Shown here one piece after another: positions 1 to 64,000 of a stretch of DNA of 64,000 bases. How positions within the stretch are numbered: the first letter of the stretch is position 1; each line of letters begins with the position of its first letter. A program made the translations under genes and the position numbers. Below the pieces are notes generated by a model, which searched no databases, was not told where the DNA came from, and saw only the letters and a program-made list of their open reading frames with translations. This DNA comes from Nitrososphaeraceae archaeon (GTDB lineage: Archaea; Thermoproteota; Nitrososphaeria; Nitrososphaerales; Nitrososphaeraceae): NCBI GenBank assembly GCA_031316115.1, contig JALDRC010000003.1, positions 248,001 through 312,000 on the forward strand, read 5' to 3'.

Positions 1-72
1 GGCTTTTGGAACTAACAATTCTGTACAACCTTCTCGTATTCTTTGTAAATAATTAGCAAAAATTGTATTCAT
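1..72 (-). CDS. N-terminus of probable tRNA (guanine-26) dimethyltransferase, cut by window edge
   Basis: An open frame of 24 codons starts with ATG at 70-72 and runs leftward off the window with no stop. The visible peptide contains REGCTELLVPKA. This resembles the opening of archaeal Trm1, which makes m2,2G26 in tRNA and begins with a short EGKxxxxVPK-like motif. The gene is divergent from rnhB across a 113-base AT-rich gap that must hold both promoters. Only 24 residues are visible, so the family call is a motif guess; the reading frame itself is more secure. Confidence 0.45.
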   Translation of the reverse strand, partial: MNTIFANYLQRIREGCTELLVPKA

Positions 73-185
73 TTTGTCTTTGTAATTAGATTTGTTTAAT
101 AATTGTTATACATAATGAATTGTATTGATTTCATTAAATTTTCAATAATTTTAAATTGACATAAAATGAAGAAAAAATTGTTAGT

Positions 186-845
186 ATGCTGATCTGTGGA
201 GTCGATGAAGCTGGAAGAGGTTCTGTTATTGGTCCATTAATCGTAGCTGGTATTATTATAAAAAAATCAAATATTAAGAAATTAACAGAGATAGGTGTAA
301 GGGATTCCAAACTACTTTCTCGAAAAAAGAGAAATATATTATTTTATGAGATTGTAGATATCGTAGAATTTACCTGTATTTACAAAATTGAACCTGGAAT
401 TATCGATAATAACGTATATCTTAAAAATCTAAATAAATTAGAAGGAAAGGTCATGGCTACTATAATCAACCATTTAAGTGCTGATGTTACTTATGTAGAT
501 TCTTGTGATGTAAATATTAATAGATATACTGAATTAATTAGATCGCATCTTAAATCTTCTAATAACAATAGGAGGATCATTGTTATGCATAAAGCAGATA
601 TATTAAATATAGTAGTATCTGCTGCCTCCATAATTGCAAAGGTAATAAGAGACAAAGAAATTGAATTAATTCAAAGAGAATTTGAAAAAATCGGTAGTGG
701 ATATCCTTCAGATAAAAAAACAATGGAATTTATCAAGACGTGTATAATCGATCAAAACAATTGTCCTAGTTTTATAAGAAAGTCTTGGAAACCTGTGAAA
801 AATATATTCAATATAAAACAACAAAAAATCTATGATTTTATTTGA
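186..845 (+). CDS. rnhB: Ribonuclease HII
   Basis: This enzyme removes RNA from RNA/DNA hybrids and single ribonucleotides misincorporated in DNA. The 219-residue length is normal for archaeal RNase HII. The four acidic metal ligands are visible: D7 and E8 in GVDEAGRG, D105 in TYVDSCD and D138 in MHKAD. The SAASIIAKVIRD helix follows. The ATG at 186 places GVDEAGRG directly at the N-terminus, as expected. Its 3' end overlaps the convergent fibrillarin gene by 16 bases. The upstream region is very AT-rich and no clear Shine-Dalgarno is seen. Confidence 0.96.
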   Translation: MLICGVDEAGRGSVIGPLIVAGIIIKKSNIKKLTEIGVRDSKLLSRKKRNILFYEIVDIVEFTCIYKIEPGIIDNNVYLKNLNKLEGKVMATIINHLSADVTYVDSCDVNINRYTELIRSHLKSSNNNRRIIVMHKADILNIVVSAASIIAKVIRDKEIELIQREFEKIGSGYPSDKKTMEFIKTCIIDQNNCPSFIRKSWKPVKNIFNIKQQKIYDFI

Positions 846-1561
846 TTGTATGTGGCTTGGATTAGACCGTGATCTTTATCATAGGGTTCAAGAGTTAATA
901 TTTGTTCGATAGTGAAGCTATTATTTTGAAGTTTCTCCGATTCCTGAATAATTACATTTTTAGGATCTTGTGTTACATCTATACTTCTAGTCTTTATTAC
1001 AAGTAAAATTTTTCCCTGGTCTTTTAAAAATCTATAACAGTTGCTTATTGCAATATCAGTTTGATCAGGTTGCGCGATATCACAATAAACAATATCAACC
1101 TCCCCATAAGTAGAAAAATATAGATTTGGTTTTCGAGCATCTTCTATAATAGGTATAATATTTTCTCTCTTATCTGCTACGTTCTCGAGAAGTTCTCTGG
1201 CTACACGCATGGAAGATTCAACTGCGAAAATCACTCCAGTATTCCCTATAATATCAGAGATATGACTTATAGTTGTACCAGTAGAAGCACCTAGATAAAG
1301 AATTTTTAATCCTTTTTTAATCGGAAAATCTTGTAAACCTTTTAACAATGATGCCGCGAGTTTACTCCTAAACGGATCCCATAATCTATACTCTTCTTTT
1401 TTATATAAGATTAATTTCTCTCCATAAACATTATTTCCTTTAACAAGATTTAATGTAGCTAATTGTTTCTCTCCATTCATATTTATCCAGATATAACCAT
1501 CAAAATCTCTGGCATTATGTTCTTTGTATGTAAGATTATCGTAATTATTATTATCTATCAT
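830..1561 (-). CDS. flpA: Fibrillarin-like rRNA/tRNA 2'-O-methyltransferase
   Basis: This is the SAM-dependent methyltransferase subunit of the archaeal C/D box ribonucleoprotein, which places 2'-O-methyl groups on rRNA and tRNA under guide RNA direction. The 243 residues show an N-terminal beta domain, then a Rossmann fold with the SAM loop GASTGTT at 91-97, the acidic strand end FAVESS, and VDIVYCDIAQPDQTD, all typical of fibrillarin. It lies 61 bases downstream of nop5, its obligate partner, on the same strand, so the two are probably one operon. Confidence 0.96.
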   Translation of the reverse strand: MIDNNNYDNLTYKEHNARDFDGYIWINMNGEKQLATLNLVKGNNVYGEKLILYKKEEYRLWDPFRSKLAASLLKGLQDFPIKKGLKILYLGASTGTTISHISDIIGNTGVIFAVESSMRVARELLENVADKRENIIPIIEDARKPNLYFSTYGEVDIVYCDIAQPDQTDIAISNCYRFLKDQGKILLVIKTRSIDVTQDPKNVIIQESEKLQNNSFTIEQILTLEPYDKDHGLIQATYNQIKS

Positions 1562-1622
1562 TTATGAGAAAGGAAAAAGGTGTTAATCAATATATAGATA
1601 TTGTATTCTCTCCAATGCAAGA

Positions 1623-2948
1623 TTAGTAAGACCTATTTCTTCTAGAAAATCTTTTTTTATGTTTTTTTTCAGCTTTATTCCCAAATTTTCTAGTTTTTCT
1701 TCTTCCGAACCTTCGATCTCCGTCCATAATTTTATTACGAGGATAATCTTTTTGTTTTACGATTTTCTGTTCCATCCTAGGTTCTTTGTATTTCTCTTGG
1801 ATATTGATGATTCTCTTATTTAATTGATCAAACAGATCAGGATCTTTTTCCCCATTTCTAAAAAAATCAATTCTTGCTGCTATTGCAACCTTGGATGCGA
1901 TAGTTCTTGCCATCTTTCCTCTTTGCCACCTTGGTGCAGAATGCAGGATTGGATGTTGAAACAATATACCATGTTTTGGAGGTGCAGCACCTGTCTTTAG
2001 GGATCTAAATAGAGCTTTTTCTGCTCCTAGAATTTGTATGGTACTTGCAGGAAGAGATGCAAGTTTAGATAGGCTTCCTGATTTTGCAATTAACCTTGCA
2101 CCTACAGTAGATGTCAATAATTGTTTTACATTTGGTGCGACTTTTTCCATTGAATCATCTATTAAATTTACTAATATTCGTCTTACTTCGCTTTGAAGGA
2201 TTACCTCATCTGCTAGTTTCTTTAAAATAGACAGGTTTTCTTCCAACAGGTCACCTCCTTTACTCCTCTGAGATGCACTTACAATAATATCGGATTTTTT
2301 TTGTTCTAGTCCAAGTTTTTCGAGTATTTCCGAGCTGATATTTTTTCTGTTACCTGCCATTCTTACTATTTCAGCATACGTTAGTATATTCTGAATAAGA
2401 TTATCAAGCTCAGGAAAATGTAACCCATACCATTCCCTAAGTCTTGAACCGATTGTGTTAATTATTTTGTCTAACTCATCAAGAGAATTGATTGCTTGAA
2501 TGATATGAAGATCTAATTTTTCAGAAATACGTTTTACCTTATTTGAAGATAGATCTATTGCAAATTTACGTAATTGGGAATGAGCATCATAATTACTAGA
2601 AGCAAAGCCTGCTTCGATCAAATAACTAAGCTTATTTTTAGAAATTTCATGTAGTTTTTCTTGAGGCATCAAATAACTTTGGATATTATTATTCCTCAGA
2701 TATGAAATCACTCCGACTTCATTACAAAATACAGAATCATATTCTCGTAATTTGTCAGATAGGGATGATATCTCACTATAATCTCCATTAGCAATGGATA
2801 AATAAGATGAAACAGGGTGGATGAATTTTTTGGAAAATAAAAACCGTTTGTTAAATTTTTTTATTTCTTTCCCATTATCTATATTTACTTCATCTTTTAT
2901 GATCAATGATCCTAATTCGGTTATGATAAGAGTACAATTTTTATCCAT
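1623..2948 (-). CDS. nop5: Nop5/Nop56/58-like C/D box RNP scaffold protein
   Basis: Nop5 bridges fibrillarin and L7Ae on C/D box guide RNAs. The 441-residue protein has a variable N-terminal domain, a long central coiled-coil region (about 130-250), and the Nop domain with GAEKALFRSLKTG and PKHGILFQHPIL near 310-335. The C-terminal 60 residues are a Lys/Arg-rich tail, as in eukaryotic Nop56/58. The start MDKNCTLIITELGS gives a normal N-domain. It is followed by flpA on the same strand. I see no C/D guide RNA in the adjacent gaps. Confidence 0.95.
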   Translation of the reverse strand: MDKNCTLIITELGSLIIKDEVNIDNGKEIKKFNKRFLFSKKFIHPVSSYLSIANGDYSEISSLSDKLREYDSVFCNEVGVISYLRNNNIQSYLMPQEKLHEISKNKLSYLIEAGFASSNYDAHSQLRKFAIDLSSNKVKRISEKLDLHIIQAINSLDELDKIINTIGSRLREWYGLHFPELDNLIQNILTYAEIVRMAGNRKNISSEILEKLGLEQKKSDIIVSASQRSKGGDLLEENLSILKKLADEVILQSEVRRILVNLIDDSMEKVAPNVKQLLTSTVGARLIAKSGSLSKLASLPASTIQILGAEKALFRSLKTGAAPPKHGILFQHPILHSAPRWQRGKMARTIASKVAIAARIDFFRNGEKDPDLFDQLNKRIINIQEKYKEPRMEQKIVKQKDYPRNKIMDGDRRFGRRKTRKFGNKAEKKHKKRFSRRNRSY

Positions 2949-3055
2949 TCCAGAGTTATCAATTACACATTGCTATAAAAAAATATGTCTTGTTGTAATT
3001 TATAATTGATTCAAAATCTTAAGTTATTGATAAATATAAATGCCGCTAATTTGTA

Positions 3056-3517
3056 ATGACATACTTGTTCTTTAGTTTTAGAAAAAAAAAAGTAAATAAA
3101 AATATTCAAACTAATGATAAGGTAAAAAACTTTCATAGACAAGTAAGGCTTACAAAACAGGTTGCTGATGGAATAATAACATATTCAAAGACATGGCATC
3201 CCAATGAAGGCATATTGATATTGCAGGGAAACAGTAAGAAATCAGGTGAGATTTACATAAATGGTTTAGTTTTACCTCCCTTTTCCTCGCATGGACCTTA
3301 CTATTCTGGATTTCCTACTAGCGAGTTACCTCTGGATCTTTCATATATTGGAACAGTACACTCTCATCCTGGAAACTCAAATAGACCGTCATTACAAGAT
3401 CTAAATGATTTTTTCGGTTTAATATCTATCATTATTTGTTTCCCATACGAATACAATACGATAGCAGCATATGATAGAAATGGAAAGAGTATTGAACTAA
3501 TTATCGAAGGTGTTTAA
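3056..3517 (+). CDS. JAMM/MPN+ metalloprotease (Rpn11-like isopeptidase)
   Basis: This is a single MPN+ domain of 153 residues. All JAMM zinc ligands and catalytic residues are present with the correct spacing: E51 (NEGILIL), H102 and H104 in VHSHP, S112 and D115 in PSLQD. Known archaeal JAMM proteins cleave isopeptide bonds of ubiquitin-like SAMP/Urm1 proteins or release them for sulfur transfer. No E1 enzyme or ubiquitin-like gene is nearby, so the substrate is unknown. The first 20 residues are Lys-rich; an internal start is possible. The gene is divergent from nop5 and followed by a small gene of unknown function. Confidence 0.88.
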   Translation: MTYLFFSFRKKKVNKNIQTNDKVKNFHRQVRLTKQVADGIITYSKTWHPNEGILILQGNSKKSGEIYINGLVLPPFSSHGPYYSGFPTSELPLDLSYIGTVHSHPGNSNRPSLQDLNDFFGLISIIICFPYEYNTIAAYDRNGKSIELIIEGV

Positions 3518-3574
3518 ATCTTAATTGAAAAACAAGTTTAAAATGCTAAAAAATTTATGTAATAATTTTACATT

Positions 3575-3904
3575 ATGATAAATATGACTCTTGAGGAACT
3601 ACGTGAGAAGGCGTTCTTTCAAAATACCATAGATGTATGGATAATGTTATGTCATGAAAACAACCAGGTTTCTTATGATGTTAAAAGATATATCAACTTT
3701 ATTGATTATCTCAATAAAAGTGGTATTAAAATGGAAAAATTTCCTTTATGTATAAAGGAATCAGGAGGAATGTTCGAAAGAGGGATGGATAAGGCAAAAT
3801 TTCTTGATTCTCTATCCAAGGTTTATTCAGAAGATGCTTCAGCTTATACTGTAAAGTTGACACCTAGCAATATTGAAATATTCAGAAAATTCTTTTTAAA
3901 CTGA
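3575..3904 (+). CDS. Conserved-looking hypothetical protein, 109 aa
   Basis: I do not recognise the family. The protein is soluble, mixed alpha-helical and mildly charged, with no membrane segment, signal peptide or metal motif. Visible stretches are TLEELREKAFFQNTIDVW at the start and LTPSNIEIFRKFFLN at the end. It lies 57 bases downstream of the JAMM gene on the same strand, with start MINMTLEEL; a second ATG at codon 4 is equally plausible. Co-transcription with the JAMM gene is possible but not shown. Codon use matches its neighbours. Confidence 0.7.
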   Translation: MINMTLEELREKAFFQNTIDVWIMLCHENNQVSYDVKRYINFIDYLNKSGIKMEKFPLCIKESGGMFERGMDKAKFLDSLSKVYSEDASAYTVKLTPSNIEIFRKFFLN

Positions 3905-3952
3905 CTTGAAAGTTTGCAATAACCTCTTTCATCCGATCTAGTTTTGTATGAT

Positions 3953-5152
3953 TTATGGGGTTGTATTCGTAGTTTTAGTATTTATTAATTCAATTAACTC
4001 GGTAGATTTAGATTCTTTTGGATTGAGAGAATGAGCATGTTGTAGAAATTCTTTTGCTTCAATAAGTTTACCTAAATCATAGTAAATTTTCCCCTTATTG
4101 AACCAAGGTTTATCCCATTTTGGTTCCAATGCTATCGCTTTATCAAAGGAAAAAATAGCATCATCAAATTTCCCTTGCTTATACTGAATCCATCCCTTGC
4201 TATTCCAAGGTTTAGCCCACATCGAATCTAATTTGATAGCGTGGTCAAATGCATCAATAGATTCTTGATTCCTTCCCATCTTGAACAGTGTCCATCCCTT
4301 GCTATTCCATGGATTAGCCCAATTTGGATCAAGTGTAATTAACTTATCATAGATATTTAATGCTTCTACATATTTACCTAGCTGATAGAGTGCTTCTCCT
4401 TTATCAAACCAAATATTTATCCAATAAGGTAATGCAGAGATATCTGATTTATTTAATGATTTTAATTGTGAATCTACATCTCCCAACTTTTTCAATGCTA
4501 AATCATAAAACTCTGTCGCTCCTGAGAAATTACCCATTGTAGCCAAGGTATTAGCCTTGTTGATGTATGGAGCAGGCCAGTTTGGATCAAGTGAAATAGC
4601 TTTCTCATAGAAATGAATAGCGTCAGTCAGGTTCTTTTGTTTAAAAAACACATTTCCTTTATCCATCCAAGGAGCTGCCCAGTTTGTATCAATAGAGATT
4701 GTTTTTTCAATTTGTTTTAAAGTATTATTAAAATCTCGTTGTTTATAGAAAGCATATCCCTTACTGAGATATAGAGTTTCCCAGTCCGGATCAGCCGATA
4801 TGCCTTTGTCATAAAATTCAATTGCTTTTGTTGCATTATTAACTATAACTTTGTTTGCAGTATCAAAAAAGGCTTTACTTGCTTTGTTGGTTGTATTGTA
4901 CCTATCTTGGAAATCAGACATGTCATCATAGGAATCAAAAGAAGTAATTTGAGCATGAGATTCATTATTAAGGTAAAAAATTAAAAAGATGGTGAAAAAT
5001 AGAGAGATTATTAAAATCGTAGATCTGATATCATGAAAAATATAAATATTTTTATTAAAATTAATCTGAGAATTGGCCCCAGTATTCGTCATTTTTATAA
5101 ATGAACTAGTGTTATTCATAAACTTTATTTTATAACTGGAAATTATTTTCAT
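3953..5152 (-). CDS. Membrane-anchored TPR-repeat protein
   Basis: The 399-residue protein has a hydrophobic segment near 42-62 (ILIISLFFTIFLIFYL) followed by SHAQ, suggesting a signal peptide or N-terminal anchor with the rest outside the cell. From about residue 105 to the end there are roughly eight tetratricopeptide repeats, many with the unusually regular W-A-x-PW-x-S/D-KG pattern (for example DPNWANPWNSKGW). TPR arrays are protein-protein scaffolds. It follows the ABC permease genes by 27 bases on the same strand, so it may be co-transcribed with them; whether it works with the transporter is unknown. The true start may be one of several internal ATGs, as the 41 residues before the hydrophobic segment are long for a signal peptide. 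Confidence 0.85.
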   Translation of the reverse strand: MKIISSYKIKFMNNTSSFIKMTNTGANSQINFNKNIYIFHDIRSTILIISLFFTIFLIFYLNNESHAQITSFDSYDDMSDFQDRYNTTNKASKAFFDTANKVIVNNATKAIEFYDKGISADPDWETLYLSKGYAFYKQRDFNNTLKQIEKTISIDTNWAAPWMDKGNVFFKQKNLTDAIHFYEKAISLDPNWPAPYINKANTLATMGNFSGATEFYDLALKKLGDVDSQLKSLNKSDISALPYWINIWFDKGEALYQLGKYVEALNIYDKLITLDPNWANPWNSKGWTLFKMGRNQESIDAFDHAIKLDSMWAKPWNSKGWIQYKQGKFDDAIFSFDKAIALEPKWDKPWFNKGKIYYDLGKLIEAKEFLQHAHSLNPKESKSTELIELINTKTTNTTP

Positions 5153-5179
5153 TAAATATCTTAAATCATTTTGAACTTA

Positions 5180-6748
5180 TTATTGTCTTTTTATTTTGGG
5201 ATTGAATATAGATTCAAAAGTGCTCCCTATCAGTACAAATGATAATCCAGTTAATGCTATTAACATTCCAGGAGGTACCAACCACCACCACAACCCACGT
5301 GATGCTGCGGAAGCGATATGTGCTTCATGAAGGATTTGTCCCCATGTAGGAACAGAAGGATCACCAAGGCCTATAAAACTGAGCGACGCTTCAGCTAAAA
5401 TTGCGCCTGGAACTGATATAGCAATACTGGCGAAGGTTAAAGGTAATAATTGTGGTATAATATGTTTGAAAATTATCTTGATATCTGATTGGCCAATCAA
5501 TTTCGCCGCTTCTACATATTGAAGATTCTTGATCTGTAGAGCAAGACTTCTAGAGATTTTAGCAGTTCCCATCCACCCAAAAAATATAAGAAAAAGTACT
5601 ATGATAAAGATATTTCTTCCAACAAATATGGACAATATAATAAGTAGAGGTAAAGTAGGCAAGGAATAGAAAATATCATTAATACGCATTAAACCTTCAT
5701 CAGTTTTTTTTCCTTTATATCCTGAAATTACACCATAGATTAACCCTATGAAAATGGATATACTTGATACAGACAGTCCTATAAAAAGAGCAATAGGAGT
5801 ACCCCATAGCAGACCAATAGCAAGGTCCCTCCTCATTTCATCAGTACCTATCAAACCAAAACGTTTTCCTCCTAGAATAAGCTTTGATTCTAAAACATTT
5901 TGTTTAGTATCGAAAATATAAAATCTCACATTAAAGATATAATCTCCTTTTAGAATCGAATTTGTAGTTGTATCTGAAAAGAGAACTACTTGTGGTCTCT
6001 TTGGATCTTGCTCATAATTAAACAGATCCAAATAATTCATTAATTTTTGATGAATATGATTGTCAGTTGAAAATAATCGTCCAGATATAGTGTTATTATT
6101 TGAGCCTGTAATTGAGGATCTTATTGAGTCAAAATATATTTCAAATTTGTTTTTATCAGGCCTGATAATTTCTAGTTCAATTGCAGCAGGTATTTCACTT
6201 TTTGACAGCAAATAGGTAATCATAAAATCTGTAGGAGACTGATCAGAATCAAAATGGATTTCGTATGAATGGGTTATTATTTTAACACCATTTTCATATG
6301 TTTCTGATACCTGCTTCTTAGTTTTTCCTTCTTCATGTGTATTGGTGTCTATAAATGAAGATGATGATATAGTAAAAATCATATGCTCAGGAATTTTTTC
6401 TCCGAATAATCCCATACCACTCCAAAATGGAGCTGCAGTCCTTGGATTATCAATCCAGAAATTTGGATTATTCCATTCCTTAAATGAATCAAATGGTATC
6501 GCCATTATTGCGTAAATAGTAAGTGAAATGAGGAAAAATAGAATGATAAATCCAACAATTCCAGTTTTGTGATATCGAAACTCTGACATAACATTAAAAA
6601 ATTTAGTATCATTCACTCGTCCCCATATAGTTTCAGATTTTGTTTGATTAGTATTTGTTTCTTTAAAAGAGTGTATATTTTTTTTACCTGTCAGGTCATT
6701 ATCGATTTCTTCATTATCAATTAGATTATTTTTGTCTTCATCAACCAT
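5180..6748 (-). CDS. ABC transporter permease, DppC/OppC family, with large extracellular insert
   Basis: The C-terminal half (about 300-522) is a standard peptide/nickel-type permease: DEMRRDLAIGLLWGTPIAL, the EAA loop region AAKLIGQSDIKIIFKHIIPQ, and LSFIGLGDPSVPTWGQILHEA. TM1 is at about 60-82. Between TM1 and the core lies an insert of roughly 200 residues, polar and Ser/Thr/Asp-rich, predicted to lie outside. Typical DppC proteins are about 300 residues, so 522 is unusual. Its start overlaps the dppB-like gene by 8 bases, indicating translational coupling. No ATPase or solute-binding gene is present nearby. Confidence 0.93.
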   Translation of the reverse strand: MVDEDKNNLIDNEEIDNDLTGKKNIHSFKETNTNQTKSETIWGRVNDTKFFNVMSEFRYHKTGIVGFIILFFLISLTIYAIMAIPFDSFKEWNNPNFWIDNPRTAAPFWSGMGLFGEKIPEHMIFTISSSSFIDTNTHEEGKTKKQVSETYENGVKIITHSYEIHFDSDQSPTDFMITYLLSKSEIPAAIELEIIRPDKNKFEIYFDSIRSSITGSNNNTISGRLFSTDNHIHQKLMNYLDLFNYEQDPKRPQVVLFSDTTTNSILKGDYIFNVRFYIFDTKQNVLESKLILGGKRFGLIGTDEMRRDLAIGLLWGTPIALFIGLSVSSISIFIGLIYGVISGYKGKKTDEGLMRINDIFYSLPTLPLLIILSIFVGRNIFIIVLFLIFFGWMGTAKISRSLALQIKNLQYVEAAKLIGQSDIKIIFKHIIPQLLPLTFASIAISVPGAILAEASLSFIGLGDPSVPTWGQILHEAHIASAASRGLWWWLVPPGMLIALTGLSFVLIGSTFESIFNPKIKRQ

Positions 6749-7787
6749 TTAGATTGACCCTCGGATCAAAATATGAGTAAATAATGTCTACAAAAAAGAT
6801 GGTTAAAAGAAAAATAAGTGATGAAATATAAGTCAATCCAATTATTATTGGAACATCCATTAATCCTATAGCATCGAAATATAATTTACCCATCCCTGGC
6901 CAATCAAAGACTGCTTCAACAGTAAAAGCTCCGCCAAATGAACTTGCAAGACCAAGTGCTATTATAGTGATTATAGGAGGTGCTGCATTTTTTAATGCAT
7001 GAGAATAGATGATCTTTTTCTTTGGAATTCCAATGGCGAATTTTGCTCGGATAAAATCTTCACTAAGAATTCCAGAGACTATGTGTCTTACTATAAATGC
7101 TAATGAACCGAAACCTAATACGACCATAGTAATTAATGGTAATAACATATGATACAATAAATCTAAGGGATATGATGGACTACTTGGTGGAGTAACAGGT
7201 GTAGAGCGTGCTGGGAATATATTAAGGGAGAAAGCAAATATAAATATCATGATCATTCCGAACCACCAGACAGGAATACTATTACTAAATACTGCGAATA
7301 TTGAATTTACCTGATCTATTCTAGATCTTGCCTTATCAGCCAAATAGGCACCCAGATAAATTCCTATCGCAGCTATTATTATGGTGGTAGTAGTAAATAA
7401 CAAAAGAGTTTTTGGAATTCGTTCTATAATAATATCTTTTACATATGAAGATCCTGTATCAGCTACAAAAAAGTTTGACTTTCCTAGATCTAACAACATT
7501 ACTTTAAAAAGTGTATTGAAAAATCTATTTGGAGAATACCAGGGTTCATCAAGACCTAGAGTTTTTATCTGTAACTGGATTTGGTTGTCAATATATTTCT
7601 GCCGTTCTCCTAAATCATTGAATCTGATTTTTTGATTATTTACAGTATCAATAACATTAAATTTTACAGATTCCTTAATAATATCATCCATACTTGGTCC
7701 TAATAGAGAAATTGTCAGGACAAGTATAGAGAACAAAACTATCACCACATTTATGATTCTTTTAAATAAAAAAAAGAATCCGGCCAT
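6741..7787 (-). CDS. ABC transporter permease, DppB/OppB family
   Basis: This is the partner permease of a peptide/opine/nickel-type importer, 348 residues, with about six membrane helices: one at the N-terminus, then a periplasmic region (about 30-115), then five. Family signatures are SIPVWWFGMIMIF, the EAA loop FIRAKFAIGIPKKKIIYSHALKNA, and VEAVFDWPGMGKLYFDAI. The start MAGFFFLFKRIINVV matches the family. A TATA-like element sits about 29 bases upstream of the ATG, suggesting a leaderless transcript. Substrate cannot be read from the sequence; the genes for the binding protein and ATPases must be elsewhere. Confidence 0.94.
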   Translation of the reverse strand: MAGFFFLFKRIINVVIVLFSILVLTISLLGPSMDDIIKESVKFNVIDTVNNQKIRFNDLGERQKYIDNQIQLQIKTLGLDEPWYSPNRFFNTLFKVMLLDLGKSNFFVADTGSSYVKDIIIERIPKTLLLFTTTTIIIAAIGIYLGAYLADKARSRIDQVNSIFAVFSNSIPVWWFGMIMIFIFAFSLNIFPARSTPVTPPSSPSYPLDLLYHMLLPLITMVVLGFGSLAFIVRHIVSGILSEDFIRAKFAIGIPKKKIIYSHALKNAAPPIITIIALGLASSFGGAFTVEAVFDWPGMGKLYFDAIGLMDVPIIIGLTYISSLIFLLTIFFVDIIYSYFDPRVNLNG

Positions 7788-7811
7788 TAATACCAGAGGT
7801 AAAAACTATAT

Positions 7812-7821
7812 GATATATTAA
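7812..7821 (-). promoter_or_regulatory. TATA-box candidate for the ABC permease operon
   Basis: On the minus strand the sequence TTAATATATC is centred about 29 bases upstream of the dppB-like ATG at 7787. That is the spacing expected for an archaeal TATA box in front of a leaderless transcript starting at or near the ATG. No ribosome binding site is seen. The surrounding sequence is AT-rich, so the match is only suggestive. Confidence 0.4.
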
Positions 7822-8024
7822 TCCTGTTATTCAAAAAAAAATTTGAACTATTCATATCTTGTATGTTAAATAAATTTGATAAACATTTTAATACTATCTA
7901 ACGCAGATTAAAAGTATAATTTTATACAACTTCCGTATACGCAGGATCCAATAAAATTCACCAAATCATAAAAAATAGATCAATAGACTTTGCTTTAAAT
8001 ATAATATAATGTACTGAAATTTTA

Positions 8025-9920
8025 TCATCTATTTTTTAGATTATTTTCCTTAATCCTTCTCCTTCTTCGTAACAAAAAGAAAGTGACAACAGAGGCAATT
8101 ATCAACATTGATAAAATCAAGAGTGTGATAAACATAGGTGTTTTGGTAGCTTCTAGCTCGAATTGATAAATTAATTCATCGTTGGTATAATTAAATGTAA
8201 TATTATTATCTTTTCCAACCGATTGGAGATCCAAAATAGTTTTGTTTGTTTTCAAGATATATTGATTTCCAGATACCAATCCACCTATAACAAACTTTGT
8301 TTGGATCGTTTCAGGAAATATAGTATTCCATTTTTTATAGTGGTTATTTTTAGAAAAATCTTTATTTATTGAGGATATGTTTACATAAGACGAATTTGGA
8401 AAAACTTGCATATCTAAAGAAGTCAATCTAGTAATATTTTGAATTGGTTTTATCTCCACAGTATTGTTTATAGTATTTACCATATTGGTAACATTATTTC
8501 CAGATAATAGTGAGTTATCAGTATTAATAACTTTTAAATTACTATTTTTGTCAACAAATAAAATTGACGTGTTGTTAAATAGAGAATCCCGTACAACATT
8601 GCCACTAGATGCTTTTATGTAGTAATCTTGTTTATCATTTTTATCTACAATATTAGAGTCAAATATATTATTGATTATTCTATCCAACTTTAATCCGATA
8701 TTTAACCCACCTTCTATTATATTCCCAATAAATTTATTATTTTGTGTTCCATATTCTGCTATATTTATTCCACTATTAATCGAATTCTTTATGTTATTAT
8801 TTGAGATTCTATTCCATGAAGAATTTGAATATATGTTTATCCCATAGTTATTGCTATTACTTATAGTATTTTGTATTATTGAATTCTCATTCCCTTTTTT
8901 AATAAATATTCCATTTCCATTTTTATCAATCATATTGTTACTGATAATATTGTCCTTAGATTCAGAAATCATTATTCCCATTGTGTTTGATTCAATCCTG
9001 TTATTTTCCATAGTAACATTATTTCCATTTTTGTCAATTAGAATAGCTATTCCGATATTATTTTGTAGAATATTATCTTTAATATCTATATTATTACATT
9101 CTCTTAAGCATACAATAGCATGTAGAGTAGTGTCATTGATTGTGTTATTTAAAATTTCTATGTTATTAGTTTTTGTATCCAATTTAATACCTTCATTATA
9201 ACTATTAGATATTCTATTACTCTCTATCAAGATATTAGAAACATTATTCAGTAATTGTACTCCTAAATAGTTACCAACAATCGTATTATTGACAATTAAA
9301 CTTCCTTTACCAGATAAATATGATATTCCTTCCGTTCCTACATAACCTTTGTAACCTAGATTCGCTAAATATGAATTTGTAATATTGGTTGTTCCTGCTG
9401 AATTCCAGAATGTCAAAATGTATGGTCGGATAGTCTCTGGGGAGATAACTAAAGGTGGAGAATTACTTGTCGAATTCCATCCTAATATTTTTGTATTATC
9501 TATTTTTAAATTTCCTCTAGAAATAATAGAATAGGGAAGATTATTTGAATAATCTGAATCAATCTTTAATGTTTTAGCAGATGAACCATCGATTTTCAAA
9601 GCGGCATTTTCTAATATCATAATATTTGATTTTAACAACCATTCGTTGGGTCCAATCATAGAAAGCAAATCGTTATTAAAATAAGAAGATATGCTGGGAA
9701 TATTTACACTCCCACCGCATATTATAATTGTTCTAGTTATATTATCATATTTTAGACAAACATCTTCTGTTATATTTTTATTTTCTACTGTTATATTTTT
9801 ATTTTCTACTGTATTATCATATTCTAATCCAAATGTATTTACAAGAAAAAAACTAGCTCCGAAAATTATAGAAAATATAAATAACGAATATAATACTTCT
9901 ATCTTTATATGACAATACAA
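8025..9920 (-). CDS. NosD-like right-handed beta-helix surface protein, C-terminally anchored
   Basis: The 631-residue protein has an N-terminal signal/anchor (IEVLYSLFIFSIIFGASFF), then about 350 residues of Asn/Ile-rich parallel beta-helix repeats with the pattern NNxIxxNxIxxNxxGI characteristic of NosD/CASH-domain carbohydrate-binding or sugar-hydrolase folds. A beta-rich region follows, then a C-terminal membrane helix (MFITLLILSMLIIASVVTFFLL) and an Arg/Lys stop-transfer cluster. It is therefore probably a cell-surface protein facing outward. No nos genes or copper ligand clusters are seen, so a NosD role in copper insertion is not supported. A 27-base direct repeat encodes the doubled ITVENKN near the N-terminus. 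It stands alone, divergent from the GH5 gene. Confidence 0.85.
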   Translation of the reverse strand: MYCHIKIEVLYSLFIFSIIFGASFFLVNTFGLEYDNTVENKNITVENKNITEDVCLKYDNITRTIIICGGSVNIPSISSYFNNDLLSMIGPNEWLLKSNIMILENAALKIDGSSAKTLKIDSDYSNNLPYSIISRGNLKIDNTKILGWNSTSNSPPLVISPETIRPYILTFWNSAGTTNITNSYLANLGYKGYVGTEGISYLSGKGSLIVNNTIVGNYLGVQLLNNVSNILIESNRISNSYNEGIKLDTKTNNIEILNNTINDTTLHAIVCLRECNNIDIKDNILQNNIGIAILIDKNGNNVTMENNRIESNTMGIMISESKDNIISNNMIDKNGNGIFIKKGNENSIIQNTISNSNNYGINIYSNSSWNRISNNNIKNSINSGINIAEYGTQNNKFIGNIIEGGLNIGLKLDRIINNIFDSNIVDKNDKQDYYIKASSGNVVRDSLFNNTSILFVDKNSNLKVINTDNSLLSGNNVTNMVNTINNTVEIKPIQNITRLTSLDMQVFPNSSYVNISSINKDFSKNNHYKKWNTIFPETIQTKFVIGGLVSGNQYILKTNKTILDLQSVGKDNNITFNYTNDELIYQFELEATKTPMFITLLILSMLIIASVVTFFLLRRRRRIKENNLKNR

Positions 9921-10076
9921 TTGTGCTTATATTTTTAAAATAATATGCTATATAAATGACGGTAAAATTTTTAATATTGTAATTATCATTTTTTTTAATA
10001 AGAAATTTATAGAAGATTTATAAACTAGGAGATACATATATATAAAAAAATACGATGAGTGTATAATGAATAATTA

Positions 10077-11369
10077 ATGGTTCTGTCTAGACTCACCTCG
10101 TATATTTATATTTGTTTTTTCGCTATTTTAATTATCTTAAATATTAGCTTTCTTAACCCACTCCCACCATCAATTGAAGCGCAAAATTCGAATGAGGTAA
10201 AGGATGGACCTCCATTTAATGGAGTCAATATGCATGGATTCTATACTCGTACTGCTCAAGCACGTGATAGTACAAATGATCTTCCTCCGAATTACTTTGA
10301 TGAAAGTTTTAAGATTATATCTACCTCTGGTATGAATCATGTACGTTTCCCATTCTTTTGGGAAGCATATGTTAAAAATCCTAATGAATTTATACAAGAA
10401 TTAGAAACAGTTGCTTCAGTTGCAGACAAATATAATATCAAAGTTTTATATGATAATCATCAGTTCCACACCTCATCTTACCTAAATCCCCAAAGAGGAA
10501 CTGGATTTCCCTTTGCACTTTTTGAAGGAGACTTTTCGTTTTTTTATGGTAGTGGAGGAGGAACTAAATATCCTACTGCTAAGGTATGGTGGTCAAACTG
10601 GTGGGATAGAAATGTTCGTGATAAAGATGGAAATGATGGATGGACACTTCAAATGGAGTTTCTTAATAAAATTGTAGAGACAGTAGATAAGCATAAGAGT
10701 ACTGTAGGATATGAAATTCTAAGTGAACCACAAGTTCATGATAAAACACAATGGTCGAAAATCGGTAATTATAACACATTTATCTCAGATTCATTAAGAA
10801 AATTAACGAACAAGACTATCGCATTTAGCATGAGTATTCCAGTGTCTCTAGAAAGTCCAATAGATCTTAATCCAATCAATCTAGCAAAAATGGCACCAAA
10901 AAATACCACTAACACTGTATTTAAAATAAGTGTTTATAGTTTACCTCAAGGAAATACATATCAAGAATCTCGTTTGAGTACTTTTGTACAAGCTGCTGGT
11001 CTGGCAGGAGTCCCCCTTTACATAGGAGAATGGAATAATGTCAAAAGGGATAAAATAATTGACGAGGAGGGAGAAATTATTACTTTTATAAATGAAACCT
11101 TTAGTAGTATCAATCAGACCGAGGCAAACCTGATGGTTGAAACATTTAAAAACCTGGATGTATGGGGCTCGGCCTTTTGGCAATGGAGAGTAGACTCACA
11201 TCAAGTACAAAACTTTAATTTAATCAATGTAACTAATGGTAAAATCATTACAACAATATACTTTGATATAGTAAAAAATGCATATCAAATTGTTTATGGT
11301 GAAACAAACAAAACCACTAATCAAAACATAAATTCAAATAAAGAAAGTCAACTAGTGCTTTCGGATTGA
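10077..11369 (+). CDS. Secreted glycoside hydrolase family 5-like (cellulase fold) protein
   Basis: The 430-residue protein starts with a signal peptide (hydrophobic about 8-25, ending near IEAQ). The mature part is a (beta/alpha)8 barrel with GVNMHGF at 49-55, HVRFPFFWEAY at 88-98 and VLYDNHQFHTSS at 123-134. The acid/base glutamate is E217 in ILSEPQ (family consensus NEP, here SEP) and the nucleophile is E318 in LYIGEWNN. GH5 enzymes cleave beta-1,4-glucans, mannans or related glycosides; the substrate cannot be told here. The tail is Asn/Thr-rich. The start at 10077 is TTG or similar; Nitrososphaerales rarely carry such enzymes to my knowledge, so polysaccharide remodelling of the cell's own matrix is one possible role. 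Confidence 0.82.
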   Translation: MVLSRLTSYIYICFFAILIILNISFLNPLPPSIEAQNSNEVKDGPPFNGVNMHGFYTRTAQARDSTNDLPPNYFDESFKIISTSGMNHVRFPFFWEAYVKNPNEFIQELETVASVADKYNIKVLYDNHQFHTSSYLNPQRGTGFPFALFEGDFSFFYGSGGGTKYPTAKVWWSNWWDRNVRDKDGNDGWTLQMEFLNKIVETVDKHKSTVGYEILSEPQVHDKTQWSKIGNYNTFISDSLRKLTNKTIAFSMSIPVSLESPIDLNPINLAKMAPKNTTNTVFKISVYSLPQGNTYQESRLSTFVQAAGLAGVPLYIGEWNNVKRDKIIDEEGEIITFINETFSSINQTEANLMVETFKNLDVWGSAFWQWRVDSHQVQNFNLINVTNGKIITTIYFDIVKNAYQIVYGETNKTTNQNINSNKESQLVLSD

Positions 11370-11432
11370 TAGAAACAATTCGATTGTAATACTGCTCAAT
11401 CTCTGATTTTGAGACAATTAAGTTTATATTTT

Positions 11433-13331
11433 TTATGTCATTATTTGAGGCCTTTTTGATAGATACTTTGGAAGATTTAAAGGCATGAAAGGTTTATCTT
11501 GAACGTTTAACTTAATCTTAAAAATCAGTTCTTCCAGCGTAGATTTATATTGATTTCCTGACATTCGATCTCTCACCATTAGTTCAGATGATTCTATTTC
11601 TTTCTCTCCTATAACAAGTATATATGGAACCCATTCAGTTTCTGCATCTCGGATTCTTTTTCCGACTGATTCATCTCTATCATCTATGTCAACCCGAATC
11701 TGATTTTTATTAATATCTTTTTCGATTGTTTCAGCATAGACCATATACTCTTCTTTTATGGGTATAATTCTTACTTGAGTATGGATTAGCCAGAGGGGCA
11801 ATGTTGCTCTCTTGCCTGTTTGTTGGATTTTAGCAGCTTTTTCCAATAGAGAATAAATGATCCTTTCTATAGCTCCACTTGGAGAATTATGTAAAATGAT
11901 TGGATTGCGTTTTTGACCATTTTCATCTACAAATTCTATCTTATATCTAATCCCATTTTCAACGTCTATTTGGTCTGTGGATAATGCAGCCGCTTTACCA
12001 GAGTTATCAATATAATTAAATTCCCATTTTAAAACAAAATAAAAAAACCTTTCTTTCCACATTTCTATTAGTACAGGTTTTCCAAATTTCTTCAAGAGTT
12101 TTAAGATAAAATCTTTATTCTCTACATAAAAAGGAGCAGTAAACCTAACTGCCATCTCTATATCATCCTCTATTTTTAGATCAAAAGCCTTTAAAACATC
12201 TATGGATAGCTCAAATCGCTTAAGGAACTCTTCCTTAGATTGTTCCATATCTTTACAGAAAGCATGACAGTCTGGCATACTAAATGCTCTTAGTCTTCTT
12301 AAACCGACTAATTCTCCAGTTTTTTCTCTTCTAAAACTATATCTTGTTAATTCATAAAGCTTCAATGGTAGATTCTTATAAGTAATGTGAAAATCTTTCG
12401 CCATTAAAAATTGACCAAAACATGCAGCAAATCTGAGAAATAATTTTTTATTATCTGATAATATGTTATACTGTCTTGCAGGAAAACGATTAAAGTAACT
12501 TTCCATTGATGGATGTTTGGTATCATACATTATTGGTGTTTCGACTTCGATTGCACCATAATCAAGAACTTTTCTAGTTATAAATTGTTCAATTAAAGAT
12601 TTCATCAATCTTCCCTTTGGATAGAATCGAACATTACCTGGATCGGAAGCTGGTTCATAATCTGCTATACCCATTCGCTTCATCAATCGCACATGTGGAG
12701 GTTGTTCTTCCACTACTCTTCTCTTAGAGGTTTCATAATCTATAAATTTCTTGAAATTAATGTTGTTAGATTTGAAATTTTCCAAAGGTATTAAATTTCC
12801 ATCTAAATCAAGGATATACCATGATGATCTTTGTTTTTCTTCGGAATCTAATGCAGAAGAGACAATTTCTTGACTATCAATCAGAGAAGAATTTGTGGTT
12901 TGTTCAATTCCAATATCATCTTTATCAGTAAGAATTTTGAAATTTTCTGCTAGTGGATGACCTTTTACACTAATATTAAATGACTTTGTCCAACCAAAAG
13001 GAGCCCTTTGTACATCGTCTATAACATTCTTGGCTCTCTCTTCTAATTCTTTGATTAGCTCGAATGCTTGCTTAGGTGTAGCTAAATCAGAGCTAAGGTG
13101 TGCATAGGGATAAATCAACAATTTATTGACCTTGATCTGTTCTAGATATATTTTAATTTCCTTTAAGGCTTTATCGACAATCTTTTTGTTATCATTTTTT
13201 TCTATACATATGAAAACAACGACTAAATTACGCAGTTTTTTTGTTTCTACTTTAATCTTTTCTGCGTCACCAATTTCTTCAGAAATTGGTGTGTATTCAA
13301 CATATTCAGAATGTAATTGTAACAAGCGCAT
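11433..13331 (-). CDS. thrS: Threonyl-tRNA synthetase, archaeal type
   Basis: This class II synthetase charges tRNA-Thr. The 632-residue protein begins with the archaea-specific editing domain related to D-aminoacyl-tRNA deacylase (MRLLQLHSEYVEYTP, HPLAENFKIL), which hydrolyses Ser-tRNA-Thr. The catalytic core follows with motif 2 (TRYSFRREKTGELVGLRRLR) and zinc-site residues, and the C-terminal anticodon-binding domain contains IRVDIDDRDESVGKRIRDAE. Length and domain order are normal for archaea. A small zinc-finger-like gene lies 29 bases upstream on the same strand. Confidence 0.96.
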   Translation of the reverse strand: MRLLQLHSEYVEYTPISEEIGDAEKIKVETKKLRNLVVVFICIEKNDNKKIVDKALKEIKIYLEQIKVNKLLIYPYAHLSSDLATPKQAFELIKELEERAKNVIDDVQRAPFGWTKSFNISVKGHPLAENFKILTDKDDIGIEQTTNSSLIDSQEIVSSALDSEEKQRSSWYILDLDGNLIPLENFKSNNINFKKFIDYETSKRRVVEEQPPHVRLMKRMGIADYEPASDPGNVRFYPKGRLMKSLIEQFITRKVLDYGAIEVETPIMYDTKHPSMESYFNRFPARQYNILSDNKKLFLRFAACFGQFLMAKDFHITYKNLPLKLYELTRYSFRREKTGELVGLRRLRAFSMPDCHAFCKDMEQSKEEFLKRFELSIDVLKAFDLKIEDDIEMAVRFTAPFYVENKDFILKLLKKFGKPVLIEMWKERFFYFVLKWEFNYIDNSGKAAALSTDQIDVENGIRYKIEFVDENGQKRNPIILHNSPSGAIERIIYSLLEKAAKIQQTGKRATLPLWLIHTQVRIIPIKEEYMVYAETIEKDINKNQIRVDIDDRDESVGKRIRDAETEWVPYILVIGEKEIESSELMVRDRMSGNQYKSTLEELIFKIKLNVQDKPFMPLNLPKYLSKRPQIMT

Positions 13332-13360
13332 GATTAAGAATCCTCGACTTCAATCACTGC

Positions 13361-13570
13361 TTATTTCCATCTAGCTCTTTCATTCTCACGATCATCTTTG
13401 GTAGACTTTTTCCATTCTTTGTAATGATTTCTACAGAGGTATACTCTCTTGTTGGAAGAAACTATATCTAGGTCGCTTGCCATCATTCCTTTAGTTTCAC
13501 TCATAGACCTTTCTGCTTTTTCTTCGCATCCTTGTACACTACAACTTATACCTTTGTTTACTCTTCCCAT
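13361..13570 (-). CDS. Small zinc-finger-like protein upstream of thrS, 69 aa
   Basis: The 69-residue protein is highly charged and has a putative metal site made of C10-x4-C15 (CSVQGC) and C51-x2-H54 (CRNH). The C-terminus KDDRENERARWK is strongly polar. I do not know a function. It starts with ATG at 13568-13570 and ends 29 bases before thrS on the same strand, so it is likely in the same transcript. The organisation of one Cys pair and one Cys-His pair suggests a single zinc knuckle that binds nucleic acid or protein; that is inference. Confidence 0.75.
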   Translation of the reverse strand: MGRVNKGISCSVQGCEEKAERSMSETKGMMASDLDIVSSNKRVYLCRNHYKEWKKSTKDDRENERARWK

Positions 13571-13652
13571 TCGATAGTAAATTCCTTTAGAAATATAAAA
13601 GCTATACCCAATTATATTATTTTTTCTACGTTTTTTTAAAAAACTGAATGAT

Positions 13653-15110
13653 TTATTTGAAAATAAATCCTAGTAAGAAAATTAAACAACCGATTATTTC
13701 AACTGTTAATATAGAATTTTTTATCTTTTTTGATGATGATCCATAAGTTTTTCTATTTGCTGATCTTATCCACTTTTGATCCCTGATCGTTACAAGCGCA
13801 TATAACTTTATTACCGCGATCATAAAATTTATCACTACGTACACAGGTAACAGAGAGATATCTTCTGGATGGCGTTTTAGATGAGGTATTATCTTAATTC
13901 CTCTCCCTACCATCCATAGAATCAAAATAGAAATTGCCAGAATGTAATTATTAAGATACAGAGCCAAACCAAAAAAAATTGGGCCGAAAAACAAAGTAAA
14001 GATAGAAATAAATCTGTCGATAATGTGGAAAGCTAAAAACGGATGTTTCCATGCCCATCCATCCCATAAACTTACTAAATCTGAATTGTGACTGTTTCTA
14101 GACCATCTTAATCTTTGACCCCAAAATGTTTTAAAATCAGGAGCGGCGTATGAATATATTACGGCGTTACTTTGATAATATGTTTTCCATCCTTTACTCT
14201 GTACTATTCTTGTTAAACATTTATCTTCTCCTGATTCTTTTTTTCTGTCTAATACTATTTCATTAAGGAATTGATCCAAACTTCCTTCTATGACGTCCTT
14301 CCTATATAAAGAAGTCCGTCCTGACAAACATGATAATGCTTGACCCATTGCAGTTTGTGCAGGCAAATCATAATAATTTCGCATATCCCAAAAGATATCC
14401 GTTATTTTTTGCCATATTGTTCTTCTTTCAATGGGATGTTGACGAGTAGTAACTCCTCCTATAGTAGGATCCTCAAAAGGAATTAATATAGAATTTCTAA
14501 TATCCTTTGCCCATATAGTATCGCTATCAACCAGCGCAATTATTCTATTTTTTGCTTTTCCTATTCCCTCTGCTAAAGCTGGTCGCTTTCCTGGTTTATC
14601 GATAACAATTAGTTTCATAAAAGGTCGATTTTTTGACATTTTTTGAAAAACTGATATATTTTCCTTGTCAGTGTGATCGATTACTCCTATAATTTCATCA
14701 GGTTTATTTTGAAGCCATGATTCTATAGCTCGTCTAAATATGAGAGGATCTTCCTTGTAAACTGGTGTTATTATGCTATATTTTTGGATACTGCATTTAC
14801 TCGAGGCACTAATTGGATCATACAAGAGTGAAGAGGACTTTTTAAAAATCCAGATACTCCATCTCCATAATCCAATCAAGCCTAAGGGGAGATATATCCA
14901 TATTAACTGATAATAATTGATTGCAACTGCACCCAGTGTTTCGGAAAACCATAGTATACTAGATTCAATTGGTTTGACAATTGAAATATTTTCAAAAGTC
15001 TGTGGCAAAAAAGTATAAAATAAAGAAAAAATAAGAAGTACAGATAATGTTATTATTATTGGAATAAGTGTGATTTCCACTGGAAATCTAATGTCTATTG
15101 ATCTGTACAT
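13653..15110 (-). CDS. Processive family 2 glycosyltransferase, hyaluronan/cellulose synthase-like
   Basis: This membrane glycosyltransferase has 485 residues with two N-terminal helices (about 13-33 and 57-83), a cytoplasmic GT-A domain, and at least three C-terminal helices. Catalytic motifs are present in order: the nucleotide-sugar DxD in VDSDTIW, the acid in GEDKCLT and the Q-x-x-R-W motif as GQRLRWSRN. The combination indicates a processive polymerase that extrudes a beta-linked polysaccharide. It is divergent from a UDP-sugar 6-dehydrogenase gene, which would supply a uronic acid precursor, so a hyaluronan-like or other uronate-containing exopolymer is a reasonable inference. The donor sugar is not determinable from sequence alone. 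Confidence 0.88.
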   Translation of the reverse strand: MYRSIDIRFPVEITLIPIIITLSVLLIFSLFYTFLPQTFENISIVKPIESSILWFSETLGAVAINYYQLIWIYLPLGLIGLWRWSIWIFKKSSSLLYDPISASSKCSIQKYSIITPVYKEDPLIFRRAIESWLQNKPDEIIGVIDHTDKENISVFQKMSKNRPFMKLIVIDKPGKRPALAEGIGKAKNRIIALVDSDTIWAKDIRNSILIPFEDPTIGGVTTRQHPIERRTIWQKITDIFWDMRNYYDLPAQTAMGQALSCLSGRTSLYRKDVIEGSLDQFLNEIVLDRKKESGEDKCLTRIVQSKGWKTYYQSNAVIYSYAAPDFKTFWGQRLRWSRNSHNSDLVSLWDGWAWKHPFLAFHIIDRFISIFTLFFGPIFFGLALYLNNYILAISILILWMVGRGIKIIPHLKRHPEDISLLPVYVVINFMIAVIKLYALVTIRDQKWIRSANRKTYGSSSKKIKNSILTVEIIGCLIFLLGFIFK

Positions 15111-15434
15111 CTATACTAAATATCATCTATTCTAATTTATATGTAGATCGGAGGATTCTCCTACTAGAATTGCAAAAAAAATAATTTTTTTTCCTAATGT
15201 GAATATTAGTAAATAGTGGTATTAAATCTAAAAAATAGATTAAAGTAAATTAACTAACATCAAAACTTAATAATTTGCTATTAGACTTTATGGTTTTATC
15301 ATATCATATTTATATTAATATTTTATAGAACAATTTATAAAAAAAATTATTGGAACTATCTAAAATAATAAGAGATAGTAGTACTTATATATCCAAATTA
15401 TTGGTTTTTTATACAGAGGTTTGTAAAATTAAAA
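15111..15434. other. Divergent promoter region between glycosyltransferase and UDP-sugar dehydrogenase
   Basis: This 324-base gap is very AT-rich and I see no open frame or RNA in it. It must hold promoters for both flanking genes. The only clear element is the TATA-like sequence at 15385-15393. A poly-A/poly-T run lies near 15175-15192. Confidence 0.6.
15385..15393 (+). promoter_or_regulatory. TATA-box candidate for the UDP-sugar dehydrogenase gene
   Basis: The sequence TTATATATC lies about 46 bases upstream of the ATG at 15435, predicting transcription start near 15415 and a leader of about 20 bases. A weak purine-rich AGAGGT at 15415-15420 could serve as a ribosome binding site but is rather far from the ATG. 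Confidence 0.4.
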
Positions 15435-16313
15435 ATGGTTAAAATTTCAATTATTGGTTCTGGTGTAGTAGGTTCTGCAACCGGCATGGGCTTTCAGAAA
15501 TTAGGACACGACGTATTGTTTTATGACATATCCAATAAAAGAATCAATACCTTAAGGAAAGAAGGATATAGAACAGCAAACAATGTTCAGGAAGCAGTAG
15601 AACATGGACAAATAATTTTTGTGTGTGTCAATACTCCAACTGGTGCAGATGATGAACAAGATTTATCGCAAGTAAAATCTGCATTATTCTCTTTAACTGA
15701 TGCATTCAATTCAACAGAACATAAGATAAATCCCCTTGTAGTGTTTCGAAGTACAATGTTACCGGGGACAATGAATGAAGAAGTAGTTAGATATATGGAC
15801 ATTCATTGTAATCTCAAACGAGGTAAAGAGTATAATATCTGTTATAATCCAGAGTTTCTAAGACAAGATACTGCATATGAAGATTTTTTTGTGCCTGATC
15901 GAGTTGTTATAGGTGAGGATTATCCAGATAGTTCAAGATTATTAAAGGAAATTTACAAACCTTTAACCGACAAAATCATTACTACAAGTTTTGCAGCTGC
16001 TGAAATGATAAAATATACATCAAATTGTTTCTTATCGCTCAAAATATCATTTTTTAACGAAATTGGAATGTTATGTAAAGAAATAGGTATAGATGATAAA
16101 GCTGTGAGTATGGGAGTTTCATTAGATAAACGAATAGGCAAATATGGAACAATGGCAGGAAAACCATTTGAGGGTGCATGTTTACCAAAAGATACAAAGG
16201 CTTTATCTACATTTATAAGAAAACGTGGATGGACCCCAGATTTACTTAAAGTTACATTAGATATCAACAAGAAGATAGAAGAGTTAGTAACAAGAACTGC
16301 ATTTACGAAATAA
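15435..16313 (+). CDS. UDP-glucose/GDP-mannose 6-dehydrogenase lacking the C-terminal domain
   Basis: The enzyme family oxidises UDP-hexoses to uronic acids with NAD. The Rossmann motif GSGVVGSATG is at 8-17, NPEFLRQDTAYEDF at 138-151 and the catalytic cysteine is C249 in GACLPKDTKAL. The N-terminal NAD domain and central helical domain are complete, but the protein stops at 292 residues, whereas the family is usually 420-450 with a C-terminal UDP-sugar-binding domain. Only 130 bases separate it from the next gene and I see no remnant of that domain. It may be a shortened but active form, need a partner, or be inactive. The divergent GT2 gene supports a polysaccharide role. Confidence 0.85.
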   Translation: MVKISIIGSGVVGSATGMGFQKLGHDVLFYDISNKRINTLRKEGYRTANNVQEAVEHGQIIFVCVNTPTGADDEQDLSQVKSALFSLTDAFNSTEHKINPLVVFRSTMLPGTMNEEVVRYMDIHCNLKRGKEYNICYNPEFLRQDTAYEDFFVPDRVVIGEDYPDSSRLLKEIYKPLTDKIITTSFAAAEMIKYTSNCFLSLKISFFNEIGMLCKEIGIDDKAVSMGVSLDKRIGKYGTMAGKPFEGACLPKDTKALSTFIRKRGWTPDLLKVTLDINKKIEELVTRTAFTK

Positions 16314-16443
16314 AACTCTCTTTTTTTAAAAAATGAATTTTGATTGAGTATAAATTTGATACGTTAACAAGATATTGTTTTTCTTCTATTTTCGATGAGA
16401 TAAACTGGTTCTCCGATCATCTATTGTAATAAATAGTATGAAA

Positions 16444-17484
16444 TTATTCACAAATATTTTTTATCGGATATATATCAAAATTAGTAGATTGCTTATACAT
16501 TTTAGTGTAAAATTCGATAAATTTTGTTAAGGAAATTAAATTTCTCCCATGAGTAAGATATAATGCAGCAAAAACATTAGCAAGAAATAATCGTTCTATT
16601 GGTTTAAGATTTAATAGATAGCCCAAGACATTTGCTGCATCCCATGAATCTCCTGCACCGGTCAAATTATGTATTTTAGTTAGTTTAACAGAACTAATAG
16701 AAAACGCTTGTTCACCATTAGAAAATGCCGTTCCATTTTTTGTGTGCAAATTAATAGGTATTTTAAATTCCTGTGCGAGAATTTGTGCAGATCTCTTTAT
16801 TTTTTTACAATCATAATTTCCCTTTAAAATTCTATTTTTGAGCTTTAATTCTGAGAGTAATGAATTACATTCGTTTTCATTTATGCTCAATATATCAATT
16901 AGATCATTATTGTCTATTAATAGCCTACAAAATTCACTAGTTCGATCGCCAATATCTGCAGGATCAACAAAATGAAGTGAGTTAGGAGAATTGCTAAAAA
17001 CATATTTTAAAAGGGATGTTCCTTTAAGATTTGTTGCCCAGTTTAGACCAACTACTGCTACTGCATCTCTCATTAGATTTTTATCTATCATGGTTTTGAA
17101 TTTCTCTTTTCCAAAGTGAGCATTATCTCCTACATCACTAATCATAACGTTAGATTCAGGTTGAAAAGTTGACTGATTCATAAATTCAAGAGAAGTAGTA
17201 AATCCAGGTCTTCCATGAAAGATATTTAAATGAACATTTAATAAACCTAGAAATAGATTTTCTAAGATATTTTTTCCTATTTGATCAGCTGTAGTGAATA
17301 AATGAACTTCTAAACCTAATTTTGCAAGACAAAAAGAAAAATTTACAGCATTTCCACCTCCAATTTCTGTAGTAGAAATCCCCCGAATACTACCTCCACC
17401 AAATTTAGTTTTTTCATTAATTTTTTTGAAAAATTTTTGCTTATTGTTAATATGTATTATTCGATCTATAAAATAATCATGCAT
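16444..17484 (-). CDS. PfkB/ribokinase-family carbohydrate kinase
   Basis: This 346-residue protein carries the two family signatures: the glycine-rich N-terminal GGGSIRGISTTEIGGGNAVN near 29-48 and the C-terminal catalytic box LTGAGDSWDAANVLGYL near 275-292, where the Asp is the base. Family members phosphorylate ribose, fructose, adenosine, or similar compounds. The precise substrate is unclear. The start at MHDYFIDRIIH is accepted because upstream in-frame sequence is short. Its 3' end is 130 bases from the convergent UDP-sugar dehydrogenase gene. Confidence 0.86.
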   Translation of the reverse strand: MHDYFIDRIIHINNKQKFFKKINEKTKFGGGSIRGISTTEIGGGNAVNFSFCLAKLGLEVHLFTTADQIGKNILENLFLGLLNVHLNIFHGRPGFTTSLEFMNQSTFQPESNVMISDVGDNAHFGKEKFKTMIDKNLMRDAVAVVGLNWATNLKGTSLLKYVFSNSPNSLHFVDPADIGDRTSEFCRLLIDNNDLIDILSINENECNSLLSELKLKNRILKGNYDCKKIKRSAQILAQEFKIPINLHTKNGTAFSNGEQAFSISSVKLTKIHNLTGAGDSWDAANVLGYLLNLKPIERLFLANVFAALYLTHGRNLISLTKFIEFYTKMYKQSTNFDIYPIKNICE

Positions 17485-17641
17485 AACAATTATAGGTTCT
17501 TTCCTTTCTTGATAATCTATTATTTTTTTAAAAAGAATCTTAGGATCACAGAACTTTAAATTTAACCACCCTTTTTAATTATAGATCATATTCAAAATTA
17601 TATTTTATTATATGATGGCGAAATTGAGAGTATAAACAAGA

Positions 17642-17785
17642 TTATCTCCAAAAGACAGATACAATCCCAAGACCAGTAATAGCTAATCCACCATAAACTA
17701 AAGATGTTATTTGTAGTGTACTCGCCCCGATCGCTAGTCCAATACCGGATATAATCATGAATAATTCGGCAATTCGTCGTTTCAT
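17642..17785 (-). CDS. Small two-helix membrane protein, 47 aa
   Basis: A complete short frame, ATG at 17783-17785 to TAA at 17642-17644, encodes a 47-residue protein beginning MKRRIAELFMII and ending VSVFWR. Two hydrophobic stretches rich in Gly and Ile (about 8-21 and 29-45) are separated by a short polar turn; the N-terminal KRR and C-terminal Arg are consistent with membrane insertion with both ends inside. It follows the Dps-like gene by 76 bases on the same strand. I have no family name for it. The clean hydrophobic pattern argues that it is real. Confidence 0.5.
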   Translation of the reverse strand: MKRRIAELFMIISGIGLAIGASTLQITSLVYGGLAITGLGIVSVFWR

Positions 17786-17861
17786 TTTAATCTGTTTTAA
17801 AGTAATGGATAATAAAAGCATTTTATTTATATAGCAATAAAAATTTGATTTACCAAAAAAA

Positions 17862-18458
17862 TTATAGGTGAATTAATCCCCCTTGGGATCCTGTATGAGG
17901 AGATTGTCCAGCAAACTTCCTTCTAAAATGACCAGAAGGTCTTTTAGATAATAACTCTATGAACCATGCCTCGTGTTCGACTTCCTCTTGCATAATTCGT
18001 TGAGCAATATCATATGTTCTAGGATCTTTCCCAGCGGTCATATCACAAACTTCACCCCAAGATCTGATAGCACATTGCTCTGCTTCCAATAAGACTTTAA
18101 TAATAGACTCTAGGTTCTCCCAATCATCTGGCAAAAATGCATCTGGACATCCCGCTTGATTTGCAAAGTCTCTTATATCTCTTGGTAGACTTCCTCCTAG
18201 TTCATAAAGTCTAGGCGTCATTGCTTCAAAATGATTTCTGTCTTCTATTCTAGCATCTTCGACTATTTCTTTTATTCCCTCACCTTCAAGACCTGTACAA
18301 TGCATTCGCAAAATTGTATAATAATAATAGGTTGTAAATTCTGCTCCTACTCCTTTGGTTATCAGTTCTTTTAGTCTTTCGACATCTACTCCATTTTTCT
18401 TAATTACTTCTATGGCCACGATATTTGGAATACTTTCTTTTTTATTGTCAGTTGTCAT
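17862..18458 (-). CDS. Dps-like ferritin-family protein (DPSL type)
   Basis: The 198-residue protein is a four-helix ferritin-like fold with di-iron ligands visible as E in [17 protein letters not shown] in the second helix, E-A-E-Q in the third and QEEVEHEAW in the fourth. A cysteine pair lies in [12 protein letters not shown], which is a hallmark of the Dps-like (DPSL/thioferritin) group in archaea that oxidises iron with hydrogen peroxide and protects DNA. The C-terminal tail is Gly/His/Arg-rich. It is monocistronic or followed only by the 47-residue membrane protein. The start fits the ATG at 18456-18458. Confidence 0.9.
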
Positions 18459-18727
18459 ACTATTCGATTTTTAATAATAATATTTAAATGTTATAGGATT
18501 TAGGATTACCAGTAAAGACTAGTAAACAAGTTATTTTAAAATCCTCAACAGAATCTATATATTAACTAACATTTGGAATAAAAAAATGGCAAAAAAATAT
18601 CTACCAGGTAATATGAGTCATGTTCTTTGTCTCTCAATTTTTTGTACTACGCGTGTCTCTTGCTGCTTTAATGAAGAAAGATTAGAAAACAGCAAAATAT
18701 AGTTAAAATAAGAAGTTTCTAATAAAA

Positions 18728-19720
18728 ATGGCTATTACTTTATGTTTATCTCATAAAGAGGATGTTGATGGTATAGCTTCTGCTGTATTGATAAATTCAG
18801 CTTTTAAAACGGTCCAAACAATTTTGGTTGATTATTCTAATCTAATGTACAGATTAGAAAAACTTTCAAATGAATTAGAAAAAGTAACCAAAGGGTATAA
18901 TAGAATATTTATATGTGATCTCGGATTGAACAAAAAAAATCATCAAAAATTTGTATATACTCTAAACAAATTCATTACATTAGGTTATAAAGTTACATAC
19001 ATAGATCATCATGATATAGATCAGGAGATTAAAAGGGAATTGAAAAAAATTGGAGTAAATATTATTCATTCGACGCAGGAATCCACTAGTGTTCAGGTAT
19101 ATTCGCGGTATAAAAAAAGACTTAAACCGGAAGCTGCTTTCTTTGCAGCTGCAGGAGCTTTAACTGATTATCTTGAAACTCAACCAATGGCTTCTTCTAT
19201 AATTTCCAGATATGACAGACAATTTTTGATGTTAGAATCTACTGCATTATCATATATGATTTCCTCAAACCAAAATGATGATGATTATTTACATAATATA
19301 GTGATGAGTCTTTCGGAAATGAAATTTCCTCATGATATTGATGGTGGATTCCTTCAAGCCGAAAAATATGCAAAAAAAATATCTAATGCATTGAGATATC
19401 TCTCTAAAGAAATTAAAATTAGAGAGAATTTAGCCTTTGTCCAAAATACTTTAGACCTTGCCTCAAGTACTGTTGTTAATTTTATTTTGGGTATTTCTGA
19501 AAAAAAAGTTGCCATGGTTTATAAATTTAAAGAGGAAAAAGGTTCTTTTATTATTTCTATTAGAGGTTCCAAAGAATGTAATGTGCATTTAGGAAGAATT
19601 ATTAATGAAATTGCATCGCAGCTCGGAGGAAGTGGCGGAGGGCACGATAAAGCCTGTGGGGCGGTAATACCAAACAAGAAATTTGATGATTTTATTGCTT
19701 TCTTGGAAGAAAAAATCTGA
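18728..19720 (+). CDS. DHH/DHHA1-family phosphoesterase
   Basis: The 330-residue protein has the DHH motifs in order: SHKEDVDGIAS (motif I, normally DxD), FICDLGLN (motif II) and the signature YIDHHDID near 97-104, then the DHHA1 domain with GGSGGGHDKACGA near 300-315, which binds substrate phosphates. Family members include nanoRNases, cyclic dinucleotide phosphodiesterases and archaeal RecJ-like exonucleases. The single-domain DHH-DHHA1 layout with about 330 residues fits an oligonucleotide or cyclic nucleotide phosphodiesterase better than full-length RecJ. The exact substrate is unresolved. Confidence 0.87.
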   Translation: MAITLCLSHKEDVDGIASAVLINSAFKTVQTILVDYSNLMYRLEKLSNELEKVTKGYNRIFICDLGLNKKNHQKFVYTLNKFITLGYKVTYIDHHDIDQEIKRELKKIGVNIIHSTQESTSVQVYSRYKKRLKPEAAFFAAAGALTDYLETQPMASSIISRYDRQFLMLESTALSYMISSNQNDDDYLHNIVMSLSEMKFPHDIDGGFLQAEKYAKKISNALRYLSKEIKIRENLAFVQNTLDLASSTVVNFILGISEKKVAMVYKFKEEKGSFIISIRGSKECNVHLGRIINEIASQLGGSGGGHDKACGAVIPNKKFDDFIAFLEEKI

Positions 19721-19752
19721 AAAGGTTTATAAAAAAATATAATGTAGGTTGA

Positions 19753-20145
19753 TTAAATTGTTATTATTTCATCAATCTCAGAAACAACGATGATACCACC
19801 AGCTCCGCCGGATTTATCAATTTGAGCAGCATCTTTAATTACTGAAATCACTTCGTCTAAACTAGATTCGTCTACGATGGTCTCAACGGTTCTTCTGTTA
19901 GAGTAAGCCATTGTTGTCATATCTCCGTGTCTCCCGTATCTAATTTGATATTTTTCTCCTTTTCCTATTCCTTTGGCATCATAAAATGTAGCAGGTTGAC
20001 CTAGTTTATTCAATGCTAATAAAACATCATGAATCTTTTCTTCTCTTATAAAAGCCTCAATTCTTTTTTTTCTCGAATTAGTAGATTCTTTTTTTACACT
20101 TGCTTTTTTCTCCGACAATCTAATATCAGTTATTAATGAAAACAC
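19753..20145 (-). CDS. glnK: P-II family nitrogen regulatory protein
   Basis: P-II proteins sense 2-oxoglutarate, ATP and ADP and bind nitrogen-metabolism targets such as ammonium transporters. The core begins at KRIEAFIREEKIHDVLLALN, followed by the glycine-rich start of the T-loop (AKGIGKGEKYQIRYGR) and the C-terminal SSLDEVISVIKDAAQIDKSG with the B/C-loop. The T-loop differs from GlnB consensus: no obvious uridylylation tyrosine context, and it carries Arg/His. The start is a GTG at 20143-20145; the 25-residue basic N-terminal extension may be shorter in reality because a TTG lies in frame at SEKKA. No amt gene is adjacent. A candidate structured RNA lies about 200 bases upstream. Confidence 0.88.
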   Translation of the reverse strand: MFSLITDIRLSEKKASVKKESTNSRKKRIEAFIREEKIHDVLLALNKLGQPATFYDAKGIGKGEKYQIRYGRHGDMTTMAYSNRRTVETIVDESSLDEVISVIKDAAQIDKSGGAGGIIVVSEIDEIITI

Positions 20146-20514
20146 CTTTTTTTAAAGTTATGTTTTACAAAAGATAATAAATTTTAATTTTAATTAATTA
20201 AAATGAAAAATTCTATTATTTTTAATATATAATATAAAAAGTAGGATTTTTAAGCGAAAAAACTTTGATTTTTGGATATAATAATTATGTGATTAATTAA
20301 AAACTTTTTCAGTTCTATGAATAGTTGTATTAGTTATTAAAAATGACCCAGGATATCTGCTCAATATCCTGAGTCAGGGTAATGTTCCCCTTCGGTTTGG
20401 TCGATGTAATTTTTAATAAAACGTAGGATAATTTAAACGTGATGAGATGTATTTGAAGCTGAAAATATTTCTAGCAGTAAAATAATTTATAAATAACATG
20501 AGCACATAAACAGA
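20146..20514. other. Divergent intergenic region upstream of P-II gene
   Basis: This 369-base gap separates the P-II gene from the zinc-ribbon membrane gene. Most of it is extremely AT-rich with a TTTTAATTTTAATTAATTAA-like stretch near 20185-20205. The exception is the compact GC-richer segment at 20341-20414, described separately. A TATA-like AATTTATAAATAAC lies near 20485-20498 upstream of the zinc-ribbon gene. Confidence 0.6.
20341..20414 (+). ncRNA. Candidate structured RNA or operator hairpin
   Basis: In a very AT-rich gap, this 74-base segment is visibly richer in G and C. A 12-base-pair stem with one C/A mismatch is formed by 20344-20356 and 20364-20376 (arms TGACCCAGGATAT and ATATCCTGAGTCA) around a 7-base loop. 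It is followed by GGGTAATGTTCCCC and CTTCGG-containing sequence, then a run of five T residues at 20410-20414 that resembles an archaeal terminator. I see no C/D box pair, tRNA fold or open frame. Strand is uncertain: a T-run also flanks it on the other strand. It could be a small RNA, a leader of either gene, or a large regulator-binding palindrome. Confidence 0.4.
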
Positions 20515-20820
20515 ATGATGAATGATTTTAATAATAAAAGTTTTCTTGTAAATCAATTTCTTTGGATAGGTGTATCACTAGCTATAAGTTTGGCAATATC
20601 CATTATTGTTCCTTTTCCATATTCACTACCCATAATAATAGGTGTGTTCATATTACTAAGCTTTTACATGAGACAGAGAACAATGAGAAGGCTTGGTATG
20701 TCAGGAGCGACAATGTTTGGGAACAACACCGTAAACTATTATTGTATGAATTGCGGACAAAAACACAATCAATTAGCCTGTCCTAGATGTGGTTCCAAGA
20801 TGAAAAGAGTAGGAACCTAA
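20515..20820 (+). CDS. Small membrane protein with C-terminal zinc ribbon, 101 aa
   Basis: The 101-residue protein has two hydrophobic helices (about 13-32 and 36-48) followed by a basic linker MRQRTMRRLG and a C-terminal zinc ribbon, CMNCGQKHNQLACPRCGSKM, with two CxxC knuckles. This architecture is common in archaeal small membrane proteins of unknown role; the ribbon probably faces the cytoplasm. The start is one of two adjacent ATG codons at 20515 and 20518. It converges on the tpiA gene with a 29-base gap. Confidence 0.8.
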   Translation: MMNDFNNKSFLVNQFLWIGVSLAISLAISIIVPFPYSLPIIIGVFILLSFYMRQRTMRRLGMSGATMFGNNTVNYYCMNCGQKHNQLACPRCGSKMKRVGT

Positions 20821-20849
20821 ATAATTTTAGGTAAATATATTTTCTAAAG

Positions 20850-21512
20850 TTAGAAGCCTTCAGCTAACTCTGACAATTTTTTTTCCCATGATTCTGATTT
20901 TATAACACCGCTAGCAATAAGAATGCCTTGCGATCCCAGTTGAACAGCCTCAATGATATCACTTTTATCAACAATTCCTGCACCACATAAGATTTTTGAT
21001 TTTGAGTATCTCTTTGCCTCCAGTACAGAATCGGATATTACAGACGGTTTTTCTTTACTTACTGCCTTACCAGTACCTATAAGTTCAGGAGGTTCTATAG
21101 CAATCATATCTGGATAAAACTTTGCAAAAATTCCAACCTCAGATACATTGGAAGCACAAACTATTGAAATCATATTTAGACTTCTCAATCGATTAATTAA
21201 CTGTTCGATAGTTTTATGATCTACCCTATGTTCACTATGATTAATCAATGATCCGACAGCTCCATAAGTTTTTACTAATTCTGGAATAATGTATCCAGTG
21301 GTAGAACCTGGATTCTCGTTATCAACATGCTGGGATATCATAGGAAGATCAACAGAGTGATTTAGGTAATAGATGGTTGGTATAGGTGGAGCCAAAATTA
21401 TCTCGATATCATATTTTTTTGATACCCCTTGACAGATTTGAGCTAATTCCAAGGTTTTTGGACCCGAAACCTCAAGATAATTCTTAAAATTAAGAATGAT
21501 CAGCCCTTTCAA
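20850..21512 (-). CDS. tpiA: Triosephosphate isomerase
   Basis: This enzyme interconverts dihydroxyacetone phosphate and glyceraldehyde 3-phosphate. The 220-residue length is typical of the short archaeal type. Active-site elements are N-x-K at the N-terminus (LNFKNY), the histidine in INHSEHR, the catalytic glutamate in IAIEPPELIGTG and the phosphate loop GAGIVDKSD followed by GSQGILIASGV. It lies 29 bases downstream of the FBP aldolase/phosphatase gene on the same strand, so the two form a gluconeogenic pair. Confidence 0.95.
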   Translation of the reverse strand: MKGLIILNFKNYLEVSGPKTLELAQICQGVSKKYDIEIILAPPIPTIYYLNHSVDLPMISQHVDNENPGSTTGYIIPELVKTYGAVGSLINHSEHRVDHKTIEQLINRLRSLNMISIVCASNVSEVGIFAKFYPDMIAIEPPELIGTGKAVSKEKPSVISDSVLEAKRYSKSKILCGAGIVDKSDIIEAVQLGSQGILIASGVIKSESWEKKLSELAEGF

Positions 21513-21541
21513 TGAAATATTACCTTTAAATATTTAATCTA

Positions 21542-22663
21542 TTAGTTCTTTTTTTTCTTTGGCGAATTAATTCTGTCTTTGTCTTGGAATTTTTCATTTA
21601 ATTTAGCCAATCGTGCTTCATATCCTTTATTATATTCTAATTCTTCCGGAATCAATGTCGCCGGATGTATAAAACCTTGATTTCGCATAATCATAGCTCT
21701 CTCTGCTGCCCACATTCGTTGCAAATCCCAATCAACAGTTCCAAACCCGTCATGAGGTCCGGTTAATTTACCTTCATGCATACTAAAAACTAAGCAAGAT
21801 ACTATCGGAATGGAATAATTAATACTAGCAGATGAATTAAGTTTTACAGGCATTAAAGGCATGTGATGACTTCCTCGAGTATTTCCGGCAACGTAATGAG
21901 GATTATTAAAGGCACTGCCTACTTCTTCAGTTGCAGGGAAATTTTTTTGAGTTCTAACAATAGCAATTGGATCGTCCTTTCCGACATATGTTCCGGCAAT
22001 ATTATGTAATCTGTCTGTAGAAGCAGATAAAATATGGTCATTTTCCGACGAATATACGGAATGAATGACATACCTCCCTGGATACATAAGAGCAGCCTCC
22101 AATTCTGGTTTATCGTTCCATAATTTGAGCCGTGCGATCTTACCACTCATAACATCCATGACGTTAAAGGTTACTCCAGCCGCTAATTTTTCGTTGATTA
22201 ATAAGCCAGTATTACTTCCTGCATCTACAAAAACTCTCCAAAATGGAAAATTAAAAGCTCCGGGTTCTGTCTTATCAGCTGCCACAATACAAAATACCTC
22301 ACTGGGTCTTTCTTCCATTTCTATTTCTGCTACACCTGGGCCCATACCTTTGACATTTCCAGAAAATGAGTCTTTAAGTAAATCTTGTCCAGCACCATAC
22401 AAACCTTGTTTTTTAGCTAGCTTGGTCCCTTCCGTGAATGCATCCCATGCTAGTTTGTGAATCTTTTCATTATCTTTTCCCAATTTATGTGTCATTATTA
22501 TATGAATATCGTCTCCAGTGTATCCAATGTAATAATCAATTAGTAGTTCTTTACTCTTTTTTTGAACAAATTTGTTTACAAGATCGACCAATTCGTCACT
22601 TGGACGGGTATGACCGCCAATAGCACCAATGTCTGCCTTAATAGCTGATAACGTTATTTGCAT
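21542..22663 (-). CDS. fbp: Fructose-1,6-bisphosphate aldolase/phosphatase
   Basis: This bifunctional archaeal enzyme condenses triose phosphates and dephosphorylates the product to fructose 6-phosphate, pulling carbon toward gluconeogenesis. The 373-residue protein has the family N-terminus MQITLSAIKADIGAIGGHTR, the metal-binding DIHIIMTHK region, GAGQDLLKDSFSGNVKGMGPG near 95-116 and a C-terminal LPEELEY-like segment before a Lys-rich tail. It starts the pair with tpiA, which makes one of its substrates. This fits an autotroph building hexoses from fixed carbon. Confidence 0.95.
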   Translation of the reverse strand: MQITLSAIKADIGAIGGHTRPSDELVDLVNKFVQKKSKELLIDYYIGYTGDDIHIIMTHKLGKDNEKIHKLAWDAFTEGTKLAKKQGLYGAGQDLLKDSFSGNVKGMGPGVAEIEMEERPSEVFCIVAADKTEPGAFNFPFWRVFVDAGSNTGLLINEKLAAGVTFNVMDVMSGKIARLKLWNDKPELEAALMYPGRYVIHSVYSSENDHILSASTDRLHNIAGTYVGKDDPIAIVRTQKNFPATEEVGSAFNNPHYVAGNTRGSHHMPLMPVKLNSSASINYSIPIVSCLVFSMHEGKLTGPHDGFGTVDWDLQRMWAAERAMIMRNQGFIHPATLIPEELEYNKGYEARLAKLNEKFQDKDRINSPKKKKN

Positions 22664-22793
22664 GTTGAAAATTGAAGATTTATTGTTTATATCTTTTCTG
22701 ATGTCATTTTATAGTACTTCATTTTAAATCCTAGTAGCTCACTCATATTAAAACATAATTTTATATTGAAAAAAAAAATACATAGCAATATGG

Positions 22794-24926
22794 ATGGATA
22801 ACACAAAGAAATCTTCAAGATCAATAGAAAATGGACAAAGATATACGTTAATTATTTGTGAAAAGCCCAATGTTGCAAAAAGAATATCTTGTGCAATGGG
22901 ATCGAAAAATATAGAAAAAGTTTCCATTGCCAACAATATCATATACAAAATTAGCAACGATGTTACAAATTATGTCATAATATCATCCAAGGGACATCTA
23001 TATACTCTATATGACAAACATAAAGATAGAAAAGTTTTTCCAGTATTTGATTTGAATTGGCATCCCGTAAAAGATGATCTAAAAAATATAAAACTTTTAG
23101 AAACCATTAGAAAATATTCTGAAAAAGCTGAAAATTTTATACATGCTTGTGACTTTGATCTAGAAGGAGAATTAATTGGGTATAATATATTACAATTAGC
23201 ATGTAAAAATAAATACCATGAATCGTTGCGTGCAAAATTTTCTACTTTAACTAATGAAGATATAGTAAAATCGTTTAGAAACTTGCAAAGCCCTAACCCC
23301 AACATGGCATATGCAGCAATATTGCGGCACATCTTAGATTTTATTTATGGAATCAATTTTTCTAGATCTTTAATGAGTTCTATTACATTCAAAGAAATGA
23401 AATTTAACATTACATTCGGAAGAGTTCAAAGTCCTACATTAAGATTCATAGTCGAAAGGCAAGATGAAATAAAGTCTCATGTTCCTTTACCGTTTTGGAC
23501 CATTAAAGGGAATTTTGAAAAAGATAATCATAAAATAACTCTTGTATATGAAGATGGTAAATGTAACAATATTTTAGAAGCAGAAGCAATACTTAAAGAA
23601 TGTAAAAAGCATGACGGAATAGTTAGTGAAATTAATAAAACAAAAGAATATCTTGGTGCTCCTTATCCTTTTAATTTGGGAGCATTACAAAAAGAATCCT
23701 TTAGATTGTTTAAATTTTCTCCTACTTTTACTCTCCGTTTAGCTGAAAGGCTATATTTACGTGCACTAATATCGTATCCTCGTACTGATAGTCAAATTTT
23801 GCCATTTTCCCTTAATTTCAAGAAGATATTAAAAAACCTTTCAAAAATATCTAAAGAATATCAAAGTAGTGTAGATGTTTTATTTCAATTGAAAAAATTG
23901 TGTCCACATAATGGTATGCAGAATGATCCAGCTCATCCTGCAATTTATCCTACTGGAAACAAACCCAGTATTTTAACTTCCCAAGAATACAAAATTTTCG
24001 ATTTAATTGTAAAAAGATTTTTTGCGACATTCGGAGAACCTGTAATTCTTTCCAAAACAATACTCTTAGTAAAAGTGAATAAATATATTTTTTCTTTAAG
24101 TGATCGGAAAATTTCTTGCTATGGATGGAGTCATCTTTACAAACCCTTTTACGTTCTTTCAGGGCAGATAAATGATCTTCCTGAGTTAAAAATAGGTGAC
24201 AGATTGAAAAATATAAAGATATTTCACGAACAGAAATTTACTGAACCTCCAAAAAATTTTAATTATTCTTCTTTATTGTCAAAGATGGAAAAAGAAGAAA
24301 TAGGGACAAAATCTACAAGAGGCAATATTATTGATATTTTGGTTAAGAGATGTTATGTTGATTTAAACAAAAACAATGCTATCTTACCTACACCCCTAGG
24401 AATATCTTTAATTAAATATTTACTTAAAAAATCCCCAGAAATTGTTTCTACAGAATTGACAAAAATTATGGAAGGTTATTTACATAATATAGAATTAGGG
24501 ACAAAAGATAAAACAGATGTGCTAGATGAAATAATAGTTAATTTTTTAGAATCACTCTACAATTTTAAAATAAATAATGCAGATTTTGGGATCGAAAATT
24601 TCAAGATATCCAATTATCCTACCAATAAATATAACCATACTAAAGTTGTATTAGGAACTTGTCCTACTTGTCAGAAAGGAAGTCTCCAGATAATAAGGTC
24701 AAAAAAAACAAGAAAGAGATTTATTTCTTGTTCTCATTATTTTACTACAGGTTGTTCTCTCACCTTGCCTCTTCCGCAAAAAGGATTTATTAAATATAAT
24801 AATAAGGCTTGTTCTCACTGTAATTGGCCTATTATCAATATTTTTTACAAGCCAAGTACAACCAAAGCTTTATGTATAAATATTAATTGCTCTAATAAAA
24901 AGAAACATAATTCTAATATAATTTAA
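22794..24926 (+). CDS. topA: DNA topoisomerase type IA (TopA/TopB-like) with zinc fingers
   Basis: The 710-residue protein relaxes negatively supercoiled or catenated DNA through a 5'-phosphotyrosine link. The Toprim domain shows E23 in ICEKPNVAKR and D120/D122/E124 in HACDFDLEGELIG. The catalytic tyrosine is Y328 in LISYPRTDSQ. A C-terminal zinc region follows: CPTC near 622-625, with CSHYFTTGC downstream, and a second CSHCNWP/CININC pair. It is not a reverse gyrase, as there is no helicase domain. Its last 14 bases overlap the convergent nitrilase gene. Confidence 0.94.
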   Translation: MDNTKKSSRSIENGQRYTLIICEKPNVAKRISCAMGSKNIEKVSIANNIIYKISNDVTNYVIISSKGHLYTLYDKHKDRKVFPVFDLNWHPVKDDLKNIKLLETIRKYSEKAENFIHACDFDLEGELIGYNILQLACKNKYHESLRAKFSTLTNEDIVKSFRNLQSPNPNMAYAAILRHILDFIYGINFSRSLMSSITFKEMKFNITFGRVQSPTLRFIVERQDEIKSHVPLPFWTIKGNFEKDNHKITLVYEDGKCNNILEAEAILKECKKHDGIVSEINKTKEYLGAPYPFNLGALQKESFRLFKFSPTFTLRLAERLYLRALISYPRTDSQILPFSLNFKKILKNLSKISKEYQSSVDVLFQLKKLCPHNGMQNDPAHPAIYPTGNKPSILTSQEYKIFDLIVKRFFATFGEPVILSKTILLVKVNKYIFSLSDRKISCYGWSHLYKPFYVLSGQINDLPELKIGDRLKNIKIFHEQKFTEPPKNFNYSSLLSKMEKEEIGTKSTRGNIIDILVKRCYVDLNKNNAILPTPLGISLIKYLLKKSPEIVSTELTKIMEGYLHNIELGTKDKTDVLDEIIVNFLESLYNFKINNADFGIENFKISNYPTNKYNHTKVVLGTCPTCQKGSLQIIRSKKTRKRFISCSHYFTTGCSLTLPLPQKGFIKYNNKACSHCNWPIINIFYKPSTTKALCININCSNKKKHNSNII

Positions 24927-25743
24927 TAGTATAGATATCTTCTCTCCTATTCTTTAATAAAGGTAAAACATTTCTAACTTGATCAATTCTATCGTGGTTG
25001 ATTTCTACTATTTCTATTCCGATTTTGTCACCCATGTCGGTCATTATTGAACCTAATGGATCGACAATCATGCTTCGTCCACAAAATATATTTCCCACCT
25101 GATTTGGTGCAATCACATACATACCATTTTCTATAGCTCTAGCTTTGAGCATAGTTGTCCAGTGTTCCTCCTTCATAATACCGTGTACCCATCCAGAAGG
25201 TATTGCTAGTATATCTGAACCGTTTAATGCCAATATTCTAGATAATTCTGGGAATCTCAAATCATAACAAATCATAATTCCAATAGTCCCAAACATAGTT
25301 TTAATTGGTTTGGCTATTTCACTGCCATTAATGAATTTGTCAGATTCCTTAAACCCAAAAGCATCATAGAGATGTAATTTTCTATAAACCGAAATTACTT
25401 TTCCATTTTTGTCAATCACAAAAGCGGTATCGAAAACTCGTTTATCTTTTCCATTTTGATTTTTTTCAAATAAGGTACCTATTATTCCAATTTTATTTGT
25501 TTTTGAATATTTACAAAGTTTTTTTAAAAAATTACTATTTGGAAGTGATTCTGCAATTTCATACAATTCATCCTGCGTTTGACTCTTTGGGGTAAATGCC
25601 ATCTGAAATTCGGGAAAAAAAATATAATTACATTTCTCATGAGCTGCTTTTTCAATAAATCCAATTGAACTTTCCAAATTTTCTTTTTTATCAATTGATG
25701 ATTTCATCTGAACTAGGGCAGCAATCATATTTTTTTTTGCCAT
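24913..25743 (-). CDS. Carbon-nitrogen hydrolase (nitrilase superfamily)
   Basis: The 276-residue protein is a single nitrilase-superfamily domain. The catalytic triad is E45 in FFPEFQ, K122 in YRKLHLYD and C159 in GIMICYDLRFPE. The CYDLRFPELSR context and the KLHLYD motif match the amidase branch that includes Nit1/omega-amidase-like proteins (deaminated glutathione or 2-oxoamide hydrolysis). Substrate is otherwise unknown. It is tail-to-tail with the topoisomerase gene. Confidence 0.9.
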   Translation of the reverse strand: MAKKNMIAALVQMKSSIDKKENLESSIGFIEKAAHEKCNYIFFPEFQMAFTPKSQTQDELYEIAESLPNSNFLKKLCKYSKTNKIGIIGTLFEKNQNGKDKRVFDTAFVIDKNGKVISVYRKLHLYDAFGFKESDKFINGSEIAKPIKTMFGTIGIMICYDLRFPELSRILALNGSDILAIPSGWVHGIMKEEHWTTMLKARAIENGMYVIAPNQVGNIFCGRSMIVDPLGSIMTDMGDKIGIEIVEINHDRIDQVRNVLPLLKNRREDIYTIKLY

Positions 25744-25928
25744 TTTTTGATCTAAAACAAAATAATATATTTTCTTAACTAATATCTTAAATTATACAAG
25801 ATTTGTTTTTATTTGATAGTATTCAATGATGGATATCATTAGTAGTAAATTCAATATAAATATACAAATATTATTTATTTCTATATAATTTGGATAAAAA
25901 TTTTAACAATTTAGAATAAAAAATATCT

Positions 25929-26213
25929 TTAAAATTTGAAACGTATTCTTTCAAAGTTCTCTATAAAACCATCTTGATTTATTTTAATACCTTCCATCTT
26001 TAATAGTTCCTTTTTTATATGCCAACCGTAAGCATATCCGCCTAAAAGTCCATTAGATTGCACTACCCGATGACATGGGATAAGAATAGGGGTTGGATTT
26101 TTGTTTAATATCCGGGCTATACCTCGAGATCCATTGGGAATCTTTAGGATTTGTGCTATGTCACCATATGTAGTTACTTCTCCTTTTGGAATATTAGATA
26201 ATAATTCATACAC
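25929..26213 (-). CDS. Methylated-DNA--cysteine methyltransferase-like protein, minimal domain
   Basis: The 94-residue protein corresponds to the C-terminal DNA-binding and active-site domain of MGMT/Ogt. It has IPKGEVTTYGDIAQIL (helix-turn-helix with the arginine finger SRGIARILNKN) and the active-site IPCHRVV, in which the methyl-acceptor Cys is intact. That Cys distinguishes it from alkyltransferase-like proteins, which have Trp. The usual N-terminal half (about 60-80 residues) is absent; an in-frame TGA lies ten codons upstream of the start, so it is not merely missed. The start codon is GTG at 26211-26213. Confidence 0.87.
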   Translation of the reverse strand: MYELLSNIPKGEVTTYGDIAQILKIPNGSRGIARILNKNPTPILIPCHRVVQSNGLLGGYAYGWHIKKELLKMEGIKINQDGFIENFERIRFKF

Positions 26214-26362
26214 CTTTTTTGGATCTATCTTTAATATGTTTCACCTTCTGATTTTAGTATATCTATACATTATTCCGTAGTATTTTATAAACTGTTTATT
26301 TTGAAATTATATTGCTTTGCCTCAAATTCTATAAATAATGTCCGGATTAGATTATTTAGAAG

Positions 26363-27133
26363 ATGGAATACTTTGATTCTCACATACATTTAACAGATTT
26401 ACAATATTCGGATTATTTGGAACATATTTTGTTTGCTTTAAGGTGTATGAAGATAAAAGCTTGTTCTGTAACTGTTGACTTAGATACCACAAAAAAAAGT
26501 TTTGATATGTTTTGTAATGCTAGTGATATAGTATCACAGTTTGTGGGAATACATCCTGAATATATATCAGACGAAGACTTTGAAATTTTTAAGATATTGA
26601 TTGAAAAAAACCTCGACAAGGTAGATGGAATAGGCGAAATAGGACTTGATCCGACTTATTCTGCTAGCAACGAGAATCGCTATAAAATTCAGATCAGAAA
26701 TTTTGAATGCCTATTGAGTCTTGCAGAAAAATATTATAAACCTGTTTCCATTCATTCAAGAAATTCATTAGTTGACGTTCTCCAAATACTGCCTTCCTAC
26801 AGGATTAACAACAAGTTATTACACTGGTTTGCAGGTAGTAAAAAACAATTAAAAACAGCAATGGAAATGGATTGTTTTGTTTCTTATGGTCCTGTTTTGT
26901 TATATTCTACTGATAAGAAAGTATTATTATCTAATACGCTTGAAGAAAAAATTTTGGTAGAAACTGATGGTCCTGTTAGATATTCCAAGTGTTTTAATCA
27001 TTTACCAGTATCTTCAATTTCTGCACTACTAAGTGTAATAAACTCTGTTAGTGAAGGGGTAAATCTAAACTTTTATGATACAGCTAAACTTTTAAAAAGA
27101 AACTCAGAAAATTTTCTTGGTAAAAAAATATAG
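26363..27133 (+). CDS. TatD-family metal-dependent hydrolase
   Basis: The 256-residue protein is a TatD-type TIM-barrel hydrolase, a family of metal-dependent DNases and related enzymes. Metal ligands are visible as H7 and H9 in FDSHIHLTD, E in GIGEIGLD, H in SIHSRN and LLHWF, and the terminal D in VETDGPVRYS. The length is normal. The start ATG at 26363 gives the expected short N-terminus. It stands alone. Its family is also used as EboB in bacterial ebo clusters, but it is more than 30 kb from the ebo-like trio and shows no special link to it. Confidence 0.87.
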   Translation: MEYFDSHIHLTDLQYSDYLEHILFALRCMKIKACSVTVDLDTTKKSFDMFCNASDIVSQFVGIHPEYISDEDFEIFKILIEKNLDKVDGIGEIGLDPTYSASNENRYKIQIRNFECLLSLAEKYYKPVSIHSRNSLVDVLQILPSYRINNKLLHWFAGSKKQLKTAMEMDCFVSYGPVLLYSTDKKVLLSNTLEEKILVETDGPVRYSKCFNHLPVSSISALLSVINSVSEGVNLNFYDTAKLLKRNSENFLGKKI

Positions 27134-27220
27134 ATAGAATTTTGACTATCATAGACTAGAAATGTTAGTATATTTTTTTCATTTTGTAATGTAAATAAAT
27201 CATGCATAAAAAAAAGGAGA

Positions 27221-29200
27221 TCAGGAGATATAGTCAATTGTTCCTATCTTTATGTCTTTGACAGGCAGGAAGGCATCTCCATTGGCCCTGGTCCAAATAT
27301 GGTGTTTTTTAATAAATGATGGTCCTTGTTCTATTTGCTGTTTATCTCCTCCATTAGGTACACTTCCAGGATCCCAATCGTTTTTACCCCATTTTCTATC
27401 TTTTACTACATGAATCCAACCTTTACCTTCACCAAAATCTAACCACACATTTAACACAACTTCTTGATTTGTCCTATCTGTTCTTATCGTTAGGAAGAAT
27501 TTGTATTCTTTGTTATCTACTAATTTAATACCATTGGGATATGGGAAAGAGAGTTCTCTCCCTTGATTGTTATGCCAATATTCTACCTTACTTTGAATTT
27601 CATCCCTGTGGATGGATAATCCAAATCCTCCAAAAACGTATTGACCATCAAGTGACCATCCATTTGTACCATGATTTCCGTCTTTAATTGATAGATTATC
27701 AATTCCTGGTTTGAGCATGAATATTCCTGTCATCACAGTATTAAATCCTGCTGTGGGTAATTGTGAAAACTGTGGAGAATCATGATAGTCCCAGTAAACC
27801 CTTCCATTTCCTCCACCTGATTGTACTTCTAACCAACCATCTTTTATTGTATGAGATTTTACCCCACTTGCTCCGCTGGATAACAAGACTGGATCGTTGG
27901 GAGCCGTTTTCCCTGAAGGAATAGTAATATCTTTACTTAGAGCTGATTGTGAGTCATAATACCATTGCACATTTTGGACAGGGAAGCTACCACTAGATGG
28001 TGGTGGTTGAGTGGTATCTGGTACACAGGTGTTTGTTCCTGTGTCGAGGTGTTGGCCTGCTGGGCAGGTTATAGGTGGTGGTTGAGTGGTATCTGGTACA
28101 CAGGTGTTTGTTCCTGTGTCGAGGTGTTGGCCTGCTGGGCAGGTTATAGGTGGTGGTTGAGTGGTATCTATTTCACAGAATTTTGTTATAGGATCATAGT
28201 GCATACCTGCTGGACAAGATATAGGTGGTGGAGTTGTATCTGTTACACAAGAGTTTGTTTCAGCATCGAAGTGTTCACCCGCTGGACATGATGTTGTGGA
28301 AGATATATCATCTATGTTGATAAGACAACTTTTAATTTGCTTTGCGTCTATTTGACCACTACATTCAAGTTCAAAATTTGCGTTATATCCTGGTACATCA
28401 TTGACCGAAACCGAGTATGGCCCTTCTGTAAGAGAAACGATCTGTATTAAATTGGAAGGAGCGGCTTTAAAAGACGGAGGAAAGGCAGGAGTTCCATTTA
28501 TATTTATTATAAAATCAGAAGCTTGTTTATTACCTCCATTGTTGTTTATGATTTTAGTAGATAGTATCAGAAACCCTACCTTAGATGTATCTGACGGTTT
28601 GGGAATCTCTGCAATCTCAAGCATTTTCTTTTTGTCTTCTATTTGAGCATTAGGAGGCGATAATAATTCTGATAAAGGCAGGGAGTGCTTTATTGATTTA
28701 TTCTCAACAGATAATGTATGAATCCCGTTAGGATAATCTACATTTATCTCACAAGATTTAACTTCACCAGAATTCATTATTCCTTCGCACTGCTCTCCTA
28801 GAAAGATTTCAGAATTCTTTGCATCATTTATTGAAATTTTATAATCTCCTTCTTTTACTGGAATTACTTGAATTTGAGGAGGTTGAACTGCTTTAAAAGA
28901 GGAAGGAGGTCCATTAGTTTCCATAACATTAATGGTAAAATCTAAGGTTTGTTGGTTGCTTTTTTCATCATTTATAATATTAGTTGAAAGTATAATATAG
29001 CCAAATTGAGATTGCTCATCTAATGATGGCAATTGAGCAATAGATGGACTTTCTAAACTCTCTTCAACAATTTTATCATCTGAAAATGAGAATATTTCAA
29101 CTGGTCCTAAGAATGAATATAAACCTAATGTGGTTAATAATGGAAATAATGTAAAAACTATAAGATAGGGCCTTGCATTTACCATTAAATTCATTTTCAA
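27221..29200 (-). CDS. Secreted modular protein with CPAG repeats and C-terminal polysaccharide-lyase-like domain
   Basis: The 659-residue protein has an N-terminal signal/anchor helix (YLIVFTLFPLLTTLGLY), then two copies of a beta-sandwich-like module of about 100 residues (GYIILSTNIINDEKSNQQ... and GFLILSTKIINNNGGNKQ...), then four to five short Cys-pair repeats of the form CPAGxHxDxxTxxCVPDTTQPPP. The C-terminal 250 residues are a jelly-roll-like domain (VYWDYHDSPQF, GGFGLSIHRDEIQ, WLDFGEGKGWIHV) resembling alginate-lyase/polysaccharide-binding folds. No catalytic residues can be named. It shares modules with the neighbouring 1402-residue protein, so both derive from a common set. Confidence 0.75.
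   Translation of the reverse strand: MKMNLMVNARPYLIVFTLFPLLTTLGLYSFLGPVEIFSFSDDKIVEESLESPSIAQLPSLDEQSQFGYIILSTNIINDEKSNQQTLDFTINVMETNGPPSSFKAVQPPQIQVIPVKEGDYKISINDAKNSEIFLGEQCEGIMNSGEVKSCEINVDYPNGIHTLSVENKSIKHSLPLSELLSPPNAQIEDKKKMLEIAEIPKPSDTSKVGFLILSTKIINNNGGNKQASDFIININGTPAFPPSFKAAPSNLIQIVSLTEGPYSVSVNDVPGYNANFELECSGQIDAKQIKSCLINIDDISSTTSCPAGEHFDAETNSCVTDTTPPPISCPAGMHYDPITKFCEIDTTQPPPITCPAGQHLDTGTNTCVPDTTQPPPITCPAGQHLDTGTNTCVPDTTQPPPSSGSFPVQNVQWYYDSQSALSKDITIPSGKTAPNDPVLLSSGASGVKSHTIKDGWLEVQSGGGNGRVYWDYHDSPQFSQLPTAGFNTVMTGIFMLKPGIDNLSIKDGNHGTNGWSLDGQYVFGGFGLSIHRDEIQSKVEYWHNNQGRELSFPYPNGIKLVDNKEYKFFLTIRTDRTNQEVVLNVWLDFGEGKGWIHVVKDRKWGKNDWDPGSVPNGGDKQQIEQGPSFIKKHHIWTRANGDAFLPVKDIKIGTIDYIS
28001..28150 (-). 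repeat. Two tandem 75-bp units inside the secreted protein gene
   Basis: Units 28001-28075 and 28076-28150 appear identical base for base and each encodes 25 residues with CPAGQHLDTGTNTC. More diverged units follow at 28151 and beyond. Perfect identity implies recent duplication or gene conversion, and the 75-base period keeps the reading frame. Confidence 0.9.
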
Positions 29201-29510
29201 ATAGAGAAAAACGTATATTAGTATTAGGTTACAAACCTAAGTAACATTTAATCTAGAATTATTAATCTTATTTATTTATTTGGGAATTTTTTGTTCTAAT
29301 AATATAGTAGATTCTTCTGAAATTAGAAATAATATAAATGAAATATAATAGAAATATTAGACATAAATACATTCAAAGTCATAATTAAAATAAAATTTGT
29401 ATTGTATTTTAGAGTATTATGTTTCTAAGCAAAAAAAATTAAATGCAATTCTTAAAATAGTTAAACTAATAAGTTGAATTTAAGACGAAAAAAAATATAG
29501 CAAGTTTAGA
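29201..29510. other. AT-rich gap between the two secreted repeat protein genes
   Basis: This 310-base region contains no open frame, tRNA or repeat that I can recognise. It would hold the promoter for the 659-residue protein gene (minus strand) and the 3' untranslated end of the 1402-residue protein gene. Confidence 0.5.
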
Positions 29511-32500
29511 CTACTGATTTGGAGGAACGATTTCTCGTACCGAAAGATCTTTGAATTGCACATCAGCTTGATTCCATTTAATCATAACTGTTGGAGAACC
29601 CCATGTATATCTTTGATCCCATTGTCCTCCGCATTTTTCGGGTCCTGATGGACCTTTTTGTCCAAAACCTCCTTCATCTGTAAATTCATAGACTTTTTCC
29701 CATTTTCCATTATTTTCTTTATCGATCCAAAATTCTTGTTTCACATCATTATTTGGTAGATTATAGATTATTGCCTTTATTCCCAACCATTTACCTACAA
29801 TAGAAGGTGAAAGTTCGCTAATCTTTTCTGTATCTGTATTTATCAAACTTAAATGCCACATTTCTTTTTTAGCTTCCAATTCTCCGTTAAAACCAAATGT
29901 GAATATAGGTGTTGCTCCTCCACATCCTCCGTTATCACTGCTATGATCTATTGACCGCGGTAAGAAACTATATCCTAATGAGGTATCGCTGGTGGAATTT
30001 ACTTTGAAATATCCAGTAATTTCAATATTTGTCCAATCATCTTCATTAAACCAATATCCTTTTTTTGCAAGTTTATTAAACTCATAAGTAGTCATATTTG
30101 ATTTGTTAAATTTGCCTGAAGAGTTTGAAGTAAATATCTCAAGGATTACTTTATCTTGTGGTGTTGGAGACCAAGATCCGTCTTGATTCTTTATCAAGTC
30201 CTTTATTCCAGCACCAATTTTTAATCGTGGATCAGACTTTATATTGTCATTGTTCATAAACCATTCATCACCAGCTTGCTTAGTTGGATAAATCTTGTTT
30301 ATTCCAAATTTATCCAATCCAACATTTTGTATATTTGATGCATTTTCTTGTAAAGGAAATACTGAAGACGAGACTATAGATTTTGTAAGAGTAAAGGTAT
30401 CTAATTGATTGCCGTTATTATCTAGAAATGTTCCAACTAATTTTTCACCATTATCACCAGATATATCTACATTAAGATAGCCAAATTTACCTATTTGTTT
30501 TGCGTTAAATTCGGCTTGATTGCCTAGCCCATGTAAGGAAACCCCACCAGTACCGGCAGTGATGAATATAGGTGCGCCAACGTTATTGTAAACATCAGTA
30601 GCTGTATCTGTTATTATGGGTTGAGAGGAGCTTCCAGAATTAAATTTCAGGGGAAAAGTTCTTTGATAATTATGATTATGACCGGAAAGAACCAGATCTA
30701 CTTTATATTCGTCAAACAGTGGATGATATATATCTCTTAAACTTGTTAACCCTGAATGTTTGGTAGAGGTAGCATATGGAGGTTTATGGAAGTAAACTAC
30801 CTTCCAAATGATGTTTTTATCCTTGGCTGCTTTTTCAAGTTCAGTTTTTACGAAATTATATTGGTCAGAATTTTTCGAGAAGGATTCCTGTGTGGACATA
30901 ACTAGGAATAACGTATTTTCATGAACAAAGGAATAATATTGTTTATCTAAGTTAAAGTGATCTAATAATTGTTCAGTTATACTTGAGCTTTCTTCTTCAT
31001 CACTATCATGATTTCCAATTGTAATTTTCATCTCATCGTTTAAAGGCTTTATAACATCAAGCCAACAATCAGCATCAGATTCATAAGAATAATCTCCCAA
31101 TCCAAGTACTAACTCTGGATCTTTAGAGAGGATGGACTGTACTGTTTTTTTAGAATTAGAGTTACAATTCCAATCACCTGCTGCTGCAAAATTGAAAGGA
31201 ACAAATTCACCTCCTGATGGTGGTTGAGTGGTTTCTGGTACACAGGTGTTTGTTGCTGCGTCGAATTGTTCGCCTGCTGGGCATGTTATAGGTGATGGTT
31301 GAGTGGTTTCTGGTACACAGGTGTTTGTTGCTGCGTCGAATTGTTCGCCTGCTGGGCATGTTATAGGTGATGGTTGAGTGGTTTCTGGTACACAGGTGTT
31401 TGTTGCTGTGTCTAAGTGTTGGCCTGCTGGGCATCCCACTGTTAGAGGCAATCCAGAAGTAACTTCTGTTATTGGGTCGTCAAGATTTACGACACAAACC
31501 ATATTTTCGTCAGCATTAATAGTACCAGCACAATCATATAGGAATTTTGTAATATATCCGAAGTTATTCTTTACTGTTATATCAAATTGTCCTTCATTCA
31601 ACGCTATAATATGTCCTAATGGTGATTGTGATCCTTTAAATGTAGAAGGTCTTGGATTGTTACCATTTATAGTAATTTGAAAATCAGATGCTATTTTTGT
31701 ACCTCCGTTATTGTTATCAACATCTAAAACTACCAGTAGAAATCCTGTTCCTGGTTGATTAGGTACACAGGAATTTGTTGCTGCGTCGAAGTGTTGACCT
31801 GCTGGACATACTACTGGAGGAGGCAAGTTGGGATCATCTATATTGATAATACATACTAGTGTATCTTGGGCACTCATAGTTCCAGCACAATCATATAGAA
31901 ATTCTGTTTCGTATCCAAAGTTGTCATTTAATTTTACAGAATAATTTCCTTCATTAACAGCAACTATTTTTCCTATTGGAGATTGCATACCACTAAAGGA
32001 CGAAGGTATAGCTTCGTTTCCTTGGATATTGACGGTAAAATCAGAAGCTTGTTTAGTGCCATTATCATCATTAAGAACATCTGTAACTATCAACAGGAAA
32101 CCTGTTCTTGTTGTAGGTGGTTGTTCTGTTGTAGGTGGTTGTTCTGTTGTAGGTGGTTGTTCTGTTGTAGGTGGTTGTTCTGTTGTAGGTGGTTGTTCTG
32201 TTGTAGGTGGTTGTTCTGTTGTAGGTGGTTGTTCTGTTGTAGGTGGTTGTTCATTTGGTTGTTCTGTTGTAGGTGGTTGTTCTGTTGTAGGTGGTTGTTC
32301 ATTTGGTTGTTCTGTTGTAGGTGGTTGTTCTGTTGTAGGTGGTTGTTCTGTTGTAGGTGGTTGAATATCTGGTAGACAAGTATTTGTTTGATTATCAAGA
32401 TGAAATCCCTCCTGGCATTCTGGAGTGGGTGTGGATGATTCATCTGAATATGATTCATAAAATATTTGTCCATTAGGGTTAAATATATTATCTTTAAATC

Positions 32501-33719
32501 CATTTAATACCTCATCTTCAGAAATAGATCTATCCCAGATACGAATTTCATCAAGATCTCCTTTGAAGAACTTATTATCCATGGACGAATCACCTCCGAT
32601 AACCAATTCTTCATCACTGCCCAAATCTGGGATTAAATTTGAGGTTATTTTATTGTCTACTAATTTACCATCAATATATAATTTTAATGATTTCCCGTCA
32701 TAAGTTAAGACGACATAATGCCATAATCCATCATTATATTTATCAGGAGAATTTACAAACACATTTGTTCCAGATGATGTTTCAAAACCTCCCTCAATTG
32801 TTTCGGATGGATTCAACCATATACCATAATTGAGATTTTCACCTCCTAGTTCAGAACTAAAGCCACCTCTATTCAACAATATTCCTACACCATCATGATC
32901 AATTCTATCAGCTCTAAACCAAGTGGCTAAAGAAAATTTATCTAGTTTGAATAGATCTTTATCTTTTTTAATTTTTTCTAATTTATCATCTTCAAAAGTT
33001 TTGAATGGTTGATATTTATAGTTTGATTGAACTGGAGAAATAGAGGAAAATGGGAGATATAATATTAATCCATTCAAAGGAACATCATCAAAGTTGTAGA
33101 AATTGAAAATTTCGTGTTGAGATAATGCTCTATCCCAGATCATCACCTCATCCACATTTCCAGTAAAAAATTTATCTTTTGCAAAAGAATTCGCCCCAAT
33201 TCTTATTGCCTGATTCCCGGTATTATCGGGGTCAGCGCTTAATGAATCAACTTTTCCCACAATCTTGCCATCAACATATAATGCTAAAGTTGATCCATCA
33301 TAAGTTAGAATAGCATGGTGCCAATTCCCGTCATTAAATTTATCTTTAGATGTTACAAAAATATTTGTGCCAGACTCTCTCTCGAATCCTCCTTGTATCT
33401 CTTCGGTGGGGGTAATCCAAATACCATAATTCATGTTTTTCCCAGGTTCGTCTTCGTTCATCCCTCCTTTGTTTACTATCATGCCCGGATCAATGTAATC
33501 ACGTTTATCAGTAGAAAACCATACAGAAACTGTAAAATTTGTTAATTGTAATCTCTCGCTATTCTCGACATCAAGAAAATTTGAACCTGAGAATGTTAGG
33601 AAAGTATTAGATGTTTGACCATTTACTAAATGGTAATCAAAATAATTCAATACAATATAAGAGAAAAATATTATTATTCCAGTAAATAATACCTTAGTTT
33701 TCCTATCGGAATTTTTCAT
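29511..33719 (-). CDS. Giant secreted protein: two LamG domains, PPTTEQ linker, CPAG repeats, purple acid phosphatase-like domain
   Basis: The 1402-residue protein has a signal helix (VLFTGIIIFFSYIVLNYF), two concanavalin/LamG modules (about 35-225 and 245-420; both with NDGxWHxxxLTYDG and LYVDGK/LYIDGK), a PPTTEQ linker, two beta-sandwich modules (GFLLIVTDVLNDDN, GFLLVVLDVDNNNG) shared with the neighbour gene, and about three CPAGEQFDAATNTCVP repeats. From about 840 comes a metallophosphatase domain with GDWNC, LGDYSY, GNHDSD, YFHKPPY and GHNHNYQR, the full binuclear metal site of purple acid phosphatases. A C-terminal beta domain of about 270 residues follows. It is probably an exported glycan-binding phosphatase. 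Confidence 0.85.
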   Translation of the reverse strand: MKNSDRKTKVLFTGIIIFFSYIVLNYFDYHLVNGQTSNTFLTFSGSNFLDVENSERLQLTNFTVSVWFSTDKRDYIDPGMIVNKGGMNEDEPGKNMNYGIWITPTEEIQGGFERESGTNIFVTSKDKFNDGNWHHAILTYDGSTLALYVDGKIVGKVDSLSADPDNTGNQAIRIGANSFAKDKFFTGNVDEVMIWDRALSQHEIFNFYNFDDVPLNGLILYLPFSSISPVQSNYKYQPFKTFEDDKLEKIKKDKDLFKLDKFSLATWFRADRIDHDGVGILLNRGGFSSELGGENLNYGIWLNPSETIEGGFETSSGTNVFVNSPDKYNDGLWHYVVLTYDGKSLKLYIDGKLVDNKITSNLIPDLGSDEELVIGGDSSMDNKFFKGDLDEIRIWDRSISEDEVLNGFKDNIFNPNGQIFYESYSDESSTPTPECQEGFHLDNQTNTCLPDIQPPTTEQPPTTEQPPTTEQPNEQPPTTEQPPTTEQPNEQPPTTEQPPTTEQPPTTEQPPTTEQPPTTEQPPTTEQPPTTEQPPTTRTGFLLIVTDVLNDDNGTKQASDFTVNIQGNEAIPSSFSGMQSPIGKIVAVNEGNYSVKLNDNFGYETEFLYDCAGTMSAQDTLVCIINIDDPNLPPPVVCPAGQHFDAATNSCVPNQPGTGFLLVVLDVDNNNGGTKIASDFQITINGNNPRPSTFKGSQSPLGHIIALNEGQFDITVKNNFGYITKFLYDCAGTINADENMVCVVNLDDPITEVTSGLPLTVGCPAGQHLDTATNTCVPETTQPSPITCPAGEQFDAATNTCVPETTQPSPITCPAGEQFDAATNTCVPETTQPPSGGEFVPFNFAAAGDWNCNSNSKKTVQSILSKDPELVLGLGDYSYESDADCWLDVIKPLNDEMKITIGNHDSDEEESSSITEQLLDHFNLDKQYYSFVHENTLFLVMSTQESFSKNSDQYNFVKTELEKAAKDKNIIWKVVYFHKPPYATSTKHSGLTSLRDIYHPLFDEYKVDLVLSGHNHNYQRTFPLKFNSGSSSQPIITDTATDVYNNVGAPIFITAGTGGVSLHGLGNQAEFNAKQIGKFGYLNVDISGDNGEKLVGTFLDNNGNQLDTFTLTKSIVSSSVFPLQENASNIQNVGLDKFGINKIYPTKQAGDEWFMNNDNIKSDPRLKIGAGIKDLIKNQDGSWSPTPQDKVILEIFTSNSSGKFNKSNMTTYEFNKLAKKGYWFNEDDWTNIEITGYFKVNSTSDTSLGYSFLPRSIDHSSDNGGCGGATPIFTFGFNGELEAKKEMWHLSLINTDTEKISELSPSIVGKWLGIKAIIYNLPNNDVKQEFWIDKENNGKWEKVYEFTDEGGFGQKGPSGPEKCGGQWDQRYTWGSPTVMIKWNQADVQFKDLSVREIVPPNQ
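31221..31445 (-). repeat. Three tandem 75-bp units encoding CPAG repeats
   Basis: Units start at 31221, 31296 and 31371. The first two are almost identical; the third diverges in its last third. Each encodes 25 residues with a two-cysteine CPAGEQFDAATNTCVPE-type motif. The period equals that of the repeats in the neighbouring gene at 28001, supporting a shared origin. Confidence 0.88.
32108..32363 (-). repeat. 18-bp tandem repeat tract encoding PPTTEQ
   Basis: About 13 near-perfect copies of an 18-base unit (minus strand CAACCACCTACAACAGAA) encode PPTTEQ. The tract is interrupted twice by a 12-base PNEQ unit. The encoded segment is a Pro/Thr-rich extended linker between the LamG modules and the phosphatase part, likely glycosylated. 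Copy-number changes would keep the frame. Confidence 0.93.
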
Positions 33720-34170
33720 CGAAGTTGCTCCTAGAGTCTTTTTAAATTTATTGTACTATTTAAAATTGTCCTATGTCCTTTTTGTATAAATTCTATCTGT
33801 TAATGCTACCGTTAACACTTTTGAAATAGACCTTATGCCATGTACAACATTGTTAATTCCGATATTATTTAGGTAATTTAGTTTTTTTAAAAAATTCTCT
33901 TTCATTTATATGAAAAAGGATTCTGAATATTTATGGTGAACTCTATTTTTTTTAATAAGTAATAATAAGTCCACTATACTAATCATTTTCTTTCTTATTT
34001 TTTTATTAATTAATGTACTGTAATAATTTATTAGTTATTAAAAATACTATGTGTTATATTTAGATAGAATGTTTAATTGGATAAATTTACTTAACAATAG
34101 TAAGATAACGGAAATAAAGCATTTTATTGTCTATATTATTATTTATGATAACACTTGAAAGGGAAGAAGA
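33720..34170. other. AT-rich divergent intergenic region
   Basis: This 451-base gap separates the giant secreted protein gene from the flippase gene. I see no credible gene. A small inverted repeat, TGTTAA and TTAACA around 33799-33818, is the only structure noted and may be chance. Promoters for both flanking genes must lie here. Confidence 0.5.
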
Positions 34171-35313
34171 TTGCTGAAATTTATTAAAGCTAACAAGGGT
34201 CTAATTTATATAATAATAGGTAATGTTCTGGGTGCGGTAATTACTGGAGGTTTTTGGCTCTTATTGGCTTCGTTACAGAGTGTAGAAGAATACGGAGAAA
34301 CTAGTTATATGATTTCTATGGCATCGCTAGCTTCGAGTATAGCCCTTTTAGGTTTAAACACTACAGTTACTACATACATACCAAAAGGGTTCCATCATAT
34401 CCACATTGCAGCTAATCAGATAATTTTGTTTTCTAGTGTTGTTTTGGGTATACTTGTAGCTCAAAGAGATCTATTATTAGGTTTTTTTGTAGTAGGTATG
34501 ACTTTTTGGATGATGAGCATTTATGAATTTTTGGGTAGAAAGTCATATAAACAATATGCTATTGCAAACACAGGGGCGCGAGCAACTCAACTTGTTCTTT
34601 CCATTATTTTATACTATATAATTGGGATTCCAGGTATAATTTTAGGATTTACAATTTCGTTCTTTTTATTTAGCTATAAATATTTTCTTTCAATGAGATA
34701 TTTTAAAAAGGATTTTGGAGATATCAAAAGTAAAATGAAATTTTCGTTGCATACATACTCTTTTAATATGTCAAATGCTTTGTTAATGTACTTAGATAAA
34801 ATTCTTATTGGTCCTATATTTGGATACATAGTATTAGGTTACTATCAGTTAGGATTTCAATTTTTGATGTTTCTTGGGATGATACCTATAAGTTTCTTCC
34901 AGTATTTGATTCCAGAGGAATCAAGTGGGAATAGAAAGAAAAAGTTGAGGATCGTAGGTATAGGTATATCAGTAGCGCTTGCTTGCTTGTTATATATTTT
35001 GAGTCCAATCATAGTAGAGTTATTTTTTCCAAATTATGAAAAATCCCTCAGTGTAATTAGAATATTAAGTTTTGGAATAATTCCTATGATGGTAACATAT
35101 ATAATTAATTCTATTTTTCTGAGTGAAGGAAATACTAAAGGAGTAGTTATTGGAGCTGTAATCTATCAAATTTTTCAGATAACTCTAATGCTAGTATTAG
35201 GAAAATGGATGGGAGTATCAGGTCTTGCATTTTCTGTTATAATATCTTTATCCATTCAAGCTATATTTCTTATGACTTTTAAAAAATTTGTACCTAAAAA
35301 AATAGCTCAATAA
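34171..35313 (+). CDS. Polysaccharide flippase-like membrane protein (MOP superfamily)
   Basis: The 380-residue protein consists almost entirely of hydrophobic helices (about 11), beginning GLIYIIIGNVLGAVITGGFW. This N-terminal pattern and the STNAR-like loops resemble Wzx/MurJ-type oligosaccharide-lipid flippases. It is somewhat shorter than the usual 420-480 residues with 12-14 helices. The start codon is TTG at 34171, preceded by GGGAAGAAG that may be a ribosome binding site. A role in exporting surface glycans is inferred; no glycosyltransferase is directly adjacent, but a PIG-L deacetylase gene converges on it. Confidence 0.8.
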   Translation: MLKFIKANKGLIYIIIGNVLGAVITGGFWLLLASLQSVEEYGETSYMISMASLASSIALLGLNTTVTTYIPKGFHHIHIAANQIILFSSVVLGILVAQRDLLLGFFVVGMTFWMMSIYEFLGRKSYKQYAIANTGARATQLVLSIILYYIIGIPGIILGFTISFFLFSYKYFLSMRYFKKDFGDIKSKMKFSLHTYSFNMSNALLMYLDKILIGPIFGYIVLGYYQLGFQFLMFLGMIPISFFQYLIPEESSGNRKKKLRIVGIGISVALACLLYILSPIIVELFFPNYEKSLSVIRILSFGIIPMMVTYIINSIFLSEGNTKGVVIGAVIYQIFQITLMLVLGKWMGVSGLAFSVIISLSIQAIFLMTFKKFVPKKIAQ

Positions 35314-35353
35314 TATTCGTAAAGATAGAGAATTGATAGAATATTTTTAACAT

Positions 35354-35986
35354 TTAGAATTTTCTTGTTTTAATGATCTCAAAGACCTCTGCATATCTAG
35401 TGTTTATTTGATATCCTCTATAACTGCATCTTCCTACAATTGCGTCTATCCAGTAGTGACCACATCTAGTAAATTGTGATTTAAAACATAGCAAGCATTG
35501 TTTTTTTGTTTCTATATTATTGGTGATATCAATATAAAGTTGTGGTTTAAAGGTCTGTTCAGTTATACCTCCTGGTATAGTAGTTTCGTACATGTATAGA
35601 TTATCTACATCACGGGAAGCAGATATTACAGCCTTAGTAAGAATCTGATGATCTTGGTGAGAATCACCAATCCATTGAGTAAAAACACTTGTCGGTTTAT
35701 ATTTTTTGATTAGATTATCAACAACGAAAACAAGTTTTCGATCAAATTTCATTTGAGATGGAGAAAGATCTAAAAATTCTGGTTTATGACATCCTAAGAT
35801 TTTAGATGATGCAACTGATTCTGCTTGACGTATATTTTTTATGTCATTTTCTGTGAAGTTAGGGAGAGTTGCTATTATTGGTATTACATTAAAATCAAGT
35901 TCAACAAGTTTTGAAATTGTTCCTGCCATTCCTATTTCTAAATCATCAGGATGAGCTCCAAAAACTAGAATAGAAGCGTTCTCCAT
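35354..35986 (-). CDS. PIG-L family deacetylase (LmbE-like)
   Basis: The 210-residue protein belongs to the zinc-dependent N-acetylglucosaminyl deacetylase family. The metal-binding AHPDDLEIGMAG is at 11-22 and the HQDH motif (SHQDHQILTKAV) near 109-120. Family members deacetylate GlcNAc-PI, mycothiol precursors, bacillithiol precursors and antibiotics. The substrate here is unknown; proximity to a flippase and to an archaetidylinositol-phosphate-type synthase suggests a sugar-lipid, but this is inference. Confidence 0.88.
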   Translation of the reverse strand: MENASILVFGAHPDDLEIGMAGTISKLVELDFNVIPIIATLPNFTENDIKNIRQAESVASSKILGCHKPEFLDLSPSQMKFDRKLVFVVDNLIKKYKPTSVFTQWIGDSHQDHQILTKAVISASRDVDNLYMYETTIPGGITEQTFKPQLYIDITNNIETKKQCLLCFKSQFTRCGHYWIDAIVGRCSYRGYQINTRYAEVFEIIKTRKF

Positions 35987-36102
35987 TTAAATTTGAGGTT
36001 AAATATAAAGAATATTAATAACTTTCCAAGATTATGCTTGATTTTAAAAAAATCTCAAAAAATATAAAACGAATTTAATTAATATCAGTAGTTAAAGAGT
36101 TA

Positions 36103-36699
36103 TTGCTAAATAAATTTAGAAAAAACCTCCAACCAATCCTCGACAAAATAGGATCAATCTTTGCCACACTTGGAATATCACCGAATTCTATCACGGTAAT
36201 GGCATTTATAATTGCCGTAATTTCTTCGATCATTTTTGGGTTAAGTTCCATACAGAATGGAATTTGGTTTAATACTGTATTATTAGGTAGTATCCTTTTG
36301 TTAATATCTGGTTTTTTTGATGTCATAGACGGGAGCGTAGCTAGGATATCAAGACAAACATCCAAAAAAGGGGCATTCCTTGATTCTACCCTAGATAAGA
36401 TCTCTGAAGTAGTTATTTTCTTGGGGATAGCAATAGGAAATTTAGCGAATCCTATCTTATGTATGATAGCCCTTTCTTCCTCGTTGTTAGTAAGTTATAC
36501 AAGATCCAGAGCAGAAAGTTTTGGAGTTGATTTAAGTGGAATTGGTTTTGGAGAAAGGGCTGAAAGATTAATAATATTGGCAATAATGGGAATCATCCCC
36601 ATTCAAAATTTTTTAGAATATGGTGTAATAATAATAATAATTATATCGATTCTGACAATTGTACAAAGAATTGATAGAACAATAAAAAAACTGAGTTGA
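36103..36699 (+). CDS. CDP-alcohol phosphatidyltransferase, probable archaetidylinositol phosphate synthase
   Basis: The enzyme joins CDP-archaeol to an alcohol phosphate in the membrane. The 198-residue protein has the CDP-alcohol signature with all aspartates: D-V-I-D-G-S-V-A-R then G-x3-D-x3-D (DVIDGSVARISRQ ... GAFLDSTLDK) near 73-98. YTRSRAESFGVDL and GERAERLIILA match archaeal inositol-phosphate-type synthases. About five to six membrane helices are visible. The start is TTG at 36103. It runs tail to tail with S26e, with one base between stop codons. Confidence 0.88.
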   Translation: MLNKFRKNLQPILDKIGSIFATLGISPNSITVMAFIIAVISSIIFGLSSIQNGIWFNTVLLGSILLLISGFFDVIDGSVARISRQTSKKGAFLDSTLDKISEVVIFLGIAIGNLANPILCMIALSSSLLVSYTRSRAESFGVDLSGIGFGERAERLIILAIMGIIPIQNFLEYGVIIIIIISILTIVQRIDRTIKKLS

Positions 36700-36700
36700 A

Positions 36701-36988
36701 TTATCTAAGTCTTGTACTTACCCGTCTCTCAACTTCAGATCTTACTTTGACTATTCCTCTATGAACAGCACATGAAACACAATAAAATTTTACATCAGTA
36801 GCAGGAGAAATATATGCACCTTGAGCCCTCAACTCCTTTGCAAGAGTCGGTTCAACTAATGTTATTCTTCCAGTGATTTTTTTTGCTTTATCTCGCGGAA
36901 CCATCGCTCCACATTGGCTGCAATGAACCGTACCGCTACTGCCTTTCCCCCCTTTAGTACGTCCACGACTCGTACGTTTCTTTGGCAT
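36701..36988 (-). CDS. rps26e: Small ribosomal subunit protein eS26
   Basis: The true product is 95 residues starting MPKKRTSRGR at 36986-36988; a longer frame extends upstream but its added 73 residues are hydrophobic and not ribosomal. The zinc site CSQC ... CVSC with VKFYCVSCAVHRGIVKVRS is the eS26 signature. It is a component of the 30S platform next to the mRNA exit site; among archaea eS26 occurs in Thaumarchaeota and Crenarchaeota, which supports the lineage assignment. It is divergent from the NAD kinase-like gene. Confidence 0.93.
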   Translation of the reverse strand: MPKKRTSRGRTKGGKGSSGTVHCSQCGAMVPRDKAKKITGRITLVEPTLAKELRAQGAYISPATDVKFYCVSCAVHRGIVKVRSEVERRVSTRLR

Positions 36989-37174
36989 GTAGATATCATT
37001 ATTACCCCATACTTTAAAGGTTCTGGTAAAATTTGGCGTTACGGAAAATACAATAAATTCTATATTTTTAAAGAAAAAACTTAAAATTATGTTTATTCCC
37101 AAAATAGATATAGATATTATCAATAGTAAAAAAAATTTAACTTTAAATGAGAGATATATAAATAAACAAATCTC

Positions 37175-38179
37175 ATGAAAATTGCACTTGTTAGTGACAA
37201 TTACCAAGATATATCACTAACAGCAAAGATCAAAAAAATTCTTGATAACCTAAACATTTCAACTATAAGTATGACGGAGAAAAATTACGATGTAGCTAAT
37301 CAGGTAGATCTTGTGTTAATTGCAGGAGGAGATCGTGCAATGTTAGATTATTTTCATAAAGTAGAAACAGATTCATCACCTGCTTTAGGTATTTATGAAT
37401 CAGAATCAACTGGCTTCCTAGCACAAATTGATGTTCGAAATTTAGAAGGTATTTTGCCTAGGTTGAATAAAGGAGATTTCAGTATAGATGAGCTAGTGAG
37501 ATTAGCAGTTAAGGTAGACGGAAGAGAAATTGAACCTGTCTTAAATGATGTAGTTGTTTTTCCAAGTAAAAGTGCAACACTTATGGAATATGTACTTAGA
37601 ATAGATAATAAAGATGTTTGGCACGATAACAGTGATGGAGTTATTGTATCCACCCCAACAGGATCGACTGCATATTCTATGTCAGCAGGTGGGCCGATGG
37701 TCCTACAAAATTCACCAGTATTTATAATCGTATCTGTAAATTCGGTAGATAATACTCGTAGACCATTAATTGTACCAGATGAAAGTAGTATAGAGATATC
37801 GGATATTTTAAGTAGATTTCATGGCGAAGTAGTTTTGGATGGAGGAAGACGTATTGGAATTAAAAAAATATTAGAATGCACTAAACATAGCCATGGAGCT
37901 AAATTGGTAAGATTAATTGGTGAGGATTCTGCTACGACGCTCATTGCCAAAAAAATAAAAATTGCAGAAGAATTATTAAATATGCCACCTAGTGCAAAAT
38001 TAATACTTAAAATATTAGAATATGAAGGTGCAATGAGTCAAAAAGATCTCGCGTCTAAAACCTTACTACCTGAGAGAACAATTAGACTGTCATTGGGTCA
38101 TTTACTAAATCGCGGATATGTCAAAAAGAAAACATCTTTACGTGATGCAAGACAGAGAATATATGAACTCAAGATATAA
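37175..38179 (+). CDS. NAD kinase-like domain fused to C-terminal winged helix
   Basis: Residues 1-265 align with the ATP-NAD kinase fold: NDVVVF near 176 and STPTGSTAYSMSAGGPMV, the NAD-binding core, are intact. The ATP-phosphate loop GGDG is changed to GGDR (G51-G52-D53-R54) and the following Thr is Ala. From about 275 to 334 there is a winged helix of the MarR/ArsR type: SAKLILKILEYEGAMSQKDLA, PERTIRLSLGHLLNRGYV and a basic wing. It may be an NAD(H)- or NADP(H)-sensing regulator or a diverged kinase. A canonical NAD kinase is at 44785-45675. It converges on pyrG with an 11-base overlap. Confidence 0.82.
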   Translation: MKIALVSDNYQDISLTAKIKKILDNLNISTISMTEKNYDVANQVDLVLIAGGDRAMLDYFHKVETDSSPALGIYESESTGFLAQIDVRNLEGILPRLNKGDFSIDELVRLAVKVDGREIEPVLNDVVVFPSKSATLMEYVLRIDNKDVWHDNSDGVIVSTPTGSTAYSMSAGGPMVLQNSPVFIIVSVNSVDNTRRPLIVPDESSIEISDILSRFHGEVVLDGGRRIGIKKILECTKHSHGAKLVRLIGEDSATTLIAKKIKIAEELLNMPPSAKLILKILEYEGAMSQKDLASKTLLPERTIRLSLGHLLNRGYVKKKTSLRDARQRIYELKI

Positions 38180-39797
38180 TACAAGCATCTATGAATGCTG
38201 CAAAAATTGGTTCTGGTTTTCCTGGTCTACTGTCAAATTCAGCATGATATTGTACAGCAAGATGAAACTTATTTTCAGGAAGTTCCAAGATTTCCATTCT
38301 TTTGTTGTTATCTGAGTGTCCTGATAAGATCATTCCGTTTTTCTGTATTACAGATAGATAATTCTTATTAAATTCATATCTATGTCTATGCCTTTTATAG
38401 ATATAATTATTAGAATAAATTTTATGAGCTAATGTATTAGAGATAACGTTAATTTTATGACGTCCCAATCTCATTGTACCTCCTAAATCATTTAGTGTCC
38501 TCTGCTCAGGCATAAATTCTATTACAGGATCATTCGTATCTGGTTGTAGCTCAGTAGAATTAGATTCTCTCAATCCACAAATTGCTCTTGCAAAGGATAC
38601 GATAGCTAATTGAAATCCAAAACAAATACCCAAAAATGGAATATTTTCTTTTCGAGCGTAGTCAATTGCATGGATTATTCCTTCTGAACCTCTTTTTCCA
38701 AATCCTCCTGGAACCAAAATTCCATCATATATTTTTAAAGAAGGTAGTTTCTCAGAATTATGTTCGAATTCCTCAGAATCGATCCAATTTATCGCAATTT
38801 TTTTACCTTGGATTGCTGCAGCATGAGATAATGCATGATATACACTGACATAACTATCAGGTAGTGAAATGTATTTGCCCACTATAGCAATATTCAAATT
38901 ACCATGCATATTTGCAAATGACCTAGAAATTATCTTCCACCTAGACCATTTAATGGGTGATTGCTTTAGATATAATTTTTTCCGTATTACTTCATTCATA
39001 CCTTGATCGGCAAGAATTTCAGGTACATGATAAATAGATTCAGCATCATGACAGGAAATAACGCAATTTGTATTTATATTTGCAAAAAGAGATATTTTTT
39101 TTCTCGTATCTTTTGAAAGCATAGTTTTACATCTCACAGCAATGATGTCAGGATTTATACCAATTCGTCGCAATTCTTGAACGCTGTGTTGAGTCGGTTT
39201 AGTTTTTTGTTCGCCAACCACATCAAGTATTGGAGCTAGTGTTACATGAATAAATAGAGTATTGCCATTTCCTTCTTCGAGCGTCATTTGACGAAATGCT
39301 TCTAGAAATGGTAAACTTTCAATATCTCCTACAGTACCTCCACATTCAACAACTAATACATCAAGTGATTCAGTTTTAACTATCTGTCTCAAGTGATGTT
39401 TGATTTCATCTGTAATATGCGGAATTATTTGAACGCATTGTCCAAGATATTTCCCTTTTCGTTCCGCATCTATTACTCTTGAATATATTCTCCCGGTAGT
39501 TAAATTATGATCCTTGGTCAAGGCAATATCTAAAAACCTTTCGTAATTTCCTATATCCATGTCACATTCACCACCATCCTGGGTTACAAACACCTCTCCA
39601 TGCGCTACAGGATTCATGGTACCGGCATCGTAGTTTACGTATGGATCAACTTTTAGGCATGAAACATTCAATCCAGTTAGTTGCAATATCTTGGCGGTTG
39701 AAGATGTTATTATTCCTTTTCCAAGTCCAGAAAGTACTCCACCGGTAACAAATATATATTTTACATGTTGGGAATTTGTTGTTTTATTGAAGCGCAC
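38169..39797 (-). CDS. pyrG: CTP synthase
   Basis: The 542-residue protein aminates UTP to CTP. The N-terminal synthetase domain begins KYIFVTGGVLSGLGKGIITS with the P-loop-like motif and contains DPYVNYDAGTMNP. The C-terminal class I glutamine amidotransferase domain has the nucleophile elbow LGICFGFQLA (Cys) and the His-Glu pair in QYHAEFDSRPGKPEP. The length is typical. The start codon is ATG at 39795-39797. It overlaps the convergent NAD kinase-like gene at the 3' end. The gap on its upstream side is gene-poor. Confidence 0.97.
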   Translation of the reverse strand: MRFNKTTNSQHVKYIFVTGGVLSGLGKGIITSSTAKILQLTGLNVSCLKVDPYVNYDAGTMNPVAHGEVFVTQDGGECDMDIGNYERFLDIALTKDHNLTTGRIYSRVIDAERKGKYLGQCVQIIPHITDEIKHHLRQIVKTESLDVLVVECGGTVGDIESLPFLEAFRQMTLEEGNGNTLFIHVTLAPILDVVGEQKTKPTQHSVQELRRIGINPDIIAVRCKTMLSKDTRKKISLFANINTNCVISCHDAESIYHVPEILADQGMNEVIRKKLYLKQSPIKWSRWKIISRSFANMHGNLNIAIVGKYISLPDSYVSVYHALSHAAAIQGKKIAINWIDSEEFEHNSEKLPSLKIYDGILVPGGFGKRGSEGIIHAIDYARKENIPFLGICFGFQLAIVSFARAICGLRESNSTELQPDTNDPVIEFMPEQRTLNDLGGTMRLGRHKINVISNTLAHKIYSNNYIYKRHRHRYEFNKNYLSVIQKNGMILSGHSDNNKRMEILELPENKFHLAVQYHAEFDSRPGKPEPIFAAFIDACIIS

Positions 39798-40234
39798 ATC
39801 AAGGTTTAGATAATCTTATTTTTATTCCTTTTGTAAAATATAGAAAATTTAATAAGAAATACAAATTTTTATCATGGATCCATTATCTGGAAAAAGCGCA
39901 CTCATTTTGAACTTCATTAGCCTAAAATTTTAAAATGGTTTTTGTTTCCAGTATTTGGTTGTAAGAATTATGATAATAATATATAATTATAAACATATTA
40001 TATAACACATTTTCAGATTTTGTTTCAATAGTATGAACAATAGATATAAATAGGTTGTATTCTGGATTTTTTAGTTATTATCATCATTTTTTCTTATGTC
40101 ATGTATGTAGGTTTATAGAATTGGATCTATCCAATTTTTTCATGTTTAAACTAGATAATTTCCTTCAGGTTGAATTTAATTTTTGTTATTATTTGAATCA
40201 TTGTGTATTTTCTATAAACAATAGACGGTTTAAG
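39798..40234. other. AT-rich gap upstream of pyrG
   Basis: This 437-base region contains the pyrG promoter and no credible gene. A short frame on the plus strand at 40055-40258 has atypical Phe/Leu/His-rich composition and overlaps the transposase relic, so I do not call it. Confidence 0.5.
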
Positions 40235-40840
40235 TTAGATAAAACTCACATCCATTAATTCAAAAATATAATTATTATCCGCTATTGTATCATTATATCT
40301 AGATACAAAGAATTCTATCCAGTTATGTACATAAAATAGATTGCATTCTTCTTTGATACAATGATAGTAATCATCAAGACTTTCTATTCTATCTTTCAAA
40401 TACTGGTTTACTCTTTCCATCAAACTTTTCTGAATAAGTGTAGATAGTGTTTCAATCCAATTAGGTTACATGCTTTATAATACTATGTACCACCAACAGT
40501 GTAAACTATATGTTTGCCACATTTTTGAACCAGAGATCTGATAAATTTATCAAAAATAATCATGGTTCTTTCCTCTGGGATATAAAAACCAAGGAATAAA
40601 GAGTGAATAGGTTTACAAAATCATAATCAATACTGCTGGTTGCCAATCTGAATAATTATTTCATCTTTAATAAAAGCAATTACTCTTTTTTCTTTTATAG
40701 ATATGACAGTAACCAAATCTTTAAATTAAATTCCAAATAGAAACATAACTTTTCTTCTCATCTTCTATATAATCAACGCTTTTGATGCCTTTCGTAGACT
40801 GATTATAAGAAAATACAGATAAGAGAATACAATACAGTAA
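40235..40840 (-). pseudogene. Decayed DDE transposase (IS6-like) relic
   Basis: Reading the minus strand, remnants of a single transposase can be followed in order: SVDYIEDEKKSY, then VIAFIKDEIIIQIGNQQY with the first catalytic Asp, HSLFLGFYIPEERTM, FIRSLVQKCGKHIVYT, NLIGLKHYLH, and after a frameshift SLMERVNQYLKDRIESLDDYY and HNWIEFFVSRYNDTIA. There are at least three in-frame stops (two TGA, one TAG, each where Trp is expected) and at least one frameshift. The second Asp of the usual YTDGGT motif reads YTVGGT. I recognise the pattern from thaumarchaeal insertion sequences. No terminal inverted repeats are evident, so the element is old. Confidence 0.75.
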
Positions 40841-41456
40841 AATAAGAGTTTTTTATTTCTTTCAAATTTGATTTGATTCATAAAATATTTAGAACATTTT
40901 TAGCTAGAGTTTTTGCTGCTTATCTTAACAGACACGATAAACTATATAATAAATATATAAAATGTAATCTAATATTAGGTTAATCATCTTTATATTAAAA
41001 TCTTTATCGATTTTTTTAAGAAGGTTATACTGGGGGTGCAATTTCTTATATTTTTTGATTTGGCCTAGAGGATAACAGTCAAAATAAGTGAATCATGATC
41101 TTAGGTTTGACTTTTTATCTTACCAAAGAAAAATCTTTGGTAATATGCTGTTAAGAAAAATCTTGTTGAGTTTATTTTAAGGTCTATTTTTTATGAATGG
41201 TTAATTCCTAGGAACTTTAATAATATACAATGGAGGCAAATTCATCCAAAAAAAATAATTGAATTATAACAAGATCCTAGACTTTAAAATTATAGATCGG
41301 TAAGATTTCTTAAATTAACTGAAGTATTTCATCTGATTTCTTGTATTTTAGGAAATATAAGAAAAAAGAATTCAAATAATTTGTTTTCATTAGAGTTAAA
41401 GAAAAATAAATTTTTAATTGTCTAATATTAATTATTATATAATTTTATTGTGAATT
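40841..41456. other. Gene-poor region between transposase relic and tRNA-Gly
   Basis: This 616-base stretch holds no open frame I would support. It contains a perfect 10-bp hairpin at 41120-41143 (TTACCAAAGA and TCTTTGGTAA around AAAA) and many A/T runs. It may be partly the remains of the same mobile element. Confidence 0.5.
41120..41143. repeat. Perfect 10-bp inverted repeat
   Basis: Arms TTACCAAAGA (41120-41129) and TCTTTGGTAA (41134-41143) are exact reverse complements around a 4-base AAAA loop, in a region with no gene. It could be a terminator, an inverted-repeat end or a small mobile-element remnant. No T-run follows directly on either strand. Confidence 0.6.
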
Positions 41457-41530
41457 GCGAAGTGCGGGATTTGAACCCGCGACCCCGAGCTTGGGAAGCT
41501 CGTACCCTGACCAGGCTAGGCTAACTTCGC
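41457..41530 (-). tRNA. tRNA-Gly (anticodon CCC)
   Basis: On the minus strand the sequence folds as a full cloverleaf: 7-bp acceptor GCGAAGT with ACTTCGC, D arm, anticodon stem CGAGC/GCTCG with loop TTCCCAA giving anticodon CCC, and T arm GCGGG-TTCAAAT-CCCGC. The CCC anticodon reads GGG glycine codons. There is no intron and no encoded CCA. A TATA-like AATTATATA lies upstream at about 41555-41565. It is flanked by gene-poor DNA with an insertion relic. Confidence 0.95.
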
Positions 41531-41608
41531 ACAATTAGTATACAAAACGATCCAGGTATATAATTTGAGTAATTTGAATGCTTTTTTCATAAATTAGGAC
41601 TATAGAAT

Positions 41609-42034
41609 TTAAGGAAACGGAACTGGAAGTAGAAATGGTATTTTATTAACAGAAAGTAGATTAGTTTGCTTTGAATCTTCGAAAAGCAATTTGTTATTGG
41701 AATCTAATGATTCAATAGTTATAAATTGTTCTTTGAAATCTTCATCGGATTGATTTAGTTGAATCTCTGTCGTATCTATTAATGCATTGTTTATCATAGT
41801 TGAAAGTGATGATTGAGTTTTTGTAGTAGTAATAGGTTGAATATAGTAGTTTTCAAATTCTTGATTGGATGGATTAAGTTGAATCTCTGTCGTATCTATT
41901 AATGCATTGTTTATCATAGTTGAAAGTGATGATTGAGTTTTTGTAGTAGGTTGAGGAGAGGGTTCATTCATAGTGAATATTACAGGGAAATCTTCACCAA
42001 ATACGTAATGCGTGGAATACACTAGCAATACCAA
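41609..42034 (-). CDS. Hypothetical secreted protein with internal 73-bp duplication
   Basis: I do not recognise this 141-residue protein. It begins with a hydrophobic segment (MVLLVYSTHYVFG) that looks like the end of a signal peptide; the frame stays open for about 26 more codons upstream (LTTILSLFTLVLLVYS) without ATG or GTG, so the start is a TTG or the gene is damaged. Two near-identical modules contain TKTQSSLSTMINNALIDTTE; the DNA copies 41757-41829 and 41877-41949 are identical. It ends with a Pro-rich LPVPFP. Probably exported; could also be a degraded gene. Confidence 0.5.
   Translation of the reverse strand: MVLLVYSTHYVFGEDFPVIFTMNEPSPQPTTKTQSSLSTMINNALIDTTEIQLNPSNQEFENYYIQPITTTKTQSSLSTMINNALIDTTEIQLNQSDEDFKEQFITIESLDSNNKLLFEDSKQTNLLSVNKIPFLLPVPFP
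41757..41949. repeat. Pair of identical 73-bp direct repeats, 120-bp spacing
   Basis: The segments 41757-41829 and 41877-41949 are identical base for base and lie 120 bases apart (40 codons, frame preserved). They code for the repeated TQSSLSTMINNALIDTTEIQ module. Identity at synonymous sites shows recent duplication or conversion. Confidence 0.92.
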
Positions 42035-42316
42035 TGTAAAAAGACTGAGTATAGTGGTTAAGGATATCGTTTTACCTCGGATGATGGATCGTAAATTATG
42101 TATATTTAATTTGAGATAGTTTAATCCATAGTATTATGAGATGAGAATCAACAATAAAATAGTAAGTAAAATAATATTAGAAGATTGGTACAGACAACAT
42201 TACAGTTCAATTTTCAGATATCATAATTATGAAATAGATTTAAAAATTATAGAATATGAAATCTTATTCAAATAATCAATGTTAGACGCTTAAACAAAAG
42301 ATTAATGGATTAGTTT

Positions 42317-44194
42317 TTACGATAGAGGAAGACTAAAGAAAAATGTCGCCCCTATTCCGTTAGGGTTATTCTGAGCCCATATCTTACCGCGATGAGCATC
42401 TATGATATTTTTAGAGATATAAAGGCCTAAACCAGTTCCTTTCTCAGACTTTGTTGCGAATTTACAAAATAAACGCGGAAAAATTTCTGGATCAATACCA
42501 GTACCGGTATCTTCTACACTAATCACTACTTGATTATCTTTTTTTTCTACGTTAATTTTTATAAAACCATTTGATGTAAATTTCAAGGCATTACTGATTA
42601 AATTACTAATAACTTGGTTGATTCTTTCCTTATCTGCAAAAATCCTTAAATTTACTGGATGGTAAATTGTATTAAGATTTTTGTGTCCACCGTCCAAGGA
42701 TGATATGTGATTCTGAATATCCCTTATAGAATCAGATAAAATATCATTGATATTGAAATTTTCTTTGTGTAGTTTCAATGAATTGCTTTCTATTCTAGTT
42801 ACGTCAAGGATATCAGAGGCTAATCTGTCTAATCTTTTTGCATTTCTGATTATTAGTTTGATTTGCTCCCCTTCGACTTGTACAGTACTATTTCGAGGAT
42901 CAATATCGCCAGCAATAAGTTCAATTTCACCTAAAATAGGCATAATTGGAGTACGCAGTTCATGTGCCGCTATATTAATAAACTCTTTTTGCATTTTATC
43001 ATGTACTTTTAAACGTTCGTTAGCTTGTTCTAAAAGCCTATTTGATTCCATTAATGAAATATTGGTATTTTTCACCTGTGATGTTCGAGTATTTACCTCT
43101 CTTTCCAATTTTCTGTTCCACGAAAGGATCAGGTATATTATACCCACAGTTACTGAACCTGTAATGACAACTATCAGAGTACTAAAGTTATTTTGTTGGG
43201 CTATCAGCGACCCAACATTACTTGCTAATTGATGTGGAAAGCTTACATATAATGTCCATAAATATTTGTCACTGATCAATATTGGTTCGTAGGATAAAGT
43301 TACTGTGGTGCCATTATATACCAAATCTTCTGCGGAAGATTTTCCCTGAAGAGAATTACTTAGAATACGATTGTAATCATTTTTAATAACATCTGGAATT
43401 AATGATTGAAATTCTGGAGAAAGATAGTTTTTGCCAATTAAAGCGGGATTTCGAGCATAAATTATAACCCCGTTTCTATCCATCAAACCTACATTTCCTA
43501 CAATCGAAGATGCCATTTCATCTTGCAAAAATAAACCTAAAGATTTCACACTTAAAGCTGCTACAATTACTCCATCGAATGCTTGTTGTACCCCATATGT
43601 ACCATTCTGAAAGGTTATAATTTGTTTTTTAATTATAGGATAAGAAACATATAAAAATGACGATGGACTATCTTCCGTTCTTATAGAAGTACTAAAATAT
43701 GGAGATAGGGTTTTTTTTGGATTTAAGAAAAAAGATTGATTCTTAAAGTTAAGATTGGGGCTACCGGTGTCTCCTTGATAAATCTTACTTGATGTGACTA
43801 TCCCACCATTTGAATCTATCCAATAATAGGTGTCAGTTATTTGAGAGGTTGATAGTTGTGCTGTATATAGAAGAGTTTGTACTTGATCAAGATCATTTTG
43901 TAAAATATAAGGAGATGAGGTTAAAAGTTCTAGATTTGAGATAATGGAATCGAGACTATGAACTAGAATTCTAGAGAGGTCATAAGTTTGAATCTTCGCA
44001 TTTGATCGAATATCATCCTCCGCCATTTTTTTTATTTCCTCTGCGGTAAAAGAAGAGGATTGATATGACATTATTGAAAGAAAACCTATGCCTATGATTA
44101 TAATTATTAATAGAACAGAGAAATTATTTTTTAGGATGGATAGATTAATCAAATATCGACAGATAGTATGATAACAATATAATAAATAAATCAA
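42317..44194 (-). CDS. Membrane sensor histidine kinase with extracellular Cache domain
   Basis: The 625-residue protein has TM1 near 25-44 (VLLIIIIIGIGFLSIM), a double-Cache-like extracellular sensor (about 50-330; YPIIKKQIITFQNG, GVIIYARNPALIGKNY), TM2 near 335-357 (LIVVITGSVTVGIIYLILSW), a coiled coil, the HisKA H-box FINIAAHELRTPIMP, and HATPase boxes N (NQVISNLISNALKF), G1 (VEDTGTGIDP), and G2 (GTGLGLYISKNI). Cache domains bind small ligands such as amino acids or carboxylates. No response regulator is adjacent. The frame starts with TTG at 44192-44194; an internal TTG near 44150 could be the real start. Confidence 0.9.
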   Translation of the reverse strand: MIYLLYCYHTICRYLINLSILKNNFSVLLIIIIIGIGFLSIMSYQSSSFTAEEIKKMAEDDIRSNAKIQTYDLSRILVHSLDSIISNLELLTSSPYILQNDLDQVQTLLYTAQLSTSQITDTYYWIDSNGGIVTSSKIYQGDTGSPNLNFKNQSFFLNPKKTLSPYFSTSIRTEDSPSSFLYVSYPIIKKQIITFQNGTYGVQQAFDGVIVAALSVKSLGLFLQDEMASSIVGNVGLMDRNGVIIYARNPALIGKNYLSPEFQSLIPDVIKNDYNRILSNSLQGKSSAEDLVYNGTTVTLSYEPILISDKYLWTLYVSFPHQLASNVGSLIAQQNNFSTLIVVITGSVTVGIIYLILSWNRKLEREVNTRTSQVKNTNISLMESNRLLEQANERLKVHDKMQKEFINIAAHELRTPIMPILGEIELIAGDIDPRNSTVQVEGEQIKLIIRNAKRLDRLASDILDVTRIESNSLKLHKENFNINDILSDSIRDIQNHISSLDGGHKNLNTIYHPVNLRIFADKERINQVISNLISNALKFTSNGFIKINVEKKDNQVVISVEDTGTGIDPEIFPRLFCKFATKSEKGTGLGLYISKNIIDAHRGKIWAQNNPNGIGATFFFSLPLS

Positions 44195-44309
44195 CTAGAA
44201 ATAATTTTCTAGAAAATTCATATACTAATATTCTACTGAAGCTTCAATTTGATAACAAGTATGATTTCCTAACAATTGCAAAAAACATAATGTTATTGTA
44301 ATTATTAAA

Positions 44310-44777
44310 TTATTGATTTTTATATCTTCTTCGAGTTTTGTTACCACAAAGTCTACATTCTGAGATATTTGGTGAATAGACTTGATTACAAGTTTTACAA
44401 TAATTGGTCCACTTTCGAATATTTGAAATTCCTGCCGTTCCCAAGCAGAAGTTTTTGATCCCTAGGATTTTAGAGACGTTTTGAACTGGATAATCATCTG
44501 AGATTAAAGGATATCCTAATTGATAGGCTAAAGAAATTATAGAGATATCTGCTTTAGTTAGACGATTGATATCACCAGAATTATAAGCAGTTTTTTTTAC
44601 AAGAGAGATAGATTGAATACTGGGTTCCATTATAACTAATAGACCTAAAACTATCAAGGTATCATAACTTGATGAATATAATAAATGTCTTACTTCATCC
44701 ATTATGAGATTAGTAACGTAATATTTTTTACTATTTGAGAGATGAAATCCATAATAAAATGCACTTGAGTCAAGCAC
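44310..44777 (-). CDS. nob1: Nob1-type rRNA maturation endoribonuclease (PIN plus zinc ribbon)
   Basis: Nob1 cuts the 3' end of 16S rRNA. The 155-residue protein has the PIN start VLDSSAFYYG (first metal Asp), central TNLIMDEV, and ADISIISLAYQLGYPLISDDYPV, the conserved PIN acidic cluster. The C-terminal zinc ribbon is CKTC-x10-CRLCG followed by the basic RRRYKNQ tail. The start codon is GTG at 44775-44777. It follows the canonical NAD kinase gene by seven bases on the same strand, so the two are co-transcribed. Confidence 0.88.
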   Translation of the reverse strand: MLDSSAFYYGFHLSNSKKYYVTNLIMDEVRHLLYSSSYDTLIVLGLLVIMEPSIQSISLVKKTAYNSGDINRLTKADISIISLAYQLGYPLISDDYPVQNVSKILGIKNFCLGTAGISNIRKWTNYCKTCNQVYSPNISECRLCGNKTRRRYKNQ

Positions 44778-44784
44778 AAATGAT

Positions 44785-45675
44785 TCAGAATCCCAGCTTT
44801 TCGATTTGCCTCAATCCTCTTTTTTTTAATCTGATAAAGCGAGCGTTAATCGGAAATCTTTTGACAGATATAGTTTGATCTGGATCGATGGAGAATCTAT
44901 CTTGACCGTCGACTATTAATTCTAATTTGTAGTTACTACTTACCAGTATTTCATCAACAGGAACTACTAACTGAGGTAACTTATTTATTGGGGCTATTGG
45001 ATTAATCGTTAAACAATCGGATTCTTCATGGACTATTGGTCCTCCTAATGAAATGGAGTGTCCAGTAGATCCTGTTGGAGTAGAAATTAGGAGTCCATCC
45101 ATACGTTGAATTATTTTATCTCCGCGGTATGTTATAGTTATACTTGGAGTGCGGGTGAGATCTGATCTAAATAATAGCACATCATTTAAAGCTGGAGGAA
45201 ATAATTTGTCTAAATAAGAGACTTGAATTCTAATGCGTTCATCATAAAAAAAATTTCCCTCAATAATCATATTAATAGATTCAGCAATGGCATCGATCTT
45301 GATTTCTGATAAAATTCCTCGTGTCCCTCCTACATTTATACTAAATACTGGAACATTACTAGGATAAAAACGGAATGCTCTTAATGTTGTTCCATCACCG
45401 CCAATAGAGATAATAAGATCTATCTTTTCCAATGTTGGTCCAAATTTATATTGTAATGTTGGAAAATCTGATATTTCAAATGATGGAATTGGATATACTT
45501 CGATATTTTTTTCTATCAAGAGTTTTGTGATGTATTCCTTAGATTCAGTAGCAACCAGAGTGTGATTTTTTGTAAGGATAGCAACATTCCGAATATTACT
45601 TGTCATTAATAATATCATATAAGAATCTGATAGACTTAAATGCATTATTATTTTGTAATTAAGTTTTAAAAGCAA
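44785..45675 (-). CDS. nadK: NAD kinase (canonical)
   Basis: The enzyme phosphorylates NAD to NADP. Motifs are all intact: IISIGGDGTTLRAFR (ATP loop), PALNDVLLFRSD (NE/ND motif), and LISTPTGSTGHSISLGGPIV (NAD site). The 296-residue frame has a likely over-long start; an internal ATG at MTSNIRNVAILTKN (about residue 25) better matches the family N-terminus. It is the partner paralogue of the GGDR-containing protein at 37175-38179. It overlaps no gene and is followed seven bases later by nob1. Confidence 0.92.
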   Translation of the reverse strand: MLLKLNYKIIMHLSLSDSYMILLMTSNIRNVAILTKNHTLVATESKEYITKLLIEKNIEVYPIPSFEISDFPTLQYKFGPTLEKIDLIISIGGDGTTLRAFRFYPSNVPVFSINVGGTRGILSEIKIDAIAESINMIIEGNFFYDERIRIQVSYLDKLFPPALNDVLLFRSDLTRTPSITITYRGDKIIQRMDGLLISTPTGSTGHSISLGGPIVHEESDCLTINPIAPINKLPQLVVPVDEILVSSNYKLELIVDGQDRFSIDPDQTISVKRFPINARFIRLKKRGLRQIEKLGF

Positions 45676-45759
45676 ATAATATTATAGATTTACAAAATAA
45701 CAAGATAAATATTTAAATTATCTATGAAATAAAGCACACCAAAAAAGGTATTGAAGAGC

Positions 45760-45833
45760 GGGCCGATAGCTCAGCTTGGTGGAGCGTTCGACTGATAATC
45801 GAAAGGTCGAGGGTTCAACTCCCTTTCGGCCCA
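45760..45833 (+). tRNA. tRNA-Ile (anticodon GAT)
   Basis: The sequence folds as a cloverleaf: acceptor GGGCCGA with TCGGCCC, D arm AGCTC/GAGC, anticodon stem TTCGA/TCGAA with loop CTGATAA giving anticodon GAT, and T arm GAGGGTTCAACTCCC. It reads AUC/AUU isoleucine codons. No intron and no encoded CCA. A TATA-like AATATTTAAATTAT lies at 45709-45722, which would place transcription start near 45738. Confidence 0.97.
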
Positions 45834-46399
45834 ATATACCAATAATTCATGCATTAAGGGAATAAATTCAGGGTTAATATTGGAGAATTTTCCATCACCG
45901 AGAATATTGAACAATCAAAATTCATTATATCAACTAAACATATTAGAAGAAGTAAAATCATATATTTTAGATATTTGAATGTAAAAACATTTCGGAAGAT
46001 ATTTTAATAAATAAATAACAAATAGAAAAATACTTAATTCTGCAGTTAATAGGTTTAGAATTCTAGACACAGAATTGATGTAATAGTAGTTAAGAAAAAA
46101 AATTTGATAATTATTACTCAAAAACGATAAGACATATAATTGTATTTATTTTGGGATCTGCTCTTGCAATATTTTTATTATATAATAACCATTCAATATT
46201 TCCAATTATGTTTGAAAATTTAAAAAAATTATATTAATAATATTATAAAAATTTTAATGCTGAAATTTCATTATGCAGATTGAGATCCTAATTTGGTCAA
46301 AACAAGTTAAAAAATCTTGGTAATCTAAAATCATATTAAATTCTTTATTAGAACATTGCAATTAAGTTATTTGTCCTAATATAATAGCGATCTTTTCTG
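45834..46399. other. AT-rich gap between tRNA-Ile and GvpD/KaiC-like gene
   Basis: This 566-base region has no recognisable gene. A 63-codon minus frame at 45930-46121 is rich in Tyr, Ile, Leu and Asn, as expected for random AT-rich DNA, and is not called. Long A and T runs near 46210-46230 are the only feature. Confidence 0.5.
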
Positions 46400-47773
46400 T
46401 TAGAATATTCGATTTAGATTAAATTTATAAACTAATTTTCCATCGATTTTATTTTTTTTAAATTCTAATACATAGATATTTGATACTGGATGGGTAAAAG
46501 TAATAAAAAAGATTCTGTCAACCGATGACAATTGTAAATGATAATCATAAAAATTAGAATATCTAGATTGTATTTCTAACTTTTTTATCAGGAGGGAGAT
46601 ATTCATGTGATTTTTTAGCAGATTTGATAATTCTGGATAATGGATTTCTTGTCCATAGTTGTCCAAATCAACTATACAGAATTTAGGTAGGTCAGGTTCT
46701 AATTTTTCCAACTCCTCATTCAATGAGTCAGAAAGTGTTATATTTTCTAACGAATTTTTTTGAAAAGAATTAACTTCAGATTTTTTAAAGAAATTTGAGA
46801 TACTAGTCAAATTATCGAAATTGTCTTTGTTTGACTCTGTTAGTATAGAATAATAGGATTTAATTAAAGAAGACTCCACAAAAAGTTTAGCTGGTTTTTG
46901 AATTGATTCGTTTATGAATTTTAATAAAAACAACATAACACCTCGTAATCCAATTTTAAAATCATATTCTATTAATATAGTAGAATTATCTAAAAATCCT
47001 CCATTAAGATCATTATTCAAGACATCATAACCAGATCCAAATTTATTTGATGTGACAATTGATGATTTAAAAAAGGGATCGGAAGTCAGATAGTCATGGT
47101 AGGATTCTATTGTTCTGAAAATACCGTCTTGTAATGTAAATAAAAATGATTTTTTTGTTACGTTTACCCCTCTTAATTTATTTAAATAAATCTCTCTTAA
47201 CTCGTGTCCTTGATAATTTTTATTCCTCAAAGTTACAACTCCATCCACTAAATAATCTAAAGTAGAAATTTCTGTTCCTTCTTGTACTAATATAAGTCTC
47301 CCTCCTGCTCGCTCTAACCACGTTTGTAAAACTCTCTCATTATTTAACCTTGATTCTCTATCCATAAATGAAGCTATTCCATCCCAGCTATCTACAATAA
47401 TTAATGGAGCTCTTACATCCATGAGTTGATTTGTTATTCTTTCAAATAAAGATTCAGGTTCATCCAGTCTTGCATCTTCGAAGTAGGGTGCAAATAAATT
47501 TTCATTTTTTGAATATTTGCCATTTAGATTAGAATTTTTATTTTTAAGATATTTATTTATCCATTTAAAGTAATAAAATAATTTATTGGGGGAAAGCCTA
47601 GTAGATATATAAAAGAAATTATTCTTAATATTTAATACTCTTAAAATTGTCAGACATAATGCTGTTTTACCCCTGCCTGGTTCTCCCTTAATAAGTAATG
47701 AATAAGTTTCATTTTTAAGAAATCGTAATAAATCATCAGGAATTTGAAATGTATGATTGTTATTTTCATTCAA
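46400..47773 (-). CDS. GvpD/KaiC-like P-loop ATPase
   Basis: The 457-residue protein starts with a RecA/KaiC-type ATPase: Walker A GEPGRGKTALCLTILR near 36-51 and Walker B APLIIVDSWDGIASF near 127-140, then REIYLNKLRGVNV. The remainder is a poorly conserved C-terminal region with a second, degenerate P-loop-like fold (TILIEYDFKIGLRG, FCIVDLDN). Haloarchaeal GvpD regulators, KaiC and RadA-like proteins share this N-terminal domain; the REIYLNKLRG motif is KaiC/GvpD-like. No gas vesicle genes are present in the window. It is the downstream partner of no obvious operon. The exact role is unknown. Confidence 0.72.
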   Translation of the reverse strand: MNENNNHTFQIPDDLLRFLKNETYSLLIKGEPGRGKTALCLTILRVLNIKNNFFYISTRLSPNKLFYYFKWINKYLKNKNSNLNGKYSKNENLFAPYFEDARLDEPESLFERITNQLMDVRAPLIIVDSWDGIASFMDRESRLNNERVLQTWLERAGGRLILVQEGTEISTLDYLVDGVVTLRNKNYQGHELREIYLNKLRGVNVTKKSFLFTLQDGIFRTIESYHDYLTSDPFFKSSIVTSNKFGSGYDVLNNDLNGGFLDNSTILIEYDFKIGLRGVMLFLLKFINESIQKPAKLFVESSLIKSYYSILTESNKDNFDNLTSISNFFKKSEVNSFQKNSLENITLSDSLNEELEKLEPDLPKFCIVDLDNYGQEIHYPELSNLLKNHMNISLLIKKLEIQSRYSNFYDYHLQLSSVDRIFFITFTHPVSNIYVLEFKKNKIDGKLVYKFNLNRIF

Positions 47774-47866
47774 CTGTATTCAAAGACATATTTAATCTTC
47801 TCTTATAATAATAGTTCTCATCATCTGAATATAAGAAAAATCTTAAAAAAGAGCTATAAAAAAAAA

Positions 47867-48961
47867 TTATGAGAACCATGGATTGATATTTTTTTGAAAT
47901 CTTAACGAATCAATTAATCCTTCAGCATAACCTATGCTTAACAAAGCTAATTCATACTTGTTTTGATTAAGAAATCTTTCGGAATCAATTAAATAATATT
48001 CTGCATTTTCCAACACATCAACCATTCCATGATTGATAATATTACTAGAATCGATAGTAGAACTATCTTTTTCTAGAAATGATTTCATTGTTTTTATCGC
48101 ATCTTTTGCTTTAGGTAGATATTTATTAATCATTCTTACAGCAATATGTTGAAACAGTTTAGAGTTGTCAGATGGCTTATCCAAATTAAGATGTATTGAA
48201 GTGACAACATCAATTTCAGTAAAATGAAGTGGACCTGGAATTATTATAGAATGTGGTCCGTCACCAAAGTTGCATTTATCTAAAGAAGATATTTTTCCAG
48301 ACTGAATTTTTTGAGAATTTTGCCCTATTCTTGATCCAATAATAACAAAGGTTTCGTCTGATATGATACCATATTTCAAATCTTTTTCTACTTCCTTCAA
48401 AAGAGAAATAGCAATACGTGGATTTAAGAATGAAAAATCTTTTTCGTCATTATTATTATATTCTGTTAGGATTAAGGTATGGTTACCAACCTTAAGATTT
48501 TCATAAATTGTAGAATAGACACTTATTGCAGATTGAGGATCAGACATAATGGTTGTTGTTCTTCCAAATTTATAATTATGTAGTCCACTTTCACCTATAA
48601 ACGAAAAAATTCCAGATGACCCATGAATAATCTTTGTATTTATCATATGATTATTAGCTCTATTTCTGAGTTCATTTATGGTTGTTGCCATTAAAGGGTC
48701 ACCATATGTAACCAAGGCTACAATAGAATTTTGTGATTGTGAAAGAATTTGTTTGGCATCTTCAACAAACCAACGTTTTACGATACTTATCTTTTTATTC
48801 TTTTCTGGATCCACAATCTGAATAAATTTTTCTATTTCACTATTGTTTATATAATTGGTGAATCTTTCGATATATACTATTTCACAACTCTTTAGGATTT
48901 CTAAAGCTTCTAAACTCATTCCTCTGCATCCACCTATCCCAAGTCCTATCAGGTATAACAT
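47867..48961 (-). CDS. dphB: Diphthine synthase fused to DUF357-like domain
   Basis: Residues 1-265 are a tetrapyrrole-methylase-fold diphthine synthase, which methylates the translation factor aEF2 histidine precursor to diphthine: MLYLIGLGIGGCRGMSLEA, YGDPLMATTINEL, HGSSGIFSFIGESGLHNYKF and the C-terminal FVIIGSRIGQ. From about 285 to 364 the protein continues with a helical domain, MINKYLPKAKDAIKTM and AEYYLIDSERFLNQNKYELALLSIGYAEGLID, which resembles DUF357, often a separate neighbour of dph5. Family length is usually about 260. It follows lysK by 57 bases on the same strand. Confidence 0.88.
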   Translation of the reverse strand: MLYLIGLGIGGCRGMSLEALEILKSCEIVYIERFTNYINNSEIEKFIQIVDPEKNKKISIVKRWFVEDAKQILSQSQNSIVALVTYGDPLMATTINELRNRANNHMINTKIIHGSSGIFSFIGESGLHNYKFGRTTTIMSDPQSAISVYSTIYENLKVGNHTLILTEYNNNDEKDFSFLNPRIAISLLKEVEKDLKYGIISDETFVIIGSRIGQNSQKIQSGKISSLDKCNFGDGPHSIIIPGPLHFTEIDVVTSIHLNLDKPSDNSKLFQHIAVRMINKYLPKAKDAIKTMKSFLEKDSSTIDSSNIINHGMVDVLENAEYYLIDSERFLNQNKYELALLSIGYAEGLIDSLRFQKNINPWFS

Positions 48962-49018
48962 ACTAGTAATGAAATTAGTAATGATGCATTTATTATCTTT
49001 AAGATCAATAGAGTCTTA

Positions 49019-50137
49019 CTAAATATTCTTTTTATAATTATACAATCTAGACATATGGAAAAGCGCTCTTTTGTATACTTCAATTCCAGTAACATATTCC
49101 TGAATATTGATATTTTCATCTATGCTATGAGAGGTATGTGGATCTCCTGGTCCATAAGTGACTACGGGAATTTTAAAGGCATTACCTATGATATTCATAT
49201 CACCTGTCCCTGTTTTACGCAACAAAACTGGTCTTTTCTTACATACATCCAATATAGAGAGAAAGAGTGACCTTACTAATAGAGAAGAATTATCAGCTTC
49301 GAAAGGTTCTGTAGAATCTTCAATTATGTAGTTTGTTTTGATACCTTTTTTTGCAGATATATCATTAATGATTTTATCGATTGAATTCAGTACTTGTTGA
49401 CAGGTATTAGTAGTTGGTATTCGTATATCCATTGTAATCTTACATTTTTGCGGTGTAACGTTATGACTTGAACCTCCAGTTATTTCAGTTAAACAGCAAC
49501 TAATAGAGCTAGTTTTTTTTTCCTTATTGTCTGTTTTGTTAATTTCATTCTTTATTGCAATCCAAAAATCATAAGATTCTTCAATAGAATTTTTTGCCAA
49601 CCAAGGCGCACTAGCATGAGCACTTTCAAGAACATCACAAATTAATTTTATAGCTAGTCTTCCCTTGTATGATATGGTTATATTCTGAATACCGCTTGGT
49701 TCACCAAAAATGGCATAATCAACTTCTAAATTATTTTTTACGAGTTGTTTGCTTCCTGTAGCATTACCTTCTTCATCAACCACTCCTGCAAAAATAATAG
49801 TTCCATTTTGTTTGGGGAACTCTGATGCTGCCAATAACATTGCTATTAAAGGAGCTTTAGCATCTGATGCACCGCGTCCAAATAAATAACCGTTCTCCAT
49901 CCTAACCGGTACTTTATTTGGAACTGTGTCCATGTGACCACAAAGAAGTATTCTTGGATACCCACTTCCCTTTGTAGCAATTACATTTCCTACACTATCA
50001 ATCTGGGCTTGTTCAAAGCCAAGATCATTTATACATGATTCCTTCAGCATATTAGCCAAAGGAGCTTCAGACCTTGAAGGTGTATAAAGGTCTAGTGATC
50101 TTCTTAAAAGTTCGACAGCATAAGTAGTAGAAACCAA
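49019..50137 (-). CDS. lysK: [LysW]-lysine/[LysW]-ornithine hydrolase
   Basis: This M20-family metallopeptidase releases lysine or ornithine from its LysW carrier in the last step of the LysW pathway. The 372-residue protein shows the zinc motifs LLCGHMDTVP near 70-79, GRGASDAKAPLIAML, GVVDEEGNATG with the catalytic Glu, FGEPSG, and GPGDPHTSHSIDENI near the C-terminus. Only one hydrolase is present, so it probably serves both arms. It starts 14 bases after lysX on the same strand. Confidence 0.92.
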   Translation of the reverse strand: MVSTTYAVELLRRSLDLYTPSRSEAPLANMLKESCINDLGFEQAQIDSVGNVIATKGSGYPRILLCGHMDTVPNKVPVRMENGYLFGRGASDAKAPLIAMLLAASEFPKQNGTIIFAGVVDEEGNATGSKQLVKNNLEVDYAIFGEPSGIQNITISYKGRLAIKLICDVLESAHASAPWLAKNSIEESYDFWIAIKNEINKTDNKEKKTSSISCCLTEITGGSSHNVTPQKCKITMDIRIPTTNTCQQVLNSIDKIINDISAKKGIKTNYIIEDSTEPFEADNSSLLVRSLFLSILDVCKKRPVLLRKTGTGDMNIIGNAFKIPVVTYGPGDPHTSHSIDENINIQEYVTGIEVYKRALFHMSRLYNYKKNI

Positions 50138-50150
50138 TTCTAATAATTAA

Positions 50151-51017
50151 TTAGTTGTATTTTATGGAATAGTCAACTATTATTTCCTGAATTGCTATTC
50201 CTGTGACCTTGACTGTATTTTTAAATTCTGTAGTATTATTTACTTCGTGTACGACCAAACCATCTCTGGAGCTTTCCATAAGATCTACGCCTACTATTTT
50301 TCCACCTACTATTTTTGTAGATTTTAAACATATATCCTCAAGTTCCTTTGTAATATGACATGCTTCAGCTCTGCCTCCTAAGGCCATATTTGTTTTCCAT
50401 GAATTACCCCCTGAATACCTGTAAATTGCGGCTACCACTGAATCACCTACAACTATAGCCCTAATATCCCTTGGGGGTCTATCTACGAATTCTTCTAGAT
50501 AATATACGTGATAGAGTGGAAACATATGTTCCCTATCTTCTATAACTGCCTTGGCAGCATCAGAATCTTTTAGCAGAGCTATTAATCTTCCCCAGCTTCC
50601 AATGGTTGGTTTAATAATCGTTGGATATCCAAATTTGTTGAGGGCATTTAGTGCTGACTCAGCTGAGAAAGCTGTTATTACTTTTGGAGTTTTTATTCCC
50701 GCATTTTTTAATTTCATATGTGTAAAAAGTTTGTTGCCACAGACAATAGCAGTATCTAAAGGATTTATGACCTTTGCCCCTAAACCTTCCAAAGCAGCAG
50801 TTGAATGAAGGCTCTTGAAATAACTAACAGATCTCTGTAAAATTGTTTGATCAAGATATTCTGAAGGATTATTAAGATCCAAAATTAGATCTTTACAATC
50901 GATATTTTTTATTTCAATCCCTTTTTTTCTTGCAGCCTCATAAATAGCCTTTTCTTCCCACCTAATGTTATCATAAAGAAGAATGAGAGAAGTTGTGTTC
51001 TTCCTCTCAGTAGTCAC
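50151..51017 (-). CDS. lysX: LysW ligase, probably for alpha-aminoadipate (LysX)
   Basis: This ATP-grasp ligase attaches an amino acid to the C-terminal Glu of LysW. Motifs: ALGGRAEACHITKELED, YLEEFVDRPPRDIR and the end motif VHEVNNTTEFKNTV near 260-275. The NNTTEF sequence matches the NTxEF signature of alpha-aminoadipate-type LysX, whereas the second ligase has NSNVEF. Start is GTG at 51015-51017 overlapping the lysW stop codon TGA by four bases (GTGA), a translational coupling sign. It is paired with the lysW ending in Gln. Confidence 0.9.
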   Translation of the reverse strand: MTTERKNTTSLILLYDNIRWEEKAIYEAARKKGIEIKNIDCKDLILDLNNPSEYLDQTILQRSVSYFKSLHSTAALEGLGAKVINPLDTAIVCGNKLFTHMKLKNAGIKTPKVITAFSAESALNALNKFGYPTIIKPTIGSWGRLIALLKDSDAAKAVIEDREHMFPLYHVYYLEEFVDRPPRDIRAIVVGDSVVAAIYRYSGGNSWKTNMALGGRAEACHITKELEDICLKSTKIVGGKIVGVDLMESSRDGLVVHEVNNTTEFKNTVKVTGIAIQEIIVDYSIKYN

Positions 51018-51181
51018 TGTCCCCAGTCCTCGCCAACCACTTGAGCCGGTTTAATATCAAATCCATTCTCACTCTTTATTAGTTCATAACTGGAACCACA
51101 ATCAGGACAAGCCACTATTTCCCCTTCAATAGAGTCATCAAGGATTTTTATTTCCGCGTCACATTCTTTACATTTTACCAT
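51014..51181 (-). CDS. lysW: LysW carrier protein 1, C-terminus EDWGQ
   Basis: This 55-residue protein starts with ATG at 51179-51181 and ends with TGA at 51014-51016. It has the LysW zinc motifs CKEC at 4-7 and CPDC at 25-28, the acidic middle, and the C-terminal extension PAQVVGEDWGQ. LysW normally ends EDWGE, and the terminal Glu side-chain carboxyl is the attachment site for alpha-aminoadipate or glutamate. Here the codon is CAG, giving Gln. The second copy at 56936-57109 has Glu. The gene sits between the homocitrate-synthase-like gene and lysX. Confidence 0.92.
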   Translation of the reverse strand: MVKCKECDAEIKILDDSIEGEIVACPDCGSSYELIKSENGFDIKPAQVVGEDWGQ

Positions 51182-51188
51182 TTTCTTT

Positions 51189-52397
51189 TTACTCCTTTTT
51201 CACATTTGTTGTTTCTTCATTAAGTATTTTTCTTTCCAAACGATCATCAAGGTAAAGTTCAAGAACATCTCCCATCCTTAGCTCTTTTAATCCGCGGGCC
51301 AGTTTTTCCGCCTCGCTTCTAGTCGTTTCGAGACCCAATAAAGATAACAAGTAAGCTGCTCCATTCTTACCTGCCAGTTCACCAAAAACAATTTTTCTTC
51401 TATTCCCCACGATTTTAGGTTCAATTATTTCATAAGCGGAAGGATTTCTCAGAATAGCAGCCAAATGTGTACCTGCTTTATGTTTGTACGCACTGTCTCC
51501 TACTAGTGGTTTAGATTCTGGAATTTCTAATCCGGTATATTGAGAAATTGTTTTTGATAAATCTTTCAACATATGTAATCTAAAATTATTTTTAGATTTG
51601 TATATCAACGTTAAGGCTATAGAAGCTTCTGCAAGAGAAGGTATCCCGGTCCTTTCCCCAAAGCCATCTATTGTAGTATGTAATTGATCAGCACCAGCCT
51701 CACATCCAGCTAACGCGTTGGCTAAGGCTAAACCTATATCATTGTGACAATGTACATCAAGAGAGGTCTTTGTCTTGTCTATATTATCATGGATAGTCTT
51801 GACTAAATTATACATTCCATTTGGCCGCATAATTCCTACTGTATCTGGAATGCTAATCCTTTCAATACCTATGTTACTAATTTCTTTACACATTTCTAAG
51901 AGAAAAGATGGTTCCGTTCGACTTGCATCTTCCATTGTAAATCTAGATTTTAGCCCGTAAGATTTAATATATTCTGCTACCTCGATTGCCCTTCTCTTGG
52001 CTTCTTCCCTAGATATTTTAAGCTTGGCAGTTAAATGAATATCAGAAATCCCCAAGTATGTCGCTACCCAAGTAGCACCAGTTTGAAGAGCTCTATCTAC
52101 ATCAGTTTTAATTGCTCTAACATGTGCTACGATATCAGCTTTTAGTTGTTGTTTGATGATAGTTCTAGTTGAATCAAAATGATCTTGAGAAACAACCGGA
52201 CTGATCTCTATCTGATCAACTCCAAATGAATCTAACATCCAGGCGATTTGTATACGTTGCTTGCTTGTAAAAGAAACTCCAGGATGTTGTTCTCCCTCTC
52301 GTAAAGTAGAATCAAGTATTTTGATTTTTTTATTATCATCGCCTATGTTGTTATAAAAGTGCGCATAATAGTTTGGATCGTCTGATTTCAGTATCAT
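51189..52397 (-). CDS. Homocitrate synthase-like LeuA-family enzyme
   Basis: The enzyme condenses acetyl-CoA with 2-oxoglutarate (or a related 2-oxoacid) in the first step of the alpha-aminoadipate lysine route. The 402-residue protein has the HMGL-like barrel with KILDSTLREGEQHPGVSF at 25-42, the metal site DVHCHNDIGLALANAL, and DQLHTTIDGFGERTGI, and a C-terminal swivel domain. Distinguishing homocitrate from 2-isopropylmalate synthase by eye is not fully certain, but location next to lysW/lysX and the DSTLREGEQHPGVSF motif favour homocitrate synthase. The ATG is at 52395-52397, with a TATA-like ATTTATATC about 37 bases upstream. Confidence 0.83.
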   Translation of the reverse strand: MILKSDDPNYYAHFYNNIGDDNKKIKILDSTLREGEQHPGVSFTSKQRIQIAWMLDSFGVDQIEISPVVSQDHFDSTRTIIKQQLKADIVAHVRAIKTDVDRALQTGATWVATYLGISDIHLTAKLKISREEAKRRAIEVAEYIKSYGLKSRFTMEDASRTEPSFLLEMCKEISNIGIERISIPDTVGIMRPNGMYNLVKTIHDNIDKTKTSLDVHCHNDIGLALANALAGCEAGADQLHTTIDGFGERTGIPSLAEASIALTLIYKSKNNFRLHMLKDLSKTISQYTGLEIPESKPLVGDSAYKHKAGTHLAAILRNPSAYEIIEPKIVGNRRKIVFGELAGKNGAAYLLSLLGLETTRSEAEKLARGLKELRMGDVLELYLDDRLERKILNEETTNVKKE

Positions 52398-52504
52398 ATT
52401 TGTATATCTGAAACAACTTTCGCATAAGATATAAATGTTATCGCCATATTAGTTAACCAAAATACGAATTCAATCAAGAAACAAAGTGGTATGAATCTAT
52501 ATAT

Positions 52505-52930
52505 TCATTTCATAGTTTTGAGGATTATTACTGTATTAGTATCTGAAACTCCTTCGATTTTTCTAACTTCATCAATGTAGGAATTTATTTGAGAGATCGC
52601 GGGAGCACTTATTATAGCGGCTATGTCGTACTGTCCAGTGATTTCATAGACAACCTCTATTCCCTCTAACTTCAATAGCCTCGAGGTAACGGTAGAAGTA
52701 TCTGATGTGGATGCTACTGAAATAAGTGTAATTGCACTAGTTTTCTCATCTTGGCTTATCTCAATAGTAAATTTTTTTATAGCTTTATTGTCACATAAAT
52801 TTTTTACCCTCCTTCTCACTGCTGATTCTGAAAGTCCTATGGAATTAGCTATTTCTACAAATGATCTGCGTGAGTCCTCCTGCAGTATTTTAATAATTTT
52901 TTTATCAAAGGAATCGAGATTATTTAACAT
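52505..52930 (-). CDS. Lrp/AsnC-family transcription regulator, LysM-like
   Basis: The 141-residue protein has an N-terminal helix-turn-helix (IIKILQEDSRRSFVEIANSI and SESAVRRRVKNL) and a C-terminal RAM ligand domain (GQYDIAAIISAPAI). It is placed inside the lysine/arginine cluster, overlapping the aminotransferase gene by 11 bases, which is where the lysine-responsive regulator LysM lies in Sulfolobales. It therefore probably regulates this cluster by binding lysine or a related amino acid; the ligand is inferred. Confidence 0.87.
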   Translation of the reverse strand: MLNNLDSFDKKIIKILQEDSRRSFVEIANSIGLSESAVRRRVKNLCDNKAIKKFTIEISQDEKTSAITLISVASTSDTSTVTSRLLKLEGIEVVYEITGQYDIAAIISAPAISQINSYIDEVRKIEGVSDTNTVIILKTMK

Positions 52931-54119
52931 TTCTTCTTTCCTCTTCCTTTAGTAATATTCTATCCATAATTTCCAGGGTTTTTAATACTTTTTCGTCATC
53001 TAAAACTAATGGTGGGAGTAATCTAATTATATTTCTTCCAGAATACAACATAAGGAGTCCTTCTTTTATACCATCCAATAACACATTTCTAACATCAAAA
53101 CGAAGCTCTACTGCAAGCATTAGTCCTAGTCCTCGAACATCTCGTATTATTTTATGATTTTTCTTTAGTTCTAATAATCCTTGTTTAAAAATACCTCCGA
53201 TATTCACAGCATTTTCTACAAGTTTATCCTCTAATAACGAATCAATTGTAGCAACTCCAGCAGAACAAGAAAGAGGATTGCCAGCAAATGTCGACGAATG
53301 TTCACCAAGTTTCATATTATCAATTATTTCAGGCTTGCATAAGGTTAATCCCATAGGCAAACCCCCTGCTATACCTTTAGCAAGACACATAATATCAGGA
53401 GTAGTTTTCCAATGTTGTCCTGCCCACATCATCCCTGTTCTTCCTAATCCAGTTTGGATCTCATCAAAAATCAATACCAAATTGTTAGCATCACATATTC
53501 TTCTAATTTCCTGTAAAGTTCCTTCTGGTGGTACTATAATACCTGTTTCGCCTTGAATAGGTTCGACAATAACAGTTCCAATATTATTGTCCAATTCTTC
53601 TTCAATTTTTGATGGAGTATGTGGTGGTACAAATTTGACACCATCCAGTAAAGGTTGAAAAGATTTTCTATATTTTTCACTGTATGTTACAGATAAAGAC
53701 CCAAAAGTCTTTCCGTGGTATCCACCATTCATAGCAATTATCCCACTTTTTCCAGTATATTTTCTAGAAAATTTAATAGCTGCTTCTACTGATTCCGTTC
53801 CGCTATTACTAAAGAAAACTTTAGACAGCTTTGTTGGAGCTATATTGGATATTCTTTTTAAAAAATTTAATCTTGTATCATTGTATATTGACATATGACA
53901 TGTAATTAGTTTTTCTGCTTGTTCACGAATAGCTTGTACTACCCTGTCGTTACAATGACCCACCAATGCTACACCATAGCCTCCCATACAATCAATGTAT
54001 TCTTTTCCTGTAGTATCCCACACAGTTACACCTTTTCCCTTTGCTATATTGACAGGAAAACGTTGGTATAGATTTCCTAAGTATAGATCTTCCCCATTCA
54101 TTTGCTTATCACCGTGCAA
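52920..54119 (-). CDS. argD: LysW-aminoadipate semialdehyde/glutamate semialdehyde transaminase
   Basis: This PLP-dependent class III aminotransferase acts on the LysW-bound semialdehyde to give LysW-lysine or LysW-ornithine. The 399-residue protein has MGGYGVALVGH, FFSNSGTESVEAAIKFSRKY, LIFDEIQTGLGRTGMMWA and the PLP lysine in CLAKGIAGGLPMG. The start overlaps the argB/lysZ gene by 22 bases. The family includes ArgD and LysJ; one enzyme for both arms is likely because only one copy is visible. Confidence 0.93.
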   Translation of the reverse strand: MHGDKQMNGEDLYLGNLYQRFPVNIAKGKGVTVWDTTGKEYIDCMGGYGVALVGHCNDRVVQAIREQAEKLITCHMSIYNDTRLNFLKRISNIAPTKLSKVFFSNSGTESVEAAIKFSRKYTGKSGIIAMNGGYHGKTFGSLSVTYSEKYRKSFQPLLDGVKFVPPHTPSKIEEELDNNIGTVIVEPIQGETGIIVPPEGTLQEIRRICDANNLVLIFDEIQTGLGRTGMMWAGQHWKTTPDIMCLAKGIAGGLPMGLTLCKPEIIDNMKLGEHSSTFAGNPLSCSAGVATIDSLLEDKLVENAVNIGGIFKQGLLELKKNHKIIRDVRGLGLMLAVELRFDVRNVLLDGIKEGLLMLYSGRNIIRLLPPLVLDDEKVLKTLEIMDRILLKEEERRNVK

Positions 54120-54898
54120 TTAAAATGAGAGATTGCGGTAGAAATTGGATTTTCGACATTTCCTGATGCGATTATTGTCTCTGTAACACCCATTTCGAGA
54201 GATTCTGTGCACGCAAGTACCTTTTTTTCCATTCCGTAACCAATTTTAGGTATTGATTCTTTAGCTGTATCATAATTCATATTTTTAACTAATTCCCCGT
54301 TTAACATGAGACCGTTAACATTGGTAATAAAAATCACTTTATCAGCTTGTAAGCTTCCTGCGATATATGCCGCAGCTCTATCTCCATCTACATTTAAGAA
54401 TTCGATTTCTTCACTTAGAGCAATTGGAGAAACAACAGGAACAAAATTATTTGTTACTAAGAGTTTTATCAAGGAAGACTCTACGTTTTTTATTTTTCCT
54501 GTATATCCCCCATCTATTGCCATCTTTCTTCCATTTTCATTTAATATTATCAACTTCTTCTTCCTTTCTGCTTTAATGGTAGCACCATCTATTCCAGAAA
54601 TCCCTACAGCTGGAATACCATTATTAAGTAGCATTCGTACTATTGATTTGTTTATTTTTCCAGACATCACCATCGTATAAATTTCTGCAGTTTCTTTGTC
54701 AGTATATCTACTTCTTACTCCTGTTGGGGAAACAATGAATCTTTGTTCTTTACCCAACTTGTTCCCGATATTTGTTACTTCTTTGCCTCCTCCATGTACA
54801 AGCACTATTTTTTCGTCTTTCAGTAGATTTTTAATATCGAGTATAGCAGAAGGATGCAACCCTTCTACTATACTGCCACCTATTTTAATGACTATCAT
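54098..54898 (-). CDS. argB: LysW-amino acid kinase (ArgB/LysZ family)
   Basis: This kinase phosphorylates the side-chain carboxyl of LysW-bound glutamate or aminoadipate. The 266-residue protein has the amino acid kinase-fold motifs IVIKIGGSIVEG, IVLVHGGGKEVTNIG and IFITNVNGLMLNGE. It overlaps the reductase gene by four bases and the transaminase gene by 22, so the three are tightly coupled. As with the other shared enzymes, dual specificity is inferred. Confidence 0.93.
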   Translation of the reverse strand: MIVIKIGGSIVEGLHPSAILDIKNLLKDEKIVLVHGGGKEVTNIGNKLGKEQRFIVSPTGVRSRYTDKETAEIYTMVMSGKINKSIVRMLLNNGIPAVGISGIDGATIKAERKKKLIILNENGRKMAIDGGYTGKIKNVESSLIKLLVTNNFVPVVSPIALSEEIEFLNVDGDRAAAYIAGSLQADKVIFITNVNGLMLNGELVKNMNYDTAKESIPKIGYGMEKKVLACTESLEMGVTETIIASGNVENPISTAISHFNCTVISK

Positions 54899-55947
54899 AC
54901 TGGTGTCAATGGAGTAAATTTTAAGCCATCCGTCTCATCAAATCCAAACATTACATTCATATTTTGAATTGCAGAACCTGCTGCTCCCTTCATTAGATTA
55001 TCGGATGCAGAGAGTGCGACTACTCGTTGATTATCTTCATCGATGTCGAATCCTACATCACAAAAGTTAGAACCTATCAAAAATTTCGGATCGGGGAACT
55101 TGTATAATCCTTTTTTGTCTTTAATGAATCTTATGAAAGGTTCATTATTATAAGATCGTCTATAAATTTTCCAAAGTTCTAATTCATTAATTGATTTATT
55201 TAGAAAAGTATGATTGGTAGTTAGTATACCACGAACAATATTTACTGCATGTGGGCTCATACTCACTTTGATCTCTTTTTTTGTCAAAAGACTCAATTCT
55301 TGTATTATCTCACCGGTATGTCTATGTTTTGCTGGTTTATATGGTCTTATAACTCCATATCTCATTGCATGATGAGTCCCGGCATTGCTTTGTGCTCCTG
55401 CACCAGATGATCCTATTTTGCTATCGACCACAATATGTTCTGTGTCAATGAGATTATTTTCCACTAAAGGTTTTACTGCAATCAAAGATGTAACTGCCAT
55501 ACATCCAGGACATGAGGTTAATTTTGATTTTTTTATTTCTTCTCTATGGAACTCGGGTACACCGTATACAGATCTAGAAAGTAATTCTGGATAAGGATGT
55601 TCCCAACCATACCATTTCACATAATCTTTTGGATTTTTTAACCGAAAATCAGCAGAAAGGTCTATGATCTTTAGATCTCTATCATACAAGTCTTTCACTA
55701 TTTTATTAGCACTTCCATGTGGAACGGATACAAAAACCAAATCACAAGAGTCTGTAAGTTTTTCCATCTCAAGTTGTGAGAAGGTGAGATCTATGAATCC
55801 TTTCAGACTAGGATGAACTCTATGTACATATTCACCCGCTTGTTGCCTAGAAGTCACCATTGTGATCTCGATCTTTGGATGAGTAACAAGTAATCGTAGT
55901 AATTCTCCGCCAACGTATCCTGATGCGCCTATGACTCCTACCTTCAT
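54895..55947 (-). CDS. argC: LysW-amino acid phosphate reductase (ArgC/LysY family)
   Basis: The NADPH-dependent reductase converts the acyl phosphate on LysW to its semialdehyde. The 350-residue protein has MKVGVIGASGYVGGELLRL, the catalytic Cys in SCPGCMAVTSLIAVKPL near 150, and AGTHHAMRYGVIRPYK. It begins the argC-argB-argD-lrp run. A 112-base gap separates it from the upstream ligase gene and may hold a promoter. Confidence 0.94.
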   Translation of the reverse strand: MKVGVIGASGYVGGELLRLLVTHPKIEITMVTSRQQAGEYVHRVHPSLKGFIDLTFSQLEMEKLTDSCDLVFVSVPHGSANKIVKDLYDRDLKIIDLSADFRLKNPKDYVKWYGWEHPYPELLSRSVYGVPEFHREEIKKSKLTSCPGCMAVTSLIAVKPLVENNLIDTEHIVVDSKIGSSGAGAQSNAGTHHAMRYGVIRPYKPAKHRHTGEIIQELSLLTKKEIKVSMSPHAVNIVRGILTTNHTFLNKSINELELWKIYRRSYNNEPFIRFIKDKKGLYKFPDPKFLIGSNFCDVGFDIDEDNQRVVALSASDNLMKGAAGSAIQNMNVMFGFDETDGLKFTPLTPV

Positions 55948-56059
55948 TCTATTAAACTAAAGATCAAGAATATTCCTGTAGCTTATGAATTTTATTATCA
56001 TTTAAAAATAGATCTTTTTTATTGTTAGATAATTATTAAGTTCGATGATTACTTTCCGG

Positions 56060-56914
56060 TCATTTTTTTAAAGAGTCAAGAACATAATCGATCATGGCAC
56101 TTGCAATATTAATCTGGGCTACTTGAGATGCTCCTCTAAATTCAACATTGCTATTTATTTCGTGAACTACTAATCCACGATTTTTATCTTCCATGACATC
56201 AACTCCTAGTATTCCCCCACCAACTGCTTTTGATGCATCTAAAACAATATCCTCAAGTTCGTTTGTAATTGGTGCTAATGCAGTGTGACCTCCTCGTGAG
56301 ACATTCGTTCTCCACTCATTATTTGCAGAATATCTATATACTGCTGTTATAATTTGTTCTCCGGCTACAATACATCTAATATCTCTAGGAGGTCTATCGA
56401 TCATCTCTTGGACGTAATAAATTCGTGAAAAAGGGGTATCATTTTCTTCCCTATTCTCTACAATCATATTGGCGACCTCTCCATCTTTTACTGGAAAAAC
56501 ACCCCTTCCCCAAGAGCCTACAAGTGGTTTAATTACAAATGGAAATCCTATTTTTTCTGTCAAACTCTTAAATGATTCAGAATTGAAGGAAAAATATGTT
56601 TTAGGAGAAGCAATTTTTGACTTTGCCAGGATGAGAGATGTTCTTAATTTATTTCCACAAATTTCAGTTACTTGATAAGTATTTGTTACTGGATATCCTA
56701 GAAATTCTAAGCAAGAGGTTAAGTAAAGTCCCCTGAAGTGACTTAAACAACGTTGAAGAAAAATATCTCCTAGAACATCATTGCCGTTAATATCTGTACT
56801 GATTGAAATGGTTTTGGCATCGACTAACCTAGTGTTAATTCCTTTTTTTATAGCATTATCATATAATGTTTTTTCTTCGAATCTTAGTTTATCATAAAGG
56901 ATAGATAGTTCCAT
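56060..56914 (-). CDS. argX: LysW ligase, probably for glutamate (ArgX)
   Basis: This is the second ATP-grasp ligase in the block, 284 residues. It has VQEMIDRPPRDIRC, VSRGGHTALAPITNELED and the C-terminal VHEINSNVEFRGAS, where NSNVEF differs from the NNTTEF of the first copy and resembles ArgX from Sulfolobales, which prefers glutamate. Paired with the lysW ending in Glu and with argG, this suggests the arginine arm. The start ATG is at 56912-56914. Substrate preference is inferred from motif and context. Confidence 0.88.
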   Translation of the reverse strand: MELSILYDKLRFEEKTLYDNAIKKGINTRLVDAKTISISTDINGNDVLGDIFLQRCLSHFRGLYLTSCLEFLGYPVTNTYQVTEICGNKLRTSLILAKSKIASPKTYFSFNSESFKSLTEKIGFPFVIKPLVGSWGRGVFPVKDGEVANMIVENREENDTPFSRIYYVQEMIDRPPRDIRCIVAGEQIITAVYRYSANNEWRTNVSRGGHTALAPITNELEDIVLDASKAVGGGILGVDVMEDKNRGLVVHEINSNVEFRGASQVAQINIASAMIDYVLDSLKK

Positions 56915-56935
56915 TTTTCTTTAGATTTTTTAAAT

Positions 56936-57109
56936 TTATTCTCCCCAATCCTCGCCTACCGATTCTGCCCGTTTTAGATCCATGCTTCCATTTGAAGTAG
57001 ATGATATTTCAAAATCGCCTCCACAATCTGGACAGGAGACAATTTCTCCCACTACAGCATCGTCAGGAATGTTCAGTTCTCCTCCACAATCAATACATTC
57101 TTTTTTCAT
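56936..57109 (-). CDS. lysW: LysW carrier protein 2, C-terminus EDWGE
   Basis: The 57-residue protein starts with ATG at 57107-57109 and ends with TAA at 56936-56938. Zinc motifs CIDC at 5-8 and CPDC at 26-29 (count approximate) flank an acidic middle, followed by RAESVGEDWGE. The terminal Glu, which accepts the substrate, is intact. It sits one base downstream of the argG stop codon and 21 bases before argX on the same strand. It is therefore the glutamate/arginine-arm carrier by context. Confidence 0.94.
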   Translation of the reverse strand: MKKECIDCGGELNIPDDAVVGEIVSCPDCGGDFEISSTSNGSMDLKRAESVGEDWGE

Positions 57110-57110
57110 T

Positions 57111-58328
57111 CTATTGTTCTTCTCCTTTATTCTCTTTTTTATTTAAAGTAATTGCTAAAGATTTTGCAGTAATAGATTGTAATCCCCAAAATTCAACAAA
57201 ACCTTTTGCTAAAGTTTGATCAAAAACAGAATCAGAAGAATAAGTGGCAAGGGCATTATTGTACAATGAGAAATCAGATCGCCTTCCAACGACTCTCATA
57301 GAACCATTTTGAAGTCTTATCTTTACCATTCCTGTAACTCTGGTTTGTGTAGCATCTATAAACTTATCCAAATCATACATAAGAGGATCTTGCCATAATC
57401 CTGAGTAAGCCATCCAACTCCATTGCTGATCTACCAAATGTTTAAATCGTAATTCATGAGACGTTAAGACCAGTTTTTCCAGATCCTGATGCGCTTCGAT
57501 CAAAATGCTAGCCGCTGGAGATTCATAAATTTCACGAGATTTAATACCTATAACCCGATCTTCCATATGGTCAATGATTCCTACACCATGAGCTCCTACT
57601 TTAGAATTAAGGTAATTTATTAATTCGACTAACTCCATTTTATTCCCATCTACACGAACAGGGATTCCATCTTCAAATTTAATCTCCAAATACCCTACTT
57701 CAGGATTATCAAGTTTTACGTACTTAAAACATTCTGGTGGAGGTTCTGTATAAGGATTTTCAAGCTCTCCTCCTTCGATTGATCGTCCCCATAAATTTTC
57801 ATCTATACTATATTTTTTAACTTCAGTATTTATAGGAATATTATTTTCTTTAGCAAATTGAATTTCCTTATCACGAGTCAGATTCAAATCTCTGATAGGA
57901 GCAATAATTCGTAAATTAGGATTTAATGACCTTATCGTAATGTCAAATCTTATTTGATCGTTACCTTTTCCAGTACAACCGTGCGAAATAAAATTCGCAT
58001 TTTCTTTGTTTGCTATTTCTACAACATTCTTTGCTATTAAAGGTCTAGCCAATGCAGTAGCAAGGGGATATTTATTTTGATATAATCCATTTGCTTTTAT
58101 GCATCTTGTTATATAGTTTTCTGCAAACTCTGGGATCGCGTTAATATTATAATGCTTTAAAGATCCTATTTCCATAGCTCTTGACTCTATTTTTCTTAGG
58201 TCTTCATTTTGACCACAATCTACTGTTACTGTAATGACATCTAAATTATGTATTATTTCCAAATATTTTATACATACGGAAGTATCTAAACCTCCAGAAT
58301 AGGCAAGAACACATTTTTCTTTTACCAT
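57111..58328 (-). CDS. argG: Argininosuccinate synthase
   Basis: This enzyme joins citrulline and aspartate using ATP. The 405-residue protein has the pyrophosphatase P-loop LAYSGGLDTSVCIKYL at 8-23, SHGCTGKGNDQIRFD and the C-terminal TARVTGMVKI-like segment (DATQTRVTGMVKIRL). It is the first gene of the arginine arm, followed immediately by lysW-2 and argX. Its ATG is at 58326-58328 with a TATA-like element about 27 bases upstream, predicting a leaderless transcript. Confidence 0.97.
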   Translation of the reverse strand: MVKEKCVLAYSGGLDTSVCIKYLEIIHNLDVITVTVDCGQNEDLRKIESRAMEIGSLKHYNINAIPEFAENYITRCIKANGLYQNKYPLATALARPLIAKNVVEIANKENANFISHGCTGKGNDQIRFDITIRSLNPNLRIIAPIRDLNLTRDKEIQFAKENNIPINTEVKKYSIDENLWGRSIEGGELENPYTEPPPECFKYVKLDNPEVGYLEIKFEDGIPVRVDGNKMELVELINYLNSKVGAHGVGIIDHMEDRVIGIKSREIYESPAASILIEAHQDLEKLVLTSHELRFKHLVDQQWSWMAYSGLWQDPLMYDLDKFIDATQTRVTGMVKIRLQNGSMRVVGRRSDFSLYNNALATYSSDSVFDQTLAKGFVEFWGLQSITAKSLAITLNKKENKGEEQ

Positions 58329-58348
58329 GGTTAGCCGATGCGAATAAA

Positions 58349-58362
58349 TATATTATATTTAA
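58349..58362 (-). promoter_or_regulatory. TATA-box candidate for the arginine operon
   Basis: The minus-strand sequence TTAAATATAATATA lies about 27 bases upstream of the argG ATG, the spacing for a leaderless archaeal transcript. It lies in a 174-base gap shared with the divergent HTH regulator gene, which could therefore control both. Confidence 0.4.
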
Positions 58363-58502
58363 ATTTTTGTTTTAAAAGAGATGGTTGCATTTGATAGCAG
58401 TAGCTCAAGAAAGTGAGAATGATAAAATTTTCATAAAATTAATGCTGTAAAATGTATGGAATTACAAATCTTTTATTATTTGAACAATTATTGTAGATTG
58501 TT

Positions 58503-59411
58503 GTGTACAGGAGATATACAATTGATGAGATCAAGGCTAAAGTAATTGAAGTTTTAAGAAAAAATGATGTAGGTATGTCGAGTGTAGAATTAGCAAAAGC
58601 TATCCACATTAATAGAATGACGATAACAAAATATCTAAACATATTATCTATAATAGGTTTGATTAAAAGAAAGAAAATTGGGTCAGTAAATATTTGGACT
58701 TTAGAACCAGGAATTGTAGATCTAGAACTTCCTTTAAATTATTTACAAATACAACAAAATTTTATAACAATGCTACTTGCCGACCAGCGAAATGAAACAA
58801 CCAAATTATTGCTCAGTATATTATATTCAGATACTGAAAAGATAAGAATTATCAAAGATATAATTATTCCTACCTTTAATACGCTAAGGGAAATTTATAA
58901 TAGGGGGAGGTTAGGAAAGACTGAACTCATTACATTAAATAACAGATTATTTGATTTAATGGTTTTAATCCTAAAACATTCAAATGAGAACAAACATCCC
59001 TATGATGTATATAATATATTCATAGCAGGAAATGAGGACCAGATATATAATACTAAAATTTCATCAATATCATCTGAAATCCTTGGATTTCATACTAGCC
59101 ATGTCGGAAATATAGAACAATATATAGATCCTTTTTTTGACATAGACATTCAAAGATACATAACAAAGTCTTGGAGTAATAAAAAAGGATTAAAAAACAT
59201 ATTTTTATTCTCATCGGAAGAAACCTCACTTAGATTTCTTTTCACAACTGCAAAAGTTTTAAAGGATAAAATGATAGATGAGATAAAGATCATATTATTT
59301 GTAGAAAAAGATATTTTGTCTATTGCCAAGAATCTAAACCCCGATTATGTAACAACCGATCTGTCTATTTTAGTAACATGGGAAGAGAATTTAATTAAAT
59401 ATTTCAAGTGA
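58503..59411 (+). CDS. Winged-helix transcription regulator with C-terminal sensor-like domain
   Basis: The 302-residue protein has an N-terminal winged helix (IDEIKAKVIEVLRKNDVGMS, SVELAKAIHINRMTITKYL, LIKRKKIGSVNIWTLEPG). The rest (about 75-302) is an alpha/beta region I cannot name, including SIVTWEENLIKYF-like strands near the C-terminus. Start is GTG at 58503. It is divergent from argG across 174 bases, so it may regulate the amino acid cluster, but that is only context. Confidence 0.8.
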   Translation: MYRRYTIDEIKAKVIEVLRKNDVGMSSVELAKAIHINRMTITKYLNILSIIGLIKRKKIGSVNIWTLEPGIVDLELPLNYLQIQQNFITMLLADQRNETTKLLLSILYSDTEKIRIIKDIIIPTFNTLREIYNRGRLGKTELITLNNRLFDLMVLILKHSNENKHPYDVYNIFIAGNEDQIYNTKISSISSEILGFHTSHVGNIEQYIDPFFDIDIQRYITKSWSNKKGLKNIFLFSSEETSLRFLFTTAKVLKDKMIDEIKIILFVEKDILSIAKNLNPDYVTTDLSILVTWEENLIKYFK

Positions 59412-59448
59412 TATCTAGATAAGATGTAATAAATATTAAGTTTAGCTA

Positions 59449-60291
59449 TCATAAATTATATTTTGTTACTATTTTTTTAATGTAATTTAAACCAGATTTA
59501 AGTAGATATGAAAAGTTTTCTTTAGGAAGAATAATTTCAAAACTCATATTTTTATTATAATTAATATAATTTAATGATCTCATGATAAGGTCAAAATCTA
59601 AATGTCCAGATCCTGGCATCAATCTATTGCTGTCAGACAAATGGACATGGCCTAAAAATTGTTTACTAAATTTTATTGTATCATAAAAATCTGTTTCCTC
59701 AATATTCATATGAAAAGTATCTAACATTATCATAAGATTTTCATTATTAATCGAAGATGATACATCAATTGCATCTTTAGCGCTAACACAAAAAGGTGTA
59801 GAATATCTATTTAATGGTTCGATCAAAAGGTTTATTCCGTATTCGTTGGCAAATTCTGATAATTCATGTAAAATAGGTATAGATTTCTTTAATATTTTCT
59901 TTTTTTCTCTAATAGATATCCGTTCATGATTAAAATCTAATGATACTGGATGATCTGACATTAAACAGATATTAAAAAAATAACCACCAAAATAGTTGCT
60001 CATTTTAATACAACTCTTTATATACTGAATTGAATATGAAATTTTTTTGGGGTCATTTGTTAGAAGAATAGGATTATGATTTTCATTTTGTGTTTGTTTT
60101 TTTGTCCAATCTCCAGTTACACCTATTACCGATAAGCTATAGGAATTTATTTTTTCTAAGTAGGATTTCCAATTAAAGATAGAGGGAGTAGCTTGAATTT
60201 CAATCCCACTGTATCCACAGGTACTAACAGCTTCTAGAATTTCATCTAATGTAGAATTAGTAAATGAATTAATTGTAATATAATACTTCAA
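59449..60291 (-). CDS. Sugar phosphate isomerase/epimerase-like TIM barrel (EboE-like)
   Basis: The 280-residue protein belongs to the xylose isomerase-like AP-endonuclease-2 barrel. Metal ligands are visible as E in LLIEPLNR, D in LMIMLDTFHMN, H in GHVHLSDSNR and E in SFEIIL; the loop GSGHLDF is also conserved. This subfamily includes sugar epimerases and the EboE protein of the bacterial ebo cluster. It is the third gene in a minus-strand trio with a phosphodiesterase (18-base gap) and a UbiA prenyltransferase. Assignment to Ebo is from gene neighbourhood, not sequence search. Confidence 0.85.
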   Translation of the reverse strand: MKYYITINSFTNSTLDEILEAVSTCGYSGIEIQATPSIFNWKSYLEKINSYSLSVIGVTGDWTKKQTQNENHNPILLTNDPKKISYSIQYIKSCIKMSNYFGGYFFNICLMSDHPVSLDFNHERISIREKKKILKKSIPILHELSEFANEYGINLLIEPLNRYSTPFCVSAKDAIDVSSSINNENLMIMLDTFHMNIEETDFYDTIKFSKQFLGHVHLSDSNRLMPGSGHLDFDLIMRSLNYINYNKNMSFEIILPKENFSYLLKSGLNYIKKIVTKYNL

Positions 60292-60309
60292 AAAAAGTAC
60301 CTGGAGAAT

Positions 60310-61650
60310 TTAAACTGATTCAATTAATTGCTTTCCAATAGATATAGCATTAATAGAATTGTCAGAATCCTTTTCAATATCAGTCTTTGTATTCGAAACA
60401 TATAATGAATATCCTTCCAATGTCTCCGGATTGTAGGGCCTTCCATGTGAACCTTTTATAAGAGAGGTATCAAATGAAATTGATTTAGTTTGAGAATTAA
60501 AAAATAATTCAAGTGGGTCATAACCGGGTTTTCTATGGATATCTACTCGTCTTGTAAAATTAGGAGCATTATCTATATCATACCACCAAAAATATGCAAA
60601 CCATTTATCACGCTTTGATACGGCTATAATATCACCAGAACGTTCATGGTTAATATGATAAAACTGTTTTTCTTCACCAGTAATTATTATTTCGATATCT
60701 GATATATTTTTTAATAGATTAAATACATCGGCAATATCTCGTTTTTGTTTTATATATATATGAGCTATTTGATGATCAACGACAGCGAAAGCTTTGCTAA
60801 ATTCAAAATCGACATATTCTTTTCCCTTTATCTTCCTTACACTAAGAAAACCATTGTCTCGAAGAATTAAATTGATATTAATTGCACCATTTACATCATT
60901 AAAAGAATATTCAGAAAAAATTATAAATCTAGTATCATCGAATATACCTATTTTTTTTGTCGATTGAACAATCTCATCAATTAATGTATCTGCTTTTAAT
61001 AGATCTTCACGTACTTGAACACTATTTTTCCCAAATCGTTGAGCAGAATAATCAACATGAGGAATATATGTAAACAATAGGTTTGGTGTGTACTTCTCAA
61101 TTGCATATTTTGTAGCCTGACAGATCCATTCACTTGAAGCTGGTGATGAAAATGGACCCCAATATTTAGACAAATCAAAGTCACCTATTTTTTTAGAGAT
61201 TTCCTCATAGAAACCTAAAGGTTTTGAATAACACCACATCACCATTTCATCTTCTAGATGGATTGGTTTTGGAGTAATTATGACATCTGAATTTGCATAA
61301 AGGCTATTTTGATAAAAAAGTACAGCAGTACTCAGAGTAGGATTTCTAAGTTTCATAAAATCCCAGATCCTTGGAACTTGAACTAGAGAACTATATTGTT
61401 CCCAGAATGATACTGTATTTGTATTAAGATCCATAAATCCGTTTGCTATAATACCATGTTTATCTGGATATTCGCCAGATAGTATACTAGTCTGCACTGG
61501 ACATGTTAGCGCAGGAAAGACTGGTTTTAACTTATAGGATTCACCTTGGTTAGCAAGATTGGAAAGTACAGGGAGTAATTTTGAATCAAGATGTTTTTCT
61601 TCCAGTCCTACGATATCAAGGACTATTGTATATTTTTTCATTATTTTCAT
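60310..61650 (-). CDS. Alkaline phosphatase superfamily phosphodiesterase/pyrophosphatase (EboF-like)
   Basis: The 446-residue protein is a nucleotide pyrophosphatase/phosphodiesterase-type member of the alkaline phosphatase superfamily. The nucleophile lies in FPALTCPVQTSILSG (Thr) near 43-57 and the metal-binding IFSEYSFNDVNG (diverged DHG), HQIAHIYI, and KGSHGRPYN are visible. No signal peptide is seen, so it probably acts in the cytoplasm. It lies 18 bases upstream of the TIM-barrel gene and 87 bases downstream of UbiA. EboF of bacterial ebo clusters is in the same family. Confidence 0.87.
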   Translation of the reverse strand: MKIMKKYTIVLDIVGLEEKHLDSKLLPVLSNLANQGESYKLKPVFPALTCPVQTSILSGEYPDKHGIIANGFMDLNTNTVSFWEQYSSLVQVPRIWDFMKLRNPTLSTAVLFYQNSLYANSDVIITPKPIHLEDEMVMWCYSKPLGFYEEISKKIGDFDLSKYWGPFSSPASSEWICQATKYAIEKYTPNLLFTYIPHVDYSAQRFGKNSVQVREDLLKADTLIDEIVQSTKKIGIFDDTRFIIFSEYSFNDVNGAININLILRDNGFLSVRKIKGKEYVDFEFSKAFAVVDHQIAHIYIKQKRDIADVFNLLKNISDIEIIITGEEKQFYHINHERSGDIIAVSKRDKWFAYFWWYDIDNAPNFTRRVDIHRKPGYDPLELFFNSQTKSISFDTSLIKGSHGRPYNPETLEGYSLYVSNTKTDIEKDSDNSINAISIGKQLIESV

Positions 61651-61737
61651 ATAGTTTAGAAGTTATTAAATTTAAATAATCCTGTTTGAATTTAATTTTT
61701 TTTCAGAAAATTGTGTACTATCAATTGTATTCAAAAA

Positions 61738-62649
61738 CTATGTCATATACATTTTTTTTGATAGAAAGAAGATCAAAGGTATTAGTAGAAGTATCATTAA
61801 ACCATATAAAATTCCAATACTACTAGAGATAAAGATAGAGTCAAACGCCACCATAAGAACTATTAGAATTGAAATCAATTTTTGTATCGAAAAATTTCTT
61901 TTAATTGACAAATAATGCGAATAAATTATTATCGTCGCAAAAATAGTTAGGTTTAATACCGAATTGACATTGAAAATGTCAATAAAAATTAAAAAAATCA
62001 TGAAAACTATCATTAAATATATTGTTGAAAATGTTAAAAGAAATTTTTTATTAAAGGACTTGTCTTCTGTTTCGTTTCTGCTAAGCCAGGTTATTAGACA
62101 AACATACGAGAACTCCGAAATAATGATGATTGGTATCTTTGAGTCGATTAATTGAAGATCAAACATTGAAAATGAAAATGAAGTACTAGATCCTAATAAA
62201 ATATTTAGACTCCTTATCGCACCCATATTAGGAGGACCTGAGATACGTTCCTTTGAATATGAATTGTATATAAAAATCAAAATTAACATTGTGATAGTTA
62301 TTAGTAGTCCTGTCAGACTAGTATAAAGTGATAAGAATAAAGAAGATAAAAAGCAAGAAATGGATATATACAGAGCGTTTCTTTTGGGTATTATATTGGA
62401 AGGGAGTGGTCTTGAAGGCCTTTCTTTTTTGTCTTTTGTAATGTCAAAATAATCATTTAATACTACTCCTCCAATGTACAATAAAATAGAAACAATTAAC
62501 AATATTGATAAATCGAGATAATCAGTATCTTGTATATCAGTAAATAAAAAATATCCTAATATTATATTAGGTATTGTTGTGAAAATATTTGGAAATCTTA
62601 TCAGCGTCAAGTAATTTAGTATGGTATTAAAATTACTCATTAAGTGCAC
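61738..62649 (-). CDS. UbiA-family prenyltransferase (EboC-like)
   Basis: The 303-residue protein has about eight membrane helices and the first Asp-rich motif NDYFDITKDKKERPSRPLPS near 66-85 that binds prenyl diphosphate via magnesium. Archaea use a UbiA enzyme to make digeranylgeranylglyceryl phosphate, and that role is the main alternative here. The second Asp motif (expected near 180-190) is weak (SFSMFDLQLIDSKIP), which argues for a divergent member. Start is ATG at 62647-62649. It is the first gene of the ebo-like trio by strand order. Confidence 0.85.
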   Translation of the reverse strand: MHLMSNFNTILNYLTLIRFPNIFTTIPNIILGYFLFTDIQDTDYLDLSILLIVSILLYIGGVVLNDYFDITKDKKERPSRPLPSNIIPKRNALYISISCFLSSLFLSLYTSLTGLLITITMLILIFIYNSYSKERISGPPNMGAIRSLNILLGSSTSFSFSMFDLQLIDSKIPIIIISEFSYVCLITWLSRNETEDKSFNKKFLLTFSTIYLMIVFMIFLIFIDIFNVNSVLNLTIFATIIIYSHYLSIKRNFSIQKLISILIVLMVAFDSIFISSSIGILYGLMILLLIPLIFFLSKKMYMT

Positions 62650-62786
62650 CAGAGAAGTTGGATCTCAAAATCCTTTAGTAGATTATTATTGTATCGCTTA
62701 TCTATATCTGTAGATCTGGAAATCAAGAATTTCTGAAATAAGATCACAGATCTATTTTAAATTTTACGGATATTTCACGAATGAAT

Positions 62787-63185
62787 CTATGAATGATTTA
62801 AAGCATAAATATTATTACTAATGTCTTTTATATTCAATATTTTCTTTGCAGTAGATCGTCGCTTATGACGTAATGGATATCTACAACATGGACATCTATT
62901 TCCCTCGCATTTTATATAGATAGTACATTGCGAACATCTTTTAAAGTTTTGATCATATAGAGAATATTTTCCACCTCTCTTATTTTTAAATCTGCTACAT
63001 AGTCCCTTACAGCTCAATGACGAATTTTTTGAAAAGAGATTAATATCTAGTAAGTTTACATTGCAATAACTTGTACTGGATTTCTTTGAAAAAATAAAAA
63101 TGCTCTTTAATTTTTTATACGCTATTATAGGTACTATAAACAAGTTCTTCCAAATTATTAAGTCAAGTGTCTTGTTAGATGTCAT
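62787..63185 (-). CDS. Small Zn-binding protein of a thaumarchaeal family
   Basis: The recognisable domain is the C-terminal 80 residues: SLSCKGLCSRFKNKRGGKY, KRCSQC, CEGNRCPCCRYPLRHKRRS. This CKGxCSRF ... C-x2-C ... CPCC pattern recurs in many small proteins of soil Thaumarchaeota, usually 55-80 residues long. The frame continues 50 residues further upstream (IIWKNLFIVPIIAYKKLKSIF), so the true start could be internal or this copy has a membrane-associated N-terminus. It lies next to the CRISPR array. Function is unknown; zinc knuckle and Arg-rich tail suggest nucleic acid binding. Confidence 0.75.
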   Translation of the reverse strand: MTSNKTLDLIIWKNLFIVPIIAYKKLKSIFIFSKKSSTSYCNVNLLDINLFSKNSSLSCKGLCSRFKNKRGGKYSLYDQNFKRCSQCTIYIKCEGNRCPCCRYPLRHKRRSTAKKILNIKDISNNIYALNHS

Positions 63186-63326
63186 ATCATTTAATTAAAA
63201 TCAATAAATTTTTGAATATCGCGCCATGAGGTTTAGGAGGTGGTGTTATGTCATTTGTGATGACACCTGACTTTTAATAATTCGATTCAAACTATGCTAT
63301 ATCAATTAGATATGGAAAGTAGGAGA

Positions 63327-64000
63327 TATTTCATCTTATACTAATCAGATTCAAAGTCTTTTCAGTTTTATATCTTTTAGAATTTTCATAGGTTTCAATC
63401 CTATATTAGTCAGATTCAAAGCCTCATCCTAGCAATCATGACTTTCCTATCCCAGCCAGGTTTCAATCCTATATTAGTCAGATTCAAAGTCTGATTCTGG
63501 GTGTTCATGATTGCCTTGGCTGATTCTGTTTCAATCCTATATTAGTCAGATTCAAAGTTTGCAGAGTAGAGACAAGAACGGTGAAAAAATCACTTTTCAA
63601 TCCTATATTAGTCAGATTCAAAGATAGTTGGAGAGCAGCAACTTTCCAAGACAATTTAGTTTCAATCCTATATTAGTCAGATTCAAAGAGAGTATTTGAT
63701 TGCAGGATGAATCAAAGACCTACCAGTTTCAATCCTATATTAGTCAGATTCAAAGACAGAATAGAAAACTTACAGATAGTCACTGAAGAAGAGCAGTTTC
63801 AATCCTATATTAGTCAGATTCAAAGATAGACGAAGTTACTGATCAGGAAATAACTGAATTAGAAAGTTTCAATCCTATATTAGTCAGATTCAAAGATGAT
63901 CAATTCATTCTAGAAGTGTATAACGACAAACGTTTCAATCCTATATTAGTCAGATTCAAAGCAAGAATAATTAAAGAATTTGTATGATTTTATATTATGT
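63327..64000 (-). CRISPR. CRISPR array, ten repeats visible, continuing past the right edge
   Basis: Nine repeats of 30 bases (GTTTCAATCC ... GATTCAAAG) start at 63392, 63460, 63528, 63594 (first base T for G), 63659, 63726, 63796, 63866 and 63932. A tenth, degenerate copy is at 63327-63356, with about seven mismatches. Spacers are 35-40 bases. The reverse-complement repeat ends ATTGAAAC, the common 3' end of archaeal repeats and the usual 5' handle of crRNA, so transcription is probably leftward with the leader beyond 64,000. The degenerate repeat at the left is the trailer end. No cas gene is in this window. Confidence 0.97.

Follow-up and report, generated by a model that had tools for sequence, protein, structure and literature searches.

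LysW-type carriers encoded with a terminal glutamine in ammonia-oxidising archaea, and a proposed Pup-like maturation to glutamate

The window analysed here is a stretch of 64,000 nucleotides from the genome of a Nitrososphaeraceae archaeon. Its minus strand carries a lysine/arginine biosynthesis cluster in the order argG, lysW-2, lysX-2, argC/lysY, argB/lysZ, argD/lysJ, an Lrp-type regulator, a homocitrate-synthase-like gene, lysW-1, lysX-1 and lysK. The features are as follows, in window coordinates.

49019-50137, minus strand: lysK, M20 [LysW]-lysine/ornithine hydrolase (homology to 5xoy, families, M20 motif residues)
50151-51017, minus strand: lysX-1, RimK/LysX ATP-grasp ligase with GSWGR and EFKNT motifs (families, motifs)
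51014-51181, minus strand: lysW-1, LysW-type carrier of 55 aa with the tail EDWGQ (NCBIfam NF041070 and Pfam PF21344)
51017-51019, minus strand: terminal Gln codon CAG of lysW-1, where known LysW proteins have Glu (codon and orthologues)
51189-52397, minus strand: homocitrate-synthase-like gene, directly upstream of lysW-1, marking the lysine branch (families)
52920-55947, minus strand: argC/lysY, argB/lysZ and argD/lysJ homologues, one copy each in the cluster
56060-56914, minus strand: lysX-2/argX, ATP-grasp ligase with GSWGR and EFRGA motifs (families, motifs)
56936-57109, minus strand: lysW-2, second LysW, Glu-ended (EDWGE), last codon GAA followed by TAA (family model and gene order)
57111-58328, minus strand: argG

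We also noticed a 457-aa protein encoded on the minus strand (46400-47773), downstream of a diphthine-synthase-like gene (47867-48961); it has a P-loop-like GEPGRGKTA motif and is perhaps KaiC-like, as judged by eye.

The lysW-1 product scores 79.1 bits against NF041070 (cut-off 75) and 45.9 against PF21344 (cut-off 27). It has the zinc-ribbon cysteines of the LysW family (CKEC/CPDC), the EDWG tail and a neighbouring LysX with GSWGR. One property of the family is missing, i.e., the acceptor C-terminal Glu is not encoded. The protein ends in ...VVGEDWGQ, from a gene whose 3' end reads GAG GAC TGG GGA CAG TGA. The initial annotation had pointed to this CAG codon, and to the contrast with the EDWGE end of lysW-2, and the sequence bears out both. 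Judged on sequence and gene order, lysW-1 is a LysW orthologue, yet a variant one whose acceptor residue is not encoded. Its TGA stop (51016-51014) shares 4 bases with the GTG start of lysX-1. A homology search of the 3.16 Mb genome found no third LysW (next matches at E > 0.1).

The two ligases probably differ in substrate, lysX-1 being aminoadipate-specific and lysX-2/argX glutamate-specific. The specificity motif is Asn-Thr in SaLysX (aminoadipate) and Gly-Phe in SaArgX (glutamate) (PMC10433800). Moreover, lysX-1 comes after the homocitrate-synthase-like gene and lysW-1, and lysX-2 is located beside argG. From these motif residues and gene neighbours, we infer that lysW-1 and lysX-1 form the lysine branch, and lysW-2 and lysX-2 the arginine branch. 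The homocitrate-synthase-like gene scores under the NCBIfam equivalog cut-offs, which leaves its exact substrate uncertain. The argC/lysY, argB/lysZ and argD/lysJ homologues, each present as a single copy, are probably common to both branches.

We followed the terminal residue of LysW through homology searches of 61 genomes, with extraction of the loci, and through a separate survey of 400 genomes of the order. In this order-wide survey, the EDWGQ-stop form is present in 276 genomes and the Glu form in 286. The Gln codon is either CAG or CAA, and it stands ahead of TGA, TAA or TAG. This recurrence in relatives, with synonymous codons, rules out the sequencing or assembly error that the initial annotation had kept among its explanations. 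In the window's own genus, lysW-1 also ends in CAG TGA in four other genomes (G002-G005). The alignment of related lysW-1 genes, proposed at the same time, shows that most orthologues of the family end in Gln. A constraint from the overlap between lysW-1 and lysX-1 is also ruled out, since GAG TGA would keep the overlap and Gln precedes TAA and TAG as well.

The Gln form is restricted to three families of the order: Nitrososphaeraceae (f1, including Nitrososphaera, Nitrosocosmicus and Nitrosopolaris), Nitrosocaldaceae (f2, with Nitrosocaldus) and Nitrosopumilaceae (f9, including Nitrosopumilus and Cenarchaeum). No Gln-ended LysW was found in the other fourteen families of the 400-genome survey. 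Named records link the three families to ammonia oxidisers, and the genomes compared here mark a Gln-ended LysW as a typical trait of ammonia-oxidising archaea. In the rest of the phylum, about 90 LysW include one that is Gln-ended. Outside the three families, true Gln-ended LysW occur, among the matches listed, only in Jordarchaeia (L147, L196) and in one further archaeon (G493, locus L324). These are independent occurrences, in genomes that each hold a Glu-ended copy as well. In bacteria, sequences fitting the Gln pattern proved, once translated, to be chance matches and not LysW. A second match to this pattern outside the order (G475, EDLGQ) was not recovered by a protein-level search for LysW there. 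In the open-access papers searched, we found no mention of a Gln end of LysW in Thaumarchaeota or Nitrososphaera, and no report of LysW deamidation.

The choice of residues at the tail is narrow. The 132 LysW extracted by homology comprise 72 ending in Glu and 60 ending in Gln, with no other residue, and EDWG is invariant in all of them, whereas position -8 varies freely. The 400 genomes were also scanned for terminal codons whose second base is C, G or T; no real LysW emerged, and the single match with an end other than Glu or Gln is not a LysW. Lys, Asn, Asp, His and Tyr, which lie outside this codon pattern, were checked through the 132 sequences. Since only Glu and Gln are found, the side-chain carbonyl appears to matter, while it seems to make no difference whether the acid or the amide is encoded. 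This Glu/Gln-only tail is the pattern predicted by a conversion of Gln to Glu. The terminal Glu is essential in the Natrinema ArgW, in which E54A leads to arginine auxotrophy (PMC10433800).

Both carriers switch between the two residues. In the window's genus, lysW-1 encodes Gln and lysW-2 Glu, and most Nitrosopumilaceae have the same arrangement. Two genera (g6 and g8) show the opposite, with Glu in lysW-1 and Gln in lysW-2. Both copies are Gln-ended in Nitrososphaera (g12) and in 2 of 3 genomes of a Cenarchaeum-like genus, and a small Nitrosopumilus clade has reverted to Glu in both. Nitrosocosmicus (g2) has a single, Gln-ended LysW and retains both lysX genes, and a further genus (g10) has one LysW, Gln-ended, with no lysX-2 in the regions read. 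On a quick tree of six neighbouring proteins, with SH-aLRT support only, the minimum is six Glu/Gln changes in lysW-1 and one in lysW-2, i.e., at least seven in total. As all four combinations exist, Gln is not a mark that distinguishes the two carriers.

Some of these genomes have rearranged or reduced loci. In Nitrosocosmicus, lysW-2 was lost and lysX-2 kept (L092, L094, L095, L097, L098), so that one LysW must serve two ligases. In g10, lysW-2 and lysX-2 were both apparently lost (L072, L073, L076), which suggests either another route to arginine or a LysX-1 that handles both substrates. In Nitrososphaera (L067/L068, L070/L071, L083/L084) and in the Nitrosocaldus type (L101/L102, L115/L116), the cluster is divided, and lysW-1, lysX-1 and lysK form a lysine locus far from the arginine one; the homocitrate-synthase-like gene lies with the lysine locus in the former and with the arginine locus in the latter. 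One bin (G032) contains two different lysW-1 clusters, a g10-like one with Gln and a g6-like one with Glu (L076 and L077), and is probably mixed.

The initial annotation had considered that the Gln-ended protein might be dead. In the corresponding explanation, this copy would be non-functional or have another job, and the Glu-ended copy would carry the flux; the lysW-2 of the window, being Glu-ended, could in principle serve both ligases. However, a Glu-ended LysW is altogether lacking in several genomes, those of Nitrososphaera and Nitrosocosmicus among them, and the Gln-only genomes of these two are complete or near-complete. ArgJ was not found in any of the ten genomes tested, so an ArgJ route to arginine is no substitute there. 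The Gln-ended proteins also retain EDWG, the zinc-ribbon cysteines and their position before lysX, and both copies switch between Glu and Gln. Decay of one spare copy is ruled out by the existence of Gln-only genomes, and we regard the whole explanation as very improbable. LysA-like proteins of about 235-256 bits, under the family cut-off, were seen in G006, G008, G016, G017, G024, G028 and G033, that is, in Nitrososphaera, Nitrosocosmicus and G008, and none in the window's genome. They raise a small doubt about lysine in Nitrososphaera and Nitrosocosmicus and leave arginine unaffected.

The ligases were compared for signs of a changed chemistry. GSWGR, reported as the reader of the EDWGE tail (PMC10433800), is present in every LysX-1 and LysX-2 row. 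No LysX column separates the partners of Gln-ended LysW from those of Glu-ended LysW, in a comparison which, for LysX-1, involved 31 Gln and 11 Glu partners with few independent switches and is thus a modest test. With the recognition motif kept and no co-varying site, the ligases give no support to the different reaction that had been envisaged at first, and a changed ligase chemistry was rejected.

Two further explanations were weighed. In these archaea, the ligase might act as RimK does on S6 and use the C-terminal alpha-carboxylate, which would leave the side chain free to be Glu or Gln. Extension of alpha-carboxylates is known from some members of the RimK family, to which LysX belongs. 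However, an irrelevant side chain predicts other residues at this position, found in 0 of the 132 LysW and in none by the codon pattern, and the motif residues of LysX equal those of its gamma-ligating relatives; we find this use of the alpha-carboxylate improbable. The Gln amide might otherwise be used directly by LysX or another enzyme, either in a transamidation in which the substrate amine displaces ammonia or through activation of the amide oxygen. This would account for the acceptance of Gln and Glu and nothing else, but it could serve the first cycle only, because LysK returns Glu, and the ligases are ordinary-looking and unchanged. Direct use of the amide is equally improbable in our opinion.

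We now turn to maturation of the carrier. In the pathway as described, LysX forms an amide between the substrate's amino group and the gamma-carboxyl of the terminal Glu, and this amide is finally hydrolysed by LysK. In the proposed scheme, the Gln side-chain amide of lysW-1 would be hydrolysed once to Glu after translation; LysX-1 would then couple alpha-aminoadipate to the new gamma-carboxylate; LysZ, LysY and LysJ would process the carrier-bound aminoadipate; and LysK would free lysine and hand back the carrier in its Glu form. Since LysK returns the Glu form, one deamidation per carrier molecule would be enough, and the encoded letter would matter only once. Deamidation is the best supported of the four options first listed for this gene, and the conversion itself we infer. 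That Gln is converted to Glu post-translationally, by whichever enzyme, appears fairly likely to us, and with moderate confidence we favour lysW-1 as a working carrier encoded as a Gln precursor, deamidated once and then recycled as Glu.

As to the converting enzyme, we tentatively put forward LysK. It is the simplest deamidase, because its usual reaction is the hydrolysis of a gamma-glutamyl amide at the same residue, and Gln is that amide with ammonia as the leaving group. The LysK of the window matches the [LysW]-lysine hydrolase 5xoy, and all of 64 sequences compared share its M20 motif residues (H68, D70, D92, E122, E123, E146). When sequences with and without Gln were compared, no LysK column clearly tracked the trait. 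The substrates known for LysK are lysine and ornithine amides, and activity on Gln is only proposed here. Moreover, the rarity of Gln elsewhere counts against a general LysK activity: if any LysK sufficed, other phyla should show more Gln-ended carriers. The near-confinement of Gln to ammonia oxidisers would be explained by a lineage-specific amidase or by a selective advantage of a delayed-action carrier. A separate amidase specific to ammonia-oxidising archaea could deamidate LysW in place of LysK, and perhaps be a control point on carrier use; a trait almost limited to three families fits such an enzyme better than a general LysK activity. On the other hand, no candidate is seen adjoining the genes and the known protein-Gln deamidase families do not fit, which makes this separate amidase doubtful. 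Dop/PafA (PF03136) was found in 0 of 16 genomes, with a positive Corynebacterium control. CheD, known to deamidate Gln in chemoreceptors, has a patchy presence (7 of 16 genomes); neither the window's genome nor Nitrosocosmicus has it, and it is therefore not the general enzyme.

The terminal Glu is the one residue on which LysW chemistry depends, yet a widespread archaeal group usually encodes Gln, and some of its members nothing else. Either the descriptions of the pathway omit a maturation step, or the chemistry of the carrier differs. A metabolic model placing LysW in Nitrosopumilus assumes the ordinary form (PMC6038301). In our reading, which we hold to be somewhat probable, ammonia oxidisers mature LysW from Gln to Glu by a dedicated enzyme or by a second activity of LysK. 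Primary amino-acid biosynthesis would thereby include a Pup-like precursor step, at which the synthesis of lysine and arginine might also be controlled.

The closest known systems are the LysW/ArgW carriers of Thermus, Sulfolobus, Thermococcus and Natrinema (PDB relatives 3vpb, 3wwl and 5k2m). lysW-1 resembles them in its zinc ribbon, EDWG tail, LysX partner with GSWGR, LysK and gene order. However, all the characterised carriers end in the acceptor Glu, whereas lysW-1 is encoded with Gln. The maturation proposed here has its parallel in the actinobacterial Pup, a small protein that, like LysW, is linked via the gamma-carboxylate of its last residue. Pup is encoded with Gln in some species and with Glu in others; the Gln form has to be deamidated, and Dop both deamidates Pup-Gln and removes Pup (PMC8599861). 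Among related LysW, too, the C-terminal residue alternates between Gln and Glu. This is a shared logic and not a kinship: Pup is a degradation tag and LysW a biosynthetic carrier, with no sequence relation between them. By analogy, lysW-1 would work like the Pup/Dop system without being a member of it, and the Pup logic, by which a single enzyme both frees the cargo and unmasks the carrier, may have a second, independent instance in Gln-ended LysW.
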